A stretch of 64,000 nucleotides of DNA, from NCBI GenBank assembly GCA_014872815.1, contig WKFK01000015.1:806001-870000 (forward strand), read 5' to 3'. The DNA is from Paracoccaceae bacterium (GTDB lineage Bacteria > Pseudomonadota > Alphaproteobacteria > Rhodobacterales > Rhodobacteraceae). Positions within the stretch are counted from its first letter, which is position 1. The number at the start of each line of letters is the position of its first letter. The notes under the pieces were generated by a model that was not told where the DNA came from, ran no database searches, and saw only the letters and a list, made by a program, of their open reading frames with translations. The position numbers were made by a program, and so were the translations under genes. Shown here in pieces: positions 1 to 64,000 of this stretch.

Positions 1-114
1 TCTGCCGAAGATGTGCTTGGCGCTGTGCGGGCCGCAGGCATTGCCATTGCCGATGTGAAAACCGAGCAGGCGGATTTGGAAGACGTCTTCTTGCAACTGA
101 CCAAATCGGCCTAA
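1..114 (+). CDS. ABC transporter ATP-binding protein, C-terminal fragment
   Basis: The first 38 codons of the window form an open frame that ends in TAA. The tail contains the motif DLEDVFLQLT, which is the usual C-terminal ending of ATPase subunits of ABC-2 type (drug, polysaccharide or copper/NosF-like) exporters. The Walker motifs lie outside the window, so the family call rests only on this short tail. A GC-rich hairpin follows 12 bases after the stop. The substrate cannot be inferred. Confidence 0.6.
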   Translation, partial: SAEDVLGAVRAAGIAIADVKTEQADLEDVFLQLTKSA

Positions 115-125
115 GCCCAACGGGT

Positions 126-151
126 GGGGCGGCCTCAAACCGCCCCGGCCT
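126..151. terminator. Convergent terminator hairpin between ABC ATPase and dnaE
   Basis: GGGGCGG at 126-132 pairs with CCGCCCC at 140-146 around a 7-base loop. It sits exactly between two convergent genes. The T-tract is weak on both sides, so termination strength is uncertain. Confidence 0.5.
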
Positions 152-3100
152 TAAATTTCTTCCACCGCCATCACGCCCTCAACAGACTTGAGTGCGCTTT
201 TGATCTGCGGGTTCACCGGGAAGCCCGCGCCCGCATCAATCTCCACCTCACCGGGCAGCTCCATGTTGGTGAGGCAGAACCAGATCGGCCCCTTGGGCAT
301 GTTCTTCATGGTCTCTTTCGCGCCCTCAAGGATGTTGGCCACCGGCCCCACCGCGCTGGCGTCATCGAGATAGATCTTCAGGCCCGAGTTGCCCGCATCC
401 GCGACAATGGTCTCCACCGGCGTCATGCTCTGCGCCAGCAGCTTCAGCTGGTCGCTCTCCATCTCCGCCTTCACAGTCACCACCACCTTGGAGCCGGTCT
501 CCAGATGCTCGCGGCATTTCTCCAGAGTGTCAGAGAAGATCGTGACCTCATAAGCCCCGGTTGGATCAGACAGCTGCGCAAAGGCAAATCGGTTGCCCCG
601 CGCCGACTTTCGCTCTTGCCGCCCAGATACCCGTCCGGCTAACTTGGCCACACACGGCCCGCCCCGCGCCTTGTCAGTCAACTCGTCCAGCGTCATGACG
701 TTCTTGCGCTTCAAAGGCGCCATGAAATCCTCAAGCGGGTGGCCCGACAGGAAGAAACCAATCGCCTTGGCCTCTTCATCCAGCCGTTCCGCCTGCAGCC
801 AATCCCCGGCGGGTGATAGCCTCGGCTCCGGCAAATCGTCCCCCGCCTCGCCAAACAGCGACACCTGGTTGGAACTCTTCTGCTCATGGATCGCGGCGGA
901 GTAATTCACCAACCCATCCAAGCTCTCCATCACCCGCCGCCGGTTGTTGTCGAGTTGATCAAACGCCCCGGACCGCGCCAGCATCTCCAAAGGCCGCTTG
1001 CCGACCTTCTTCAAATCCACCCGCCGGGCAAAATCAAACAGCGTCGCAAATGGCTTGTCCACGCCATCCACTTTGCGCCCCTCGGTCACCAGCTTCATCG
1101 CCTCAAGGCCGACGTTCTTCAACGCCCCAAGCGCATAGACCAGCGCGCCATCGACCACCTTAAATGTCGCATCCGAGCGGTTCACACAGGGCGGAACGTA
1201 AGGCAGCTTCAGCGCTTTTTTCACCTCTTCGAAGTAGACCGCCAGCTTATCCGTCAGGTGGATATCGCAGTTCATCACCCCGGCCATGAACTCCACCGGA
1301 TGGTTCGCCTTCAGCCAAGCTGTCTGGTAACTCACCACCGCATAGGCCGCCGCGTGCGATTTGTTAAAGCCGTAGTTCGCAAACTTTTCCAGAAGGTCAA
1401 AAACCTCGGAAGCTTTCTTTGCAGGCACCCCGTTCTCGGCTGCGCCCTTCTCAAACTTCGGACGCTCCGCGTCCATCGCTTCCTTGATCTTCTTACCCAT
1501 CGCCCGGCGCAACAGGTCCGCGCCGCCAAGCGAATAGCCCGCCATGACCTGCGCAATCTGCATCACCTGTTCCTGATAAACGATGATGCCCTGAGTCTCT
1601 TCCAGAATGTGGTCAATCAACGGATGCACGGACTCAATCTCGCGCTGTCCGTTTTTCACCTCACAATAGACCGGGATGTTCTCCATCGGGCCTGGACGAT
1701 AGAGCGCCACAAGCGCAACGATGTCCTCGATGCAGGTCGGTTTCATGCGCTTGAGCGCATCCATCATGCCGGTGGATTCAACCTGGAACACCGCCACTGT
1801 TTTCGCGGAAGAATAGAGCTTGTAGGTCGGTTCATCATCCAACGGGATGGCGTTGATCTGGTTTTCCGCCCCCTCTGCAGGCTTATAGAGTTCGGTGCCA
1901 TCTGCGGCCACATGCAATGGTCGCCCAGAGCTGTGGATCTGCTCAATGGCGTTTTGAATAACCGTGAGAGTTTTCAGTCCCAGAAAGTCGAACTTCACCA
2001 GGCCGGCCTGTTCCACCCATTTCATGTTGAACTGGGTCGCCGGCATGTCGGAGCGCGGATCTTGGTATAGCGGCACCAATTGATCCAACGGCCGGTCGCC
2101 AATCACAACCCCCGCCGCGTGGGTCGAGGCGTTCCGCAACAGCCCCTCAACTTGCTGGCCATAGGTCAGCAGCCGGTCCACCACCTCTTCGTTTTTGGCT
2201 TCTTCGCGCAGACGCGGCTCTTCCTTCAAAGAGTCCGCAATCGACATCGGCTTCACGCCTTCCACCGGGATCAACTTGGACAGCCGGTCCACCTGACCAT
2301 AAGGCATCTGCAGCACCCGCCCGATGTCGCGCACCGCCGCCTTGGAAAGTAGCGCACCAAAGGTGATGATCTGGCCCACTTTGTCGCGGCCGTACTTTTC
2401 CTGCACGTATTTGATCACCTCCTCGCGGCGATCCATGCAGAAGTCGATGTCGAAGTCCGGCATCGAAACCCGTTCCGGGTTCAAGAAGCGTTCAAACAGC
2501 AGGGAGTAGCGCAGCGGATCGAGGTCGGTGATGGTCAGCGCGTAAGCCACCAGAGAGCCCGCACCGGAGCCCCGCCCGGGCCCCACCGGAATGTTGTGGT
2601 CCTTGCCCCATTGGATAAAGTCCGCAACGATCAGGAAGTAGCCGGGGAACCCCATGCCCTCAATAATGCCCAGCTCAAAATCAAGCCGTTCCTGATATTC
2701 TTCGACTGACACAGCATGCGGGATCACCGCCAGACGCGCCTGCAAGCCTTCGTTGGCAATCCGGCGCAGTTCCGCAACTTCATCGTCGGCAAATTTCGGC
2801 AGAATAGGATCGCGCAGATAGGCGGCAAAGGCACAACGTTTGGCAATCTCTACTGTGTTCTCAATCGCCTCCGGCAGATCCGCAAACAGCGTGATCATCT
2901 CTTCCTGCGATTTGAAGTAGTGTTGCGGGGTCAGGCGCCGACGCCCGTCCTGCTGATCCACATACGCCCCTTCGGAAATACAGATCAGCGCATCGTGCGC
3001 CTCATACATGTCCGAAGTGGGGAAATAGACGTCATTGGTCGCAACCAGCGGCAGGTCCATGGCATAGGCCATCTCGATAAACCCACGCTCGGTCAGCCGT

Positions 3101-3669
3101 TCCGCCTCCGGCGCGCCGTTTTCGCCGGGATGGCGTTGAAGCTCCACATACAACCGGTCGCCAAAAATCTCCTTGAGCCGCGTCATCATCGCTTTGGCCG
3201 CGTCATGCTGCCCGTCGCGCATCATGCGACCCATCGGCCCGTCCGGCCCACCGGTCAAACAGATCAAGCCTGCAGAGCGCTCCGCCAGTTCTTCCATAGT
3301 CACCTGCGGCAACTGCCCGCCATTGTCCACATAGAGACAGGAAGACAGCTTCATCAGGTTCTCATATCCTTCTTCGCGCTGCGACAGCAGCACGATGGGT
3401 GCCGGTTTCGGCGGCGCTGTGCGCCCGCTTGGGTCGTCGTGCGGCATATGCATGTCGACCTGACAGCCAACAATGGGCTGAATGCCTGCACCCTGCGCGG
3501 TGACGGAAAACTCCAACGCGGCAAACAAGCTGTTGGTGTCGGTGATCGCCACCGCAGGCATGCCCATATCCGCACACATGCCGGGCAGCTTCTTACAGCG
3601 CACAGCCCCTTCCAGCAGGGAGTATTCGGTGTGCGTGCGGAGGTGGATGAATCGAGGCGCGTTGGTCAT
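151..3669 (-). CDS. dnaE: DNA polymerase III subunit alpha
   Basis: This is the replicative polymerase catalytic subunit, 1172 aa, close to the 1160 aa of the E. coli protein. An N-terminal PHP domain begins at FIHLRTHTEYSLLEGA (residues 7-22). The polymerase palm carries the catalytic aspartates in PDFDIDF at residues 404-410. The GPGRGSGAGS motif lies just before it, around residue 363. A helix-hairpin-helix region and an OB-fold (about residue 1000, near VAKLAGRVSGRQERKS) follow. The ATG at 3669 is the only start that gives the full PHP domain. It is the housekeeping DnaE1 rather than the error-prone DnaE2, because it has full length, an OB domain and no imuB neighbour. It ends convergent to the partial ABC gene. 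Confidence 0.97.
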   Translation of the reverse strand: MTNAPRFIHLRTHTEYSLLEGAVRCKKLPGMCADMGMPAVAITDTNSLFAALEFSVTAQGAGIQPIVGCQVDMHMPHDDPSGRTAPPKPAPIVLLSQREEGYENLMKLSSCLYVDNGGQLPQVTMEELAERSAGLICLTGGPDGPMGRMMRDGQHDAAKAMMTRLKEIFGDRLYVELQRHPGENGAPEAERLTERGFIEMAYAMDLPLVATNDVYFPTSDMYEAHDALICISEGAYVDQQDGRRRLTPQHYFKSQEEMITLFADLPEAIENTVEIAKRCAFAAYLRDPILPKFADDEVAELRRIANEGLQARLAVIPHAVSVEEYQERLDFELGIIEGMGFPGYFLIVADFIQWGKDHNIPVGPGRGSGAGSLVAYALTITDLDPLRYSLLFERFLNPERVSMPDFDIDFCMDRREEVIKYVQEKYGRDKVGQIITFGALLSKAAVRDIGRVLQMPYGQVDRLSKLIPVEGVKPMSIADSLKEEPRLREEAKNEEVVDRLLTYGQQVEGLLRNASTHAAGVVIGDRPLDQLVPLYQDPRSDMPATQFNMKWVEQAGLVKFDFLGLKTLTVIQNAIEQIHSSGRPLHVAADGTELYKPAEGAENQINAIPLDDEPTYKLYSSAKTVAVFQVESTGMMDALKRMKPTCIEDIVALVALYRPGPMENIPVYCEVKNGQREIESVHPLIDHILEETQGIIVYQEQVMQIAQVMAGYSLGGADLLRRAMGKKIKEAMDAERPKFEKGAAENGVPAKKASEVFDLLEKFANYGFNKSHAAAYAVVSYQTAWLKANHPVEFMAGVMNCDIHLTDKLAVYFEEVKKALKLPYVPPCVNRSDATFKVVDGALVYALGALKNVGLEAMKLVTEGRKVDGVDKPFATLFDFARRVDLKKVGKRPLEMLARSGAFDQLDNNRRRVMESLDGLVNYSAAIHEQKSSNQVSLFGEAGDDLPEPRLSPAGDWLQAERLDEEAKAIGFFLSGHPLEDFMAPLKRKNVMTLDELTDKARGGPCVAKLAGRVSGRQERKSARGNRFAFAQLSDPTGAYEVTIFSDTLEKCREHLETGSKVVVTVKAEMESDQLKLLAQSMTPVETIVADAGNSGLKIYLDDASAVGPVANILEGAKETMKNMPKGPIWFCLTNMELPGEVEIDAGAGFPVNPQIKSALKSVEGVMAVEEI

Positions 3670-3803
3670 CCGTCAAAGCTATCGCAGCCCCGGATGATAG
3701 GAAACTGCCCGCGGCTTCATTTGGCCAAAAATATCCCGGGGTGGACACCGCTCGCGGTGTCAGGGGCAGCGCCCCTTATGTTCGGTTGTTCAGGAGGCCA
3801 CTC
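3670..3803. other. Intergenic spacer between slyX and dnaE
   Basis: This 134-base spacer holds a small GC hairpin (AGGGGCAGCGCCCCT, about 3762-3776) in a loosely structured region. It separates two minus-strand genes. No promoter could be assigned by eye. Confidence 0.3.
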
Positions 3804-3998
3804 TTAGTAGTGGGGAGGTCTCTCGTCACCCATGACAATCCCGCCGCCGCCATCCTGCTCGCGGGTTGCTTCGCGCTCCAAAAGCATCTGCACACGGCGG
3901 GTCAAAAGCGCGATTTCTGTGTCCTGACGGGCGACCACATCACTCAATTCCTCGACAGTGCGCGTAAGATGCGCAATCTTTTCTTCAAGCTGTTCCAT
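3804..3998 (-). CDS. slyX: SlyX family protein
   Basis: A 64-residue acidic coiled-coil protein: MEQLEEKIAHLTRTVEEL at the N-terminus and the hallmark PPHY ending at the C-terminus. Both match the SlyX family, whose biochemical role is not established. The ATG at 3998 aligns with the start of the family coiled coil. The frame stays open upstream to a GTG at 4076, which would add 26 residues not typical of the family, so I prefer the internal start. It runs divergently from the crotonase gene at 4097. Confidence 0.85.
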   Translation of the reverse strand: MEQLEEKIAHLTRTVEELSDVVARQDTEIALLTRRVQMLLEREATREQDGGGGIVMGDERPPHY

Positions 3999-4096
3999 AG
4001 CTGCGGCATAGGCTTTGCCCCCTTGTGGGTCAAGCGACGCGGCATCTTTCTTGTGTGTTTCTGAAGGCTGCAACACTGGGCAGAGGGAGGTAAGTC

Positions 4097-4900
4097 ATGA
4101 CTGTTTTGGTACTGACCAGAGGCCGGGTGCGCATCATCAGCATCAACCGCCCAGAGGTGCGCAATGCCGTCAATCCGGCCACAGCCGCCGCGCTGTACGA
4201 CGCTTTTTTGACCTTTGAGAGCGATGACGATGTCGATGTCGCCATTTTGACCGGCGGGCAGGCGGCATTCTGTGCCGGTTTTGATTTGAAGGCTGCGGCG
4301 GGCGATCTTGGCGCGGACTGGCAAAACGCCATCACCATCCCAGAAGGCTGGCAAGACGCACAGGCGCAGCCGATCCCCGGTCCCATGGGACCGTCCCGTT
4401 TGATGTTGTCCAAACCGGTGATTGCGGCTGTTGAGGGGCACGCCGTGGCCGGAGGGCTAGAGCTGGCGGCATGGTGCGACATGCGTATTGCGTCTAAGGA
4501 GGCGGTGTTTGGTGTGTTTTGCCGCCGATGGGGCGTTCCGTTGATCGATGGCGGCACCGTGCGCTTGCCCAAAATTCTAGGGCAGGGCCGGGCCAACGAT
4601 CTGATCCTCACAGGACGTCCGGTGTCTGGCCAGGAGGCATATCAGATCGGCCTTGTGGATCGCCTCTGTCCGGAAGGTCATGCGCTTGAAGAAGCCTTGG
4701 TTCTTGCGGAAAGTCTGACACGCTTCCCACAAGCCTGCCTGCGCGCGGATTTCCTGTCTGCGCGTTTGAGCGGCACGGAGTTGGCGCTGGCTCTAAGGCG
4801 AGAGTGGGCTTCGTTTGAGGTGTTTGCGGCCGAAGGACAGAAAGGCGCAGCGCGTTTTGCGGCGGGAAAGGGGCGGGGTGGCGGCTTTTCTGATATCTGA
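4097..4900 (+). CDS. Enoyl-CoA hydratase/isomerase (crotonase) family protein
   Basis: A 267-residue single-domain crotonase fold protein. The two oxyanion-hole regions are visible as CAGFDLK (about residue 57) and EGHAVAGGLELA (about residue 114). The usual hydratase glutamate pair is not obvious: the region GVFCRRWGVPLIDGG lacks the second canonical Glu, so the substrate and exact reaction (hydration, isomerisation or hydrolysis of an acyl-CoA) are open. The start is supported by GGGAGG seven bases upstream. The downstream gene is a 2,4-dienoyl-CoA reductase, which suggests a shared role in fatty-acid breakdown, although the 238-base gap contains a repeat element and may separate the transcripts. 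Confidence 0.85.
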   Translation: MTVLVLTRGRVRIISINRPEVRNAVNPATAAALYDAFLTFESDDDVDVAILTGGQAAFCAGFDLKAAAGDLGADWQNAITIPEGWQDAQAQPIPGPMGPSRLMLSKPVIAAVEGHAVAGGLELAAWCDMRIASKEAVFGVFCRRWGVPLIDGGTVRLPKILGQGRANDLILTGRPVSGQEAYQIGLVDRLCPEGHALEEALVLAESLTRFPQACLRADFLSARLSGTELALALRREWASFEVFAAEGQKGAARFAAGKGRGGGFSDI

Positions 4901-4956
4901 CGGGTGCCGCAACAGCTGCGTGCCTTGTGGTTGGAAATGGACACGACACAAACACC

Positions 4957-7166
<2,210 letters not shown>

Positions 7167-7188
7167 GTTCGACGTGGTGACAAACTCA

Positions 7189-7214
7189 AAGGGCGCCGTT
7201 GGCGCCCTTTTTGT
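7189..7214 (+). terminator. Intrinsic terminator of fadH
   Basis: The stem AAGGGCGCC (7189-7197) pairs with GGCGCCCTT (7201-7209) around a 3-base loop and is followed by a T tract. Confidence 0.85.
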
Positions 7215-7220
7215 ATCGTC

Positions 7221-7253
7221 AAAAAAAGAAGGCCCGGACAAAACTGCCGGGCC
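7221..7253 (-). terminator. Intrinsic terminator of the LysR gene
   Basis: GGCCCGG (7231-7237) pairs with CCGGGCC (7247-7253). On the minus strand the stem is followed by TTCTTTTTTT, a good U tract. Confidence 0.8.
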
Positions 7254-7291
7254 AAGGAGCTTTCTCGGAAAGCCAGGGGAAAATTCGAGAA

Positions 7292-8197
7292 TTACCAGTC
7301 GGTTGGGCCTTTTTCAGCAAAGGCATGCACCAGGAAGTCGATGAAGGCGCGGACCTTCGGCTGCGTGAACCGACCTGGTGGGTAAACGGCGTAGATGCCT
7401 TGCGTCTCTACCGGCAGGTCCGGAATAGCCTCTTCCACCAAACCCTGCTCCATTGCATCCGCATAGAGGAAGCTTGGCAGGTAGGCGATGCCAAGGCCGG
7501 CTTGTGCCGCGTTCAGCAAGGATTGCCCGTCATTCACCGACAGCCAGCCAGCTGTGCGCACCTGTCGTTTCTCGCCGGATGGCGCGGTCAGCTTCCACAC
7601 CGCGCCATTGGATTGGCTCGAGTAATGCAGCAGCTTGTGGTGGTTCAGATCGTCGATCTTCTCAGGGCGGCCGTATTTCTCAAAGTAGGCCGGAGACGCG
7701 ATCATCCGTTTGGTGGTCTCGGTCAGTTTGCGAGCCCGCAGAGTGCTGTCTTCCAGCTCGCCAATGCGAATGGCCATATCAAAGCCTTCGGAGATCAGCT
7801 CCACATAGCGGTTGTTCAGCACCATGTTGACGGTGATGTCCGGGAACTCGCTTAAGAAATCACCCAATACAGGTGAGAGGTGGTTTACCCCAAAATCCGT
7901 AGCCACAGAGATGCGCAGCAAGCCCGAAGGGGCTGATTGCATCGATGTTACAAGCGCATCCGCTTCGCCCGCATCGTTCAGAACACGACGCGCGCGGTCA
8001 TAATAGGCCAGGCCAATTTCAGTAGGCGAAACACGCCGCGTCGTGCGGTTCAGCAACCGTGCGCCTAGGCGTGCCTCAAGCGAGGACACATGTTTGGAAA
8101 CGGCAGATTTGGAGATGCCCATCTTCTTTGCGGCATCTGTAAATCCACCCTGATCCACCACAGTGGCGAATGCTTCCATTTCGGTCAGGCGATCCAT
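7292..8197 (-). CDS. LysR family transcriptional regulator
   Basis: A 301-residue regulator. The N-terminal winged helix-turn-helix covers about residues 1-60 (MEAFATVVDQGGFTDAA, KKMGISKSAVSKHVSSLE, RLLNRTTRRVSPTE). A periplasmic-binding-like effector domain follows from about residue 90. The ATG at 8197 starts the canonical helix. The frame extends upstream to 8335, but those residues do not belong to the family. The effector and targets are unknown. The gene is in tandem with the IclR gene at 8332-9126, with a 134-base gap, and points away from fadH. Confidence 0.92.
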   Translation of the reverse strand: MDRLTEMEAFATVVDQGGFTDAAKKMGISKSAVSKHVSSLEARLGARLLNRTTRRVSPTEIGLAYYDRARRVLNDAGEADALVTSMQSAPSGLLRISVATDFGVNHLSPVLGDFLSEFPDITVNMVLNNRYVELISEGFDMAIRIGELEDSTLRARKLTETTKRMIASPAYFEKYGRPEKIDDLNHHKLLHYSSQSNGAVWKLTAPSGEKRQVRTAGWLSVNDGQSLLNAAQAGLGIAYLPSFLYADAMEQGLVEEAIPDLPVETQGIYAVYPPGRFTQPKVRAFIDFLVHAFAEKGPTDW

Positions 8198-8331
8198 GTT
8201 TCGATCCTCTAATGTCTTCCTTGTGGACAAGATATGCCGGTGAAATCGGGCAGGAAGAGGGCAGAGGCCGGACAATGTTGGGGTTTTGGTGGGATCGTTT
8301 TTGTCTTGGAAACGGGGAAACGATGCGTTTC

Positions 8332-9126
8332 TCAACGCTGCGCGGTTGTATAGGGCGCGTCGCTCGGCTCAAAAAGCGCATCGCCAAGCCGTTGCGCCGA
8401 GTCCTGCAAAAAGCCAACCTTCGCCATGGCATCGGTCTGTGTCATGCGTGGCGTTGGTCCGTGATAGGCCCGCGCCGCAAAAAATCGCCCGCGCACGTCT
8501 TTGACCGGTACGGCAATGGCAACCATGCCGTCCATGAATTCTTCGCGGTCTAGAGCAAAACCGTCCCGCGCAATTTGTGCCAACTCTGTCAAAAGACTGT
8601 CCGTTGTCACATGTGTTGTCTCTGTGCGTTGCTCCAAAGTCAGGGACGCCACCATTCTCTTTCGCGCGGTTGGCCCCAGGCTCGCCAGGAAGCACTTGCC
8701 GCTTGCCGAGCAGTGAAACGGCACTTCGGTGCCCACCGGCAGCTGGACGCGAAACGCCCAATCTGTTTCCACCCGATCCAGATAGCGCATACCGGTGTCT
8801 TCCGGCACCACGTAGTTCACGCTTTCACCAACCGTCTGGGACACAGTCTTGAGGATTTGATGTCGGAAAATGTGGTCACGCGAATTGTAAAGCAGCCCCG
8901 CGCCCATCTCTCGCAGGCGCCTGGCGACTTGGTACTTCTTTGATGTGCCGCGCCGCACCAAAAAACCGTTCTGCACCAGTGTGGTACACAAGCGGTGCAC
9001 GGTCTGTTTTGGCAATTGTAAGGTTTCATTGATTTCTGTGTCGGTCATCGCCTGATCACTTGGCCCGAGAATCTCAAGGATCAACAGGGTGCGCATGTTG
9101 GTCGGGATACGCTCGGAGGTTGCCAT
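8332..9126 (-). CDS. IclR family transcriptional regulator
   Basis: A 264-residue protein with an N-terminal helix-turn-helix (EINETLQLPKQTVHRLCTTL, about residues 28-48) and a C-terminal IclR effector domain (PFHCSASGKCFLASL; GFALDREEFMDGMVAIAVPV). It is divergent from the broken HisD-family gene at 9252, with 125 bases between the starts, which is the usual layout for a local regulator. The regulator looks intact even though its probable target is dead. It may therefore have other targets, or the loss may be recent. Confidence 0.92.
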   Translation of the reverse strand: MATSERIPTNMRTLLILEILGPSDQAMTDTEINETLQLPKQTVHRLCTTLVQNGFLVRRGTSKKYQVARRLREMGAGLLYNSRDHIFRHQILKTVSQTVGESVNYVVPEDTGMRYLDRVETDWAFRVQLPVGTEVPFHCSASGKCFLASLGPTARKRMVASLTLEQRTETTHVTTDSLLTELAQIARDGFALDREEFMDGMVAIAVPVKDVRGRFFAARAYHGPTPRMTQTDAMAKVGFLQDSAQRLGDALFEPSDAPYTTAQR

Positions 9127-9185
9127 GTGTGTAGGTCCGAAAAATTTGTTTTGAGTTGGTTTGTAACCACTGTAGCCTCAATATC

Positions 9186-9226
9186 TGCAAAAACAGGATC
9201 AAAAGTCTCATTTTTGACGTTTTGCA
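9186..9226. promoter_or_regulatory. Candidate operator in the IclR / HisD-like divergent region
   Basis: TGCAAAA (9186-9192) and TTTTGCA (9220-9226) form an inverted repeat. Inside it lies a second near-palindrome, TCAAAA..TTTTTGA (9199-9217). Nested AT-rich palindromes between divergent regulator and target genes are typical operator sites. This is inference from position and symmetry. Confidence 0.35.
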
Positions 9227-9251
9227 ATTTTTGGAGACGCGAGGTGAGAAA

Positions 9252-10563
<1,312 letters not shown>

Positions 10564-10581
10564 ATGGCTCAGGACTTATTC

Positions 10582-11988
10582 TCAAAGCAAGGGCGAGAAC
10601 AAGCGAGTGATCGGCGCACCAATTTGAATGTGCATCGGTTGCTCGTTCAGGGTTTTGTCCAGCAAGAAAGACTTGGCAAAATCAGTCTTGAACATGTCCT
10701 CAATATCCTCGGCTGCACGCGGGTCGAACATAACGGCCATGGTTTCGAAGTTTAAAACAAACGAGCGGTTGTCCATGTTGGTGGTGCCCACCGCCGCCAT
10801 ACTGTCATCCACCAACACGACCTTCTGGTGCATAAACCCATCGGTGTATCGCCAGATCTGAGCCCCGGCTTCGCGCACTTCGTCAAAATAGGCAAAGGCC
10901 GCGAGCCAAACCGTTTTGTGGTCGATGTTGTCTGGCACGAGTATCCGCACGTCAACGCCCTTGAGAGCCGCATGTTTGATCGCCGTCAGCACATGCACGT
11001 CAGGCACAAAGTAAGGCGACGCGATCCAAACCCGCACCTTGGCATTTGCCAGTGCCGAGAAAAAGAACATCGCTCCGGTTTCCAGTTTGTCGCCCGGCCC
11101 AGTTGGCACAATCAGGCCGGCCATATCCTCTGCGGCCCGACCGCTTTGCCAATTCAGGTCGGTAAGTAGATTTTCCTCGGTGGTCCAATGCCAGTCTTCT
11201 GCAAAGATCAACTGGAGTTGGCTGACTACTGGCCCTTTCAGCCGTACGTGGGTGTCCCGCCAATTGCCAAACTTCGGATTTAGACCGAGGTACTCGTCCC
11301 CAACATTCAGGCCTCCGGTGAAGGCCGTGGTGCCATCAATCACAACTGTCTTGCGGTGGTTGCGGAAGTTCAGATGAAAGCGGTTTTTAGGCACGCGCAT
11401 CTGTGACGGCTCAACAATCTGAACCCCGACATCGCGCAGGGCTTGCCGGTAGTCATGCCCCAGTTTGTGGCTCCCCACCGGATCATAAAGCACGCGCACG
11501 GTGACGCCACGCTTTGCCGCCGCGATCAGTTGCTGTTGCAGGCGCTTGCCCAGTCCGTCTTCATGAATGATGTAGAACTGCAAAAGAACATAGGTTTGCG
11601 CTGAATCAATGGCGGCAAAGATCGCATCAAACGTCTCTTCGCCGTCGATCAAAAGCTCCATCTTGTTGCCACGTGCGACGGGTAGATCGGAAATCGCCTC
11701 AAGTGCTTTGGTCGGGAAAGTAGGGGGAACCTCTGGCTTCAGGGCTTCACTGACTTCTTGAATCCGCTCGATGATTTCTTCGCTGTCTCGACGACCTGTC
11801 ACATAGTGTTCAAATTTGTGGTGCCCCAAAAACAGATAGGCTGGCACGGCGAGATATGGGGCGGCTATGAGGAAAACGACCCAGCCAACGGAGCCTTGCG
11901 AGGTGCGCGAATACCTCACCGCACGCCACGCCATAACGAGCGCGGTGAGCTCTAAAAGGACAAAACAGACAGCCAAAAATGTGGCCAT
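10582..11988 (-). CDS. cls: Cardiolipin synthase (phospholipase D superfamily)
   Basis: A 468-residue membrane enzyme that condenses phosphatidylglycerol to cardiolipin. Two N-terminal membrane helices (ATFLAVCFVLLELTALVMAW and VGWVVFLIAAPYLAVPAYLF) are followed by two HKD motifs: NHRKTVVIDG (about residue 210) and MHQKVVLVDDSMAAVGTTN (about residue 389). The ATG at 11988 has GGAG upstream. A TTG at 12000 would add four residues. It is convergent with the HisD-like pseudogene (18-base gap) and divergent from rpsJ. No second cls paralog is visible in the window. Confidence 0.93.
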   Translation of the reverse strand: MATFLAVCFVLLELTALVMAWRAVRYSRTSQGSVGWVVFLIAAPYLAVPAYLFLGHHKFEHYVTGRRDSEEIIERIQEVSEALKPEVPPTFPTKALEAISDLPVARGNKMELLIDGEETFDAIFAAIDSAQTYVLLQFYIIHEDGLGKRLQQQLIAAAKRGVTVRVLYDPVGSHKLGHDYRQALRDVGVQIVEPSQMRVPKNRFHLNFRNHRKTVVIDGTTAFTGGLNVGDEYLGLNPKFGNWRDTHVRLKGPVVSQLQLIFAEDWHWTTEENLLTDLNWQSGRAAEDMAGLIVPTGPGDKLETGAMFFFSALANAKVRVWIASPYFVPDVHVLTAIKHAALKGVDVRILVPDNIDHKTVWLAAFAYFDEVREAGAQIWRYTDGFMHQKVVLVDDSMAAVGTTNMDNRSFVLNFETMAVMFDPRAAEDIEDMFKTDFAKSFLLDKTLNEQPMHIQIGAPITRLFSPLL

Positions 11989-12203
11989 TATGGTCTCCAA
12001 TGTGTTAGGCAGATCGCTGATCTGGGTGCCGCCTTGAAAAGCCTAGCGTACAGGCCTTGGTTGCGCCAACCGGGATTTCATTTGCAGGTAGGACCAAGCA
12101 AGACGACCATCTGCAATTTGGCCACACCACAAATACTTCGGCAAAACGCTTGCCAGACTTCAAAATGGGCTGTAAAGGGCGCGGGTTCCTTACTGGAATC
12201 TTG

Positions 12204-12226
12204 AGGCGGGGTGATTCCCGCCTTTT
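12204..12226 (+). promoter_or_regulatory. Terminator-like hairpin in the rpsJ leader
   Basis: AGGCGGG (12204-12210) and CCCGCCT (12217-12223) form a 7-bp stem with a 6-base loop, followed by TTT. It lies 70 bases before rpsJ in a 300-base divergent promoter region, with no plus-strand gene ahead of it. That position fits an attenuator or a processed leader rather than the end of an operon. Confidence 0.4.
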
Positions 12227-12296
12227 GGGTTCGATGAGGGTTTGCGATGGTCGCGGGTCCTCCTCTCAACTCCAACGCCTAAAAAAGGCTGACGAA

Positions 12297-12605
12297 ATGC
12301 AAAGTCAAAACATTCGCATTCGGCTGAAGGCTTTTGATTACCGTGTGCTGGACGCAAGCACTCAGGAAATCGTGAACACTGCAAAGCGCACCGGCGCGCA
12401 GGTTCGTGGCCCGATCCCGCTTCCCAACAAGATTGAGAAGTTCACCGTTCTGCGTGGTCCACACGTAGACAAGAAATCCCGCGATCAGTTCGAGATCCGT
12501 ACGCACAAGCGTCTTCTCGACATCGTAGATCCGACCCCGCAGACCGTAGACGCGCTGATGAAGCTCGATCTGGCGGCCGGCGTGGACGTACAGATCTCTG
12601 TTTAA
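12297..12605 (+). CDS. rpsJ: 30S ribosomal protein S10
   Basis: 102 aa, normal S10 length. Conserved motifs are [16 protein letters not shown] at the N-terminus, [17 protein letters not shown] in the middle and [13 protein letters not shown] before the C-terminus. S10 binds 16S rRNA in the head of the small subunit and also serves as NusE in antitermination complexes. ATG 12297 starts the family consensus. It leads the S10 operon. The gene ahead is the divergent cls, not the str operon (rpsL-rpsG-fusA-tuf) that precedes rpsJ in many proteobacteria. Confidence 0.98.
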
Positions 12606-12617
12606 GGAGAATATCTG

Positions 12618-13343
12618 ATGCGTTCCGGTATTATCGCAAAGAAAGTGGGCATGACCCGCTTGTTCATGGAAGACGGCAAGCAGATTCCTGTGACCGTTCT
12701 TTCCCTCGACGGCCTGCAGGTTGTTGCTCAGCGCACCGAAGAGAAAGACGGCTACACCGCCGTTCAGCTCGGCGCTGGCACTGCAAAAGCCAAGCGTACC
12801 TCCAAAGCCATGCGTGGCCACTTCGCAGCAGCGAAAGTGGAACCAAAGCGCAAGCTGGTTGAGTTCCGCGTTCCAGCAGACGGCCTGATCGAAGTGGGTG
12901 CGGAAATCTCCGCAGAGCACTTCCTGGAAGGTCAGAAAGTGGACGTTGCGGGCACCTCCATCGGTAAAGGTTTTGCCGGTGCGATGAAGCGCCACAACTT
13001 CGGCGGTCTGCGCGCGACACACGGTGTTTCGATCAGCCACCGTTCCCACGGCTCCACTGGTCAATGTCAGGATCCCGGTAAGGTTTTCAAAGGCAAGAAA
13101 ATGGCCGGCCACATGGGTGCCGTACGCGTGACCACACAGAACCTGGAAGTTGTCAAAACTGACGCCGACCGTGGTCTTCTGTTCATCAAAGGCGCCGTAC
13201 CTGGCTCCAAAGGTGGTTGGGTCTCCGTTAAGGACGCCGTGAAGAAGAAAGCTCCTGAAGGTCTGCCTTTCCCGGCAGCCGTAAAAGCAGCAGCGACCGA
13301 AGCTCCGGCTGAAGAAGCACCTGCGGAAGGTGGTGAAGCATGA
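12618..13343 (+). CDS. rplC: 50S ribosomal protein L3
   Basis: 241 aa. The conserved core includes [20 protein letters not shown] at the start and [20 protein letters not shown] in the central loop that reaches toward the peptidyl transferase centre. The C-terminus carries an Ala/Glu-rich tail (after about residue 220) that makes it longer than the 209-aa E. coli protein; such tails are common in alphaproteobacteria. It follows rpsJ by 12 bases and overlaps rplD by ATGA, so translation of the two is probably coupled. Confidence 0.97.
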
Positions 13344-13957
13344 AACTTGACGTGATCAAACTCGACGGCTCCAAAGCCGGTTCGGTTGAACTGTCCGAAG
13401 ATCTGTTCGGTCAGGAACCACGTGCGGACATCCTGCACCGTGTGGTCCGTTGGCAGCGTAACAACGCACAGGCCGGCACCCACAAGGTGAAGACCCGTTC
13501 CGAAACTTCCTACTCCACCAAAAAGATCTATCGCCAAAAAGGTACCGGCGGCGCACGCCACGGTGACCGTAACGCGCCGATCTTCCGCGGTGGTGGCATC
13601 TACAAAGGTCCAGTTGTCCGTTCCCACGGCCACGACCTGCCAAAGAAGTTCCGTAAGCTGGGTCTGAAGCACGCGCTGTCCGCGAAAGCGAAAGCAGGCG
13701 AGCTGGTTGTGATCGAAGACGCCGCATCCGAAGGCAAGACCGCCGCTCTGGCCAAACAGGTGAAGAACCTGGGCTGGAAACGTGCTCTGGTCATCGACGG
13801 TGCCGAGGTCAACGAAGGCTTCTTGAAAGCATCGCGCAACATCGAAGGTCTGGACATCCTGCCAACGATGGGTGCGAACGTTTATGACATCCTCAAGCGT
13901 GACACTCTGGTGATCACCAAAGCGGGGATCGAAGCACTGGAGGCTCGACTGAAATGA
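13340..13957 (+). CDS. rplD: 50S ribosomal protein L4
   Basis: 205 aa. It contains the extended loop that lines the exit tunnel ([20 protein letters not shown], about residues 52-71, then [15 protein letters not shown]) and the RNA-binding C-terminal domain ([19 protein letters not shown]). In E. coli, L4 also represses its own operon. No equivalent leader could be recognised here. It overlaps rplC and rplW at four-base ATGA junctions. Confidence 0.97.
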
Positions 13958-14250
13958 GCGCTAAGGCAGAACACTACGATGTGATCCGCGCGCCGGTCAT
14001 CACCGAGAAATCCACCATGGCGTCCGAAAACGGCGCAGTGGTTTTCGAAGTGGCGATCGACAGCAACAAACCACAGATCAAAGAAGCCGTTGAAGCTCTC
14101 TTTGGTGTGAAGGTCAAAGCGGTCAACACCACCATCACCAAGGGTAAAGTCAAACGTTTCCGCGGCCAGCTTGGCAAGCGTAAAGACGTGAAAAAGGCTT
14201 ACGTGACCCTGGAAGAAGGCAACACGATCGACGTGTCCACCGGTCTGTAA
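13954..14250 (+). CDS. rplW: 50S ribosomal protein L23
   Basis: 98 aa. L23 sits at the exit tunnel and docks trigger factor and SRP. Motifs: [15 protein letters not shown] at the N-terminus, [14 protein letters not shown] in the middle and [17 protein letters not shown] toward the end. It is the last gene of the first ribosomal block. In most bacteria rplB follows at once, but here a terminator comes 24 bases later and rplB is 1.8 kb away. Confidence 0.97.
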
Positions 14251-14273
14251 AGACTGCTTTCTTTGAGAGAATG

Positions 14274-14308
14274 AAAAGCCCCTCGGCAGATGTCGGGGGG
14301 CTTTTTTG
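14274..14308 (+). terminator. Intrinsic terminator ending rpsJ-rplC-rplD-rplW
   Basis: AAAAGCCCC and GGGGCTTTT form a strong stem around a short GC-rich loop, followed by TT and a T tract. It lies between rplW and the inserted genes and shows that the first block is its own transcript. Confidence 0.85.
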
Positions 14309-14440
14309 TTTTGGGCGCCTCATCACGAGCCGTGATATATTCGCGCGCTGTCATGGGGTGGGCCACATCTCTTCATTGGGCAGCAGAGCTACGTCTCGCT
14401 ATGTCCTAGGCAACGAATGTTTGCGAATGAGGACACAGAG

Positions 14441-14827
14441 ATGACCGTACAGGCGGAGTTGTTTGAGGTGGTACAGACCTATTTTGACGGGCTGTTTTAT
14501 TGCGACAAGGACAAGCTGGACGCGGTGTTTCACCCGGCGGCGAGTCTGTTTGATGTCGAGAAGGGAGAGATTTTCGCAGAGCCGATTGCGAGCTTTAATG
14601 CGGACGTGGGGGGCAATACGGCTACCTCCCCATATGCGCTGGGGCAGCAGATGGATGCGGAGATTTTGATGGTGGATTACCTGTCGCCCAAAAGCGCCTT
14701 GGTCAAAATCCGCTTCCGCGCGCGGCGCAATGTGTATCAGGATCACCTGTCGATGTTGAAAGGGGAGAACGGCTGGCAGATCGTGGCGAAGGTCTGGATG
14801 CTGGAGAAGGTGGTGGCGGAGATTTGA
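14441..14827 (+). CDS. NTF2-like / putative lumazine-binding fold protein
   Basis: A 128-residue cytoplasmic protein with the cone-shaped NTF2-like layout: helix AELFEVVQTYFDGLFYCDKDKLDAV split by a turn, then AVFHPAASLFD and a beta-rich half (SALVKIRFRARRNVYQDHLSM, GWQIVAKVWMLE). Members of this superfamily are small enzymes or ligand binders, so no substrate is assigned. The ATG at 14441 has GAGGA upstream. A start at 14417 would add eight residues. It lies inside the gap between rplW and rplB, and its codon use looks like ordinary chromosomal genes. Confidence 0.7.
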   Translation: MTVQAELFEVVQTYFDGLFYCDKDKLDAVFHPAASLFDVEKGEIFAEPIASFNADVGGNTATSPYALGQQMDAEILMVDYLSPKSALVKIRFRARRNVYQDHLSMLKGENGWQIVAKVWMLEKVVAEI

Positions 14828-14941
14828 AGTTGGAAGTGAGGTGGGTCCAGGCAACAAGAGACTTTCCAAAGTCAGATGAGTTTGGCTAGGTCTTCTCTGA
14901 AGAAGCCGATAGTTAGAAATTTTGATCGCAGGCGCTCTTTG

Positions 14942-15538
14942 CTACAAAGCGCAGAGCGCCTGATTGAAGGATACCATATGGTCGGCAGGGAGAATTTCTT
15001 TTAGTTCTTCTCCCAATTCAATCAGGCGGCTTCGATCTACGCCGGAATAATTGCTTATGTTGGTTTCCAAGTGTTCCCAAAAATTCAGAAGGCCTTTTCC
15101 TTTGATAGGCCTTGTACATAGGAGATATTGTCCGAGGATTTTTGCCTCAATGCTATCCGCGCTGATGGATTGCAGCATGCCGCGAAATGATGCCGTGGTA
15201 TTAATGGGGAACTCAACGGACAATCGCAAAAAGTCAGGAGCCTCCGGTCTGCAATCCAGTCGGGATAGAACTGTAAGCACCCTCAAATTCTCTCGCACAA
15301 GTCTCGCCTCGGATTTTGGAAAATTGTTCCTCTCAAACATTCGGCATGAATACTTCTTCACGTTGGGTTTTAGGGCGCGATTTGTCCACGCTTCCTCATC
15401 GGCACTCCAGGGAAGCGTGTCATGCGTTTTTGCGTATGGAGGCCAGGCCTTGGTCTCCTGAGAAGAAACAGGAAATGGCGAGGCAAAAAGGACGATCAAA
15501 GCGAAGGAAAAGAAGCGAACAGTTGGGAACTCAAACAT
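14942..15538 (-). CDS. Secreted hypothetical protein
   Basis: A 198-residue protein I do not recognise. It begins with a clear signal peptide (FSFALIVLFASPFPVSS, cleavage probably before QETKAW at about residue 24). The mature part is mainly helical with three cysteines (KYSCRMF, LDCRPEA, YLLCTRP) and ends in CAL. The ATG at 15538 was chosen because it puts the signal peptide at the N-terminus and has AAGG upstream. It runs opposite to the ribosomal genes on both sides and is richer in A+T than they are, consistent with acquisition by transfer. Confidence 0.6.
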   Translation of the reverse strand: MFEFPTVRFFSFALIVLFASPFPVSSQETKAWPPYAKTHDTLPWSADEEAWTNRALKPNVKKYSCRMFERNNFPKSEARLVRENLRVLTVLSRLDCRPEAPDFLRLSVEFPINTTASFRGMLQSISADSIEAKILGQYLLCTRPIKGKGLLNFWEHLETNISNYSGVDRSRLIELGEELKEILPADHMVSFNQALCAL

Positions 15539-16038
15539 ATGGAAACCTTCGTTCTTGTTGAGCGAACACAATAGCCGTTCCAACAATATACTACGAAGAG
15601 CATTTTGCTCAAAAATGTTGTGCTTGGTCAGAGTACCCCCAAGCGCGAAACTGCGGTCGATAGGCCGTCGCGCATCAACGACGCGCCCCCACGCGGCGGC
15701 GATTGGGTGAGGTTTGCGCGCCCTCGATAGGGCCTACTGACGTGGCCGGGATAAACTGGCAGGCTCGAACCTTCGGATCGCCACCACGCGCGTCGTTGAT
15801 GCGCGGCTTGGGGGTGGCTGTTGGCTCAGGCCAAGAAAAACAAGCGCTCCACTTGCCACCCCGTCCCATCCAAGTTATATCGCGCGGGTCGTGTGGCCTC
15901 AGATTCGTTCTGGGGCTGCTCGCCTTTTGAACCGGGGACCTTCGGGGCCCTAAAAACTTGGCCACCTTCGGGGGGCTTTAACATCGCCGGGTCTGACCAA
16001 ATTCCACAGACCGGGCTGCTATACGGAAGACAGAAAGC
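15539..16038. other. 500-base non-coding region upstream of rplB with a long inverted repeat
   Basis: No convincing gene is seen. An open frame on the minus strand (15675-15965) has no ribosome binding site and no recognisable domain. The region holds the inverted repeat at 15670-15804 and two CCTTCGGGG-type repeats near 15940-15975, just before rplB. The promoter of the rplB block must lie here or just upstream. Confidence 0.5.
15670..15804. repeat. Long-armed inverted repeat upstream of rplB
   Basis: A 16-bp arm, GCGCATCAACGACGCG (15670-15685), is perfectly inverted at 15789-15804, with 103 bases between. Homology continues imperfectly on both sides: CGCGGCGGCGAT faces CGTGGTGGCGAT inside, and ACCCCCAAGC occurs outside both arms. 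This could be a degenerate palindromic element or the base of a folded leader RNA. Confidence 0.7.
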
Positions 16039-16881
16039 ATGGCACTCAAGTCGTACAAGCCGACGACGCCGGGCCAGCGTGGGCTGGTGCTGATCGACCG
16101 TTCGGAACTTTGGAAAGGACGTCCCGTCAAAGCTCTCACCGAGGGTTTGACGAAATCGGGCGGCCGGAACAACACCGGACGGATCACCTCGCGTCGTCGT
16201 GGTGGTGGGGCAAAACGCCTTTACCGGATCGTTGACTTCAAACGGAACAAATTTGATGTTGCGGCAACCGTTGAGCGGATCGAATACGACCCGAACCGGA
16301 CCGCGTTCATCGCACTGATCAAATATGATGACGGCGAGCAAGCCTACATCCTCGCACCACAGCGTCTCGCCGTGGGTGACAAGGTTGTTGCGTCTGCAAA
16401 AGCTGACATCAAGCCGGGCAACGCAATGCCGTTCTCGGGCATGCCGATCGGTACCATCATTCACAACATCGAACTGAAACCAGGCAAAGGCGGCCAGATC
16501 GCTCGCGCAGCTGGTACCTACGCTCAGTTTGTTGGTCGTGACGGTGGCTACGCTCAGATCCGCCTGTCCTCTGGTGAACTGCGCCTCGTGCGTCAGGAAT
16601 GCATGGCCACCGTTGGTGCCGTGTCTAACCCTGACAACTCCAACCAGAACTTCGGTAAAGCCGGCCGTATGCGCCACAAAGGCAAGCGTCCGTCCGTTCG
16701 TGGTGTGGTTATGAACCCGATCGATCACCCACACGGTGGTGGTGAAGGTCGTACCTCCGGTGGTCGTCACCCAGTGACACCATGGGGTAAGCCGACCAAA
16801 GGTGCACGTACCCGCAACAAAAACAAAGCGTCGCAAAAGCTTATTATCCGCTCGCGTCACGCCAAGAAGAAGGGGCGTTAA
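16039..16881 (+). CDS. rplB: 50S ribosomal protein L2
   Basis: 280 aa, a primary 23S rRNA-binding protein needed for subunit association and peptidyl transfer. Motifs: [13 protein letters not shown] at the N-terminus, [19 protein letters not shown], and the C-terminal catalytic-centre loop [14 protein letters not shown] (about residue 224). It starts the second ribosomal block after a 500-base non-coding region. ATG 16039 gives the standard N-terminus. Confidence 0.98.
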
Positions 16882-16884
16882 TAG

Positions 16885-17163
16885 ATGTCTCGCTCTGTAT
16901 GGAAAGGCCCTTTTGTGGATGCTTACGTGCTTAAGAAAGCCGAAGCAGCCCGTGAATCCGGCCGCAATGAAGTGATCAAAATCTGGTCCCGTCGTTCCAC
17001 CATCCTGCCCCAGTTCGTGGGTCTGACTTTTGGTGTGTACAACGGCAAGAAACACATCCCTGTCAACGTCACTGAAGACATGATCGGTCAGAAGTTTGGT
17101 GAGTACTCGCCAACTCGGACCTACTACGGTCACGCAGCTGACAAAAAAGCGAAACGGAAGTAA
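16885..17163 (+). CDS. rpsS: 30S ribosomal protein S19
   Basis: 92 aa. Motifs: [11 protein letters not shown] at the N-terminus, [19 protein letters not shown] in the middle, [22 protein letters not shown]-type C-terminal half. S19 binds the head of the small subunit near the A-site tRNA. It follows rplB by three bases and precedes rplV by three bases. Confidence 0.97.
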
Positions 17164-17166
17164 GTC

Positions 17167-17547
17167 ATGGGCAAGGTAAAGAACCCCCGCCGCGTGGCTG
17201 AAAACGAAGCAATGGCGAAAACTCGCATGCTTCGCACCAGCCCGCAGAAACTGAACCTGGTTGCAGGCATGATCCGCGGTAAGAAAGTTGAGAAGGCTCT
17301 GACCGACCTGACTTTCTCCAACAAGCGTATCGCAGCAGACGTGAAGAAGTGCCTTCAGTCCGCAATTGCCAACGCCGAAAACAACCACAACCTGGACGTC
17401 GACAGCCTGATCGTTGCCGAAGCCTATGTGGGCAAGAACCTGACCATGAAACGCGGTCGTCCGCGGGCCCGTGGTCGTTTCGGCAAGATCATCAAGCCGT
17501 TCTCTGAGCTCACCATCAAGGTGCGTCAAGTTGAGGAGCAAGCCTAA
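17167..17547 (+). CDS. rplV: 50S ribosomal protein L22
   Basis: 126 aa. [20 protein letters not shown] marks the N-terminal helix. The tunnel-lining beta hairpin is in [23 protein letters not shown] (about residues 78-100), where macrolide resistance changes occur in other species. The stop overlaps the rpsC start by one base (TAATG), a coupled junction. Confidence 0.97.
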
Positions 17548-18254
17548 TGGGTAACAAAGTCAATCCGATTGGCATGCGCCTGCAGGTGAACCGCACCTGG
17601 GACAGCCGCTGGTACGCCGACACCAAGGACTATGGTGATCTTCTGCTGGAAGACATCAAAATCCGTGAGTTCATCAAGAACGAGTGTAAGCAAGCCGGTA
17701 TCGCACGCGTGATCATCGAGCGCCCTCACAAGAAGTGCCGTGTGACTGTTCACACTGCACGTCCGGGCGTGATCATCGGCAAGAAAGGCGCGGACATCGA
17801 GACTCTTCGTAAGAAGATCGCTGAGATGACCGACTCCGAGCTGCACCTCAACATCGTTGAAGTGCGTAAGCCGGAGCTCGACGCAACGCTTGTTGGCGAG
17901 TCCATCGCTCAGCAGCTGGAGCGCCGTGTGTCTTTCCGTCGCGCAATGAAGCGTGCCGTTCAGAACGCCATGCGCATGGGCGCCCTGGGTATCCGGGTGA
18001 ACGTTGCAGGTCGTCTGGGTGGTGCCGAGATCGCACGTACCGAGTGGTATCGTGAAGGTCGCGTGCCTCTGCACACACTGCGTGCCGACATCGATTACGC
18101 ACACGTGGAAGCTACCACCGCTTACGGGATCATTGGTATCAAAACCTGGATCTTCAAAGGCGAGATTATGGAGCACGATCCACAGGCGCGTGATCGCCGT
18201 GCACAAGAAGTCCAGGATGGCCCAGCACCTCGCGGTGCAGGCGGTCGTCGTTAA
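17547..18254 (+). CDS. rpsC: 30S ribosomal protein S3
   Basis: 235 aa with an N-terminal KH domain carrying the GXXG-type loop in [14 protein letters not shown] (about residue 72) and a C-terminal S3 domain ([20 protein letters not shown]). S3 forms the mRNA entry site of the small subunit. The Arg/Ala/Gly tail after residue 215 is usual in alphaproteobacteria. Start ATG 17547 overlaps the rplV stop. Confidence 0.98.
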
Positions 18255-18267
18255 GGGAGACTGATCA

Positions 18268-18681
18268 ATGCTTCAGCCAAAGCGTACTAAATTCCGCAAG
18301 ATGCACAAAGGCCGCATCAAGGGTCTGGCGAAGGGTGGTTCCACCCTGAACTTCGGCTCCTTCGGCCTGAAGGCTACCACGCCGGAGCGTGTGACTGCTC
18401 GCCAGATCGAGGCAGCACGTCGTGCGATGACCCGTCACATGAAACGTCAAGGTCGTGTTTGGATCCGTATCTTCCCAGACACTCCTGTGACCTCGAAGCC
18501 TACCGAAGTCCGTATGGGTAAAGGTAAAGGTTCCGTGGACTACTGGGCGTGCAAAGTGAAGCCAGGTCGCGTGATGTTCGAAATCGACGGTGTTGACGAA
18601 GACATCGCACGTGAGGCCCTGCGCCTCGCCGCGATGAAGCTTCCGGTCAAAACCCGCGTTGTCGTTCGCGAAGACTGGTAA
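18268..18681 (+). CDS. rplP: 50S ribosomal protein L16
   Basis: 137 aa. Motifs: [16 protein letters not shown] at the N-terminus and [19 protein letters not shown] in the centre, next to the arginine that is hydroxylated in enterobacteria. L16 helps position A-site tRNA. It ends the second ribosomal block. In the standard order rpmC follows within a few bases, but here it is 7.7 kb away. Confidence 0.98.
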
Positions 18682-18720
18682 GGACTTGAGGGGCCAAGCC
18701 TCTCTCTCCTGAAAGGAACA

Positions 18721-18755
18721 AACCTCCGCCGGGCTGCCGGCGGAGGTTTTTTTGT
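18721..18755 (+). terminator. Intrinsic terminator ending rplB-rplP
   Basis: AACCTCCGCCGG pairs with CCGGCGGAGGTT around GCTG, a 12-bp stem, followed by TTTTTT. Confidence 0.92.
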
Positions 18756-18872
18756 GTCAATCTGTCAGTTGGGTGAGGCTGCTGTTGCTCCCAGTTGGTG
18801 AGGATAAGTTCCTTGATCACTTAGCGTTTGCTCGGCAATTGGGTTGGGGCAGGCAGGGACCATTAACTCCAC

Positions 18873-18910
18873 AAAAAAAGGCCCTGCCGACTGGCAGGGC
18901 CTTTTGCTTA
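18873..18910. terminator. Bidirectional terminator downstream of the chemoreceptor
   Basis: AAAAGGCCCTGCC and GGCAGGGCCTTTT form a 13-bp stem around GACT, with A and T tracts outside. On the minus strand it ends the chemoreceptor transcript. Confidence 0.9.
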
Positions 18911-18926
18911 GATTTTGCATCTGAGG

Positions 18927-21092
18927 TCAGGCTGCGTCCCATTCTTCGTCGAGTTCCTCTTCGGAGATGGTAGAACTCTCGCCGTCTTTGAGGGTAAACC
19001 CGTCAATGGCGCGCACGAGGTTTTCGGCTTCGCTGCGCAACACTTGTCCAGAAGCAGCGGTTTCTTCAAGCATTGCCGCACTCTTTTGGCTGTCGGCATC
19101 CAGACTTTCGACTGCGGCACTGACTTCCTTCAGTCCTGTAGACTGGTCAACCGCATTCTCTGCAATCTCTCGAACTTTTCCGACAACCTGTTCAACCGCT
19201 TGAATAATTTCACCCAGAGAATTTCCCGTGTCGTTCATGAGATCCACGCCATTGGCCACTTCCGCTTGAGAACTGGAAATGAGGGTGTTGATCTCATGCG
19301 CTGCTTCGGAGGAACGTTGCGCAAGCGCACGCACTTCGGACGCTACAACCGCGAACCCGCGCCCCGCGTCACCTGCTCGTGCCGCTTCAACGCCAGCATT
19401 GAGAGCCAAGAGGTTGGTTTGGAATGCGACGTCTTCGATCAGACCGCTGATCTGTGAAATTGCATCCGAGCTTTCCTTGATCTTGTGAATTGCTTCTACT
19501 GTCTGATCAGCAACGTCTCTCGTCGATTCAGCTTTCTGTTGCGCGTTGTTTACGTGCGTACGAGCTTCTTGCGCGCTTTGCGCCGTGTGGTTGACGGTTT
19601 GAGCAACGGTCTGCAGCGAGGAGGAGGTTTCTTCCAGAGAAGCTGCAGAAATTTCCCCACGGCGAGAAGCATCGTCTACAGAAGAGGAAATCTCCTGAGA
19701 CGTCTGGTTAAGAACCTGACTGGAGGCGGACAACTGTCGCACCATACCGTCTAGGCTGTGGGTCAAGTGAGTGATGGTGTCTGAGATATCTTTAAAAACA
19801 CCTTTCTGGCCCTCTGGCATCTCGTGCGTAAGGTCACCAGTCGCAAGAGTCTCTAGAGCTTCCTGAACGTCTCCAAGGCCTTTTTGAGCCACTTCACCGA
19901 TGGTGTTTACACCCTGGCCAAGATCTTTGAAGACCCCCTCGGAACCTGCAGTGTCGATGCGGCGGGAAAAGTCTCCTTCACCACACGCTTCAATCACCTT
20001 AGCGATCTCATGGGTCATATGCACTTTGGTTTCTTCTTGCTTGCGGAAGTCTCCCACAGCTTCGGAGATTGCAGATAGTTCACGAATCCCAGATTTAGGC
20101 ATCTCTTTTGAGAAGTCTTCGTTCATCATATCCTTTAGCACGTCGTCGATACGCTTGAGCGGACGGGAGATGCCCCGGGCGAGGAAGAAGGCAAAGATTG
20201 CAAACAGACCAGCGCCGATGATGGCCGCCCACTGGGCGCTTGTTTGGGCTTTTTCGCTTACAACTTTGCTTTCGTGAAGAATATTATCCAGCGCGGCAGT
20301 CACGTCCGTCAGAATGGCGTCCATGTAAGGGGACGCATCCTTGTAGCGTGCTGACACGTCCTTGCGGAATCCGCGTTCTTTCAGGGTTTCGGAGACCAGA
20401 GACTCAAACGCCTTTTTGTAGCCCGCCATTACCGGCAGAATGGCCTCGCGTTGTTCTGCGCTGTCGTAGAAGAAGACAGGAAAGCCCTCAAACTCGGCAA
20501 TGCGTGCGTTCACTTCCTCCAGCCATTTCGGGTCAGCTGAAATCACAAAGTCTTTTTCGTGCTGACGCATGGTCAGAACATTGACCTTCAAAACTGGAAT
20601 CGCGACGTCTTTGAGGCTTTCTTGAACAGTCGCCGCGGCCTCTTCTAGTTGGCCGCGTAGGCCTTGAGCATCGGTCAAACCCAGTCGCTTGTTTGCTGTG
20701 ACAACGTCCTTGAAGCTGGCTTCGTACCGGTTGGCGTTGTCTACAAGTGGAGCCAGGTGTTCAGTGGTGCTTTCCAGACCTTTGACCTGCGGCAGAATCC
20801 GTTCTAGCGTGCCCAGGTGTTCTCTGAGGCGATCCATTGTTGCCGCATGACGGCCTACATATTTTTCGTCTAAACGGAGTAGGAAGTCTTTTTCATTGCG
20901 TCGTGCCATCAAGAATTCGATCTTTAGGTTTTCACCCGCGATCATGGCTTCTTCAACCAAAATGACACGTTTTTGCATGTCATCGCGCATTTTATGAGAG
21001 TATAGCGAGATCCCGGCGAGACCGCCCATGACGCCAATGGCCATGACGATGATCGAGAGGATCGCGAATGAGACTGTAATCTTGCGTTTCAT
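18927..21092 (-). CDS. Methyl-accepting chemotaxis protein with HBM-type sensor domain
   Basis: 721 aa transmembrane chemoreceptor. Order: TM1 (ITVSFAILSIIVMAIGVMGG), a periplasmic all-helical domain of about 270 residues, TM2 (WAAIIGAGLFAIFAFFLARG, about residue 300), two HAMP segments, and a C-terminal signalling domain with the hairpin AFQTNLLALNAGVEAARAGD. The sensor shows paired RRNEKDFLLR and RQHEKDFVIS motifs, as in helical bimodular (HBM) receptors that sense organic acids; the ligand is not predictable. The last residues, DEEWDAA, resemble a CheR/CheB tether. ATG 21092 has AGGAG upstream. It faces away from the neighbouring ribosomal block. Confidence 0.92.
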   Translation of the reverse strand: MKRKITVSFAILSIIVMAIGVMGGLAGISLYSHKMRDDMQKRVILVEEAMIAGENLKIEFLMARRNEKDFLLRLDEKYVGRHAATMDRLREHLGTLERILPQVKGLESTTEHLAPLVDNANRYEASFKDVVTANKRLGLTDAQGLRGQLEEAAATVQESLKDVAIPVLKVNVLTMRQHEKDFVISADPKWLEEVNARIAEFEGFPVFFYDSAEQREAILPVMAGYKKAFESLVSETLKERGFRKDVSARYKDASPYMDAILTDVTAALDNILHESKVVSEKAQTSAQWAAIIGAGLFAIFAFFLARGISRPLKRIDDVLKDMMNEDFSKEMPKSGIRELSAISEAVGDFRKQEETKVHMTHEIAKVIEACGEGDFSRRIDTAGSEGVFKDLGQGVNTIGEVAQKGLGDVQEALETLATGDLTHEMPEGQKGVFKDISDTITHLTHSLDGMVRQLSASSQVLNQTSQEISSSVDDASRRGEISAASLEETSSSLQTVAQTVNHTAQSAQEARTHVNNAQQKAESTRDVADQTVEAIHKIKESSDAISQISGLIEDVAFQTNLLALNAGVEAARAGDAGRGFAVVASEVRALAQRSSEAAHEINTLISSSQAEVANGVDLMNDTGNSLGEIIQAVEQVVGKVREIAENAVDQSTGLKEVSAAVESLDADSQKSAAMLEETAASGQVLRSEAENLVRAIDGFTLKDGESSTISEEELDEEWDAA

Positions 21093-21294
21093 GGTTTTCC
21101 TGCTCCTGGACAGGCGGATTTCGAGTGTGTCTTTGAGAATTAGCAAGCAGGGGTTAAAAGAGTGTGGCCTTTAAAAACGGGGGGTTAGCGCAAAAAATGA
21201 GCGATTCTTTTTGCCAACGTTTCGAAGGGATTAAGCGAAGGTTTCTACCGGCGCGTGTTCCGCAAAAAAAAACTAACTACGTCAGGAAAATGAC

Positions 21295-21915
21295 ATGTCG
21301 ACCATCGAATCTCTCTTTGTGACCCGCCTTTATCGCGCGCGTTTGTCTGAATTTGGAACGCCTGTGGATTCGGATGAGTTGGAAACTTCCTGTTTCAGCA
21401 TTGCTGAAGATGATGAGGCTGGGCAGGAGTGGTGCGAGGCAAACGCCTATCCTGGGTACACGTCCTATGCGTCCTTGACGGACTTGCCTTGGAGGTTTCC
21501 GATTTTCGCGGATGTAGTGGCGTCTTTGGATCAGCATGTTGCCGCATTCGCCAAGGATTTGGAGTTTGATCTGGACGGTAAGACACTGAAATTGGAAGAT
21601 TTGTGGATCAATATTTTGCCAGAGGGTGGAATGCATGCGTCCCATATTCATCCCCATTCGGTGATCAGCGGGACGACCTATGTGTCCATGCCAGACGGCG
21701 CGAGTGCCTTGAAGCTCGAAGATCCTCGCTCCGGGCGGATGATGGCGTCACCGGTGCGCAAGAAGGGTGCTCGGCGGGATTTGCAGCCTTTTATCTATAT
21801 GAAGCCAGAGGTTGGTGACGTGCTTTTGTGGGAAAGCTGGCTGCGCCATGAGGTGCCGATGAACATGGCGGAAGAAGAGCGGGTGAGCGTCAGCTTCAAC
21901 TATGTCTGGGAATAG
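21295..21915 (+). CDS. Putative 2OG-Fe(II) oxygenase (TIGR02466-like)
   Basis: 206 aa. The C-terminal half has the double-stranded beta helix pattern of 2-oxoglutarate/Fe(II) oxygenases: first iron ligands in GGMHASHIHPHS (about residue 114), the distal histidine in LRHEVPMN (about residue 185) and the 2OG-binding arginine in EERVSVSFNY. The aspartate of the usual HxD is not in the expected spacing, so activity is inferred from the family. The substrate is unknown. It is preceded by a 200-base spacer and followed by the iteron element at 21926. Confidence 0.78.
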   Translation: MSTIESLFVTRLYRARLSEFGTPVDSDELETSCFSIAEDDEAGQEWCEANAYPGYTSYASLTDLPWRFPIFADVVASLDQHVAAFAKDLEFDLDGKTLKLEDLWINILPEGGMHASHIHPHSVISGTTYVSMPDGASALKLEDPRSGRMMASPVRKKGARRDLQPFIYMKPEVGDVLLWESWLRHEVPMNMAEEERVSVSFNYVWE

Positions 21916-21925
21916 GTGTTGCGCC

Positions 21926-22013
21926 GTTAACTCTCCAAAGCCACGTCGGTATAACGTCGGTATCGTGTCTGTATTGCGGAGGTGGCAGAAATTGTCACCT
22001 CCCACTTGTTAAC
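21926..22013 (+). repeat. 11-bp iteron element, copy B
   Basis: GTTAAC (21926-21931), then ACGTCGGTATA (21943-21953), ACGTCGGTATC (21954-21964), GTGTCTGTATT (21965-21975), then GCGGAGGTGG (21976-21985). An inverted CACCTCCC follows at 21996-22003 and a second GTTAAC at 22008-22013. It is the most complete of the three copies. Confidence 0.85.
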
Positions 22014-22118
22014 CTTGCGTTCTCTGGTCTGTTGCGCCCTAGCCGGTCCTTAGGTATCCGCATTTTGCCTCAAACTTTAACGGTCTGAGGCATGGGGTTT
22101 GAAACGCGCAAGGACAAC

Positions 22119-23033
22119 ATGACTTATAAGTTCGCAGCAGCGCTGGCGGCGCTGATCACGAGTGGAACATCATCCGCTTTCGCAGAGGGAACGACTTTTG
22201 GTGAGGTCGGGCTTTCGTATGACAATTTTGCTTTGGGTGGGGATGCTCTGAATTCGGGAGGTGGCTTTCCAAACGAGCCGGAGAACTTTCACGCCGGTCG
22301 CGTGTCTGCCCGCGTGGGCGGTATTCAAGACAGCGGCTTGAGCTGGGGCTTGCAGGGGCACTACCTGAAGTCCTCGCTAGGAGATTTTGTCATTCCAGGG
22401 GAAGAGACCAACGAAGGTCTCAAAGATGCTGCACAGATAACCGCGACATTGGGGCGGTATCGTAACGATGCCTATTTCGGCGTTTTGGCTGGAATCGGAT
22501 CGGTTTCTTTTACGGCAGATGACTTTGATCAGGACACGACGTACCGCGTGATTGGTGCTGGAGCTGGCTTTGAACGCGGTCAGTGGGCCTATGGCGGCTC
22601 TCTGACGTTTGTGGATGTTATCTCTGTTGATAACCCTGAGACGCTCGACAATGCTTTGATTGCGAAAGTGCAGGCGGAATACGCCCTGGCGAACGATAAG
22701 TCATTTGTTGGCTTCTGCGCCACTTACACAAATGGGGACAACGATGTGGACTCTGGTTCGGGCGCCGATCCGGTTCGAGGCCCCGGAGTAGGTGTTTACC
22801 TGCGACATCGGTTGGGCACTTGGGGATTAAACAACGATGTCATTTTGAACGCTGGTGTCGACCATCTGCGGCTCAAAGAAAATGGTTCTGCCGGGGATGA
22901 GGCGATTGCTTCGACGAAAGCTTTTGTCGGGGTGACGGTCACCTTTGGTAAGTCCAAGGAGCCACGTGCAATCCGGATGGCGGATGTTGCCGACACAACC
23001 TATGCGCAAGCTTTGACACCATACGTGGATTAA
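22119..23033 (+). CDS. Outer-membrane or secreted beta-rich hypothetical protein
   Basis: 304 aa. Signal peptide YKFAAALAALITSGTSSAFA with cleavage likely before EGTT (about residue 22). The mature part alternates short beta strands rich in Gly, Ser and aromatic residues (GLSWGLQGHYLKSSLGD, QWAYGGSLTFVDV), and GVGVYLRHRLGTWGLNND resembles a porin-like barrel strand. No named family is recognised. ATG 22119 places the signal peptide at the N-terminus and follows AAGGAC. The gene starts about 100 bases after iteron copy B. Confidence 0.65.
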   Translation: MTYKFAAALAALITSGTSSAFAEGTTFGEVGLSYDNFALGGDALNSGGGFPNEPENFHAGRVSARVGGIQDSGLSWGLQGHYLKSSLGDFVIPGEETNEGLKDAAQITATLGRYRNDAYFGVLAGIGSVSFTADDFDQDTTYRVIGAGAGFERGQWAYGGSLTFVDVISVDNPETLDNALIAKVQAEYALANDKSFVGFCATYTNGDNDVDSGSGADPVRGPGVGVYLRHRLGTWGLNNDVILNAGVDHLRLKENGSAGDEAIASTKAFVGVTVTFGKSKEPRAIRMADVADTTYAQALTPYVD

Positions 23034-23206
23034 TGCTTCGCGCCGGATGAAGGGGGCACCCAGCAGCTTGCGCACTTGATTTGCGCAAACTGTGTGTGCC
23101 CAATCGTCCGATCCGGCGGAATTCCGGTCAAAAGGGTCGCATTCCTTTGGTTGGAAACGCCCAAATGGCGAAGGCTTCTCCCTATGACATGGAAAGGGAG
23201 GAGCCT

Positions 23207-24790
23207 ATGTCTGAAGATACTGATTATGAAGTTGGTCAGGATAATGTGCAGTTGTTTGGGTTGGATATACACAACCCAGTGTTTGCCATATCCGGCCTGA
23301 CCATTCTGGCTTTTGTGTTTTTCTCATTGGTGTTTCGGGAGCCAGCGACCGAATTCTTTGGGTGGTTGCGACCTGCGTTGACCAGCAATTTTGACTGGGT
23401 CTTTATGATCGCGTGTAACCTGTTTGTGGTGTTCTCGCTGTTCCTGGTGATTTCGCCATACGGGAAAATCCGGTTGGGCGGGGAAGACGCGACACCGGAT
23501 TACAGCTACGCTGGGTGGATTGCGATGCTGTTTGCAGCAGGCATGGGCATTGGCCTCGTGTTCTGGGGCGTGGCAGAGCCGATTTCACATTACGGGTCGT
23601 CCCTAGGGGGAACGGCGGTTGGTGAAAATGGTGTGCGGACCGATTGGGCACCATTGGGCGCTGCGGGAGGCGACGTCACTGGTGCACGCGATCTGGCCAT
23701 GGCGGCGACAATTTTCCACTGGGGTCTTCATCCTTGGGCCATCTATGCGATGGTCGCGCTTGCGTTGGCGTTCTTTAGCTTCAACCGTGGACTGCCACTG
23801 ACAATGCGCAGTGTCTTTTACCCGCTCCTTGGAGAGCGAACCTGGGGGCCTGCGGGGCATATCATTGATATTCTCGCCGTGTTTGCGACCATTTTCGGCT
23901 TGGCCACATCTCTTGGTCTTGGCGCAAGTCAAGCTTTGGCGGGGTTGAATTACCTGTTCGGTGTGCCGGTGAGTGATGGCATGAAGGTCTTGTTGATCAT
24001 ACTCATCACCGGGTTTGCCTTGGTGTCCGTGGTGGCGGGGCTTGAAAAGGGCGTAAAGCGCCTTTCAGAAGCCAACATGATCCTGGCCGCCGCACTATTG
24101 ATCCTTGTGCTGTTGGTGGGGCCGACGGTGGCCATCATCGCGGCGTTCTTTAACGGCATGGCGGACTATGTTGCTAAGCTGCCTGCGCTGTCGAATTGGG
24201 TGGGTCGTGAAGACACCAACTTTATGCAAGGCTGGACGGCTTTTTACTGGGCATGGTGGATCAGTTGGTCGCCTTTTGTCGGCATGTTCATCGCGCGGAT
24301 TTCGCGGGGCCGTACCATTCGCGAATTCATTGTGTGTGTGCTGATCATTCCAACGGTTGTTGGCGCGCTGTGGATGAGTGTTTTTGGTGGCGCGGCATTG
24401 GACCAAGTAACAGGAGGAACGGCGCAGGCGCTTCAGGAGGCCGCGCTTGAGCTAAAGATGTTCAAGATGTTTGAGGCATTTCCGATGACTGGATTGCTCT
24501 CATTCATCGGCATCATCCTTGTGGTGGTTTTCTTTGTGACCAGCTCGGACTCCGGATCGCTTGTGATCGATACGATTACCGCAGGGGGTAAGACCGATGC
24601 GCCGACTGCACAACGGGTGTTCTGGTGTGTTCTGGAAGGCGCCATTGCCATTGTGCTTCTGCTTGGCGGCGGGCTTGGTGCGTTGCAGGCAGCGGCGATT
24701 GCCACGGGGTTCCCGTTTGCGATTGTGCTGATGCTGATGTGTGTGTCGGTGATGATTGGTCTTGTACGCGAACGTCGGCGTTTGCAGTAA
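23207..24790 (+). CDS. BCCT family betaine/choline/carnitine-type transporter
   Basis: 527 aa with about twelve membrane helices. Diagnostic BCCT features: the glycine-rich GMGIGLVFWGVAEPISHY in TM3 (about residue 110) and HWGLHPWAIYAMVALALAFF in TM5. The aromatic substrate box is suggested by the tryptophans of FYWAWWISWSPF (TM8). Such carriers use sodium or proton gradients to import glycine betaine, choline, carnitine or DMSP. The exact substrate cannot be read from sequence. ATG 23207 has GGGAGGAG upstream; the frame is open 126 bases earlier, but that stretch is not BCCT-like. The cytosolic C-tail is short. Confidence 0.92.
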   Translation: MSEDTDYEVGQDNVQLFGLDIHNPVFAISGLTILAFVFFSLVFREPATEFFGWLRPALTSNFDWVFMIACNLFVVFSLFLVISPYGKIRLGGEDATPDYSYAGWIAMLFAAGMGIGLVFWGVAEPISHYGSSLGGTAVGENGVRTDWAPLGAAGGDVTGARDLAMAATIFHWGLHPWAIYAMVALALAFFSFNRGLPLTMRSVFYPLLGERTWGPAGHIIDILAVFATIFGLATSLGLGASQALAGLNYLFGVPVSDGMKVLLIILITGFALVSVVAGLEKGVKRLSEANMILAAALLILVLLVGPTVAIIAAFFNGMADYVAKLPALSNWVGREDTNFMQGWTAFYWAWWISWSPFVGMFIARISRGRTIREFIVCVLIIPTVVGALWMSVFGGAALDQVTGGTAQALQEAALELKMFKMFEAFPMTGLLSFIGIILVVVFFVTSSDSGSLVIDTITAGGKTDAPTAQRVFWCVLEGAIAIVLLLGGGLGALQAAAIATGFPFAIVLMLMCVSVMIGLVRERRRLQ

Positions 24791-24814
24791 GCCTTTGTGT
24801 CCTTTGAAAATCGA

Positions 24815-24848
24815 GACGCCGCTCTTGTTGGAGCGGCGTCTTGTGTTT
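24815..24848. terminator. Convergent terminator between BCCT and LysE genes
   Basis: GACGCCGCTC (24815-24824) pairs with GAGCGGCGTC (24831-24840) around TTGTTG. It lies between two convergent genes and probably serves both. Confidence 0.85.
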
Positions 24849-25474
24849 TAGCGCTCGGCTGTGACCAGTTTCACGGCCAAGGCGATGAAGACCACGCCTG
24901 CGAGGCGGTTGAGCCAGATCTGCGCGGTGGGGGAGTTTTTCAGCCAGTCGCCGAGCCAGCCTGCCGCCAGAGCCACCGAGCCGAAGACCAGCAGCGTAGC
25001 GATGATCATCAGGAAGCCGAGTTGATAGAATTGTAGGACCAGTGGGCCATTCGCCGGATCCACAAACTGGGGCAGGAAGGCGAGGAAGAAGATGGTCACC
25101 TTCGGGTTGGCGATGTTCATGATCAGTCCGCGGGTGTATTGCCTGGTGGCGGTTTCCGGGGCTGGGGCGTCGCCGTCGAGATTGGACTTCGCAGCGGTGA
25201 AGGCTTTGAACGCCAGATAGGCGAGATAGGCTGCACCGATGTATTTCAGGATGGCAAAGGCCACTTGCGAGGTCTGGAAGATCACGGCCACGCCAAGCGC
25301 CACGGCGGTGGTGTGAAAGATCAGCCCGCTGGCAAGGCCCAGAGTGACCGTGAGGCCTGCGACGCGGCCATGCAGGGCGGATTGGGTCAGCACAAAGATA
25401 TTGTCCGGGCCTGGGACCAGCGCCAAGGCAATGGCCGCGCCCATAAACAGGATCGCTACGTCGACAGGTATCAT
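24848..25474 (-). CDS. LysE family amino acid exporter
   Basis: 208 aa inner-membrane protein with six helices, beginning VDVAILFMGAAIALALVPGPDN. The conserved LVPGPDNIFVL motif near residue 20 is the LysE/RhtB signature. Family members export lysine, threonine, homoserine or other amino acids. ATG 25474 follows GGGAGGAG. It is convergent with the BCCT gene, with a shared terminator hairpin. Confidence 0.92.
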   Translation of the reverse strand: MIPVDVAILFMGAAIALALVPGPDNIFVLTQSALHGRVAGLTVTLGLASGLIFHTTAVALGVAVIFQTSQVAFAILKYIGAAYLAYLAFKAFTAAKSNLDGDAPAPETATRQYTRGLIMNIANPKVTIFFLAFLPQFVDPANGPLVLQFYQLGFLMIIATLLVFGSVALAAGWLGDWLKNSPTAQIWLNRLAGVVFIALAVKLVTAER

Positions 25475-25634
25475 GGTCACTCCTCCCAAAGTGTGCGCTT
25501 TGGCAGTGAAGCTGAGCGCGGTGGTTTGGTAGGTGTAGGGGAGTTGGGAGCAGGAGGGAAGTGCCGGATTGGCAACGCCATTCCTGTTGGTTTAGAGCTT
25601 GCCGCGTGTGAGGTGAAAAAATCAGGAGCAACGA

Positions 25635-26180
25635 ATGAAGGGCTTTCAAATAGCGTGTGGGGTCACACTGGCTATGTTTTTTGCACAAGCGGCCTATGCC
25701 TTGGATCGTCCTTCTGTAGCAGTGCGGTTATTTGAAGACGTCTGTCTGCCGATTGTTTCTGGAGTTCTCCCAGCTGCAATATCTTCAACCGAAGGGCAAA
25801 GACAGTTCACTGATGGTGAGCATACATCCACAAGGTGGTTTTGGCCCCATCTCCCATCAGGTTTTGCTGTCGAAGTGCTCGATTATCTGGATGGGCGTTT
25901 GCGCTGTGAGATAACGGACAAGTCCAATGAAATGTCAAAATCGGAACGTGTGACCTTCGAAAAGCAGGTGTCCGAGTGAATGGCCGACAAAATGCCAATG
26001 CTTGCGCATGAGACACCGGAGCCGCTTGAGAGTTTTGAGTATTTTGAAGCGTGGATGGACCCTCGCTTTGGTAAGAACGACCTGCGCAGGTGGGGGGTGC
26101 TTCATTGGCGGTTTAATGAGGGGTTTGGTCACACGACTTCGTTGAACCTGGCATATACTCCCGAACGACCAACCTCTTAA
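25635..26180 (+). pseudogene. Secreted hypothetical protein interrupted by an in-frame TGA
   Basis: A signal peptide (GFQIACGVTLAMFFAQAAYA) is followed by a small domain to QVSE. A TGA sits at 25977-25979, and the same frame restarts at ATG 25980, continuing for 66 residues (ADKMPMLAHETPEPLESF to LAYTPERPTS). Reading the TGA as TGG would give one smooth secreted protein of about 181 aa, so a nonsense mutation is the simplest view. The alternative is two abutting genes. The second part lacks a good ribosome binding site and any domain of its own. I do not recognise the family. Confidence 0.55.
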
Positions 26181-26213
26181 CCCATCTTTCCCTTGCCATC
26201 CCCCCGACTCCCC

Positions 26214-26340
26214 CGTATAGAGCGCCATCTCATGGATTCCGTGTATGCGGGATTCGTGTGTTTGTCATTTGTCCATCAGGCAAAAGGGTCACCCCGCACA
26301 TACTCGGGCGCCCTCTGATGTATGAGAAAGGAAGAGGCGC
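26214..26340 (+). promoter_or_regulatory. Leader region of the rpmC block
   Basis: GTATGCGGG (about 26243-26251) can pair with CCCGCACATAC (about 26292-26302) with a small bulge to give a folded leader ahead of the third ribosomal block. It includes GGAAGAGG just before rpmC. The promoter is probably just upstream, since the preceding gene is inactive and unrelated. Confidence 0.35.
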
Positions 26341-26541
26341 ATGAACGCCAAAGAACTGCGTGAAAAAACGCCGGATCAGCTTCGTGAAGAGCTGGCCAAC
26401 CTCAAGAAAGAATCGTTCAACCTACGTTTCCAGGCGGCCACCGGCCAGCTGGAAAACCCGGCCAAAATCCGTGAGGCACGTCGTGCCGCTGCACGGGTTA
26501 AGACCATCCTGAACGAAAAAGCCAAGTCGGCTGCAGAGTAA
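26341..26541 (+). CDS. rpmC: 50S ribosomal protein L29
   Basis: 66 aa. [20 protein letters not shown] begins the two-helix hairpin and [19 protein letters not shown] ends it, the L29 consensus. L29 lies next to L23 at the exit tunnel. It opens the third ribosomal block, 7.7 kb after rplP, and follows GGAAGAGG. Confidence 0.97.
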
Positions 26542-26555
26542 TAGGAGCTAGATAG

Positions 26556-26786
26556 ATGCCCAAACGTATCCTGACAGGCACCGTTACTTCGGACGCCAAC
26601 GCCCAGACCGTAACTGTGTCCGTAGAGCGCCGCTTTACACACCCGGTTCTGAAGAAGACCATTCGTAAGTCCAAGAAGTACCGGGCTCACGATGAGAACA
26701 ACACCTACAAAGTAGGTGACTCTGTTCGCATTATCGAATGCGCACCGCGTTCGAAAACCAAACGCTGGGAAGTTCTGGAAGCCTAA
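26556..26786 (+). CDS. rpsQ: 30S ribosomal protein S17
   Basis: 76 aa, OB-fold 16S rRNA-binding protein. Motifs: [20 protein letters not shown] and [20 protein letters not shown]. It lies 14 bases after rpmC. A 99-base gap with hairpins separates it from rplN. Confidence 0.97.
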
Positions 26787-26866
26787 GAGTCTCAACCTGA
26801 GACTCCTGGCGACTAGACTTTACAGTTAGTCGAAACCCTGGGGGACACAGCACGCATCGCTGCCCC
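26787..26866 (+). promoter_or_regulatory. Hairpin-rich leader before rplN
   Basis: GAGTCTCA (26787-26794) pairs perfectly with TGAGACTC (26798-26805). CGACTA (26810-26815) pairs with TAGTCG (26827-26832). A GGGGG..CCCC pair follows (about 26841-26863). There is no T tract, so these look like RNA regulatory or processing structures, at the point where the spc operon begins in E. coli. Confidence 0.5.
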
Positions 26867-26885
26867 ATAGGTCGGGAGAAACCAC

Positions 26886-27254
26886 ATGATCCAGATGCAA
26901 ACAAATCTGGATGTAGCTGACAACTCCGGCGCACGCCGAGTTCAGTGCATCAAGGTTCTGGGTGGTTCCAAGCGTAAATACGCATCCGTAGGCGACGTGA
27001 TCGTTGTCTCGGTTAAGGAAGCCATTCCACGTGGTCGCGTTAAAAAAGGTGACGTCCGTAAGGCCGTTGTCGTGCGCACCGCAAAAGAAGTCCGTCGTGA
27101 AGATGGCACTGCAATCCGTTTTGACCGGAACGCAGCCGTAATCCTGAACAACTCCAACGAGCCAGTAGGCACTCGTATCTTTGGCCCAGTTGTTCGTGAG
27201 CTTCGCGCAAAAGGCATGATGAAAATCGTCTCGCTCGCGCCGGAGGTGCTGTAA
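26886..27254 (+). CDS. rplN: 50S ribosomal protein L14
   Basis: 122 aa. [20 protein letters not shown] at the start and [19 protein letters not shown] near the C-terminus are L14 signatures. L14 forms part of intersubunit bridges and contacts L19. It follows a structured 99-base gap and precedes rplX by one base. Confidence 0.98.
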
Positions 27255-27255
27255 G

Positions 27256-27567
27256 ATGGCTGCTAAGCTGAAAAAAGGCGACAAGGTCGTCGTTCTGGCC
27301 GGTAAGGACAAAGGCAAAGAGGGCACTATCACCTCTGTTGACCCCAAAGCCGGTAAAGCTGTTGTGGAAGGCATCAACATTGCCATCCGTCACACCAAGC
27401 AAAGCCAGACCTCTCAGGGCGGTCGCATCCCTCAGGCGATGCCGATCGAACTGTCCAACCTGGCATTCCTGGACAAAAACGGCAAAGCAACTCGCGTTGG
27501 CTTCCGCATGGAAGGTGACAAGAAGGTTCGCTTCGCAAAGACCACAGGGGACGTGATTGATGCTTGA
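27256..27567 (+). CDS. rplX: 50S ribosomal protein L24
   Basis: 103 aa. The KOW motif is at [18 protein letters not shown] (residues 5-22). L24 is an assembly initiator that binds the 5' end of 23S rRNA. Its last codons overlap the rplE start (ATG 27560) by eight bases, so L24 and L5 synthesis are probably coupled. Confidence 0.97.
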
Positions 27568-28120
27568 TTCCGCAGACTACACCCCACGTCTGAAGTCGCT
27601 CTATGCGGATTCCATCCGCGCCGCTCTGAAAGAAGAGTTCGGCTATAAGAACGACATGCAGATCCCGAAGCTGGACAAAATCGTGCTGAACATCGGCTGT
27701 GGCCGTGCAGCCGTTAAGGACAGCAAAAAAGCCAAGTCGGCACAGGCAGATCTGACCGCAATCGCGGGCCAGAAAGCTCTGACCACCGTGGCAAAGAACT
27801 CCATCGCTGGCTTCCGTGTACGTGAAGGTATGCCGATGGGTGCCAAGGTGACCCTGCGCGGCGACCGTATGTTTGAATTCCTCGATCGTCTGATCACCGT
27901 TGCGATGCCACGCATCCGTGACTTCCGTGGTGTGAAGCCGAGCTTTGACGGCCGTGGCAACTTCGCCACCGGTCTGAAAGAGCACATCGTGTTCCCAGAA
28001 ATCGACTTTGATAAAGTCGATGAGAGCTGGGGCATGGATATCGTCATCGCCACCACTGCTAACACCGACGCCGAAGCGAAGAGCCTGTTGAAGCATTTCA
28101 ACATGCCATTCACCGCGTAA
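27560..28120 (+). CDS. rplE: 50S ribosomal protein L5
   Basis: 186 aa. Motifs: [16 protein letters not shown], the 5S-binding region [20 protein letters not shown], and [17 protein letters not shown]5 forms the central protuberance with 5S rRNA and L18. I use ATG 27560 rather than the TTG codon immediately before it. Confidence 0.98.
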
Positions 28121-28138
28121 GGCTGAGAGGATTACGAC

Positions 28139-28444
28139 ATGGCTAAAAAAGCAATGATCGAGCGCGAGAAGAAGCGGGAGCGTCTGGTTGCGAAATACGC
28201 AGCAAAGCGCGCCGAGCTCAAAGAGATCGCAAACGATGAGTCCAAGCCAATGGAAGAGCGCTTCAAGGCGCGTCTGAAACTGGCGAAACTGCCGCGCAAC
28301 AGCTCGGCTACCCGTCTTCACAACCGTTGCCAGCTCACCGGCCGTCCACACGCTTACTACCGTAAGTTGAAGGTCAGCCGTATTGCGCTGCGCGAGCTGG
28401 GTTCTGCTGGTCAGATCCCTGGCATGGTTAAGTCCAGCTGGTAA
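28139..28444 (+). CDS. rpsN: 30S ribosomal protein S14
   Basis: 101 aa, the long zinc-free form: there is no CxxC-CxxC set, only the single cysteine in [16 protein letters not shown]. Motif [14 protein letters not shown] precedes it. It sits between rplE and rpsH as in the standard spc order. Confidence 0.97.
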
Positions 28445-28456
28445 GGAGAGAACGAT

Positions 28457-28846
28457 ATGAACGATCCTATCGGTGATATGCTGACCCGTATCCGTAACGG
28501 CCAAATGCGTGGCAAGTCCGTGGTATCCACTCCGGCGTCCAAGCTGCGTGGTTGGGTTCTGGATGTGCTGGCCGACGAAGGCTACATCCGCGGTTACGAA
28601 GCGTCTGAAGAGAACGGCCACCCGGCGTTCGAAATCAGCCTGAAGTACTACGAAGGCACCCCTGTTATTCGCGAACTGAAGCGGGTCTCCAAGCCCGGTC
28701 GTCGCGTATACATGGGCGCAGATGACATCCCATCCGTCCGTCAGGGCCTGGGTGTGTCGATTGTCTCCACCTCTAAAGGTGTGATGTCGGATGCAGCGGC
28801 TCGTTCCAACAATGTTGGTGGCGAAGTTCTCTGCACGGTCTTCTAA
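28457..28846 (+). CDS. rpsH: 30S ribosomal protein S8
   Basis: 129 aa. [19 protein letters not shown] at the N-terminus and [18 protein letters not shown] near the end are diagnostic. S8 binds the 16S central domain and in E. coli represses the spc operon by binding its mRNA. Such a target cannot be confirmed here. Confidence 0.98.
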
Positions 28847-28856
28847 GGAGAGCTAG

Positions 28857-29390
28857 ATGTCTCGTATTGGTAAAAAACCGGTCGAGCTGCCCAGCGGCGT
28901 AACTGCCTCTGTCTCCGGCCAGACCATCGAAATCAAAGGCCCGAAGGACACTCAGTCTTTCACCGCTACTGACGACGTGACCCTTTCCGTTGAAGAGAAC
29001 AAAGTTGTTGTTACTCCTCGCGGCAAGTCCAAGCGTGCCCGTCAGCAGTGGGGCATGTCCCGCACCATCGTTGCCAACATGGTAACTGGTGTGACTGCAG
29101 GCTTCAAAAAAGAGCTCGAGATCAACGGTGTTGGTTATCGTGCGCAGATGCAGGGTTCCACTCTGAAGCTGTCGCTCGGTCTCTCTCACGAAGTGAACTT
29201 CGAAGTGCCAGCGGGTATCACCGTGACCACACCGAAGAACACCCAGATCATCGTGGAAGGTACTGACAGCCAACTGGTTGGCCAGGTTGCGGCAAACATC
29301 CGCGAATGGCGTAAACCAGAGCCTTATAAAGGCAAGGGTATCAAGTACGTGGACGAATATATCTTCCGTAAGGAAGGTAAGAAGAAGTAA
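28857..29390 (+). CDS. rplF: 50S ribosomal protein L6
   Basis: 177 aa with two related domains. [14 protein letters not shown] opens domain one; domain two ends in [16 protein letters not shown], the highly conserved L6 signature near the elongation-factor binding site. It lies 10 bases after rpsH. Confidence 0.98.
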
Positions 29391-29401
29391 GGACCAGACA
29401 G

Positions 29402-29764
29402 ATGGCAAACAGCAAACGGGAACTGTTCCTCAAGCGCCGCCTGCGCGTCCGGAACAAACTTCGCAAGGTCAATGGCGATCGCAAAATGCGCCTGTCCGTG
29501 CACCGCAGCAACAAGAACATCAGCGTTCAGCTGATCGACGACCGTGCTGGCGTGACCGTGGCATCCGCATCCACCCTGGAAAAAGATCTGGGTCTGGTTG
29601 GCAAAAACAACATCGAAGCAGCAACCAAGGTTGGTGCGGCGATTGCCGAGCGTGCGAACAAAGCTGGCGTGACCGAAGCGTATTTCGACCGCGGTGGCTT
29701 CCTCTTCCACGGCAAAGTGAAGGCCCTGGCCGACGCTGCGCGTGAAGGTGGCTTGAAACTCTAA
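29402..29764 (+). CDS. rplR: 50S ribosomal protein L18
   Basis: 120 aa. A basic N-terminus ([18 protein letters not shown]) and the core [18 protein letters not shown] bind 5S rRNA. The C-terminus [20 protein letters not shown] is typical. It is separated from rpsE by 114 bases holding a UUCG hairpin. Confidence 0.97.
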
Positions 29765-29771
29765 GACTTGA

Positions 29772-29791
29772 GGGGGACGTTCGCGTCCCCC
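29772..29791 (+). promoter_or_regulatory. UUCG-capped hairpin between rplR and rpsE
   Basis: GGGGGACG (29772-29779), loop TTCG, CGTCCCCC (29784-29791): a perfect 8-bp stem with the extra-stable cUUCGg tetraloop. No T tract follows, so it is probably an mRNA stability or processing element rather than a terminator. Confidence 0.65.
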
Positions 29792-29878
29792 CGATGATCC
29801 GGGAGTGTCCCTTGCTGGGGGCGCTCACTGGGATCGGAGATAACAGGCGCCAAGCGCCAGTAGATAAAGGAATGCCAA

Positions 29879-30442
29879 ATGGCAGAACGTGAAAACCGCC
29901 GGGGCCGTGGTCGCAACCGCGAAGACGAAACCCCGGAATTCGCCGATCGTCTCGTAGCGATCAACCGTGTTTCCAAGACCACCAAAGGTGGTAAGAACTT
30001 TGGCTTCGCAGCTCTGGTTGTTGTTGGTGACCAAAAAGGCCGTGTAGGCTTCGGTAAAGGTAAAGCGAAAGAGGTCCCTGAGGCCATCCGCAAAGCCACC
30101 GAGCAAGCCAAGCGTCAGATGATCCGCGTGCCTCTGCGCGAAGGTCGTACCCTGCACCACGACATGGAAGGCCGTCACGGCGCCGGTAAAGTGGTTATGC
30201 GCACAGCACCTGAAGGTACCGGGATCATCGCAGGTGGTCCAATGCGTGCCGTTTTCGAAATGCTCGGCGTCAAAGACGTTGTTTCGAAATCCATCGGTTC
30301 TCAGAACCCCTACAACATGATCCGCGCCACCATGGACGGCCTCAAGAAAGAAGCCAGCCCACGTCAGGTTGCGGCTCGCCGTGGCAAGAAAGTTGCTGAC
30401 ATCCTGCGCAAGGATGAAGCACCTGCCGAAGCCGCAGAGTAA
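29879..30442 (+). CDS. rpsE: 30S ribosomal protein S5
   Basis: 187 aa. The dsRNA-binding-like N-terminal domain includes [19 protein letters not shown] and [17 protein letters not shown]. The C-terminal half shows [20 protein letters not shown]. Mutations in this protein cause spectinomycin resistance or ram phenotypes elsewhere. The charged N-terminal extension ([16 protein letters not shown]) is usual in Rhodobacterales. Confidence 0.97.
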
Positions 30443-30455
30443 GGAGTAACGACCA

Positions 30456-30644
30456 ATGGCAAAAACCATCGTAGTTAAGCAGGTCGGTTCGCCGATCCGT
30501 CGTCCGCAAGACCAGCGCGCCACTCTGGTGGGTCTGGGTCTGAACAAGATGAACCGCACCCGTGAGCTGGAAGACACTCCGGCGATTCGTGGGATGATCC
30601 GCAAGGTATCCCACATGGTGGAGATCATCGAAGAGCGCGACTAA
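30456..30644 (+). CDS. rpmD: 50S ribosomal protein L30
   Basis: 62 aa. [20 protein letters not shown] and [20 protein letters not shown] give the L30 fold. It ends the third ribosomal block. rplO, normally next, is 3.7 kb further on. Confidence 0.96.
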
Positions 30645-30666
30645 GCCTTTTTGATCGACAAAATAG

Positions 30667-30701
30667 AAAACGCCCTCGGATTTCCGGGGGCGTTTTTGTT
30701 T
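30667..30701 (+). terminator. Intrinsic terminator ending rpmC-rpmD
   Basis: AAAACGCCCTCGGA pairs with TCCGGGGGCGTTTT (one T-G wobble) and is followed by a T-rich tract. Confidence 0.9.
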
Positions 30702-30970
30702 GTATTGTCCGGAGTTTGTTGGGGCTGCGTTAACGTTTTGAAGGTGTCGCCTCGAGTATGCACTATATTTAGTCGCGAAAGCTCGAGCGCCTCTAAATAT
30801 ATTATTCCAAAATGGAATGAATTACATCGCTCCCATCGATATTCGCAAAGTGCATATCTGGGATGCTATCTTGTGCCTACCTCGATGAAAAATACGGCAC
30901 TAAATGAACCGCATGAACAGATAACGCGCCTTAGCCGAGTTGGCGCATCGGCATATGAAGGAATATACAC
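30702..30970. other. Upstream region of the DUF1127 cluster
   Basis: About 270 bases, AT-rich compared with the ribosomal blocks and without a convincing gene. The promoter of the first DUF1127 gene must lie here. No repeat or known operator was recognised. Confidence 0.3.
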
Positions 30971-31186
30971 ATGCAATTCGCACCATCTCTGCACATCGAA
31001 GCCGTAGACATCGTTGGCCGTTTCTCCCGCATGGTCGAGAACTGGGTCCTGAACCGCAAGCGCGAGGCGTCTTTCGCCAAAACCGTGAAAGAGCTGAACA
31101 AGCTGACCAACCGCGAACTGGCTGACATTGGCCTGAACCGCGGTGACATCGAAGATGTTGCACGCAAAGGCGCGCTGGCTCTGTAA
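30971..31186 (+). CDS. DUF1127 domain-containing small protein 1
   Basis: 71 aa, basic, with the DUF1127 C-terminal signature RELADIGLNRGDIEDVAR (about residues 47-64) after a helical N-terminal half. In Rhodobacter sphaeroides a DUF1127 protein (CcaF1) binds RNA and affects sRNA maturation and RNA turnover; a similar role here is inference. It is the first of three tandem paralogs, each with its own terminator. The translated N-terminus, MQFAPSLHIEAVDIVGRFSR, is unlike the other two. Confidence 0.9.
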   Translation: MQFAPSLHIEAVDIVGRFSRMVENWVLNRKREASFAKTVKELNKLTNRELADIGLNRGDIEDVARKGALAL

Positions 31187-31211
31187 GCCAGACTTTAGCC
31201 AGAAACTCCCC

Positions 31212-31243
31212 AAAGCCTCGGAGATTCTCCGGGGCTTTTTTAC
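31212..31243 (+). terminator. Intrinsic terminator after DUF1127-1
   Basis: AAAGCCTCGGAG pairs with CTCCGGGGCTTT around ATT and is followed by a T tract. Confidence 0.88.
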
Positions 31244-31416
31244 GTTTGGCAGGGATTCGCAAAACCTTGTCCTGAATGCATAGGAGCTAGTCGCTCGACG
31301 GCGTTGAAAGAGGCGCAGAGCGATCATTTATCTGTCTGGTCACAACGACTTACGCATAACCGACATATTACTGCGCTATCCAGGACGGGATTAGCGCCCC
31401 AAGGAGGACTTGTCTC

Positions 31417-31632
31417 ATGGCCTATCTGAACACTCCACAGTCGCGCAGCATTGGTATGGGCGCACGCATCTATGATGCTTGGTCCACCTACCGCGCGGAG
31501 TACCGGCAAAACGCCCTGTATCGTGAAACCACCCGTCAGTTGGGCGGGCTCACGGATCGTCAGTTGGACGACATTGGCGTGTCCCGGCATGACATCGAGA
31601 AGCTGGCGCGGGATCAAACCGGTTCGCGGTGA
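31417..31632 (+). CDS. DUF1127 domain-containing small protein 2
   Basis: 71 aa, starting after AAGGAGGAC. The signature is LTDRQLDDIGVSRHDIEKLAR at residues 46-66. The usual Glu-Leu-Ala of the motif is replaced by Gln-Leu-Asp, so it is the most diverged of the three. It lies 230 bases after DUF1127-1 behind its own leader, implying separate control. Confidence 0.9.
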   Translation: MAYLNTPQSRSIGMGARIYDAWSTYRAEYRQNALYRETTRQLGGLTDRQLDDIGVSRHDIEKLARDQTGSR

Positions 31633-31654
31633 GCTTCAGCTAATTCGAACATGG

Positions 31655-31684
31655 AAAGCCTCGGCAGCCGTCGGGGCTTTTGGG
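31655..31684 (+). terminator. Intrinsic terminator after DUF1127-2
   Basis: AAAGCCTCG pairs with CGGGGCTTT around an 8-base loop and is followed by TTGGGTTT; the U tract is weak. Confidence 0.7.
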
Positions 31685-31843
31685 TTTCTGAGACGTAAAG
31701 AGCCATGACAAAGATGCATATCGGGCAGATCAATCCGGCAATTGTTGGCGCTAACGGTAGCGCCTATGTTGAGGGCACCAGAAGGTAAAACAGAAAATTG
31801 CCGGGAAATACGTTTCGGCACAGATAGATAAGGAGCCACCATC

Positions 31844-32056
31844 ATGGCATTTGTTCAAACCGCTCAGTCCGCCCGCATCGACCTCTTTGCAACCCTGCGT
31901 GCGTCGATTGAAGAATTCAAAGCAGCCCGCGCGCTGCGTCAAAAGTACAAAACCACCGTTCGGGAACTGGCCCGCATGAGTGACCGCGAGTTGGCCGACA
32001 TTGGCATCAACCGCTATGACATCGACAGCATCGCAGAAGCCCACGTTTACGGCTAA
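31844..32056 (+). CDS. DUF1127 domain-containing small protein 3
   Basis: 70 aa after AAGGAGCCACC. It has an alanine-rich N-terminal helix and the signature DRELADIGINRYDIDSIAE (about residues 46-64). Its tail ends in VYG. All three paralogs share the same strand and similar spacing, which points to local duplication and divergence. Confidence 0.9.
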   Translation: MAFVQTAQSARIDLFATLRASIEEFKAARALRQKYKTTVRELARMSDRELADIGINRYDIDSIAEAHVYG

Positions 32057-32078
32057 GTGACCTAAGACATCAATTTTA

Positions 32079-32113
32079 ACGCCCCTGCCTGAACGGCGGG
32101 GGCGTTTTGTTTT
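32079..32113 (+). terminator. Intrinsic terminator after DUF1127-3
   Basis: AACGCCCCTGCC pairs with GGCGGGGGCGTT (one T-G wobble) and is followed by TTGTTTT. Confidence 0.88.
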
Positions 32114-32139
32114 GGCTGAAGGGGAGCGAGTGCCCAGCG

Positions 32140-33276
32140 TTACTCAACCAGCGGGCCGGGTGCAAAAACGGTTTCTTTGGCCGGCAAACCCTTGAGGGAG
32201 AAAGTGCCGACTTGACGTGTTCTGGAGACCAAGTTGGCTGCGGCATGTGACATCAAGATTGGGTAATCTGTTTGGGCACATAAGCTCTCTATGCGGGCTG
32301 CAAGGTTCACAGCCGGGCCCATGACCGTGAAGTCTAGCCGCTTTTCGCTGCCCACATTGCCGTAAAGCACCTCGCCGACGTTCACGCCCATGCCAAACCG
32401 CAAGGTATCGGTTTGGTGGCTGCTCGCATTTTCGCCTGCACGCAAGGCGCGGGCGACCGCGTCTTGTTGGCCTGCCGTGGCGGGAAAGATGGCCAAGACC
32501 GCGTCCCCCATGAACTTCAGGATTTCCCCGCCCTCAGAAGTCACCGCTGCGTCCATGACCTCAAAGAAGCTGTTGGCGACGGCGACAGCCCGTACAGGGG
32601 CGCGTTCGGCATTAAGCTGGGTCCAGCCTCGCAGGTCGCTTATCAGGATGGCGGCATCGATGGTGTCGACGTGGCCCCGGGTGATTTCTCCGGCCAAGAC
32701 CCTCTTAGCTGTGTGTTTGCCTAGATAGGCCTCGCTCACGGCGGAAGAGAGTGTGGTGAGGCGCAACACTTCGACAAAGGGGGCGAGTTGGGTGGCGATG
32801 GCGTCAAAGCCTGCGAGATCGGCGTGGGTAAATGCCCCAGCGTGCCGGGTTGTGAGCGTCATGACGGCGGCGACGCGGTCGCCAAACAGGATGGGCAGGG
32901 CGTAATAATCGCTCCCGCCTTGGGCGCGCAGCTCGTGTAGGACTTCATGGTGGTCGGCTGTCAGTGTGGACAAGTTTTGGCGAAAGGGTTTGCGGGACTG
33001 CGAGACGGTGGTCATCGGGCTGCCGGCATAGCCGCCGCGCGTCTCCAGCCCGTGAGTGCTTTCGACGATAGGTTTGGGGCCGGTGTCGTTTTCCCAAGTC
33101 GTGCCCACCGCGGCAAGCAGCGGGTGCAGGGTTCGCATTGCAAAGCGCAGGCGCCAGACGGGGGCGTTTGCTTGAGCGAGCTGCGCGCCGAGCCTTTGGG
33201 TCAGATCGTCGAGGGTTTTGGCGCTGGCGGCGTTTGTCAGGAGCCAAGCGGTGACGGTTTGAGGGGACCAAGGCAT
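32140..33276 (-). CDS. Class III adenylate/guanylate cyclase domain protein
   Basis: 378 aa. An N-terminal sensor-like region of about 190 residues (probable GAF-like fold, with ALPILFGDRVAAVMTLTTRH) precedes a class III cyclase catalytic domain. The metal-binding aspartates are in ISDLRGWT and KFMGDAVLAIFP. The base-recognition and transition-state region GSEKRLDFTVMGPAVNLAARIE retains Lys, Asp, Asn and Arg, so it should be active and most likely makes cAMP. The start is uncertain: ATG 33276 is used, with TTG 33312 possible, and neither has a strong ribosome binding site. It is convergent with the DUF1127 genes. Confidence 0.88.
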   Translation of the reverse strand: MPWSPQTVTAWLLTNAASAKTLDDLTQRLGAQLAQANAPVWRLRFAMRTLHPLLAAVGTTWENDTGPKPIVESTHGLETRGGYAGSPMTTVSQSRKPFRQNLSTLTADHHEVLHELRAQGGSDYYALPILFGDRVAAVMTLTTRHAGAFTHADLAGFDAIATQLAPFVEVLRLTTLSSAVSEAYLGKHTAKRVLAGEITRGHVDTIDAAILISDLRGWTQLNAERAPVRAVAVANSFFEVMDAAVTSEGGEILKFMGDAVLAIFPATAGQQDAVARALRAGENASSHQTDTLRFGMGVNVGEVLYGNVGSEKRLDFTVMGPAVNLAARIESLCAQTDYPILMSHAAANLVSRTRQVGTFSLKGLPAKETVFAPGPLVE

Positions 33277-33453
33277 GTGGGGAGTGTTGAGGCAAAAAAG
33301 AGACCGCGGCAAGAGTCTTGCGTGATCATAGGAAATTCGTCTTTGTAATCGATTTCGACTTTAGGGGATATTTTGTGTCGCGATCATCACTTTAGGGTTG
33401 TGCTTGCGCTCGTCGGCGATAACGTTGGGCTGAACAATAAGTACTCTCCACAA

Positions 33454-34080
33454 ATGGAACGACCTATGCGGGAAAAACTTCAAGCTCTTGGAATTGACGT
33501 TCCTTCGCCACCAGTTGGCGCGGATGGGTTGCCAGACGACGCACACGCTTGGATGATGTTCTGTATGGAGAATGCGGTGCCGTGGCGATTTGAAGACGTT
33601 GCGAGCGGCGAGGATTTGTTGCTTTGGTTGGATTTCAATACGGACCAAAACGTTTGGGCCGATTTGGTTTTAGGCATGAACTACGACCTGGAGGTTTGCG
33701 AGAAAGCTTTATTGCAAATGCTGCGCCACCCGGAGTGTAGCCAGCTTGTCGCGATTGCGGCGTTACAACACACTCATGCGGAATTGTATTTTGGGGATAA
33801 GGCAAGTGAGCCACGTGGCCTCATGTATAAGATATTGAGTATCATCACGGAACGGGACGCCAAAAATGACTTTCAGGTAGCAGACATGCTTGATCCCGGC
33901 GAAGTGGACCGTTGGGAGCTTTTCGATACACTCGAGGAACGGGCTAAGATTGCAGCGCCATATTTCCCGTTGCCAGTAAATCTAATGCAGTCTGAAGAAG
34001 GCACGAAAAAATTTCGTAGGCCTTATGTCATCGAAGAGTCGGCCATCTACAAGGTCACAGTTGGCAATTTCACAGCGTAA
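33454..34080 (+). CDS. Hypothetical protein, 208 aa
   Basis: Not recognised. Predicted soluble and acidic, mostly helical, with EVCEKALLQMLRHPECSQLV and WELFDTLEERAKI in helical repeats that resemble ARM/HEAT-like packing by eye only. There is no signal peptide or membrane segment. The start is ambiguous (ATG 33454 or 33466) without a good ribosome binding site. It lies in the insert between rpmD and rplO and is more AT-rich than the adjacent ribosomal genes. Confidence 0.6.
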   Translation: MERPMREKLQALGIDVPSPPVGADGLPDDAHAWMMFCMENAVPWRFEDVASGEDLLLWLDFNTDQNVWADLVLGMNYDLEVCEKALLQMLRHPECSQLVAIAALQHTHAELYFGDKASEPRGLMYKILSIITERDAKNDFQVADMLDPGEVDRWELFDTLEERAKIAAPYFPLPVNLMQSEEGTKKFRRPYVIEESAIYKVTVGNFTA

Positions 34081-34356
34081 ATGCGTGCGGTATCGGATGA
34101 CCGTTTAGAGGCCGCAGTCCCAAATGCCGCGTCGGATTGAAGGTCCGCCCAAACACAAAAAGCCATTGGGTTTAAGGTGTGGTATGCCTGAGCGATAGTT
34201 GTGACACGTCATCGGCGCAACATCTTCCACATTGCAAAGCCTCGCCCGAGGGTCTATACGCCCCCGGTGGCGTTTTGCGCCGCGAGAATCAAAATCAAGA
34301 AAAGCCGTGTTTGGCCCGATACGCTTCGTGGGTCAGTTCCGGCAAGGAGAAGCGAT
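34081..34356. other. Upstream region of rplO
   Basis: 276 bases without a gene. It holds short GC-rich complementary stretches around 34230-34290 and a ribosome binding site AAGGAGAAG just before rplO. The promoter of the rplO-secY-adk block probably lies here, since the previous gene is unrelated. Confidence 0.35.
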
Positions 34357-34830
34357 ATGAAACTGCACGAACTGCGCGACAATCCTGGCGCAACTAAGAA
34401 ACGCACACGCGTTGGCCGTGGCCCCGGTTCCGGTAAAGGTAAAATGGGTGGCCGTGGTATCAAAGGTCAGAAATCCCGTTCGGGTGTGGCGATCAATGGC
34501 TACGAAGGTGGCCAGATGCCATTGTACCAGCGACTGCCTAAGCGCGGCTTCAACAAGCCAAACCGCAAGGCATATGCTGTTGTAAACCTGGGCCTGATCC
34601 AGAAATTCGTCGACGAGAAGAAACTGGACGCTTCTGCCGCGATCACCGAAGAAGCTCTGGTTGCTTCCGGTCTGGTACGTCGCGTTAAAGACGGCATCCG
34701 CGTTCTGGCAAAAGGCGAAGTTTCCGCCAAACTGAACATCGAAGTGACCGGCGCCTCCAAAGCTGCTGTTGAAGCAGTTGAAAAAGCAGGCGGCTCTCTG
34801 ACGGTCAAAACCGCGCCAGCGGCTGAATAA
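34357..34830 (+). CDS. rplO: 50S ribosomal protein L15
   Basis: 157 aa. The extended N-terminus [20 protein letters not shown] and [20 protein letters not shown] identify L15. ATG 34357 follows AAGGAGAAGCG; the frame is open 156 bases upstream, but no family residues occur there. It begins the fourth block, 3.7 kb after rpmD. Confidence 0.97.
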
Positions 34831-34838
34831 GAGGTTGT

Positions 34839-34858
34839 GAGCGGGCACAGACCCGCTT
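34839..34858 (+). promoter_or_regulatory. Small hairpin after rplO
   Basis: AGCGGG and CCCGCT pair around CACAGA. It lies just after the rplO stop, without a T tract. Confidence 0.5.
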
Positions 34859-34880
34859 ACATAATCTTCCAAGTTTTCCT

Positions 34881-34918
34881 AACGCCGCCAAACCGGGAAA
34901 CGGTTCTGGCGGCGTTTC
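34881..34918 (+). promoter_or_regulatory. Long stable hairpin before secY
   Basis: AACGCCGCCA-AACCG, loop GGAAA, CGGTT-C-TGGCGGCGTT: a 15-bp stem with one bulged base (34881-34916), followed by only TT. The 3' side lies about 20 bases before the secY start. It is a candidate partial terminator or stability element that sets SecY and Adk levels apart from L15. Confidence 0.65.
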
Positions 34919-34938
34919 CAGTCTAAGAGAGATCCTAA

Positions 34939-36303
34939 ATGGTATCTGCAGCAGAGCAAATGGCGGCCAACACCAGCTGGGCCGCGCTTGGAAAAGCCAC
35001 CGATCTGCGCAATCGCATCCTGTTCACACTGGCATTGCTGATTGTGTATCGTCTTGGCACATGGATTCCGGTGCCGGGCATCGACGGTGTTGCCCTCCGT
35101 GAGTTTATGGAAGAGGCGGGCGCTGGCATTGGCGGCATCCTGTCCATGTTCACCGGCGGTGCGCTGGGACGCATGGGGATCTTTGCTCTGGGCATTATGC
35201 CATACATCTCGGCCAGCATTATTGTGCAGCTTCTGGGCTCGATGGTTCCTGCATTGGAACAGCTCAAGAAAGAAGGCGAGCAAGGCCGCAAGAAAATGAA
35301 CCAATACACCCGCTACGGCACGGTGGCGTTGGCTACGCTGCAGGCATACGGCCTCGCGGTCAGCCTAGAGGCGGGTGAGCTGGTCACCGATCCGGGCATG
35401 TTCTTCCGCTTCAGCTGTCTTGTGACGCTGGTGGGCGGCACCATGTTCCTGATGTGGCTGGGTGAGCAAATCACAGCGCGCGGCATCGGCAACGGCATCT
35501 CCCTGATCATCTTTGTGGGCATCGTGGCCGAACTGCCAGCCGCTCTGGCGCAGTTCTTTGTGTCTGGCCGTACCGGTGCGATCAGCGAAGCGGTGATTGT
35601 GGGCGTGATTGTGATGGTGATTGCCACCATCGCATTTGTGGTCTTCATGGAGCGCGCGCTGCGCAAGATCCACATTCAGTACCCCCGCCGCCAAGTTGGC
35701 ATGAAGGTGTATGACGGTGGCTCCTCTCACCTGCCGGTGAAAGTGAACCCAGCAGGCGTGATCCCAGCGATTTTTGCGAGCTCCCTGCTGCTGCTGCCAA
35801 CCACGATTTCCACCTTCTCTGGCACAGCGACAGGTCCGGTAATGTCCTGGCTGCTGGCGAACTTTGGCCCGGGACAACCGCTCTACCTGCTGTTCTTCGT
35901 GGCGATGATCGTGTTCTTTGCCTACTTCTATACTTTCAACGTCAGCTTCAAACCTGACGATGTGGCCGACAACCTGAAGAACCAGAATGGCTTTGTGCCG
36001 GGCATCCGCCCAGGTAAGCGCACCGCCGAGTATCTGGAATATGTTGTGAACCGCGTATTGGTTCTGGGCTCTGCATATCTTGCGGCCGTGTGTCTCCTTC
36101 CGGAGATTCTGCGTGGTCAGTTTGCGATCCCCTTCTACTTTGGCGGCACCTCGGTTCTGATTGTGGTTTCCGTAACCATGGACACCATTCAGCAAGTTCA
36201 GAACCATCTGCTGGCCCATCAGTACGAAGGGCTGATTGAAAAATCGCAGCTGTCCGGCAAGGGTCGGAACAAGCGCAAACGCAAAGGACCTGCTCGTCGA
36301 TGA
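34939..36303 (+). CDS. secY: Preprotein translocase subunit SecY
   Basis: 454 aa, ten membrane helices, the channel subunit of the SecYEG translocon. Signatures: [20 protein letters not shown] (TM1) and the plug-helix region [21 protein letters not shown]. The C-terminal loop [20 protein letters not shown] holds the ribosome and SecA docking arginine. Its stop overlaps the adk start by ATGA, so the two are translationally coupled. Confidence 0.98.
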
Positions 36304-36875
36304 ATATTATTCTGCTTGGCCCGCCCGGTGCCGGTAAAGGAACCCAGGCTGGCCGTCTCGTAGAGAAGCGTGACATGATCCAGCTTTCTACGGGCGACAT
36401 GCTGCGCGCCGCTAAAACCTCCGGCACGGAGATGGGAAAGAAGGTTGCCGAGGTCATGGACCGCGGCGAGCTTGTCACCGACGAGATCGTGATTGGTCTG
36501 ATTCGTGAGCAGCTGGAAGGCGACAAGAAGGGCGGTTTCATCTTTGACGGCTTCCCGCGCACGCTGGCCCAGGCGGACGCACTGGCGGATCTGCTGGAAG
36601 AGTGCGGCGAGAAGCTGGACGCTGTGATCGAGATGCAGGTGAATGATGAGGTTCTAGTCGAGCGCATCATCAATCGCGCCAAAGAGGCGGTGGCTGCAGG
36701 TGGCACAGCGCGTGCGGATGACAATGAGGAAAGTCTGAAAGTGCGTCTAATGGCGTATTACAAGCAGACCTCGCCGTTGATCGGTTACTACCACGCCAAA
36801 GGCAACCTGACCTCGATTGACGGTCTGGCATCTATGGATGAGGTTGAAGCTTCTGTGGCGAAGGTTCTGGGCTAA
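36300..36875 (+). CDS. adk: Adenylate kinase
   Basis: 191 aa, converting AMP + ATP to 2 ADP. P-loop [10 protein letters not shown] at residues 7-16, AMP-binding TGDMLRAA, and the NMP region [14 protein letters not shown]. The LID is short (no extended zinc lid), giving the 190-residue class. It ends the secY-adk block. Adk follows secY in many bacteria. Confidence 0.97.
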
Positions 36876-36895
36876 ACGGCCACAAGGTTGATTGA

Positions 36896-36935
36896 AAAGC
36901 GCCCTGCATCGGTGGATGTGGGGCGTTTTTTATTG
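36896..36935 (+). terminator. Intrinsic terminator after adk
   Basis: AAGCGCCCTGCAT pairs with ATGTGGGGCGTT with two wobble pairs and is followed by TTTT. It separates secY-adk from the toxin-immunity pair. Confidence 0.82.
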
Positions 36936-36997
36936 CACCGCACACCTTTTGCGGGAATTGTGGGCGGCAATTGCACGACGCATTTGGACGTCTCAAA

Positions 36998-37789
36998 ATG
37001 CCTTCGCTTTCCGCGCTTTTGCAAAAGCTGCTGCTTTCCCTGACATTTGCCCTTTTTGCCAACACCGCCTCGGCGATGTTCATCCAGCCGGACTGGCTTG
37101 ACCCCACCGAGCCCGGAGTGGGGACCAATCGGTATGCGTATTCGGCGAATGATCCGATCAACAAGTTGGATCCGGGTGGGAATAAGAGCAGGGTCGCCCA
37201 ATTCTTTGAGAACGTTGGCGAGTGGCTTCGCGGTGATAGTGCTGCAACTGGTGCTCGAGGCATCAATAGCGTTGAAACCGCAAGGAGAACGGCAGTCAAC
37301 GACGCATGGAAAATGGAGCAACAACTAGTAAGAGAACGTGGATTTGGTACAAGAGCTTGGGAAGATGACGAACTGGAGCTGCTCTTAAAGGGTGAAAAAG
37401 TTCCAGGCTACGTCGGTCACCATCTGACATCTGTTTCCGCTGACCTCACTAAAGCTGCGAATCACAGGAACATTGAGTTTCTTACCAAAAAAGAACATGC
37501 GGCAATCCACGGGCAGAACGGCGGGTTTCGAGTTCCGATAACATCCGACCGTGTCATTGATAGAACCGTTGATGGCAAATACCCCGATCTCGCAACGGCA
37601 GGGGCGCGCACTTGGCCGAAGAGGGTAGGGGAAGCCATGATTGCAGTTTCAAACAGCCGAACAATGATGGTCTTTGATCTTGTCGACCCCATGGCCATAG
37701 CCGATCAGTATTATATGCGGAGCTATGGCTACTCGATTTGGGATGCTTTATCCGGTCATACACCTTGTCGTGGACCTCTATGTTCTTAG
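36998..37789 (+). CDS. Secreted RHS-tip toxin with GHH/HNH nuclease domain
   Basis: 263 aa. Residues 1-26 form a signal peptide (SALLQKLLLSLTFALFANTASA). Immediately after comes the last segment of an RHS/YD-repeat core: FIQPDWLDPTEPG, RYAYSANDPINKLDPGG. The rest is a C-terminal toxin with GYVGHHLTSVSAD and NHRNIEFLTKKEHAAIHG, the GHH/HNH-endonuclease-type histidines of polymorphic toxins. The RHS barrel itself is missing, so this is a tip module re-fused to a signal peptide, or an eroded RHS gene that kept its tip. The downstream gene is a probable immunity protein. The chosen ATG has no strong ribosome binding site. Confidence 0.75.
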   Translation: MPSLSALLQKLLLSLTFALFANTASAMFIQPDWLDPTEPGVGTNRYAYSANDPINKLDPGGNKSRVAQFFENVGEWLRGDSAATGARGINSVETARRTAVNDAWKMEQQLVRERGFGTRAWEDDELELLLKGEKVPGYVGHHLTSVSADLTKAANHRNIEFLTKKEHAAIHGQNGGFRVPITSDRVIDRTVDGKYPDLATAGARTWPKRVGEAMIAVSNSRTMMVFDLVDPMAIADQYYMRSYGYSIWDALSGHTPCRGPLCS

Positions 37790-37798
37790 GATAATCAC

Positions 37799-38350
37799 AT
37801 GACCGACATTTTTGAACTTCTATCTCTGGACCGATGGAGCGATGTGAAATCAGACCAAGGCGGGTACACTGCAGGGCATCGGCCTGATGTCGCGCCTTCT
37901 GCCTTTGACGTGTCAATTAACAAGCCGTTAAAGCCAGAACTTATCCCGGAGTTGCTAAAATTCTCGGAGCCTGTGCCGAAAGAGTTAGTTCTTACACTTT
38001 TTGGACTCTGCAATGGCGCCGTCATTGCTCGCACCAAACTGACTATTTTCGGCGTACTAGATGCGACGGGAGGCGGCAATGATGCTCATATTCCAATGGA
38101 CATCAACGTGCCTAATATCTACGGGAGACCTGAAGGTTTAGGTAGCGAGCCGCTGATATTAGCGAAGAGTTCGGAGGTCGATGCGTCCTCAGGGGCAAAG
38201 ATAAAGCTCTTTCACTATGCGGATGAAACAGGCAAAATCTTTGTTTCAAGCGCCGATAGGATTATGAAGCCTGTTCGAATCTATAACGATGTACAGACGT
38301 GGCTGCGTTCTGAGTTCGAAATTGCTGTTTCAGGATCGTTGCCCAAGTGA
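37799..38350 (+). CDS. Probable immunity protein (SUKH-like) for the RHS-tip toxin
   Basis: 183 aa, acidic, cytosolic, starting nine bases after the toxin stop. The central PKELVLTLFGLCNGAVIARTKLTIFG resembles the start of SMI1/KNR4 (SUKH) domains, the commonest immunity class for nuclease toxins. The match is by pattern only and moderate. It has no signal peptide, as expected for protection in the cytosol from a nuclease. It is AT-richer than the ribosomal genes on each side. Confidence 0.6.
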   Translation: MTDIFELLSLDRWSDVKSDQGGYTAGHRPDVAPSAFDVSINKPLKPELIPELLKFSEPVPKELVLTLFGLCNGAVIARTKLTIFGVLDATGGGNDAHIPMDINVPNIYGRPEGLGSEPLILAKSSEVDASSGAKIKLFHYADETGKIFVSSADRIMKPVRIYNDVQTWLRSEFEIAVSGSLPK

Positions 38351-38608
38351 ATGAGTCAAAAAGATCTTTTCGGCGCGTTTCATGGGGCGTAAAGAATACA
38401 GGCGACGTTTTGATGCCCACTTGACACCCCACCCAATCCCCCCTAAATCACCCCATCTCTTAACGGAGAATCAAGTCTTTGCTTGTGGCTCGCACCCGCA
38501 ATGCAAGATCACCTAAATCAGCTGAGGCCCGGCCGCACATCGCGTCGGGCTTACGTTGTGAAAAAAGGTTCCGGCGCTACGGAACCGCAACGAAAAGGAA
38601 AGTGACAC
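38351..38608 (+). promoter_or_regulatory. Leader of the rpsM block with a perfect hairpin
   Basis: GGTTCCG (38567-38573) pairs with CGGAACC (38580-38586) around GCGCTA, about 20 bases before rpsM. The remainder (258 bases) holds no gene and a short C-rich run near 38430. Promoter elements could not be assigned with confidence. Confidence 0.45.
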
Positions 38609-38977
38609 GTGGCACGTATTGCCGGCGTTAACATCCCGACCCACAAACGGGTCCCGATCGCCCTGACATATATCACTGGTATTGGCCCTGCCTCTGCCAA
38701 AGAAATCTGCGAAGCCGTGAAAATCGACGAAACCCGTCGTGTGAACGAGCTGTCTGATGCAGAAGTTCTCTCCATCCGTGAGCACATCGATGCGACCTAC
38801 ACCGTTGAAGGTGACCTGCGTCGTGAAGTGCAGATGAACATCAAACGTCTGATGGATCTCGGCTGCTACCGCGGTCTGCGCCATCGTCGTAACCTCCCGG
38901 TCCGCGGTCAGCGTACCCACACCAACGCACGTACCCGTAAAGGTCCTGCGAAGCCGATTGCCGGCAAGAAGAAGTAA
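38609..38977 (+). CDS. rpsM: 30S ribosomal protein S13
   Basis: 122 aa. [20 protein letters not shown] at the start and [19 protein letters not shown] toward the end are S13 consensus. S13 contacts P-site tRNA and forms an intersubunit bridge. It opens the alpha-operon block, following the toxin-immunity insert. Confidence 0.98.
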
Positions 38978-38992
38978 GGGAGGGTTTGATCA

Positions 38993-39382
38993 ATGGCACG
39001 CGATAAGACTCGTACGAAGCGTAAAGAGCGTAAGAACATCGCCTCTGGTGTTGCGCACGTGAACTCTTCGTTCAACAACACCAAGATCCTGATCTCTGAC
39101 GTTCAGGGCAACGCAATCTCCTGGTCCTCTGCTGGCACCATGGGTTTCAAGGGCTCCCGTAAGTCCACCCCATATGCTGCTCAGATGGCTGCCGAAGATG
39201 CAGGCAAGAAAGCCCAGGATCACGGCGTGAAAACGCTGGAAGTTGAAGTGCAGGGTCCAGGTTCCGGCCGTGAATCCGCACTGCGCGCTCTGGCTGCAAT
39301 TGGTTTCAACATCACTTCTATCCGTGATGTAACACCAATCGCACACAACGGCTGCCGCCCACCAAAGCGCCGCCGCGTCTAA
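38993..39382 (+). CDS. rpsK: 30S ribosomal protein S11
   Basis: 129 aa. RVK-rich N-terminus, then [20 protein letters not shown] and [11 protein letters not shown] at the very end, the invariant S11 tail at the mRNA exit site. It lies 15 bases after rpsM. rpsD, present between rpsK and rpoA in E. coli, is absent, as usual in alphaproteobacteria. Confidence 0.98.
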
Positions 39383-39497
39383 GCGACATTTCTACTGGCT
39401 GGGGCCGCGTGTTTTGCACGGCCCCAGTTCGTCATTTTGAAACCTCGGGCGTCTGGTTCTTTTGGAACATGGGAATCGGACAAGAATGGAGGGACGC

Positions 39498-40514
39498 ATG
39501 ATCCACAAGAATTGGGCAGAATTGATCAAGCCTACTCAGCTAGAAGTTAAGCCAGGCAACGACCCTGCGCGCCAAGCCACTGTTGTGGCAGAGCCGCTGG
39601 AGCGTGGCTTTGGTCTGACCCTGGGCAACGCGCTGCGCCGCGTTCTGATGAGCTCGCTGCAAGGCGCGGCCATCACCAGTGTTCAGATTGACAACGTATT
39701 GCACGAGTTCTCCAGCGTTGCTGGCGTGCGTGAAGACGTGACCGACATCATCCTGAACTTGAAGGGCGTGTCCCTGCGCATGGAAGTGGAAGGCCCTAAG
39801 CGTCTGTCCATCAATGCAAAAGGTCCGGGTGCCGTGACTGCTGGCGACATCAGCGACAGCGCGGGTATCGAAGTTCTGAACAAAGATCACGTGATCTGCC
39901 ACCTGGACGATGGCGCCGACCTCTATGTCGAGCTGACCGTCAACACCGGCAAAGGCTACGTATCTGCGGACAAGAATAAGCCAGAAGACGCACCTATTGG
40001 TCTGATCCCAATCGATGCGATCTACTCTCCGGTGAAGCGCGTGTCTTATGACGTGCAGCCAACCCGTGAAGGTCAGGTTCTGGACTATGACAAGCTGACC
40101 ATGAAAATCGACACCGATGGCTCCATCACGCCGGAAGACGCCGTGGCCTTTGCTGCGCGTATCCTGCAGGACCAGCTGTCGATCTTCGTGAACTTTGATG
40201 AGCCAGAATCTGCGGGCCGTCAGGAAGAGGACGATGGTCTCGAGTTCAACCCGCTTCTGCTGAAGAAAGTGGACGAACTGGAACTGTCCGTACGTTCTGC
40301 GAACTGCCTGAAGAACGACAACATCGTTTACATCGGCGATCTGATCCAGAAGACCGAAGCAGAGATGCTGCGCACGCCGAACTTCGGCCGCAAGTCTCTG
40401 AACGAGATCAAAGAAGTGCTGTCCGGCATGGGCCTGCACCTCGGCATGGACGTCGAGGACTGGCCACCAGACAACATCGAAGATCTGGCCAAGAAGTTCG
40501 AAGACAACTTCTAA
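39498..40514 (+). CDS. rpoA: RNA polymerase subunit alpha
   Basis: 338 aa, typical alphaproteobacterial length. N-terminal dimerisation domain: [21 protein letters not shown]-type motif at residues 35-55. Linker near residue 240; alpha-CTD with [19 protein letters not shown] and [18 protein letters not shown], which binds UP elements and activators. ATG 39498 with AGGGACGC upstream gives MIHKNWAEL; upstream in-frame codons are not family-like. Confidence 0.98.
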
Positions 40515-40527
40515 GTCTTGAAAGATT

Positions 40528-40557
40528 TGAGCGGGTCGCGTAAGTGCCCCGCTCAAC
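40528..40557 (+). promoter_or_regulatory. Hairpin between rpoA and rplQ
   Basis: TTGAGCGGG and CCCGCTCAA pair as a 9-bp stem with a 12-base loop, and a second CCCGG..CCGGG stem follows at about 40563-40577. There is no T tract. It is another structured junction, in a 147-base gap. Confidence 0.55.
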
Positions 40558-40661
40558 CAATGCCCGGAGCTGCCGGGGACAAAATGGGCTTCCGCCCCAA
40601 GGTGAACCGGTGACACGCATCACTGGTCTGACAAAGCAAAACGCGAATTAGGAGAAATCAA

Positions 40662-41081
40662 ATGCGTCATGCTCGTGGCTATCGCCGCCTGAACCGTACT
40701 CACGAACACCGTAAAGCCCTGTTCGCCAACATGGCGGGTTCCTTGATCGAACACGAACAGATCAAAACCACCCTGCCAAAGGCAAAAGAACTGCGTCCGA
40801 TCGTTGAAAAACTGATCACGCTGGCAAAACGTGGTGACCTGCACGCACGTCGTCAGGCAGCAGCTCGTCTGAAAGAAGACCAGTATGTTGCAAAACTGTT
40901 TGACGTTCTTGGCCCACGTTACGCAGAGCGTAAAGGTGGTTACATCCGCATTATGAAAGCCGGCTTCCGCTATGGTGACATGGCGCCAATGGCGATCATC
41001 GAATTTGTGGATCGTGACGTTGATGCAAAAGGCGCGGCCGACAAGGCTCGCGTGGCAGCTGAAGAAGCCGCCGAAGAATAA
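40662..41081 (+). CDS. rplQ: 50S ribosomal protein L17
   Basis: 139 aa. [20 protein letters not shown] at the start and KPL-type helix DPH-like region [20 protein letters not shown] identify L17. The acidic alanine-rich tail (after residue 120) is a usual alphaproteobacterial extension. It is the last gene of the ribosomal cluster. Confidence 0.97.
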
Positions 41082-41109
41082 ATATCCATCTGGATCAACC
41101 AGATGCCTG

Positions 41110-41142
41110 GACCCCTGCTAGAATGGCGGGGGTCTTTTTCGT
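41110..41142 (+). terminator. Intrinsic terminator after rplQ
   Basis: GACCCC and GGGGTC form the base of a stem with a GC pair beyond a bulge, followed by TTTTTCGTTTT. Confidence 0.85.
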
Positions 41143-41228
41143 TTTAGAAGGTGGCCTGAGACATCCCGTCACGTTTTGGATCCAATAGACTGGTACTACC
41201 TGTGTCAGGAAGGACATAAGGTACTGTG

Positions 41229-41987
41229 ATGACGACCATCTCTGAACTTCCCGTTTTCTTTTGCCATGGTGTTCCCGGATGCCCGCAGGATGGATCGTTG
41301 CTGGATGCGCAGGGTCGCACGGAGGTTGCGCCCAATTTGTTTGATGTTTCGGGACAGGCGCCTTTGACGGCTTTGTTGGATATGTTTGACACCACGGTTG
41401 CGGATAGTGGTCAACACAGCTTTCACGTTGTCGGCTTTTCCATTGGGGCTATGGCTGCCCTTCGATTGGCAGCCGCACGACCAGAGCAGGTTGCCAAAGT
41501 GACGGTTGTGTCGCCGGCAGCGCCTTTGTCGTTGGGAGATTTTTTGCCGGGTATGGCAGGGGCACCTGTTTTTAAGTTGGCCATGAAGCGGCCCTCTGTT
41601 TTGCGCCTGATGACGGCGGCGCAGGGGCTCTTGGCGCGCAAAGCCCCGGGTGTTTTGATCAATCAGCTATTTGCCAAATGCGGCGCTCAAGAGCGGGCCT
41701 TGTTGAGGGACGCATCGTTTGTGGCGTGTCTAAAGGCGGGGATGCGCAAAAGCTTTGGTCAGCATCGAGATGGGTATCTGGCGTACTTGGCCGCCTATGT
41801 GCACGACTGGGGTGTAGAGTTGGTGCAAGTACAGGCACCGGTGGAGATTTGGCACGGCGACAAGGACACATGGGCGCCGCTGGCGATGGCAGAAGCGCTC
41901 AACGAAGTGCTGTCCGCGCCATGTGCTCTGAACGTTGTGCCGGAGGGTGAGCATTACTCGACCTTGCAGGCCGTGCGGTTGTCGTAG
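41229..41987 (+). CDS. Alpha/beta hydrolase family protein
   Basis: 252 aa. Nucleophile elbow GFSIG (GxSxG, about residue 70), oxyanion region FFCHGVPG near residue 13, acid residue in HGDKDTWAP (about residue 219) and histidine in EGEHYS (about residue 241). The fold and triad are complete; the substrate is unknown. It stands alone between rplQ and an FAD oxidoreductase, 54 bases before that gene, so co-transcription is possible. Confidence 0.85.
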   Translation: MTTISELPVFFCHGVPGCPQDGSLLDAQGRTEVAPNLFDVSGQAPLTALLDMFDTTVADSGQHSFHVVGFSIGAMAALRLAAARPEQVAKVTVVSPAAPLSLGDFLPGMAGAPVFKLAMKRPSVLRLMTAAQGLLARKAPGVLINQLFAKCGAQERALLRDASFVACLKAGMRKSFGQHRDGYLAYLAAYVHDWGVELVQVQAPVEIWHGDKDTWAPLAMAEALNEVLSAPCALNVVPEGEHYSTLQAVRLS

Positions 41988-42041
41988 ACTTTCCGCTGTA
42001 CGCGCGTTGGAGTTGGTAACAAAGCAAGTTGGGGGAGCAAA

Positions 42042-43211
42042 ATGGGTTTTGATGTGATTGTTGTGGGCGCGGGCCTGTGGGGCAGCGCCTGTGCGCGGCA
42101 TCTGAGCGCGATGGGGGCACGTGTGGCGTTGGTTGGGCCTGCGGAGCCACAAGACGCGGCGGCTCATAACGGCGTGTTTGCCAGCCACTATGATGAAGCG
42201 CGGATCACGCGTCGGTTGGACAATAGCCGCGATTGGGCTTTGTTCGCGGATGCCGCCATGCGTCGCTATGCGGAGATCGAGACGCTCGGCGGGCAAAAGT
42301 TCTTTCATAAGGTTGGCGCTTTGATGGCCGGCCCAGAGTCGGGTGTTGGCAGTAACTACATGCGCGACACGGCGGCCGTGGCTCAGGCGGAGAGTATTGC
42401 ACACGACGCCCTGCGCGGGGCGGCGTTGCAGGAACGGTTCCCGTTTTTTGATTTTCCGGACGGCATTCTGGGGCTTTTTGAGAAAGAAGGTGGCTGGATC
42501 AACCCACGTGCCCATGTGGCGGCAGAGATTGGCGCAGGTGTGGCCAACGGTGTGACGCTTGTGCAGGACGAGGTCGTTGAGGTTGAGGACATCGGGAATG
42601 GTGTGACTGTGCGGTGTGCTGGTGGAGAAACACTGCAAGCTGACAAGGTCGTTGTGGCCGGGGGCGCGTTTTCCAAGGCGCCAGGGCTATTGCCGGATCC
42701 GGTTCCGTTGCAGGTTTACGCGCGCACGATTGCGTTTGTGGAGATTGATGCCGCGGAAGCAGAGAGATTGAAGGATATGCCGTCGGTGGTTTATTTCTAC
42801 CCTGATGGAGCGGGCGATTGTTACGTTCTGCCGCCGGTTCTCTATCCGGATGGCAAAACTTATCTGAAAATCGGTGGAGACCCGACCGACGTGGAACTGA
42901 GCACAGTTTCCGAGATGAAAGAGTGGTTCCGTGGCGATGGCGATCCGAAGGCGGCAGACTACATGGTAGCGCAGTTGTTTAAATTGATGCCGAATTTGGC
43001 ATCGCAAGGCGTGAGCCACAACAGTTGTGTCACAAGTTTCACACCGCGCAGCACGCCGTTGATCTATGGGCAGAGCGAGCGGGTGTATGCTGTGACCGGT
43101 GGTAATGGGGCCGGCGCAAAATGCGCTGATGAGATTGGGCGCTTGGGAGCGTTGAAAGTGTTGGGCAAGCCTTTGCCGGAAAACCGGTATCAAACGGATT
43201 TTCTACTGTAG
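42042..43211 (+). CDS. FAD-dependent oxidoreductase (DAO / SoxA-MTOX-like)
   Basis: 389 aa. Rossmann FAD-binding motif VIVVGAGLWGSACARHL at residues 5-21, then an ASHYDEARITRRL segment as in N-methyl amino acid oxidases. The C-terminal YAVTGGNGAGAKCADEIGR is the second FAD loop. Members of the DAO superfamily oxidise amino acids or N-methylated amines; the substrate is not assignable. It has GGGGGAGC before ATG 42042. An alpha/beta hydrolase precedes and a protease follows. Confidence 0.88.
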   Translation: MGFDVIVVGAGLWGSACARHLSAMGARVALVGPAEPQDAAAHNGVFASHYDEARITRRLDNSRDWALFADAAMRRYAEIETLGGQKFFHKVGALMAGPESGVGSNYMRDTAAVAQAESIAHDALRGAALQERFPFFDFPDGILGLFEKEGGWINPRAHVAAEIGAGVANGVTLVQDEVVEVEDIGNGVTVRCAGGETLQADKVVVAGGAFSKAPGLLPDPVPLQVYARTIAFVEIDAAEAERLKDMPSVVYFYPDGAGDCYVLPPVLYPDGKTYLKIGGDPTDVELSTVSEMKEWFRGDGDPKAADYMVAQLFKLMPNLASQGVSHNSCVTSFTPRSTPLIYGQSERVYAVTGGNGAGAKCADEIGRLGALKVLGKPLPENRYQTDFLL

Positions 43212-43285
43212 GCAAAGGTTCAAGCGGCTTGCATTGGCACTGGTGGCTGCGCATATGCGATGCACTGAACACTTTTGGAGGCCGC

Positions 43286-44668
43286 ATGATCCGTGCTGTA
43301 TTGATTTCTCTGACGATGGGCCTGGCTGTACCGGCCGTGGCTGAAACGCAGGTTCCGCAATCGCAAGCCGAGATTTCGATGGGCTTCGCGCCACTGGTGA
43401 AAGAGGCCGCCCCGGCGGTGGTTAACATCTTTGCCAAGCAGGTTGTGCAAGTCCGCCAGAGCCCTTTCACTGGTGATCCGTTTTTTGACCAGTTTTTCCG
43501 AAGCTTTGGGACGCCTCAGCCGCGGGTGGAAAGTTCGCTTGGTTCTGGTGTTATTCTGTCTGAAGACGGGATCGTTGTGTCCAATTATCACGTTGTGGGC
43601 ATGTCCACAGATATTCGTGTGCAGTTGAATGACCGCTCTGAGTATACGGCCGAGGTCCTTCTTGCGGATGAAGAGAGCGATTTGGCCATATTGAAACTGA
43701 AGGATGCAGAAGGGCTGCCATTCTTGCAGTTCAGAGATAGTGACAACGTTGACGTCGGTGAACTGGTCATGGCCATCGGCAATCCATTTGGCGTGGGTCA
43801 GACCGTGACCAGTGGGATTGTCAGCGGGTTGGCGCGTTCTGGCGTGGCTACGGGCAATGCCCGGGGGTACTTCATTCAAACAGACGCTGCGATCAATCCG
43901 GGCAACTCTGGTGGCGCGTTGATTGACATTAACGGCGATTTGATTGGCATCAACACCTCAATTTTGACCCGTTCCGGCGGGTCCAATGGCATTGGTTTTG
44001 CCATTCCGGCCAAATTAGTTGCGCAGTTTGTGGAGCAGGCGCGCAAGGGGTTTGATGACTTCCAACGCCCCTGGGCGGGAATGTTTGGGCAACCGGTGGA
44101 TGCGGACATGGCAGAGGGTTTGGGATTAGACCGTGCTGGCGGCATTGTGGTGTCCTCAATGCATGCGGTCAGTCCGTTTTTGGCTGCGGGCGTCGAGGCG
44201 GGAGACGTCATAACGGCGCTGGACGGACAGCCAGTGAATACGCCTGCCGAAATGGTGTTTCGCATGTCTGTTGCCGGATTGGACAGTGAAGTCACTGTTG
44301 AGACGGTGCGTGACGGTGAAGTCATGGAGCGCACTGTGAAAATGCATGCTGCGCCGGACATGCCAAGTCGGGAGACCATCGAAACAGGACGGCGGTCCGC
44401 CATTCCGGGGCTGGTGATGTCAAACGTCAACCCTGCCGTCATGAACGAATTTGGCTTGCCGTTGAGCTTAGAGGGCGTGGTCGTGGAAAACCCGGGTGAG
44501 GTCGGCGCGCGCCTAGGCATTGGTCCGGGGGATGTTTTGCGTGTGATCGACGGCACAGAGATCCTCACCACAAAAGATGCGGAGAAGGCTTTGCGGGATG
44601 CGCGCAAGAGGCTTACGTTGGAGGTTCAGCGCGGCACCCAGCGGGTGGTGATGCGCTTTAGACTGTAA
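43286..44668 (+). CDS. Periplasmic DegP/DegQ-type serine protease
   Basis: 460 aa. Signal peptide IRAVLISLTMGLAVPAVA (cleaved before ETQ, about residue 20). Trypsin-like domain with His in VVSNYHVVG, Asp in ESDLAILKL and Ser in NPGNSGGAL. Two PDZ domains follow (about residues 280-360 and 380-460). HtrA proteases degrade or refold misfolded envelope proteins. The catalytic motif reads NYHVV rather than the commoner NHHVV. ATG 43286 with TTGGAGG upstream starts the signal peptide. rarA follows after 17 bases, possibly in the same transcript. Confidence 0.93.
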   Translation: MIRAVLISLTMGLAVPAVAETQVPQSQAEISMGFAPLVKEAAPAVVNIFAKQVVQVRQSPFTGDPFFDQFFRSFGTPQPRVESSLGSGVILSEDGIVVSNYHVVGMSTDIRVQLNDRSEYTAEVLLADEESDLAILKLKDAEGLPFLQFRDSDNVDVGELVMAIGNPFGVGQTVTSGIVSGLARSGVATGNARGYFIQTDAAINPGNSGGALIDINGDLIGINTSILTRSGGSNGIGFAIPAKLVAQFVEQARKGFDDFQRPWAGMFGQPVDADMAEGLGLDRAGGIVVSSMHAVSPFLAAGVEAGDVITALDGQPVNTPAEMVFRMSVAGLDSEVTVETVRDGEVMERTVKMHAAPDMPSRETIETGRRSAIPGLVMSNVNPAVMNEFGLPLSLEGVVVENPGEVGARLGIGPGDVLRVIDGTEILTTKDAEKALRDARKRLTLEVQRGTQRVVMRFRL

Positions 44669-44685
44669 GGACTTCTGGGCGCACG

Positions 44686-46011
44686 ATGGCCGATCTCTTT
44701 GATACCACTCCAGCGGATATTCCTGTGGCGGAACCGCAGGGCGAAGCGCCGCGCCCTCTGGCGGATCGGCTACGACCAAAATCTTTGTCCGAGGTGATTG
44801 GACAGGAGCAGGTGTTGGGCGCGGAGGCACCGTTGGGTGTGATGCTCTCCTCGGGGTCTTTGTCTTCGTTGATCTTCTGGGGGCCGCCCGGTGTGGGCAA
44901 GACCACGATTGCTCGGCTGTTGGCGGATGAAACCGAGCTGCATTTTGTACAGATCAGCGCGATTTTTACCGGTGTTCCGGAACTGAGAAAGGTGTTTGAA
45001 GCCGCCAAAGTGCGGCGCGCCAATGGCAAAGGCACGTTGTTGTTTGTGGACGAGATCCACCGCTTCAACAAAGCGCAACAGGATGGGTTTTTGCCGTACA
45101 TGGAAGACGGCACGATCCTTCTGGTGGGCGCGACCACAGAGAACCCGTCGTTTGAGCTGAATGCTGCGGTGCTGTCGCGCTCGCAGGTCTTGGTGTTGGA
45201 GCGGTTGGCGCTTAGCGATCTGGAGCGCTTGGCGCAGCGGGCTGAGAAAGAGCTGGAAAAGCCCTTGCCGCTGGATGGGCCGGCGCGAGAAGCGCTGCTT
45301 GAAATGGCGGATGGTGATGGACGGGCGTTGCTCAATTTGATCGAGCAGGTCATGGCCTGGAAAGTGGATGGCAAGCTCGACACCGATGCGCTCTCCACAC
45401 GTCTGATGCGGCGGGCGGCGAAATACGACAAGTCCGGTGATGAGCATTACAACCTGATTTCGGCACTGCACAAATCGGTGCGCGGGTCTGATCCGGAGGC
45501 GGCGCTCTATTGGTATGCCCGGATGCTGGAAGGTGGCGAAGACCCGCGGTTTCTAGCGCGGCGGCTGACGCGGATGGCCTGTGAGGACATTGCTTTGGCC
45601 GATCCGCAGGCGCAGAGCGTGTGCCTCAGTGCTTGGGAAACTTATGAGCGGTTGGGCAGTCCCGAAGGCGAATTGGCACTAGCGCAGGCGGTGATCTATC
45701 TGGCGCTTGCGCCAAAAACCAACGCGGGCTATGCGGCCTATAAGGCGGCGCGGGCTTTGGCGAAGAAAACTGGGTCTGAGCCACCGCCCAAACATATCCT
45801 GAATGCGCCCACCTCGTTGATGGCAGATCAAGGATATGGAGATGGCTATCAGTATGACCACGACGCAGAAGATGGGTTTTCCGGACAGAACTACTTCCCG
45901 GAAGGCATCAAACGGCCGGTGATCTACACGCCGGTGGAGCGCGGATATGAACGCGAGTTGAAGCGGCGCATGGAGTATTTTGCCAAGCTGCGCACCAAAC
46001 GGAACGGGTAG
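44686..46011 (+). CDS. rarA: Replication-associated recombination protein A
   Basis: 441 aa AAA+ ATPase of the RarA/MgsA/WRNIP1 family that acts at stalled replication forks. Walker A GPPGVGKTT (about residue 65), Walker B LLFVDEIHRFNKAQQD, sensor GATTENPSFELN, then the tetramerisation domain with ALYWYARMLEGGEDPRFLAR. The tail QNYFPEG is the conserved C-terminus. It follows the DegP/Q-like gene closely; this protease-rarA-crcB-rluC order occurs in related bacteria. Confidence 0.95.
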   Translation: MADLFDTTPADIPVAEPQGEAPRPLADRLRPKSLSEVIGQEQVLGAEAPLGVMLSSGSLSSLIFWGPPGVGKTTIARLLADETELHFVQISAIFTGVPELRKVFEAAKVRRANGKGTLLFVDEIHRFNKAQQDGFLPYMEDGTILLVGATTENPSFELNAAVLSRSQVLVLERLALSDLERLAQRAEKELEKPLPLDGPAREALLEMADGDGRALLNLIEQVMAWKVDGKLDTDALSTRLMRRAAKYDKSGDEHYNLISALHKSVRGSDPEAALYWYARMLEGGEDPRFLARRLTRMACEDIALADPQAQSVCLSAWETYERLGSPEGELALAQAVIYLALAPKTNAGYAAYKAARALAKKTGSEPPPKHILNAPTSLMADQGYGDGYQYDHDAEDGFSGQNYFPEGIKRPVIYTPVERGYERELKRRMEYFAKLRTKRNG

Positions 46012-46113
46012 GGGGCCAGCCCGCGTCGCCATATTGACGACTCCCCCGAGGTATTTGGGGAAGAAGAAAGCGGTTTTCTTGACATTGCGGGGCAAAGCGC
46101 AGAGAGACGCGTG

Positions 46114-46503
46114 ATGGTTTTAAACGTGGCATATGTGGCTTTGGGCGGCGCGGTGGGCGCGGCGTTGCGCTATCTACTGGGCATCGGTGTGGTGCGGCTG
46201 GTGGGGCAGGGCTTCTGGAATGGCTTCCCGCTGGCGATCATCACCGTGAATGTGATTGGCTCGTTTCTGATGGGAGCCTTTGTGGTGTTGGCAGCGCAGC
46301 GCGGCCTGACACATCTGTCGCCTTTGGTGATGACCGGGCTGCTTGGCGGCTTCACAACGTTTTCGGCGTTTTCACTGGAAACTGTGACGCTGATGGAGCG
46401 CGGGGCCTATGGTGCGGCGGCGTTTTATGTGGCTGTTTCGGTGATCGGCGCGGTGGGCGCGCTGATGCTGGGCATGGCCGTGACAAGAGGATTGCTGGCA
46501 TGA
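46114..46503 (+). CDS. crcB: Fluoride exporter FluC/CrcB
   Basis: 129 aa with four membrane helices. Motifs: GGAVGAALRYLLG in TM1, VNVIGSFLMG in TM2 and TGLLGGFTTFSAFSLET in TM3, the pore-lining GxTTFSTF signature of dual-topology fluoride channels. ATG 46114 is used; GTG 46111 adds one residue. The stop overlaps the next start by ATGA. No fluoride riboswitch is seen upstream. Confidence 0.95.
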   Translation: MVLNVAYVALGGAVGAALRYLLGIGVVRLVGQGFWNGFPLAIITVNVIGSFLMGAFVVLAAQRGLTHLSPLVMTGLLGGFTTFSAFSLETVTLMERGAYGAAAFYVAVSVIGAVGALMLGMAVTRGLLA

Positions 46504-47555
46504 GCCGGGTACAGACAGTGACCGTTGCAGACGGTGAAGGCGATCAGCGGCTGGACCGGTGGTTCAAGCGCAAGTTTCCCCATGTGGGGCAAGGGCAGAT
46601 CGAGAAGATGTGCCGCAAGGGCGAAATCCGTGTGGATGGTGGCCGGGTGAAGGCCAACACCCGTGTGGAAGAGGGGCAGAGCATTCGCGTGCCGCCCCTG
46701 CCGTTGCCGCATGAGGTGGCGCAGCGTGAAAAGACGCGCGCTGTGACCAAAGTCAGCAAAGCCGACGCCAAAATGATGCTGGACAGCGTGATCTACAAAG
46801 ATGATGAGATCATTGCGATCAACAAGCCTGCGGGGTTGCCAACGCAGGGTGGCAGCAAGCAGACGCGACATGTGGATGGGTTATCGGTGGCGTTGCAGTT
46901 TGACATGAAAGAGAAGCCACGTCTGGTGCATCGGTTGGACAAAGACACCTCTGGGGTGTTGCTTCTGGCGCGCACCCGGGCGGCAGCAAAGGCGCTGACC
47001 GAGGCGATGCGGCACAAGCAAACGCGCAAGATCTATTGGGCTGTGGTGGCTGGTGTACCGACTCCGTATCTGGGCGAGATCAAATACGGCTTGGTCAAAG
47101 CGGGCGGCCATGGGGCGCGGGGCGAAGGCGAGAAGATGATTGCGGTGCATCCGCGGGAAGTCGACAGCACGCCGGGGGCAAAGCGCGCGATCACGCAATA
47201 CGCGACTCTCTATCGTGTGGCCGGACGGGCCTCTTGGGTGGCGATGGAGCCGATCACAGGGCGGACACACCAGCTGCGGGCGCATATGGCAGAGATCGGG
47301 CATCCGATCATTGGCGACGGCAAGTATGGTGGTTCCGGTCAGGAAAATCTCGGTGATGGCTGGGGCGCTAAGCTGGGTGGGATGATTTCCAACAAGCTGC
47401 ATCTGCATGCGCGGTCGATGACCTTTATGCATCCGACCAAAGGCAAGGTTGTGACTGTGACCGCCGACTTGCCGGAGCATATGGCGCACACCTGGGAGAC
47501 CTTTGGTTGGTCCGAGGACCTGGCGGCGGACGATCCGTTTGAGAGCCTGCGCTAG
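46500..47555 (+). CDS. RluC-type 23S rRNA pseudouridine synthase
   Basis: 351 aa. N-terminal S4 domain (QIEKMCRKGEIRVDGGRVK, about residues 34-52) and a catalytic domain with HRLDKDTSGVLLLARTR (about residue 143), which has the catalytic aspartate. RluC/RluD enzymes convert U to pseudouridine in 23S rRNA; RluC is favoured by its position after crcB and the motif GGSKQTRHVDG. It starts inside crcB (ATGA overlap). Confidence 0.92.
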   Translation: MSRVQTVTVADGEGDQRLDRWFKRKFPHVGQGQIEKMCRKGEIRVDGGRVKANTRVEEGQSIRVPPLPLPHEVAQREKTRAVTKVSKADAKMMLDSVIYKDDEIIAINKPAGLPTQGGSKQTRHVDGLSVALQFDMKEKPRLVHRLDKDTSGVLLLARTRAAAKALTEAMRHKQTRKIYWAVVAGVPTPYLGEIKYGLVKAGGHGARGEGEKMIAVHPREVDSTPGAKRAITQYATLYRVAGRASWVAMEPITGRTHQLRAHMAEIGHPIIGDGKYGGSGQENLGDGWGAKLGGMISNKLHLHARSMTFMHPTKGKVVTVTADLPEHMAHTWETFGWSEDLAADDPFESLR

Positions 47556-47592
47556 GGTCTTGTCATCTCCCAATAGATTTGGCGCGTAAGTG

Positions 47593-47630
47593 AAGTCGTG
47601 GCATGCTGAGGCATTCCGCGACTTTTTTAC
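47593..47630 (+). terminator. Intrinsic terminator after the RluC-type gene
   Basis: AAGTCGTGG pairs with CCGCGACTT (one wobble) and is followed by TTTTT. Confidence 0.8.
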
Positions 47631-47660
47631 TTTTGCACGTCATTTTGAGAGGAGAAGCCC

Positions 47661-48164
47661 ATGCCGGCTGTGTCGTTTTCCCATATTGGCATCACCGTGC
47701 CTGATCTGGATCGCGCAGTAGAGTTCTATACCAAAGCATTTGATCTCTACCTGTTGATGCCGCCTGCGGAGGTTTTGCAGGACAATAGTGCAATTGGCGA
47801 GATGTGTGACGACGTGTTTGGCGCCGGCTGGGGGCGGTTTCGGATTGCGCATCTGTCCACCGGCGATGGGGTGGGAATCGAGCTGTTTGAGTTCCCCAAG
47901 ACCGACGACAGCAAGCCGCCGTTTGATTATTGGAAACCGGGGATTTTCCACTTTTGCTTACAGGACAGTGATCTGGAGGAGCGGGTAAAACGCATTGAAG
48001 CGTTGGGTGGGAAACGACGGATGCAGCAGGTGCGGTATTACTATCCGGACCAGAAACCCTACCGCATGGTTTATTGTGAAGATCCGTTTGGGAACTTGGT
48101 AGAGCTATACAGTCATTCTTACGAACTGACCTATTCCTCAGGTGCCTATGCCGACGACGCTTGA
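47661..48164 (+). CDS. VOC family (glyoxalase/bleomycin-resistance-like) protein
   Basis: 167 aa. The beta-alpha-beta-beta-beta repeats of a vicinal oxygen chelate protein are seen: FSHIGITVPDLDRAVEFYTK at the start and a second half at GIFHFCLQDSDLEERVKR. Candidate metal ligands are His8, the Glu of GIELFEF, His of FHFC and Glu of NLVELYS. It is not a canonical GloA; the reaction is unknown. It stands alone between terminators and the HAD gene. Confidence 0.82.
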   Translation: MPAVSFSHIGITVPDLDRAVEFYTKAFDLYLLMPPAEVLQDNSAIGEMCDDVFGAGWGRFRIAHLSTGDGVGIELFEFPKTDDSKPPFDYWKPGIFHFCLQDSDLEERVKRIEALGGKRRMQQVRYYYPDQKPYRMVYCEDPFGNLVELYSHSYELTYSSGAYADDA

Positions 48165-48216
48165 CCTCTGAACGCGCGCGTGGTGAAGCAATCGCCAAAG
48201 AATGCGCGGAGGGCTT

Positions 48217-48894
48217 ATGCGGCTCAAACTGGTGATTTTTGATGTGGATGGCACTCTGGTGGACAGCCAAGGGCTGATCGTTGAGGCGATGAATCTTGCC
48301 TTTGAAGGTCAAGGGCTGGCACCGCCAAGCCGCGAAGAGACGCTGTCGATTGTGGGCCTGTCGCTGGATGTGGCGATGTTCAAGCTGCTGCCTGAGGCGG
48401 ATGCCGCGCTGCGGGCGCGTTTGGTAGACGGCTACAAGCAGGGGTACATGCAGCGGCGCGCTGAGACAGGCGTTGCGCAGTCATCGCCATTCTTTTCCGG
48501 AGCACGCGATGTTTTGGATCGGTTGCAGGCGCAGAGCGACGTGCTGCTGGGGGTGGCCACGGGCAAGTCGCGGCGCGGGCTCGACAAGTTGATTGATGGT
48601 CATGGCCTGCAGGGCATGTTCGTGACCACGCAGGTGGCTGATGACCATCCGTCCAAGCCACACCCGTCGATGATCGCAACAGCGCTGGCAGAGACCGGAG
48701 TGGATGCGCGCGACGCGGTGATGATTGGCGACACAAGTTACGACATGGAGATGGCCGCCGCCGCCGGAGTGGCTGGCATTGGCGTGGGTTGGGGCTATCA
48801 CGCGCGCGACGCGCTGGGCGCTGCCCGTCATGTTGTTGAGGATTTTGCGGCGTTGGAAAGCGCGCTGACACAGATTTGGGAGGTTCAGCCATGA
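48217..48894 (+). CDS. HAD-superfamily hydrolase, phosphoglycolate-phosphatase-like
   Basis: 225 aa. Motif I FDVDGTLVDSQ (residues 8-18), motif II at TGKSRRG, motif III in KPHPSMI and motif IV GDTSYDMEMAAAAG. The helical cap after motif I classifies it as subfamily IA. Small phosphate esters are the likely substrates. ATG 48217 follows GGAGGG. The stop overlaps the ATP12 start by ATGA. Confidence 0.9.
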   Translation: MRLKLVIFDVDGTLVDSQGLIVEAMNLAFEGQGLAPPSREETLSIVGLSLDVAMFKLLPEADAALRARLVDGYKQGYMQRRAETGVAQSSPFFSGARDVLDRLQAQSDVLLGVATGKSRRGLDKLIDGHGLQGMFVTTQVADDHPSKPHPSMIATALAETGVDARDAVMIGDTSYDMEMAAAAGVAGIGVGWGYHARDALGAARHVVEDFAALESALTQIWEVQP

Positions 48895-49601
48895 GCGAAT
48901 GGGCCAAGAAACGGTTTTGGAAAGAGACAACTTATGAAGCCACCGACGGCGGTTTTAAGGTGTTGTTGGACGGGCGCGGCGTAAAAACCCCGGCCAAGGC
49001 GCCGCTGGTCGTGCCCACCGAGGCGATGGCCAAGGCTGTGGTGGCGGAGTGGGATGCGCAGGACGAGAAAATTGATCCGACCAGCATGCCAGTCACCCGG
49101 TCTGTGAATGCGGCGATCGACAAGGTTGCGGTGCAGCATGATGAAGTGGCGGATATGTTGGCGGAGTACGGCGGCAGCGATTTGGTCTGTTATCGCGCCA
49201 CAACTCCCGAAGAGTTGATCGCCCGTCAGGCGGCTGCTTGGGATCCACTTCTGGACTGGGCAGCAGAGACCTTTGACGCCCGTCTGAAGCCTGTTGCCGG
49301 GGTGATGTTTGCGGCGCAGGACGCTGACGCGCTGAGCAAGCTGAGCGAGAAAACACACAACTTTGACAACTTCGAGTTGGCCGCGTTCCATGATCTGGTG
49401 GGTATCTCCGGATCGCTGATCATCGGATTCGCGGCAACATGTGATTTGCACCCGATCGAAACGCTTTGGGAACTCTCCCGAATCGACGAGCAATGGCAGG
49501 AAGATCAGTGGGGACGTGACGAGGACGCCGCTGAGGAAGCGGAGAAGAAAAGGCAAGCGTTTATGCACGCTTACGCCTTCTTCAAGCTGAGCAAAGACTG
49601 A
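48891..49601 (+). CDS. ATP12-type F1-ATPase assembly chaperone
   Basis: 236 aa. The ATP12 consensus: RFWKETTYEATDGGFKVLLDGRGVKTPAK-type N-terminus (split here, residues 7-35), PTSMPVTRSVNAAID, DLVCYRATTPEELIARQ and LWELSRIDEQWQEDQWGRDE. Alphaproteobacterial ATP12 binds F1 subunit alpha during assembly. Coupled to the HAD gene by an ATGA overlap. The ATP synthase operon itself is not in this window. Confidence 0.93.
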   Translation: MSEWAKKRFWKETTYEATDGGFKVLLDGRGVKTPAKAPLVVPTEAMAKAVVAEWDAQDEKIDPTSMPVTRSVNAAIDKVAVQHDEVADMLAEYGGSDLVCYRATTPEELIARQAAAWDPLLDWAAETFDARLKPVAGVMFAAQDADALSKLSEKTHNFDNFELAAFHDLVGISGSLIIGFAATCDLHPIETLWELSRIDEQWQEDQWGRDEDAAEEAEKKRQAFMHAYAFFKLSKD

Positions 49602-49801
49602 GCGATTTGCGTGAAGAACAAGGTCAACAGGCCGATAGCGCAAGCATTGATAGTATTGCGTGATGGACCTCTTGACGTTTGGCGATGAATGCGACCAAAC
49701 TGAACCTCGATGTGAGGGGGGTGTAATCTCTGAACATCTACTTTCGGTCTAACAGGACCAAAAACCGCCCGGGATAGGGCGGACAACAGGAAGAGGTAAA
49801 A
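49602..49801 (+). promoter_or_regulatory. Upstream region of aapJ
   Basis: 200 bases without a gene, ending in GGAAGAGGTAAA at aapJ. A weak stem CCGCCC..GGGCGG lies at about 49765-49780. A TTGACG hexamer occurs at 49672-49677, but no good matching -10 element was found, so no promoter is claimed. Confidence 0.3.
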
Positions 49802-50818
49802 ATGAAAAAATCCGTAGTTTTCGGTGCACTGACAGTTGCTGGCCTGGCGGCCGGCGCAGCTGCTGCTGGCACGCTTGACGATGTTAAAGCGCGCGGCAAG
49901 CTGAACTGTGGTGTGACCACCGGTCTGGTTGGCTTTGCGGCACCTGACGCAAACGGCGAATGGATGGGATTCGACGTTGGTGTATGCCGTGCAGTAGCAG
50001 CAGCCGTGCTGGGTGACCCGAAAGCGGTTGAGTTTGTTCCGACCACCGGTAAGACCCGCTTCACCGCGCTGGCTTCCGGCGAGATCGACATGCTGGCACG
50101 TAACACCACATGGACATTCTCCCGTGACGTAGACCTGAAGTTCACCTTTGTTGGCGTGAACTACTATGACGGTCAGGGCTTCATGGTTCCGAAAGAACTG
50201 GGTGTGTCCTCCGCGAAGGAACTGGACGGTGCAACCGTTTGTATCCAGACCGGTACCACCACCGAGCTGAACCTGGCGGACTTCTTCCGCTCCAACAACA
50301 TCAGCTACGAGCCGGTTCCAATCGAAACAAACGCAGAAGCTCAGCAGCAGTACCTGGCAGGCGCATGTGACGTGTACACCACCGACGCATCCGGTCTGGC
50401 GGCGACTCGCGCGACCTTCGAAGATCCATCTGCGCACGTTCTGCTGCCAGAAATCATCTCCAAAGAGCCTCTGGGCCCACTGGTACGTCACGGCGACGAC
50501 AACTGGGGTGACGTGGTTCGCTGGTCCCTGAACGCTCTGATCACTGCAGAAGAGCTGGGTGTGACCTCCGCAAACATCGGTGAGATGGCTGCAGGCACCA
50601 ACAACCCAGAAATCAACCGTTTGCTCGGCACCGAAGGCAACCTGGGCGAGATGCTCGGCCTGAGCGCTGACTGGGGCAAAAACGCCATCATGGCGGGCGG
50701 CAACTACGGTGAGCTGTTTGAAGGCAACATCGGCGAATCCACTCCGATCGGTCTGGCACGTGGCCTGAACGCTCAGTGGACCGACGGCGGCCTGATCTAC
50801 TCCCCGCCCTTCCGCTAA
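49802..50818 (+). CDS. aapJ: General L-amino acid ABC transporter, periplasmic binding protein
   Basis: 338 aa. Signal peptide KKSVVFGALTVAGLAAGAAAAG then the family 3 solute-binding fold: TLDDVKARGKLNCGVTTGLV, RFTALASGEIDMLARNTTWT. The AapJ hallmark is GLARGLNAQWTDGGLIYSPP at the C-terminus. It captures a wide range of L-amino acids in the periplasm. It is followed by a partial-terminator hairpin and then aapQ, aapM and aapP. Confidence 0.95.
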   Translation: MKKSVVFGALTVAGLAAGAAAAGTLDDVKARGKLNCGVTTGLVGFAAPDANGEWMGFDVGVCRAVAAAVLGDPKAVEFVPTTGKTRFTALASGEIDMLARNTTWTFSRDVDLKFTFVGVNYYDGQGFMVPKELGVSSAKELDGATVCIQTGTTTELNLADFFRSNNISYEPVPIETNAEAQQQYLAGACDVYTTDASGLAATRATFEDPSAHVLLPEIISKEPLGPLVRHGDDNWGDVVRWSLNALITAEELGVTSANIGEMAAGTNNPEINRLLGTEGNLGEMLGLSADWGKNAIMAGGNYGELFEGNIGESTPIGLARGLNAQWTDGGLIYSPPFR

Positions 50819-50830
50819 ACACATCACGGA

Positions 50831-50860
50831 AAGGGCGCGGTACATACCGCGCCCTTTTCG
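50831..50860 (+). terminator. Partial terminator between aapJ and aapQ
   Basis: AAGGGCGCGG (50831-50840) pairs with CCGCGCCCTT (50847-50856) around TACATA and is followed by TTTC. Such hairpins after binding-protein genes commonly raise the binding protein above its membrane partners. Confidence 0.75.
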
Positions 50861-50940
50861 CATTGAAGACCCACAACAATAATCGGCCACGGTGCAACGA
50901 CGCCAAACAATAACCGGCCGACGAACGGGGAAGATCCTAT

Positions 50941-52173
50941 ATGACTACTCTGACCGACCCTCCCAAGGAGTCGTTCCGGCTGTCTATGCTGATCAACGAT
51001 ACGCGCTATCGCTCGTTGACGTTCCAAGCAATTGCAGCCGTCGCTCTGGCGCTGGCGATTTGGTATTTGGGTAACAACCTTATCCAGAACCTTCGGGCCG
51101 CCGGCCTCAATATTTCTTACAGTTTCCTTGGCGATCCAGCTGGTTACGACATCAACCAGCGTCTCGTCGAATATGACAGCCAGTCCAGCCACGCGCGCGC
51201 GGCGCTTGTGGGTGTTCTCAACACCATTCTCGTTGCCTTCCTGGCCTGCGTCACTGCGACCATTTTTGGTGTGATCGCCGGTGTTCTGCGTCTCTCCAAC
51301 AACTGGATTGTGTCCAAGTTGATGGCGATCTACGTAGAAATCTTCCGCAACATTCCGGTGCTGATCTGGATCATCATCATCTTCACCATCATGACCGCCG
51401 TGATGCCGGGGCCGCGCGAATTCCGCGGGGACAACGCCACATCGAGCATGGTGCTGGACCTTTTTGCCTTCACAAACCGGGGTGTCTATATCCCGATGCC
51501 ATTCTTTGAGAATGGTCTGTTTGGCAATGCGACGCTGAACTGGATTTTGGTTCTGCTGGTCGCGGCGGGGGCTTGGTACGCGGTGCGCATGAACAATGCA
51601 CGTGCGGCGAATGTGCAGGCCGAAACGGGCGTGCGGCCCAAGACGATTTGGGTGAATTTGGCGATCTGGCTGGTGCCATTTGTGGCGCTGATGTTCATCA
51701 TGGGGCTGGCTTGGGAAGTGCCGGAGCTTAAGGGCTTCAACTTCAAGGGCGGCATCAAAGTGGGTGGCCCACTGATTGCGCTGTGGTTTGCTTTGTCGAT
51801 CTACACCGGTGCGTTCATTGCCGAAAACGTGCGGGCCGGTATTCAAGCGGTGTCCAAAGGTCAGACCGAGGCGGCCTCCGCTCTGGGTCTGCGTCCGCGT
51901 CGTGTGATGAACCTCGTGATCCTGCCACAGGCCTTGCGGGTCATCATTCCGCCACTGATTTCTCAGTACCTGAACATCACCAAGAACTCGTCGTTGGCGA
52001 TTGCTGTTGGCTATGCGGATATCACCGCAACGCTGGGGGGCATCACGCTCAACCAAACCGGCCGCGCCATTGAATGTGTGCTGTTGCTGATGCTGTTCTA
52101 TCTCACCGCGTCGTTGCTCATCTCCATGGCGATGAACGTCTACAACGCATCCGTTAAGTTGAAGGAGCGCTGA
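50941..52173 (+). CDS. aapQ: General L-amino acid ABC transporter permease AapQ
   Basis: 410 aa, about eight membrane helices, longer than ordinary His/Glu/Gln permeases, as is usual for AapQ. The EAA loop that contacts the ATPase is in KGQTEAASALGLRPRRVMNLVILPQALRV (positions about 300-328). ISQYLNITKNSSLAIAVGYADITAT is the typical family ending motif. It follows aapJ by 122 bases and precedes aapM by one base. Confidence 0.94.
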   Translation: MTTLTDPPKESFRLSMLINDTRYRSLTFQAIAAVALALAIWYLGNNLIQNLRAAGLNISYSFLGDPAGYDINQRLVEYDSQSSHARAALVGVLNTILVAFLACVTATIFGVIAGVLRLSNNWIVSKLMAIYVEIFRNIPVLIWIIIIFTIMTAVMPGPREFRGDNATSSMVLDLFAFTNRGVYIPMPFFENGLFGNATLNWILVLLVAAGAWYAVRMNNARAANVQAETGVRPKTIWVNLAIWLVPFVALMFIMGLAWEVPELKGFNFKGGIKVGGPLIALWFALSIYTGAFIAENVRAGIQAVSKGQTEAASALGLRPRRVMNLVILPQALRVIIPPLISQYLNITKNSSLAIAVGYADITATLGGITLNQTGRAIECVLLLMLFYLTASLLISMAMNVYNASVKLKER

Positions 52174-52174
52174 G

Positions 52175-53470
52175 ATGTCTGATCAAAACAACAACTCCAT
52201 CGCTTTTGTCGCAACCGAAACCATTCCGGAAAGCCCGCCCCCGGCGCGCGAAACTGGCGTGGTGAAATGGATGCGTGAGAACCTGTTCTCGTCCATTCCC
52301 AACAGCATTCTGACCATTGTGTCCTTGTTGCTGATCTATTCAGTGCTCAAGAACACCTTGCCGTGGATTGTAAACGGACTTTGGACCACGTCTTCGCTGG
52401 CGGAATGTCGCGAGATTCTGGACGGAACCACTGGCGCCTGTTTCTCGGTGCTGACGGAACGTTGGAACCAGTTGATCTATGGGTTCAAATATCCGGTCGA
52501 AGAATACTGGCGTCCAAATGTTGCGTTTGTGCTGATGCTGATCGCGATTGCACCAGTGCTGTTCTTTGATCTGCCTCGCAAGCTGCTGATCTTTACCGCG
52601 CTCTACCCATTTGTGGCCTTCTGGCTCATTTGGGGCGGCACCATACTTGGGCCGCTGGTTGCGCTGATTGGCTTTGTCGTTGCGGGTGCGTTCTTCCAGA
52701 AGTTCGGACGCAACAACTTTGCGCTTGGCTTCTTTGGTGCGGTGATCATTGCGCTTATCGTGTGGAGTGTTGGCGGGGCGATGATCCCGGAAGGGGCGTC
52801 AGACAACGCGTTGTTGCCCGCTGTTCCAAGCCGTGATCTTGGTGGCTTCATGCTCAACATGATGCTGGGTCTGACCTGTGTGTCTTTGTCGGTGCCTTTG
52901 GGCATTGCGCTGGCGCTGGGGCGTCAGTCTGACATGCCTCTGATCAAGGGCATCTGTGTGGTCTTCATCGAGTTTGTGCGGGGCGTACCGCTGATCACGC
53001 TCTTGTTTGTTGCGTCGGTTATGCTGTCTTACTTCTTCCCGCCTGAGGCGACGGTGGACCTGTTCCTGCGGGTTGTGATCATGATCACACTCTTCTCGGC
53101 AGCCTATATCGCCGAGGTGGTGCGGGGTGGTCTCGCCGCTTTGCCGAAAGGGCAGTACGAGGCGGCTGACAGCCTTGGGCTAGACTATCCGCAGGCGATG
53201 CGACTGATTATTCTACCACAAGCGTTGAAGATCTCGATCCCGGGTATCGTGAACGTGGCAGTGGGTCTGTTCAAAGACACCACACTTGTGTCTGTGATTT
53301 CGATGTTCGACCTCGTGGGCATGATCCGCGGCCCGATCCTCGCATCAACCGAGTGGAACGGCGTTTACTGGGAACTCTTCGGCTTTGCCGCAGCCCTGTT
53401 CTTCGTCGTTTGCTACGGCATCTCTCAATATTCCCAGTGGCTTGAGCGCAAGCTGCACAAAGGCCACTAA
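52175..53470 (+). CDS. aapM: General L-amino acid ABC transporter permease AapM
   Basis: 431 aa, about eight membrane helices. Its EAA motif is LPKGQYEAADSLGLDYPQAM (about residues 323-342). It pairs with AapQ to form the heterodimeric channel. It is fused by close spacing to aapQ (1 base) and is 15 bases from aapP. A hydrophilic N-tail of about 35 residues precedes the first helix. Confidence 0.94.
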   Translation: MSDQNNNSIAFVATETIPESPPPARETGVVKWMRENLFSSIPNSILTIVSLLLIYSVLKNTLPWIVNGLWTTSSLAECREILDGTTGACFSVLTERWNQLIYGFKYPVEEYWRPNVAFVLMLIAIAPVLFFDLPRKLLIFTALYPFVAFWLIWGGTILGPLVALIGFVVAGAFFQKFGRNNFALGFFGAVIIALIVWSVGGAMIPEGASDNALLPAVPSRDLGGFMLNMMLGLTCVSLSVPLGIALALGRQSDMPLIKGICVVFIEFVRGVPLITLLFVASVMLSYFFPPEATVDLFLRVVIMITLFSAAYIAEVVRGGLAALPKGQYEAADSLGLDYPQAMRLIILPQALKISIPGIVNVAVGLFKDTTLVSVISMFDLVGMIRGPILASTEWNGVYWELFGFAAALFFVVCYGISQYSQWLERKLHKGH

Positions 53471-53485
53471 GAAGGAGTTCACAAT

Positions 53486-54277
53486 ATGTCTGAACTTATG
53501 TCTGATCGCGAAATCGACCGCTCCAAAATGCACGTGGGCAGCGAAGTCGCCATTCAAATCACCAACATGAACAAGTGGTACGGGTCTTTTCACGTGCTGC
53601 GCGACATCAACCTGACGGTTCACGAAGGTGAGCGGATTGTTATCGCGGGTCCATCGGGCTCCGGTAAGTCCACTCTGATCCGCTGTATCAACCGTCTGGA
53701 AGAGCACCAGTCGGGCGATATCATCGTGGACGGAACCGAGCTGTCTAACGATCTTAAAAACATCGACAAGATCCGGTCCGAGGTTGGCATGTGCTTCCAG
53801 CACTTCAACTTGTTCCCGCACCTGACGATCCTTGAGAACTGCACGCTGGCGCCGATCTGGGTGCGTAAAACGCCCAAGAAAGAAGCCGAAGAGATCGCGA
53901 TGCACTTCCTTGAGAAGGTGAAGATCCCGGATCAGGCTTTGAAGTATCCTGGTCAGCTGTCCGGTGGTCAGCAGCAGCGTGTGGCGATTGCCCGCTCGCT
54001 CTGCATGAAGCCACGCATCATGCTGTTTGATGAACCAACCTCGGCGCTTGACCCGGAGATGATCAAAGAGGTGCTCGACACCATGATCGAACTGGCGGAA
54101 GAAGGCATGACCATGCTTTGCGTGACGCACGAGATGGGCTTTGCCCGTCAGGTGGCGAACCGCGTTATCTTTATGGACCAGGGTCAGATCGTGGAACAGA
54201 ACGAGCCGGAAGAGTTCTTCAACAATCCGAAGAGCGAACGGACCCAGTTGTTCCTGAGTCAGATTTTGGGTCACTGA
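53486..54277 (+). CDS. aapP: General L-amino acid ABC transporter ATPase AapP
   Basis: 263 aa. Walker [10 protein letters not shown] (about residue 55), signature LSGGQQQR (about residue 155), Walker [16 protein letters not shown] (about residue 176) and the switch histidine in VTHEMGFA. It energises AapQM. An N-terminal extension of about 23 residues precedes the ATPase core. It ends the operon ahead of a strong terminator. Confidence 0.96.
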
Positions 54278-54292
54278 TCCTCAAAACAAACC

Positions 54293-54327
54293 AAAAAAAA
54301 GGCCGGGCGTTTGCCCGGCCTTTTGCG
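54293..54327. terminator. Bidirectional terminator after aapP
   Basis: GGCCGGGC (54301-54308) and GCCCGGCC (54313-54320) pair around GTTT with A8 before and T4 after. It also faces the converging DUF411 gene. Confidence 0.92.
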
Positions 54328-54328
54328 T

Positions 54329-54778
54329 TTAGCTATGGCTTTCAAACACTTCCGTGCGGCCATCTGGATGGATCAGCAGGGTGTCATAAGGCTCCACCTC
54401 GCCGCCCATTTCCATGCCGGGAGAGCCCATTGGCATGCCTGGCACAGTGATGCCCCGAGCGGGTGGACGCTCGGCCAGAAGGCGGCGGATGTCTGAAGCG
54501 GGCACGTGGCCTTCGACCAGATAGCCGTCGATCAGGCCGGTGTGGCAGGAGGAGGTTTCGTCCGTCAGGCCAAGGCGGGCCTTGATGTCCCAGAGCTGCT
54601 GATCCGGAATGGCGTGGCTTTCAACGATGAAACCCTCCGCACGTAGATGGTCTTCCCAAGCACCACAGCAGCCACAGGTGGGGGATTTCACAACTTTGAT
54701 GGTGGGGGTGTCAGCTATGGCGGGCAGGCTGGTGAGAGGCAGGCTGGCGGCGGCCAGTAGAAAGGCGCGGCGGTGCAT
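54329..54778 (-). CDS. DUF411 family exported metal-binding protein
   Basis: 149 aa. Twin-hydrophobic signal peptide HRRAFLLAAASLPLTSLPAIA, then the DUF411 core SPTCGCCGAWEDHLRAEGF with CxCC cysteines, and GYLVEGHVPASDIRRLLAERP. Members are often found near copper-resistance genes, but none is adjacent here. C-terminal GMPMGSPGMEMGG is a Met-rich stretch that could bind copper. ATG 54778 gives the signal peptide. Confidence 0.9.
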   Translation of the reverse strand: MHRRAFLLAAASLPLTSLPAIADTPTIKVVKSPTCGCCGAWEDHLRAEGFIVESHAIPDQQLWDIKARLGLTDETSSCHTGLIDGYLVEGHVPASDIRRLLAERPPARGITVPGMPMGSPGMEMGGEVEPYDTLLIHPDGRTEVFESHS

Positions 54779-54844
54779 GAGAGGCTCCTTGAATGCTGTT
54801 GTTGTACAGATAGGCAGCAGGAGGCTGCGCCGCAATGCGCTGGA

Positions 54845-55360
54845 TCAAGTGGAGTCCGGTTGCGCAGCGATGACTTCGCGCGGGATTGCGAAGTCCACCA
54901 CAGAGCCTTGGGAGAATTTCACGTCAGGCCAGCTGTTGAGGTCAAAGTGAAAAACGGTGGTGGCGCAGGTGGGATAGTCCGAGAAGCGTGGGTGGCTGGC
55001 TGGATTTTGGGCCAGCATTTCAGCGAAGTAGGCGATGCCCGGGTTGTGGCCGAGCATCAGGATGGTGTTGGCTTGTGCGGTTTGTAGAACACGCAGCATG
55101 ACGTCTGCACCGGCGTGATAGAGGGCATCCTCATAGCGGGTTTTGGCAGCAGTAAGGCCAAGCCGGGCATAGGTCTCGCGGGTGCGTTCTGCGGTGGAGC
55201 AAAGCAGCTCGTCGGGCAAATAGTCGTGGTCTTTGAGCCACTTGCCCATCGCTGCGGCGGAGGTGCGACCGCGTGCGTTGAGGGGGCGGGCGTGGTCCGG
55301 TTGCAGGAAGTCGTCCCAGCTTGATTTGGCGTGGCGCATCAGAATCAGGGTACGGCTCAT
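54845..55360 (-). CDS. SixA-like phosphohistidine phosphatase
   Basis: 171 aa histidine phosphatase. RHG motif variant LILMRHAKSSWDD at residues 5-17 with the catalytic His, the ARG pair in RPLNARGRTSAAAMGKWL, CSTAERTRETY, and the second His in MLGHNPG. SixA dephosphorylates histidine-phosphorylated proteins; the partner is unknown. ATG 55360 begins the domain; the preceding 66 in-frame residues belong to the overlapping ferredoxin-like gene, which ends at 55357. Confidence 0.9.
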   Translation of the reverse strand: MSRTLILMRHAKSSWDDFLQPDHARPLNARGRTSAAAMGKWLKDHDYLPDELLCSTAERTRETYARLGLTAAKTRYEDALYHAGADVMLRVLQTAQANTILMLGHNPGIAYFAEMLAQNPASHPRFSDYPTCATTVFHFDLNSWPDVKFSQGSVVDFAIPREVIAAQPDST

Positions 55361-55983
55361 GGATGAAAGGACCTCATATGCAATGCGGATTGGGCGTCTG
55401 TACGTTTGGCTTTGTTCGAGTGTGGACAGGCGCGCCGGACAATGCAACCGCGGGACATGCACTCGGAGCCATCCTTGGTGTCCAGGAAAGCGTGGCAGGC
55501 GGCGATATTGTATTCGGAGTCTGGGCTGAGGGCGTCCACTGGACAGGCCGTGGTGCATGGGGCGTCACAGGTGAGGCACGGAGATTGTGTATCCTGTTGA
55601 GTTATTGGGATTTCTGTCGGCAAGATCAGCGCGCCGCGTAGGGAGATCATCAGCCCCACTTCTGGGTTTACCATCATACCAACGGGGCTTTGAAAGAACT
55701 GTCCGCTGTCCAAGGCCCAACGTATGAACGGCGGGTATGGCGGGCCGTCGGAGGGGAATTGGCATGTTCCGTCAAAGGATTGGGCGAGGTCTCCGACGAT
55801 GCGTTTGGACCAACGGTCGACGGGGTGCTTTTTGCCGTCCAGATATTCGGGTGACGTGCAAAATGCGGGCCAGAAATCCGGGCCGGTGCCGAAGAGCACA
55901 ATGGTTTTGCCGTCCTCATGCAGCGCGCCCATGGTCAGCAGTCCTGCGTCTGCGGCGGCAGCTTGTATGGCGTCCAGAGTCAT
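55357..55983 (-). CDS. 4Fe-4S ferredoxin-like protein
   Basis: 208 aa. C-terminal cysteine cluster CLTCDAPCTTACPVDAL gives a C-x2-C-x3-C-x3-CP set (about residue 133), and a second set in ECMSRGCIVRRACPHS suggests two Fe-S centres. The N-terminal part (LDAIQAAAADAGLLTMGAL) resembles the substrate-side domain of QueG-type proteins but the full family is not met. ATG 55983 overlaps the stop of the fatty acid hydroxylase by ATGA, so they are coupled. The function is unknown. Confidence 0.75.
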   Translation of the reverse strand: MTLDAIQAAAADAGLLTMGALHEDGKTIVLFGTGPDFWPAFCTSPEYLDGKKHPVDRWSKRIVGDLAQSFDGTCQFPSDGPPYPPFIRWALDSGQFFQSPVGMMVNPEVGLMISLRGALILPTEIPITQQDTQSPCLTCDAPCTTACPVDALSPDSEYNIAACHAFLDTKDGSECMSRGCIVRRACPHSNKAKRTDAQSALHMRSFHP

Positions 55984-56774
55984 TTTGCGCGGAACGGGAG
56001 GCGCAGGCTCCAGGAAAACTTGGTGGGGCGTGTGTCCTGCCATTCAAGTCCGATTGTCATCTTATCATGTCCTGCACGGGGTTGCGCGATATAGGTTCCC
56101 AGCGCGCGGTCCCAGATCGACAGGCAAAAGCCATAGTTGCTGTCGTGCTCGTCTCGATGCACCGAATGATGCACACGATGCATGTCCGGCGTGACCAAGA
56201 CAAGTCGGATCAAGCGGTCGAGTTTGGCGGGCAGGTGGATGTTGGCGTGGTTGAACAGCGCGGTGCCGTTGAGCAGGATTTCAAACACCAGCACGGCCAG
56301 CGCGGCAGGGCCAAACAGGTAGATCAAACCGATTTTTAGACCCATCGACAACGCAATTTCCACCGGATGGAAGCGAATGGCGGTGGTTACGTCAAAGTCT
56401 GGGTCCGCGTGGTGGACGCGATGCAGGCGCCAGAGGAGCGGGACCTTGTGGGTGATAAGGTGCTGCAACCAAACGGCAAAATCCAGGATCAGAATTGCCA
56501 AAATGAACTCAATTGCGACGGGGAGGTTCAAGATGTTGAACAGGCCCCAGCCGTTGGATTGGGCATCAGAGGCTGCGCCCACGGCAAGCAAGGGCAAGGC
56601 GACTGCCAACGCCCGTAGGGTCAATGTGTTGAGGACAGATAGCCCCCAGTTGGTCATCCAACGACGGGATTTGGACCAACTCAGCGGTCTACGGGGCGCC
56701 AAAGCTTCGATCGCGGCGAGCACGATGAAGAGACCAAAGAAGACGCTCAGGCGGATCAAAAGCTCGTGTTGCAT
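55980..56774 (-). CDS. Sterol desaturase / fatty acid hydroxylase family protein
   Basis: 264 aa membrane protein with about five hydrophobic segments. Eight-histidine di-iron motifs: HLITH (about residue 115), HRVHHADPDFD (about residue 127) and HRVHHSVHRDEH near residue 205. It may hydroxylate or desaturate a lipid; the carotenoid hydroxylase family is related, but no carotenoid genes are adjacent. ATG 56774 follows AAGGATG. Confidence 0.88.
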   Translation of the reverse strand: MQHELLIRLSVFFGLFIVLAAIEALAPRRPLSWSKSRRWMTNWGLSVLNTLTLRALAVALPLLAVGAASDAQSNGWGLFNILNLPVAIEFILAILILDFAVWLQHLITHKVPLLWRLHRVHHADPDFDVTTAIRFHPVEIALSMGLKIGLIYLFGPAALAVLVFEILLNGTALFNHANIHLPAKLDRLIRLVLVTPDMHRVHHSVHRDEHDSNYGFCLSIWDRALGTYIAQPRAGHDKMTIGLEWQDTRPTKFSWSLRLPFRAK

Positions 56775-56839
56775 TGAGAGGCATCCTTCGTGGTGGCCTC
56801 TCAATGTATTTGTTTTTCAGAATATGAAAAGGCCCGGTG

Positions 56840-57703
56840 TTAATCAGCCCGGATCATTGACCCTGCCCCGTGTTCTGTGAAGAGCTCCAGCAAGCACGCA
56901 TTGGGCGCGCGGCCGTCCAAAATAACCACAGCCCGCACGCCTTTTTCGATGGCTGCGAGGGCCGTTTCGGTCTTGGGGATCATGCCGCCGGCAATCACGC
57001 CTTTTGCGGTAAGGTCGCGAATTTGCTGGGCTTTTAGCTCTGTCAGAACTTCGCCTTCGCCATTCTTTACACCGGCCACATCGGTCAGCAGCAGCAGGCG
57101 ATCCGCTTGCAGCGCGCCGGCAATGGCGCCGGCGGCGGTGTCGCCATTGATGTTGTAGGTCTCGCCGTTGCGGCCAGCACCCAAAGGCGCGATCACCGGG
57201 ATGGTGTCGTTGGCAAACAGCTCGTGCAGAATCGCCGGGTTCATGTCGGCAGGGGTGCCGACAAATCCGAGGTCTGGGTTGGTTTGGTCACAGACGATCA
57301 GGTTGGCATCCTTGCCGGACAAGCCAACAGCCTTGCCGCCTTGACGGTTGATCGCTTGCACGATGCGCTTGTTGACCACGCCGGATAAAACCATCTCCAC
57401 CACTTCGACAGTCGCGGCGTCGGTAACACGTTTGCCATTCACAAAATCAGATTTAATTTCAAGGCGTTCCAGCATCGCATTGATCATTGGACCACCGCCA
57501 TGCACGATGACCGGGTTGATGCCCACTTGGCGCATCAGAACCACGTCACGGGCAAAATCATCCATGGCTTCGTCACTGCCCATGGCGTGACCGCCAAGCT
57601 TAATAACCACAGTCGCACCGGTGTAGCGCTGCAGATAGGGCAGGGCTTGAGACAGGGTGCGGGCGGTGGCGATCCAATCGCGGTTCATATCTTGTGTCTT
57701 CAT
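56840..57703 (-). CDS. argB: N-acetylglutamate kinase
   Basis: 287 aa, second enzyme of arginine synthesis. N-terminal helix [20 protein letters not shown], then [40 protein letters not shown] and [15 protein letters not shown], the amino-acid kinase fold motifs. The extended N-terminal helix suggests an arginine-regulated hexameric form. In many related genomes argB lies near rpmH-rnpA-yidC-engB; here it lies near rnpA without yidC. Confidence 0.97.
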
Positions 57704-57801
57704 GTTGGCTGGCCTCTTTGTCAGAGCGTGTTAACCGCTCTTAGAAGGAGTGCCAAGACGTACTGGAGGGATGAAGTGCCGATTTGGTAAAAATGGGTGA
57801 A

Positions 57802-57873
57802 ATTAACCCGATTTGGAACATCTGTATTGCGTCTGTATTACGTCGGTATTGCGGAGGTGGGCCTTTCGTTAAC
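57802..57873 (+). repeat. 11-bp iteron element, copy C
   Basis: ATTAACCC (57802-57809), then ACATCTGTATT (57818-57828), GCGTCTGTATT (57829-57839), ACGTCGGTATT (57840-57850), GCGGAGGTGG (57851-57860) and GTTAAC (57868-57873). It lies between the 5' end of argB and the 3' end of the ABM protein gene, both minus strand. Confidence 0.85.
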
Positions 57874-57882
57874 GCGGAAGTC

Positions 57883-58203
57883 TTAACGTGCGTGCACGGA
57901 AGGCACCGCTGAGGGCATAAAGTGCGGCGTGAGTTCTTTGATCACCAAATCGGTGACCCCATCCTCAAATAGATCTTGAAAGTCATGTAGCGCGTCACTG
58001 TTCAGAAAATGCTGCCAGTCGCGGCGGCTCTCCCAACGGTGAAAGAGAATGAACTGCCCCGGATCGCCCGTGCCTGTGTGAACGTCAAACCGCAGGCAGT
58101 TTTGTTCGTTGAGAACCCTTTGGGCGAGGCGCAACAATCCCGCGCGCACTTCGGCGCGGTTGGGGGAGTCGAGATAAAAGGACGCCATAATTGTGACGGT
58201 CAT
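57883..58203 (-). CDS. ABM-fold (antibiotic biosynthesis monooxygenase-like) protein 1
   Basis: 106 aa ferredoxin-like alpha/beta fold. TVTIMASFYLDSPNRAEV, RFDVHTGTGDPGQFILFHRW, and LNSDALHDFQDLFEDGVTD are typical of the ABM family. Members are monooxygenases or ligand/heme binders, so no reaction is assigned. It shares C-terminal sequence ELTPHFMPS with a hidden frame of the neighbouring paralog. Confidence 0.85.
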   Translation of the reverse strand: MTVTIMASFYLDSPNRAEVRAGLLRLAQRVLNEQNCLRFDVHTGTGDPGQFILFHRWESRRDWQHFLNSDALHDFQDLFEDGVTDLVIKELTPHFMPSAVPSVHAR

Positions 58204-58341
58204 GGAGAGGCCTTTGCCGATTCTTTGCGGGCAGCGGTAATGGGCAAAGCGTGCGTCTGAAAAGTTTACTTAACAGTGAAAGTTTTCTGGGCGTACGCGC
58301 TCAAAGCGGCGACAATTTTAACGAACGCGCTGCGCGAAAAG

Positions 58342-58662
58342 TCAACTTGCGAGGGCAAGGCATAGAGTGCGGCGTGAGCGCAGGGGGGCCTGTTTCGATA
58401 TGGTGAGGTCTGAAAGCATGCCAAACACAGCGATTTGAAAATCAAAATGGGCCTCTGAATTCAGGTATTCTGTCCAAGAGGTGGCATTGTCCCACTTCTG
58501 TCGAATATGAAACTCCGAAGGGTCGTCTTCGACTGTGGTGGCGGCGTAGCTGACACAGCCGGGCATGTTGCGGGCGCGCGCAGCGAGCGTCTTTAAGGCG
58601 CTGGCCACGTGGTCCGCGTCACGTTCGTCTGTTGAGAAGGAGACCACCACTGTCTCTCTCAT
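58342..58662 (-). CDS. ABM-fold protein 2, probable C-terminal frameshift
   Basis: 106 aa by the open frame: SFSTDERDADHVASALKTL, PGCVSYAATTVEDDPSEFH, YLNSEAHFDFQIAVFGMLSD. It is a paralog of the neighbour. The last 20 residues (APLRSRRTLCLALAS) do not match, but adding one base to the run of six G at 58383-58388 gives LTPHSMPCPRK, matching ABM 1. So a slippage at the homopolymer probably altered the tail. It remains translatable, and activity is uncertain. Confidence 0.7.
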   Translation of the reverse strand: MRETVVVSFSTDERDADHVASALKTLAARARNMPGCVSYAATTVEDDPSEFHIRQKWDNATSWTEYLNSEAHFDFQIAVFGMLSDLTISKQAPLRSRRTLCLALAS

Positions 58663-58815
58663 TGATCCTCTCCATACCGAATGAAAATGGTTTCACCCCG
58701 AAACACATTCGACTGGATGGATACAAAACTGGTGTACAAATGGTAAAGATGCAGAGTGTCTTAGATTTTAGACAATCTGTTTGAAGCTGTGAAAAGCCAT
58801 TGACCCGTCAGAGGG

Positions 58816-59262
58816 TTACTTGCGCGGGGCGTGAAGTTTACGTAACGCCCATTTCAGATCCCCTTGCAGGGTTTTGAAATCGCGGCTGTCGGTTTCGTCT
58901 TTGCGGCCGATCAAGACATAGTCCCAACCGGCATGGCCGTTGCTTGGAAGAATCGCACGGGCCACTTCGCGCATCCGGCGTTTGGCGCGGTTGCGGGCGA
59001 CGGCGTTGCCAACTTTCTTGGAGCACGTGAAGCCAACGCGGATAACGGAAGGATCAATGTCCTCGTCGTCGCGACGTTTGCGAGCCTGGATCATCATCGC
59101 CTTGGTGCCCTGCTTACGCGCGCGGGCGGCGGCCAGAAATTCACTGCGTTTTTTCAGGATGGGCAGCGTTGCATTCCCAGTGTCGTCCGGACAAACGGAA
59201 ACCGCCGGAGACGTTGTCCCGTTGGTGGCTGTGCCATCCTTTGGGGTCTCCGGCGGTGTCAT
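58816..59262 (-). CDS. rnpA: Ribonuclease P protein component
   Basis: 148 aa. The RNR motif VGFTCSKKVGNAVARNRAKRR (split across positions about 75-95) identifies RnpA. An N-terminal extension of about 30 residues (Thr/Pro rich) is longer than usual. It follows rpmH on the minus strand; RNase P protein matures tRNA 5' ends with its RNA. Confidence 0.93.
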   Translation of the reverse strand: MTPPETPKDGTATNGTTSPAVSVCPDDTGNATLPILKKRSEFLAAARARKQGTKAMMIQARKRRDDEDIDPSVIRVGFTCSKKVGNAVARNRAKRRMREVARAILPSNGHAGWDYVLIGRKDETDSRDFKTLQGDLKWALRKLHAPRK

Positions 59263-59284
59263 TCCGTCTAAACGGTCGGTGAGC

Positions 59285-59419
59285 TTATGCGCTCAGCGAC
59301 TTACGACCGCGTGCGCGGCGTGCGTTCAGGATCTTGCGGCCAGCTTTGGTGGCCATGCGCGCACGGAAGCCGTGGCGGCGTTTACGAACCAGGTTCGAAG
59401 GTTGGTAGGTGCGTTTCAT
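59285..59419 (-). CDS. rpmH: 50S ribosomal protein L34
   Basis: 44 aa: starts [18 protein letters not shown], then [20 protein letters not shown] and KSLSA at the end, invariant L34. It is read from ATG 59419 to TAA 59285-59287 and precedes rnpA, the conserved rpmH-rnpA pair. Confidence 0.97.
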
Positions 59420-59862
59420 CGCTCCGTCTCCGTCATGTTGTTTCAGTGGGCCCCGGCGCGAGATTCGCGGTGCCTATCTATTCGAAGACCGGTCTTTAGA
59501 CGGGCCTGCCGGATAAGTCAAACGTCAGATGGGGGATTTTTGGCAAAAAGGCAAGGAGGACGCGGATGTTTGGAGGAGTAGGACGGCGCCATATGCTTGG
59601 TGGGCGCTGCGGACTGTGGCTGGAGATGAAAGGCGGGCCAAAAATTGTAACAATTGGAGAGGGCGCTTGAACGCAAATGTGCCTTCCGGTGTGGAGTGTC
59701 GGACGCGGTACGGGCCAGTTGGCCTGTCCTAAAGGGGCGTTTGTTACGGTTAACCAAGAATTCCTCACGAAACGTGGCGTCGTGATCAAGCGCCCGTGAG
59801 GTCTCTGTTGTTTTGCCAATACGTCAGCCATGTTGGGGTAAGACCAAGAAAACGGATCAAAG
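59420..59862. other. Divergent region between rpmH and the TVP38 gene
   Basis: 443 bases without a supported gene. Only weak open frames lacking ribosome binding sites occur. The promoter of rpmH-rnpA lies at the left side. A GTTAAC-like site (GGTTAACC at about 59749-59756) is present, without the iteron units seen in the three repeat copies. Confidence 0.4.
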
Positions 59863-60603
59863 ATGTCTGACGTGACGGATACTTCGCAAGAAACCAAATC
59901 CAAATGGGCGCGTATGCTGCCAATGGCGGTGCTTGTCGCCGGGGCTGTTCTGGGGGCTTATGCCTTGGGTGACTACCTGAGCTTTGAAGCCTTGCGCGAC
60001 AACCGTGAGACGCTGATTGCCTACCGGGATGCGCATTATGCGTTGGCCGTGGTGGTGTTCATGGCGATTTATGTTGTGATCGCGGGGTTTTCTCTGCCGG
60101 GCGCCACCATTGCTACGCTAGCCGGTGGTTTTTTGTTTGGCACCTTGCCGGGCGTGTTGTTCAACGTGGGCGCGGCGACTATTGGGGCCACCGTGGTGTT
60201 TTTGGCCGCCCGTTGGGGGCTTGGCGACCGGTTGTCGGCCAAGATGGATGCCAGTGAGGGCAAGGTGAAAGCCATTAAAGACGGGATAGATGAGAACCAG
60301 TGGTCGATGCTGTTTATCATCCGTTTGGTGCCGTTGGTGCCGTTCTTTGTGGCCAACCTGATACCGGCGCTCGTGGGCGTGTCGCTGTGGCGTTATGTGG
60401 TGTCCACCTTTATTGGCATCATTCCCGGCGGGCTGGTGTACACATCTGTAGGTGCGGGGCTGGGCGAAGTGTTTGCCCGTGGGGAGACGCCGGATCTGGG
60501 CATTATCTTTGAGCCACATGTGTTGTTGCCGATCCTTGGCCTGGCGGCGCTGGCGTTCCTGCCGGTTGTGCTCAAACTCATTCGCGGCAAAGAGGCGCTC
60601 TAA
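59863..60603 (+). CDS. TVP38/TMEM64 (DedA-like) family membrane protein
   Basis: 246 aa, about six membrane segments. Family motifs: VIAGFSLPGATIATLAGGFLFG (about residues 70-92) and FIIRLVPLVPFFVANLIPALVGV (about residues 148-170). The pattern of re-entrant loops matches DedA/VTT proteins that move lipids or ions. It is followed after two bases by the MerA/Lpd-like flavoprotein; the pair occurs together in other bacteria. Confidence 0.9.
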   Translation: MSDVTDTSQETKSKWARMLPMAVLVAGAVLGAYALGDYLSFEALRDNRETLIAYRDAHYALAVVVFMAIYVVIAGFSLPGATIATLAGGFLFGTLPGVLFNVGAATIGATVVFLAARWGLGDRLSAKMDASEGKVKAIKDGIDENQWSMLFIIRLVPLVPFFVANLIPALVGVSLWRYVVSTFIGIIPGGLVYTSVGAGLGEVFARGETPDLGIIFEPHVLLPILGLAALAFLPVVLKLIRGKEAL

Positions 60604-60605
60604 TC

Positions 60606-62024
60606 ATGGAACAGATCAAGACGGATGTGCTGGTCATCGGGGCTGGCTCTGGTGGGTTGTCTGTGGCGGCTGGAGCAAGCCAAATGGGTGCCAGTGTGGT
60701 GCTGCTGGAAGGCCACAAGATGGGTGGCGATTGTCTGAACTTTGGCTGCGTGCCCAGCAAAGCGTTGTTGGCGAGCGCCAAGATGGCACATCAGCAGACC
60801 AAGGGCCACGCGTTTGGCGTGTCTGATCAGGTGCCGCAGGTGGATTATGCCGCGGCCAAGGCGCACGTGGCGGATGTGATATCGCAGATCGAACCGATGG
60901 ACAGCGTGGAGCGGTTTGAAGGCTTTGGCGTGCGGGTGATTCAGGAATACGGACATTTTATCAGCCCGAAAGTGGTTCAGGCCGGAGAGCATCAGATCAC
61001 GGCACGGCGGGTGGTGATTGCCACGGGCTCCAGTCCGCTGGTGCCACCGATTCCCGGATTGGATCAGGTTGATTACCTGACCAATGAAACCCTGTTTGAG
61101 ATGACGGAAACGCCGGAGCATCTGTTGATTATTGGTGGCGGTCCCATTGGGATGGAGATGGCGCAGGCGCATGTGCGGTTGGGCATCAAGGTCACGGTGA
61201 TCGAAGGCGCCAAGGCGCTGGGGCGGGATGACCCGGAGATGGCGGCGATTGTGCTGGAGCGGCTGCGGGGTGAAGGCGTGGAGATTGCCGAGGACGCGAT
61301 GGCGAAGGCGGTGACGCAGACAGATGGCGTGATCACGGTTGAGGCGCAGGATGGGCGCAGCTTTAGCGGATCACACCTTTTGGTGGCCGTGGGGCGCAAG
61401 GCCAATATGGAACGGCTCAATCTGGACGCTGCCGGGATTGAGACTCACAAGACCGGGGTTTCGGTGGATGCCTCGCTGAAGACGTCCAACAAGAAGGTTT
61501 ATGCCATTGGGGACGTCGCCGGGGGGGCGCAGTTCACCCATGTGGCGGGCTATCAGGCGGGGGTGATCATCCGCTCCATGTTGTTTGGCCTGCCGGCCAA
61601 GGCGCGCACGGATCACATTCCTTATGCGACATACACCGACCCAGAGTTGGCACAGGTTGGGCTGACTGAAGCCGAAGCGCGAGCGCAGTATGGCGACAAG
61701 CTGACCGTGACGCGGTTTGAGAGCCATCACAACGACCGGCTGATTGCAGAGCGCAATGCCTATGGGCTGATCAAAGCGATGGTGGTGAAAGGCCGCCCAG
61801 TGGGCGTGTCGATTGTGGGGCCGCAGGCGGGAGAGTTGGTCAATCTGTGGTCGCTGGTGATTGCCAATAAGTTGAAGATGAGCGCGGTGGCAGGCATGGT
61901 GTCGCCCTATCCGACAGTGGGCGAAATCAACAAGCGGGTTGCAGGGGCCTATTTCTCGCCGCAACTGTTTGATAATCCTAAGGTGAAACGGGTGGTTGGC
62001 TTGGTGCAACGCTGGCTGCCGTAA
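60606..62024 (+). CDS. MerA/Lpd-type FAD-NAD(P) disulfide oxidoreductase
   Basis: 472 aa. FAD motif VLVIGAGSGGLSVAAGASQM, redox CLNFGCVPSK (CxxxxC, about residue 43), NADH motif LLIIGGGPIGMEMAQAHVRLG and the C-terminal dimer domain. The mercury-binding C-terminal CC of MerA is missing, so mercuric reductase activity is unlikely. It may reduce a small disulfide or quinone. Coupled to the TVP38 gene by close spacing. Confidence 0.9.
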   Translation: MEQIKTDVLVIGAGSGGLSVAAGASQMGASVVLLEGHKMGGDCLNFGCVPSKALLASAKMAHQQTKGHAFGVSDQVPQVDYAAAKAHVADVISQIEPMDSVERFEGFGVRVIQEYGHFISPKVVQAGEHQITARRVVIATGSSPLVPPIPGLDQVDYLTNETLFEMTETPEHLLIIGGGPIGMEMAQAHVRLGIKVTVIEGAKALGRDDPEMAAIVLERLRGEGVEIAEDAMAKAVTQTDGVITVEAQDGRSFSGSHLLVAVGRKANMERLNLDAAGIETHKTGVSVDASLKTSNKKVYAIGDVAGGAQFTHVAGYQAGVIIRSMLFGLPAKARTDHIPYATYTDPELAQVGLTEAEARAQYGDKLTVTRFESHHNDRLIAERNAYGLIKAMVVKGRPVGVSIVGPQAGELVNLWSLVIANKLKMSAVAGMVSPYPTVGEINKRVAGAYFSPQLFDNPKVKRVVGLVQRWLP

Positions 62025-62042
62025 CCAGAACGGTCGCGAAAC

Positions 62043-63431
62043 ATGCTCAACACGCTTTCAGGTCGGTTCCTGATCCTGACGGTCATCTTTGTGATGCTGG
62101 CGGAAATCCTGATCTTTGTGCCGTCGATTGCGCGCTATCGGGAGGATTATCTGCTGCTGCGGCTGGAGCGGGCGCAGATTGCCTCGCTTGCGCTTCTGGC
62201 GGATGACATGATTGATGTGGAGCTGGAGCAGGAGCTGCTGAAAAACGCGGGCGTGTACAACGTGGTGCTGCGGCGTGATGAGATGCGGCAGTTGATCTTG
62301 AGCTCTCCCATCCCGGAACCGATCAGCGCGACCTATGACATGCGCATCGCCACGGCGAGTGTGTTGATCAAAGATGCGATGATGCAGTTGTTTGAGACCC
62401 GCAACCGCGTGGTGCGGGTGATCGGCGCGCCGGTGCAGGACGCCGGGTTGCTGATCGAGGTGACCATGGACACCGAAGAATTGCGCATGTCGATGATCGA
62501 CTACGGCGTGCGCATTCTGGCGCTGTCGGCGGTGATTTCGGTGGTCACGGCGTTTTTGCTGTTTCTGGCGGTGCGGGCCATTCTCGTCCGGCCGATCAAA
62601 GGCGTGGTTGGCTATATGCAGACCTATGCGGCGGCGCCGGAAGATGCGCGGAGTCTGATTACGCCGCAAGCCGGTGTGACGGAATTGCGCGAGGCGGAAG
62701 AGGCTTTGTTGGCGTTGCAGACTGAGCTGACGGCTTCTCTTAAGCAGCGGGAACGGTTGGCGCAACTTGGGGGCGCAGTGGCCAAAGTGAGCCACGATCT
62801 GCGCAACATCCTGACCTCGGCGCAGCTGTTCACCGATCGCATTGAAAGCAGTGAAGACCCGCTGGTTCGGAGGTTGGCACCCAAACTGGTGAACTCGATC
62901 ACGCGGGCGGTGCATCTGTGTGAAAGTACGTTGGCCTTTGGCAAGGCGGAGGAGCCTGCGCCGACGCTGACGCGGTTTGCGTTGAGCGAGATGGTCGCGG
63001 ATGTGGTGGCGTCGGAACGGTTGGCTGTGGAGGATTACGACCTGAGCTTTGGCGAGGACATCCCGGCGGGCATGATGGTGCGCGCCGATCCGGAGCAGAT
63101 GTTCCGGGTGGTGAGCAATTTGGTGCGCAATGCGCGGCAGGCGATTGTGGCGAGCGGACAGCCCGGTGAGATCGCGGTGAGTGCTGCGGAAAATGACGAC
63201 TCATGGCTGATCACCGTGAAAGACACCGGGCCGGGATTGCCGCCGAAAGCGCAGGAACACCTCTATCAGCCGTTCCAAGGTGGGATTCGCAAAGGCGGGT
63301 CTGGCTTGGGCCTCGCAATTTCCTCAGAATTGGTGCGCGGCCACGGCGGAATGCTGACGCTTTCAGAGACCGGTGAGGCCGGAACCACCTTTGAAATATG
63401 CCTCCCGAAAGGGGAAGTGGCGATAAAATGA
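62043..63431 (+). CDS. Sensor histidine kinase
   Basis: 462 aa. TM1 at residues 7-25 (GRFLILTVIFVMLAEILIF), periplasmic region, TM2 (GVRILALSAVISVVTAFLLF, about residue 160). H-box KVSHDLRNILTSAQ (phosphoacceptor His, about residue 255), N-box NLVRNARQAI, G1 DTGPGLP, G2 GGSGLGLAIS. No response regulator is next to it, so it is an orphan kinase. The start gives the TM1 helix. Confidence 0.9.
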   Translation: MLNTLSGRFLILTVIFVMLAEILIFVPSIARYREDYLLLRLERAQIASLALLADDMIDVELEQELLKNAGVYNVVLRRDEMRQLILSSPIPEPISATYDMRIATASVLIKDAMMQLFETRNRVVRVIGAPVQDAGLLIEVTMDTEELRMSMIDYGVRILALSAVISVVTAFLLFLAVRAILVRPIKGVVGYMQTYAAAPEDARSLITPQAGVTELREAEEALLALQTELTASLKQRERLAQLGGAVAKVSHDLRNILTSAQLFTDRIESSEDPLVRRLAPKLVNSITRAVHLCESTLAFGKAEEPAPTLTRFALSEMVADVVASERLAVEDYDLSFGEDIPAGMMVRADPEQMFRVVSNLVRNARQAIVASGQPGEIAVSAAENDDSWLITVKDTGPGLPPKAQEHLYQPFQGGIRKGGSGLGLAISSELVRGHGGMLTLSETGEAGTTFEICLPKGEVAIK

Positions 63432-63493
63432 TTTTTCTTCGTTTTAGCCCTTGCGCCCCCTGAGAGTTCACTTTAAACCGCCCCTCACACCGC

Positions 63494-63570
63494 GCTCTGG
63501 TAGCTCAGCTGGATAGAGTACTTGACTACGAATCAAGGGGTCGGGGGTTCGAATCCTCCCCAGAGCGCCA
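63494..63570 (+). tRNA. tRNA-Arg (anticodon ACG)
   Basis: A full 77-nt cloverleaf: acceptor GCTCTGG pairs with CCAGAGC, D arm GCTC/GAGT, anticodon stem CTTGA/TCAAG with loop CTACGAA (anticodon ACG at 63528-63530), T arm with TTCGAAT, discriminator G and encoded CCA. The 3' end is followed by a tyrosine recombinase fragment on the other strand, so it is the likely integration site. Confidence 0.95.
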
Positions 63571-63703
63571 CTACCTTTCCAAAGACAAATGTTCCCAAAT
63601 ACTTGCCAGTTAGGCTTTGTCTAACTTCTGGAATTAGACAGTTTGCGGTTTGTCTAACGTGTTGGTCGTATGGAACCGACTGCGCAAGTTGACACGCCAA
63701 AAA

Positions 63704-63731
63704 GCAAAAGGCCCGCAGTTTTTGCGAGCCG
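63704..63731 (-). terminator. Terminator of the integrase gene
   Basis: On the minus strand GGCTCGC pairs with GCGGGCC around AAAAACT and is followed by TTTT. It lies just after the integrase stop. Confidence 0.7.
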
Positions 63732-63757
63732 TAGTGCATGTGATTTTCGGTGACTTC

Positions 63758-64000
63758 TCAGCGCGTGGTGGCGGACAGCAAGCGCTTCTTACTCGCTGCG
63801 CGCACATAACGTTGAACTTCCTTAAGTGACTCGTGCCCGCTCCATGCGGCGATTTCTTTTTCGCTGGCGCCGTTTTCAGCATGCACAATCATTCGCTTTT
63901 TTCTTAAGCCGTGAGACGTGCGCCCCTGAATGCCAGCTTTTCTTGCCGCTTTGGCGAACCATTGAGACGCGCCTTTCTCCGTGCGAACATCTCCTTTTTG
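63758..64000 (-). CDS. Tyrosine recombinase (integrase), C-terminal part
   Basis: 80 residues, open at the right edge of the window. Catalytic motifs: HGLRK (HxxR), WSGHESLKEV (the second His/Trp region) and the nucleophile Tyr in VQRYVRAAS. The order matches phage or island integrases. It lies 187 bases from tRNA-Arg and points toward it, the classic layout for an element inserted in a tRNA. The rest of the element lies beyond the window. Confidence 0.9.
   Translation of the reverse strand, partial: QKGDVRTEKGASQWFAKAARKAGIQGRTSHGLRKKRMIVHAENGASEKEIAAWSGHESLKEVQRYVRAASKKRLLSATTR

Follow-up and report, generated by a model that had tools for sequence, protein, structure and literature searches.

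Sequence signals that give direction to bacterial chromosomes are known either as short and dense motifs (KOPS, Chi, AIMS) or as sites confined to the origin or terminus (parS, matS, Ter). KOPS is of the former kind, a short 8-bp motif, dense and oriented from origin to terminus. The sites of Noc and SlmA occur in tens of copies over the chromosome and are palindromic and non-polar, while in parC of the ParMRC plasmids (ParR) arrays of 11-bp direct repeats wrap the DNA. Strong gyrase sites (phage Mu SGS) and the gyrase motif of E. coli are long, lie outside genes and have G+C/A+T phasing of about 11 bp on both sides, the E. coli motif comprising a 36-bp centre and two 47-bp arms with a GC periodicity of 10.75 bp that extends over 130 bp (PMC6379681); in gyrases of three species the GC periodicity is 10–11 bp (PMC12324340). 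BldC-type operators contain a variable number of direct repeats, AATTXXXX(C), which are located in promoters and to which a winged-helix protein binds head to tail, distorting the DNA (PMC5859096).

The repeat described here was found in a window of 64,000 nucleotides (G000:C3:806001-870000) of a 3.96-Mb assembly in 16 contigs, from a marine bacterium, probably of the genus Shimia (Rhodobacteraceae), and it resembles several of these systems in part. It is long, phased on both sides and outside genes like the gyrase sites, although the gyrase motif is degenerate and symmetric whereas the Shimia core is a specific 44-bp element of four units that recurs about 90 times at even spacing and is oriented with replication. 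Its origin-to-terminus orientation is that of KOPS, AIMS and other replichore-oriented octamers, but AIMS and KOPS are 8 bp and dense and the Shimia sites are 44 bp and about 45 kb apart; the KOPS sequence GGGNAGGG is separately present, 38 versus 11 times in 68 loci. Noc and SlmA sites are palindromic and the Shimia sites head-to-tail and polar, and parC is one plasmid locus as against about 90 chromosomal places. The units are 11 bp and lie outside promoters, unlike the BldC repeats. REP and BIME-2 elements are likewise intergenic and repeated, and are gyrase-linked, but REP is palindromic and the Shimia core has neither an inverted-repeat body nor covarying pairs. OmpR/PhoB operators share the tandem 11-bp half-sites but are placed at promoters, which the Shimia sites are not. 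We found no published description of the site in open-licence PMC papers, and a literature search with the unit CGTCGGTAT gave, among the matches listed, seemingly chance matches in primers and other sequences.

The repeat unit and its copies

In the preliminary description the copy designated B was read as three 11-bp units followed by GCGGAGGTGG. The array is real, but GCGGAGGTGG is itself the fourth 11-bp unit (Table 1), so that the core consists of four units head to tail and the site has a direction. Copies A, on the minus strand, and C lie where they had been placed. Searching with two units plus GCGGAGGTGG and allowing up to 3 mismatches, we see exactly three matches in the window and none in 100 dinucleotide shuffles. 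The count of three is however an effect of the window: a pattern search finds 68 copies in the genome (32 forward, 36 reverse; none with the reversed control pattern), and a sequence-only profile built from 55 aligned sites finds 96 matches at E≤1, of which 90 reach E≤1e-4, these including two identical contig ends (C3:3 and C7:3). The preliminary description would have been refuted by a lack of further copies in the genome or its relatives and by as many triplets in shuffled sequence, and neither is what we see. Contigs C3 and C7 start with the same weak site match (G000:C3:3-46 and G000:C7:3-46), which suggests an assembly break in the repeat there.

Across the 68 copies conservation is limited to about 44 bp, with free positions between the units and A/T-rich positions just outside. 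The 44 columns hold 72 bits, an upper figure because the copies were chosen by a pattern, as against about 16 bits needed for marking 90 places. Elsewhere the fourth unit reads GCGTCGGTG, and the usual form of the site in other genera is (CGTCGGTAT NN)x3 CGTCGGTG. Unit number varies when judged by eye, with five units in L041, L081 and L139 and three in G014 at hemE.

Other features noted around copy B are of unequal generality. GTTAAC, described as present at both ends, is so in copy B, whereas copy A has it only upstream and copy C has ATTAAC upstream and GTTAAC downstream. The inverted CACCTCC likewise exists in copy B but occurs only 3 times in the 100-bp flanks of the 68 sites, which discounts a fixed GCGGAGGTGG hairpin as a general feature. 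An RNA element was rejected, as none of 12 predicted pairs shows a double change and the strands are equally represented relative to genes (19 versus 19), and so was a Shine-Dalgarno reading of GGAGGTG, the same unit being GTCGGTG in other genera. A scan of the window at the Rfam gathering thresholds finds only a tRNA and an L2 leader.

Table 1. Positions in the 64,000-nucleotide window of the three copies, their parts and neighbours, and of two structured RNAs
Feature	Position	Strand	Remarks
Copy A core, four units	4956..4999	-	GTTAAC at 5011-5016; profile match G000:C3:810955-811003
Copy A neighbour, enoyl-CoA hydratase/isomerase family protein	4097..4900	+	Pfam PF00378
Copy A neighbour, FMN oxidoreductase family protein	5052..7166	+	Pfam PF00724
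Copy B core, four head-to-tail 11-bp units	21943..21986	+	Pattern match and profile match G000:C3:827939-827985
Copy B unit 1, ACGTCGGTATA	21943-21953	+	
Copy B unit 2, ACGTCGGTATC	21954-21964	+	
Copy B unit 3, GTGTCTGTATT	21965-21975	+	
Copy B unit 4	21976-21986	+	GCGGAGGTGG = 21976-21985
GTTAAC upstream of copy B	21926..21931	.	TTAA starts 17 bases before first CGTC, in 11-bp register with core; positional peak -17/-18
GTTAAC downstream of copy B	22008..22013	.	GTTAAC enrichment near sites
CACCTCCC, inverted partner of unit 4 in copy B	21996..22003	+	Not general to the family
Copy B upstream neighbour, putative 2OG-Fe(II) oxygenase	21295..21915	+	Pfam PF13759
Copy B downstream neighbour, 313 aa	22092..23033	+	No Pfam match at E≤1e-4
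Copy C core, four units	57818..57861	+	TTAA 57803-57806, GTTAAC 57868-57873; profile match G000:C3:863814-863861
Copy C neighbour, amino acid kinase family protein	56840..57703	-	Pfam PF00696
Copy C neighbour, antibiotic biosynthesis monooxygenase (ABM) domain protein	57883..58203	-	Pfam PF03992
L2-Alphaproteobacteria ribosomal protein leader (Rfam RF03142)	15960-16036	+	Above gathering score; ordinary
tRNA-Arg (acg)	63494-63570	+	By ARAGORN and Rfam; ordinary

Flanks, placement and direction of the sites

GTTAAC is 12-fold enriched near the sites, with 36 occurrences in the 13.4 kb of flanks of the 68 sites versus 35 in 161 kb of other intergenic DNA. The inner TTAA is most frequent at -17/-18, -28/-29 and -39/-40, with further peaks downstream, being present between -45 and -15 in 40 of 68 sites and between +5 and +45 in 37 of 68 (32 and 18 of 66, respectively, in other genera). 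A+T content varies with a period of 11.5 bp upstream and 11.0 bp downstream of the core; within 70 bp none of 500 circular-shift nulls is phased as strongly, and the excess persists weakly out to 140 bp. A+T and TTAA carry the 11-bp phase of the core onwards for many turns on either side. At 95 sites of other genomes, many of them related, the phasing is the same upstream and weaker downstream (periodic power 0.32 and 0.033, compared with 0.52 and 0.12 in this genome). There is a phase jump of about half a turn at unit 4.

With phased A+T and TTAA on both sides, the DNA of the site seems suited to lying wrapped on a protein surface, as at gyrase sites. The published cleavage-core preferences of gyrase (PMC12324340) fit best of all offsets at +39.5, scoring 3.76 of 6 (mean 1.57) here and 3.35 of 6 in the 95 other sites, a fit that rests on one consensus. 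The mirror centre of the A+T arms is best placed at 37.0 in this genome (r 0.50) with 47.0 as good (0.49), and at 1.0 in other genomes, and so does not point to +39.5 in particular. The words GTTGCG and GCGCAAC are also 3- to 7-fold enriched near the sites, mostly 30–60 bp downstream (flanks of L001-L068).

The sites lie between genes. As judged with a home-made gene caller, 26 of the 68 copies are between convergent genes, 19 + 19 between co-directional genes of each sense, 3 between divergent genes and 1 within a weak predicted ORF; on contigs C3 and C16 (1.6 Mb), which are 89% coding, none of 33 copies is within a gene. Of the intergenic regions of at least 60 bp on these two contigs, 12 of 97 between convergent genes, 18 of 475 between co-directional genes and 3 of 211 between divergent genes carry a site (convergent versus divergent, p 1e-4), and site orientation is independent of gene direction (19 >M> versus 19 <M<). 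This distribution speaks against the regulon operator offered in the preliminary description.

Spacing is more even than expected by chance. In four Shimia genomes the coefficient of variation of the gaps is 0.54 (this genome), 0.63, 0.68 and 0.64, versus 1.01, 0.96, 0.93 and 0.96 in the nulls, as calculated from 87 of 90, 80 of 80, 78 of 81 and 72 of 74 sites, with three single-site contigs of G000 set aside and with the sets for G010 and G016 comprising at least the matches listed. The mean gap is about 42–60 kb in Shimia genomes and about 45 kb in this one. Gaps on the terminus side measure 85, 168 and 87 kb as against means of 42, 52 and 49 kb, but these genomes also have gaps of that size or more in other places, and in G000 and G018 the terminus gap is not the largest. 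A replication iteron, also suggested earlier, does not agree with about 90 places across the chromosome, no cluster at the origin and no plasmid match.

The direction of the sites follows replication from origin to terminus. Local GC skew, calculated with the site excluded, is positive along the site direction in 64 of 68 loci (mean +0.103, t 13, binomial p 6e-15), and it spans tens of kb around the sites with no local bump. On the 30-kb scale 26 of 33 sites agree with the sign of the skew, the other 7 being mostly where the skew is near zero. Neighbouring sites point the same way in 50 of 76, 55 of 76, 42 of 68 and 47 of 64 cases in the four Shimia genomes (P 0.003, 0.0003, 0.03 and 0.0001 versus shuffles), and in G094, a single contig from another genus, 18 of 23 weak matches fit the skew (p 0.011).

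Near the terminus side the orientation switches from + to - in G000, G018 and G010. On C16 of this genome the + orientation holds up to 308 kb and the - orientation from 393 kb on, with the sign change of the skew at about 340 kb; in G018 the switch falls between 930 and 1097 kb of C2, where the skew also changes sign, and in G010, from site orientation alone, between 532 and 619 kb of C1. The best PF00486 match of each genome falls in the switch gap (C16:334645 in G000, C2:1013473 in G018 and C1:556628 in G010). The origin side is marked by two parS-like palindromes (G000:C3:276240 and 278145) beside a gidA-like gene. A search for dif gave two matches at up to 3 mismatches, and for that reason a dif match near the skew switch is only suggestive.

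These observations bear on two further points of the preliminary description. Its protein-binding array with the units on one helix face is supported, and so is its nucleoid or partition site, by the genome-wide spread, the regular spacing, the polarity and the phased flanks.

Occurrence among relatives and the search for a reader

The site is patchy in its presence. In 22 of 25 Shimia genomes there are 55–99 matches at E≤0.05, and G005, G009 and G013 have one each. Across the family, matches at E≤0.001 occur in 21 of 248 genomes, and 11 of these have at least 11 matches, among the matches listed; in the class outside the family there is 1 weak match among 289 genomes, again among the matches listed. 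At the 3' end of hemE, readable in 22 of the 25 genomes, a site is present in 15, degraded in some, and absent in 7 including G005, G009 and G013; G005 and G013 have an ordinary hairpin-plus-T terminator there instead. The site adjoins lpd in several genera. In G139, which has a single profile match in the family scan and was read because a lone site might mark the gene of its reader, it lies between genes for E2 and dihydrolipoamide dehydrogenase, as named by reading of the translation (L322, G139:C1:143500-151500, near locus base 3800), and L112, L123 and L154 have it at seemingly the same start of a gene.

Where places correspond between genomes, the direction is kept. Of 43 locus pairs, 39 were listed and 36 of these have the same direction; the 3 of opposite direction have their sites at a different place. 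Among 29 same-place pairs picked by the analyst, core identity, which leans high because the search pattern fixed units 1 and 2, is 0.91 with flanks at 0.70/0.63 for Shimia and one near relative (n=21), and 0.82 with flanks at 0.27/0.16 for other genera or a viral-collection contig (n=8).

Units 3 and 4 differ systematically between lineages. At position 5 of unit 3, T prevails here (62 of 68 copies), as against G in the chosen non-Shimia sites (33 of 35). Unit 4 has G at position 3 and A at position 4 in this genome (61 and 59 of 68 copies), where all 35 of those sites have T and C. These columns had been unconstrained when other genera were scanned; the 68 copies were found with a pattern holding GCGGAGGTGG, and a pattern free at these columns adds only 10 (78 in all). 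About 90 places cannot change alike by chance, and so either a common reader imposes the change or the sequence is copied between places, the latter being disfavoured because the flanks have diverged. As orthologous places are kept across genera while units 3 and 4 changed together, it is likely that something in trans reads the site.

A search with a 52-base consensus finds nothing in collections of plasmids (72,556 records) and phages (50,697 records), although the same query, with masking on, finds 157 of the analysed loci at that database size. One viral-collection contig carries the site beside a stretch 81% identical to the host locus L056, and is therefore probably host DNA. The miniature mobile element of the preliminary description is thus poorly compatible with what we see, since beyond the core nothing is conserved except A+T phasing, the same places and direction recur in other genera, and plasmids and phages give no match.

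In our search for a reader, which covered about 1.8 Mb (45%) of this genome, no multi-repeat DNA-binding candidate appears among the best 45–60 rows ranked by internal repeats, either in 1807 predicted proteins (C16 1-800 kb, the window, the 68 loci and 40 windows of G018 and G094) or in 719 proteins of C3 1-800 kb. Counts of OmpR-type PF00486 domains are alike in genomes with sites (9, 9 and 10) and without (9, 7 and 8), and FtsK is single and equal in both. The GyrA of this genome is complete.

Possible roles of the sites

The repeat is real, genome-wide, under selection, intergenic, evenly spaced, polar and phased. As about 90 even, mostly replication-oriented sites lie in wrap-prone DNA, they probably represent an undescribed chromosome-organising element, and we lean, by a little, towards polar, wrapped chromosome-architecture sites, about 90 in number and including this repeat, with gyrase as the leading but unproven wrapping partner. 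In this model, a sequence-reading protein would fill the units head to tail and the DNA would wrap into a curved nucleoprotein particle; such one-way particles every 40–60 kb would be regular topological or segregation markers of the chromosome. The head-to-tail reader, the wrapped particle and the topological role are what we infer from the data, and DNA gyrase as the most likely wrapping partner, whether it reads the units itself or is recruited there, is a guess. Some observations count against an architectural role: no candidate reader appeared among the proteins searched, from about 45% of the genome, 7 of 33 sites are off the skew sign at the 30-kb scale, the agreement in G094 (18 of 23) is with weak matches, the terminus gap is not the largest (G000, G018), and the A+T mirror centre is not unique here and lies elsewhere in other genomes. 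Against the gyrase step it counts that gyrase is universal and the site patchy, and that the E. coli gyrase motif is much less specific than the core.

It is also conceivable, although we think it unlikely, that the site itself is a lineage-specific strong gyrase site, the GyrA C-terminal wheel wrapping the phased arm with the gate segment near unit 4 and without another reader. The phased arms on both sides, the half-turn phase jump at unit 4 and the best cleavage-core score at +39.5 would suit such a site, as would its place between transcription units; the site by lpd has a parallel in the BIME-2 gyrase sites that E. coli has between sucB and sucC. However, the offset test is weak because it comes down to one conserved sequence, the mirror test fails in other genomes, published gyrase motifs are degenerate compared with 72 bits in 68 selected copies here, and bacteria without the site also have gyrase. 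We consider it improbable that the sites bind a Noc- or SlmA-like protein for nucleoid occlusion or membrane tethering: copy number and spread are similar and the terminus-side gaps are wider than the means, but Noc and SlmA sites are directionless palindromes whereas direction is conserved here, and other parts of these genomes have gaps of that size.

Polarity and very long specific sites also bring to mind distributed polar replication-fork barriers, a chromosome-wide Tus-Ter-like set that would let normal forks pass; as the sites are spread over whole arms and not at the terminus, we give this little credence. Less credible again are operators of a large regulon under a response regulator of the OmpR/PhoB kind, since for all the likeness of 11-bp head-to-tail units with a GTC core and adjacent A+T to PhoB half-sites, convergent ends are preferred, divergent promoters avoided and orientation to genes lacking, and PF00486 counts do not separate genomes with sites from those without. 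The least likely account, which we hardly entertain, is that of a mobile or REP-like repeat, dispersed but functionless in itself. High copy number and patchy presence would fit, but there is no longer conserved body and conservation stops at the core; the same place and direction in other genera, the regular spacing, the genome-wide change in units 3 and 4, and the lack of matches in plasmids and phages, where the positive control worked, all point the other way.

Returning to chromosome-architecture sites, a more far-reaching form of the proposal, to which we give somewhat less than an even chance, is that they form a new class of element: one-way DNA-wrapping way-markers every 40–60 kb with a lineage-specific head-to-tail reader, whose specificity evolves unit by unit with about 90 sites following, and which may act as oriented boundary or loading sites for supercoiling, extrusion or segregation machinery. 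The on/off pattern within one genus (22 genomes with sites, 3 without) means that the reader protein can be found directly by comparing gene content. The concerted change in units 3 and 4 would then be a natural experiment in the co-evolution of a DNA-binding protein with about 90 sites and, if the proposal is true, a large, specific, even, replication-oriented and wrapped site that stays in the same places from genus to genus would provide a handle on the division of the chromosome into topological domains.
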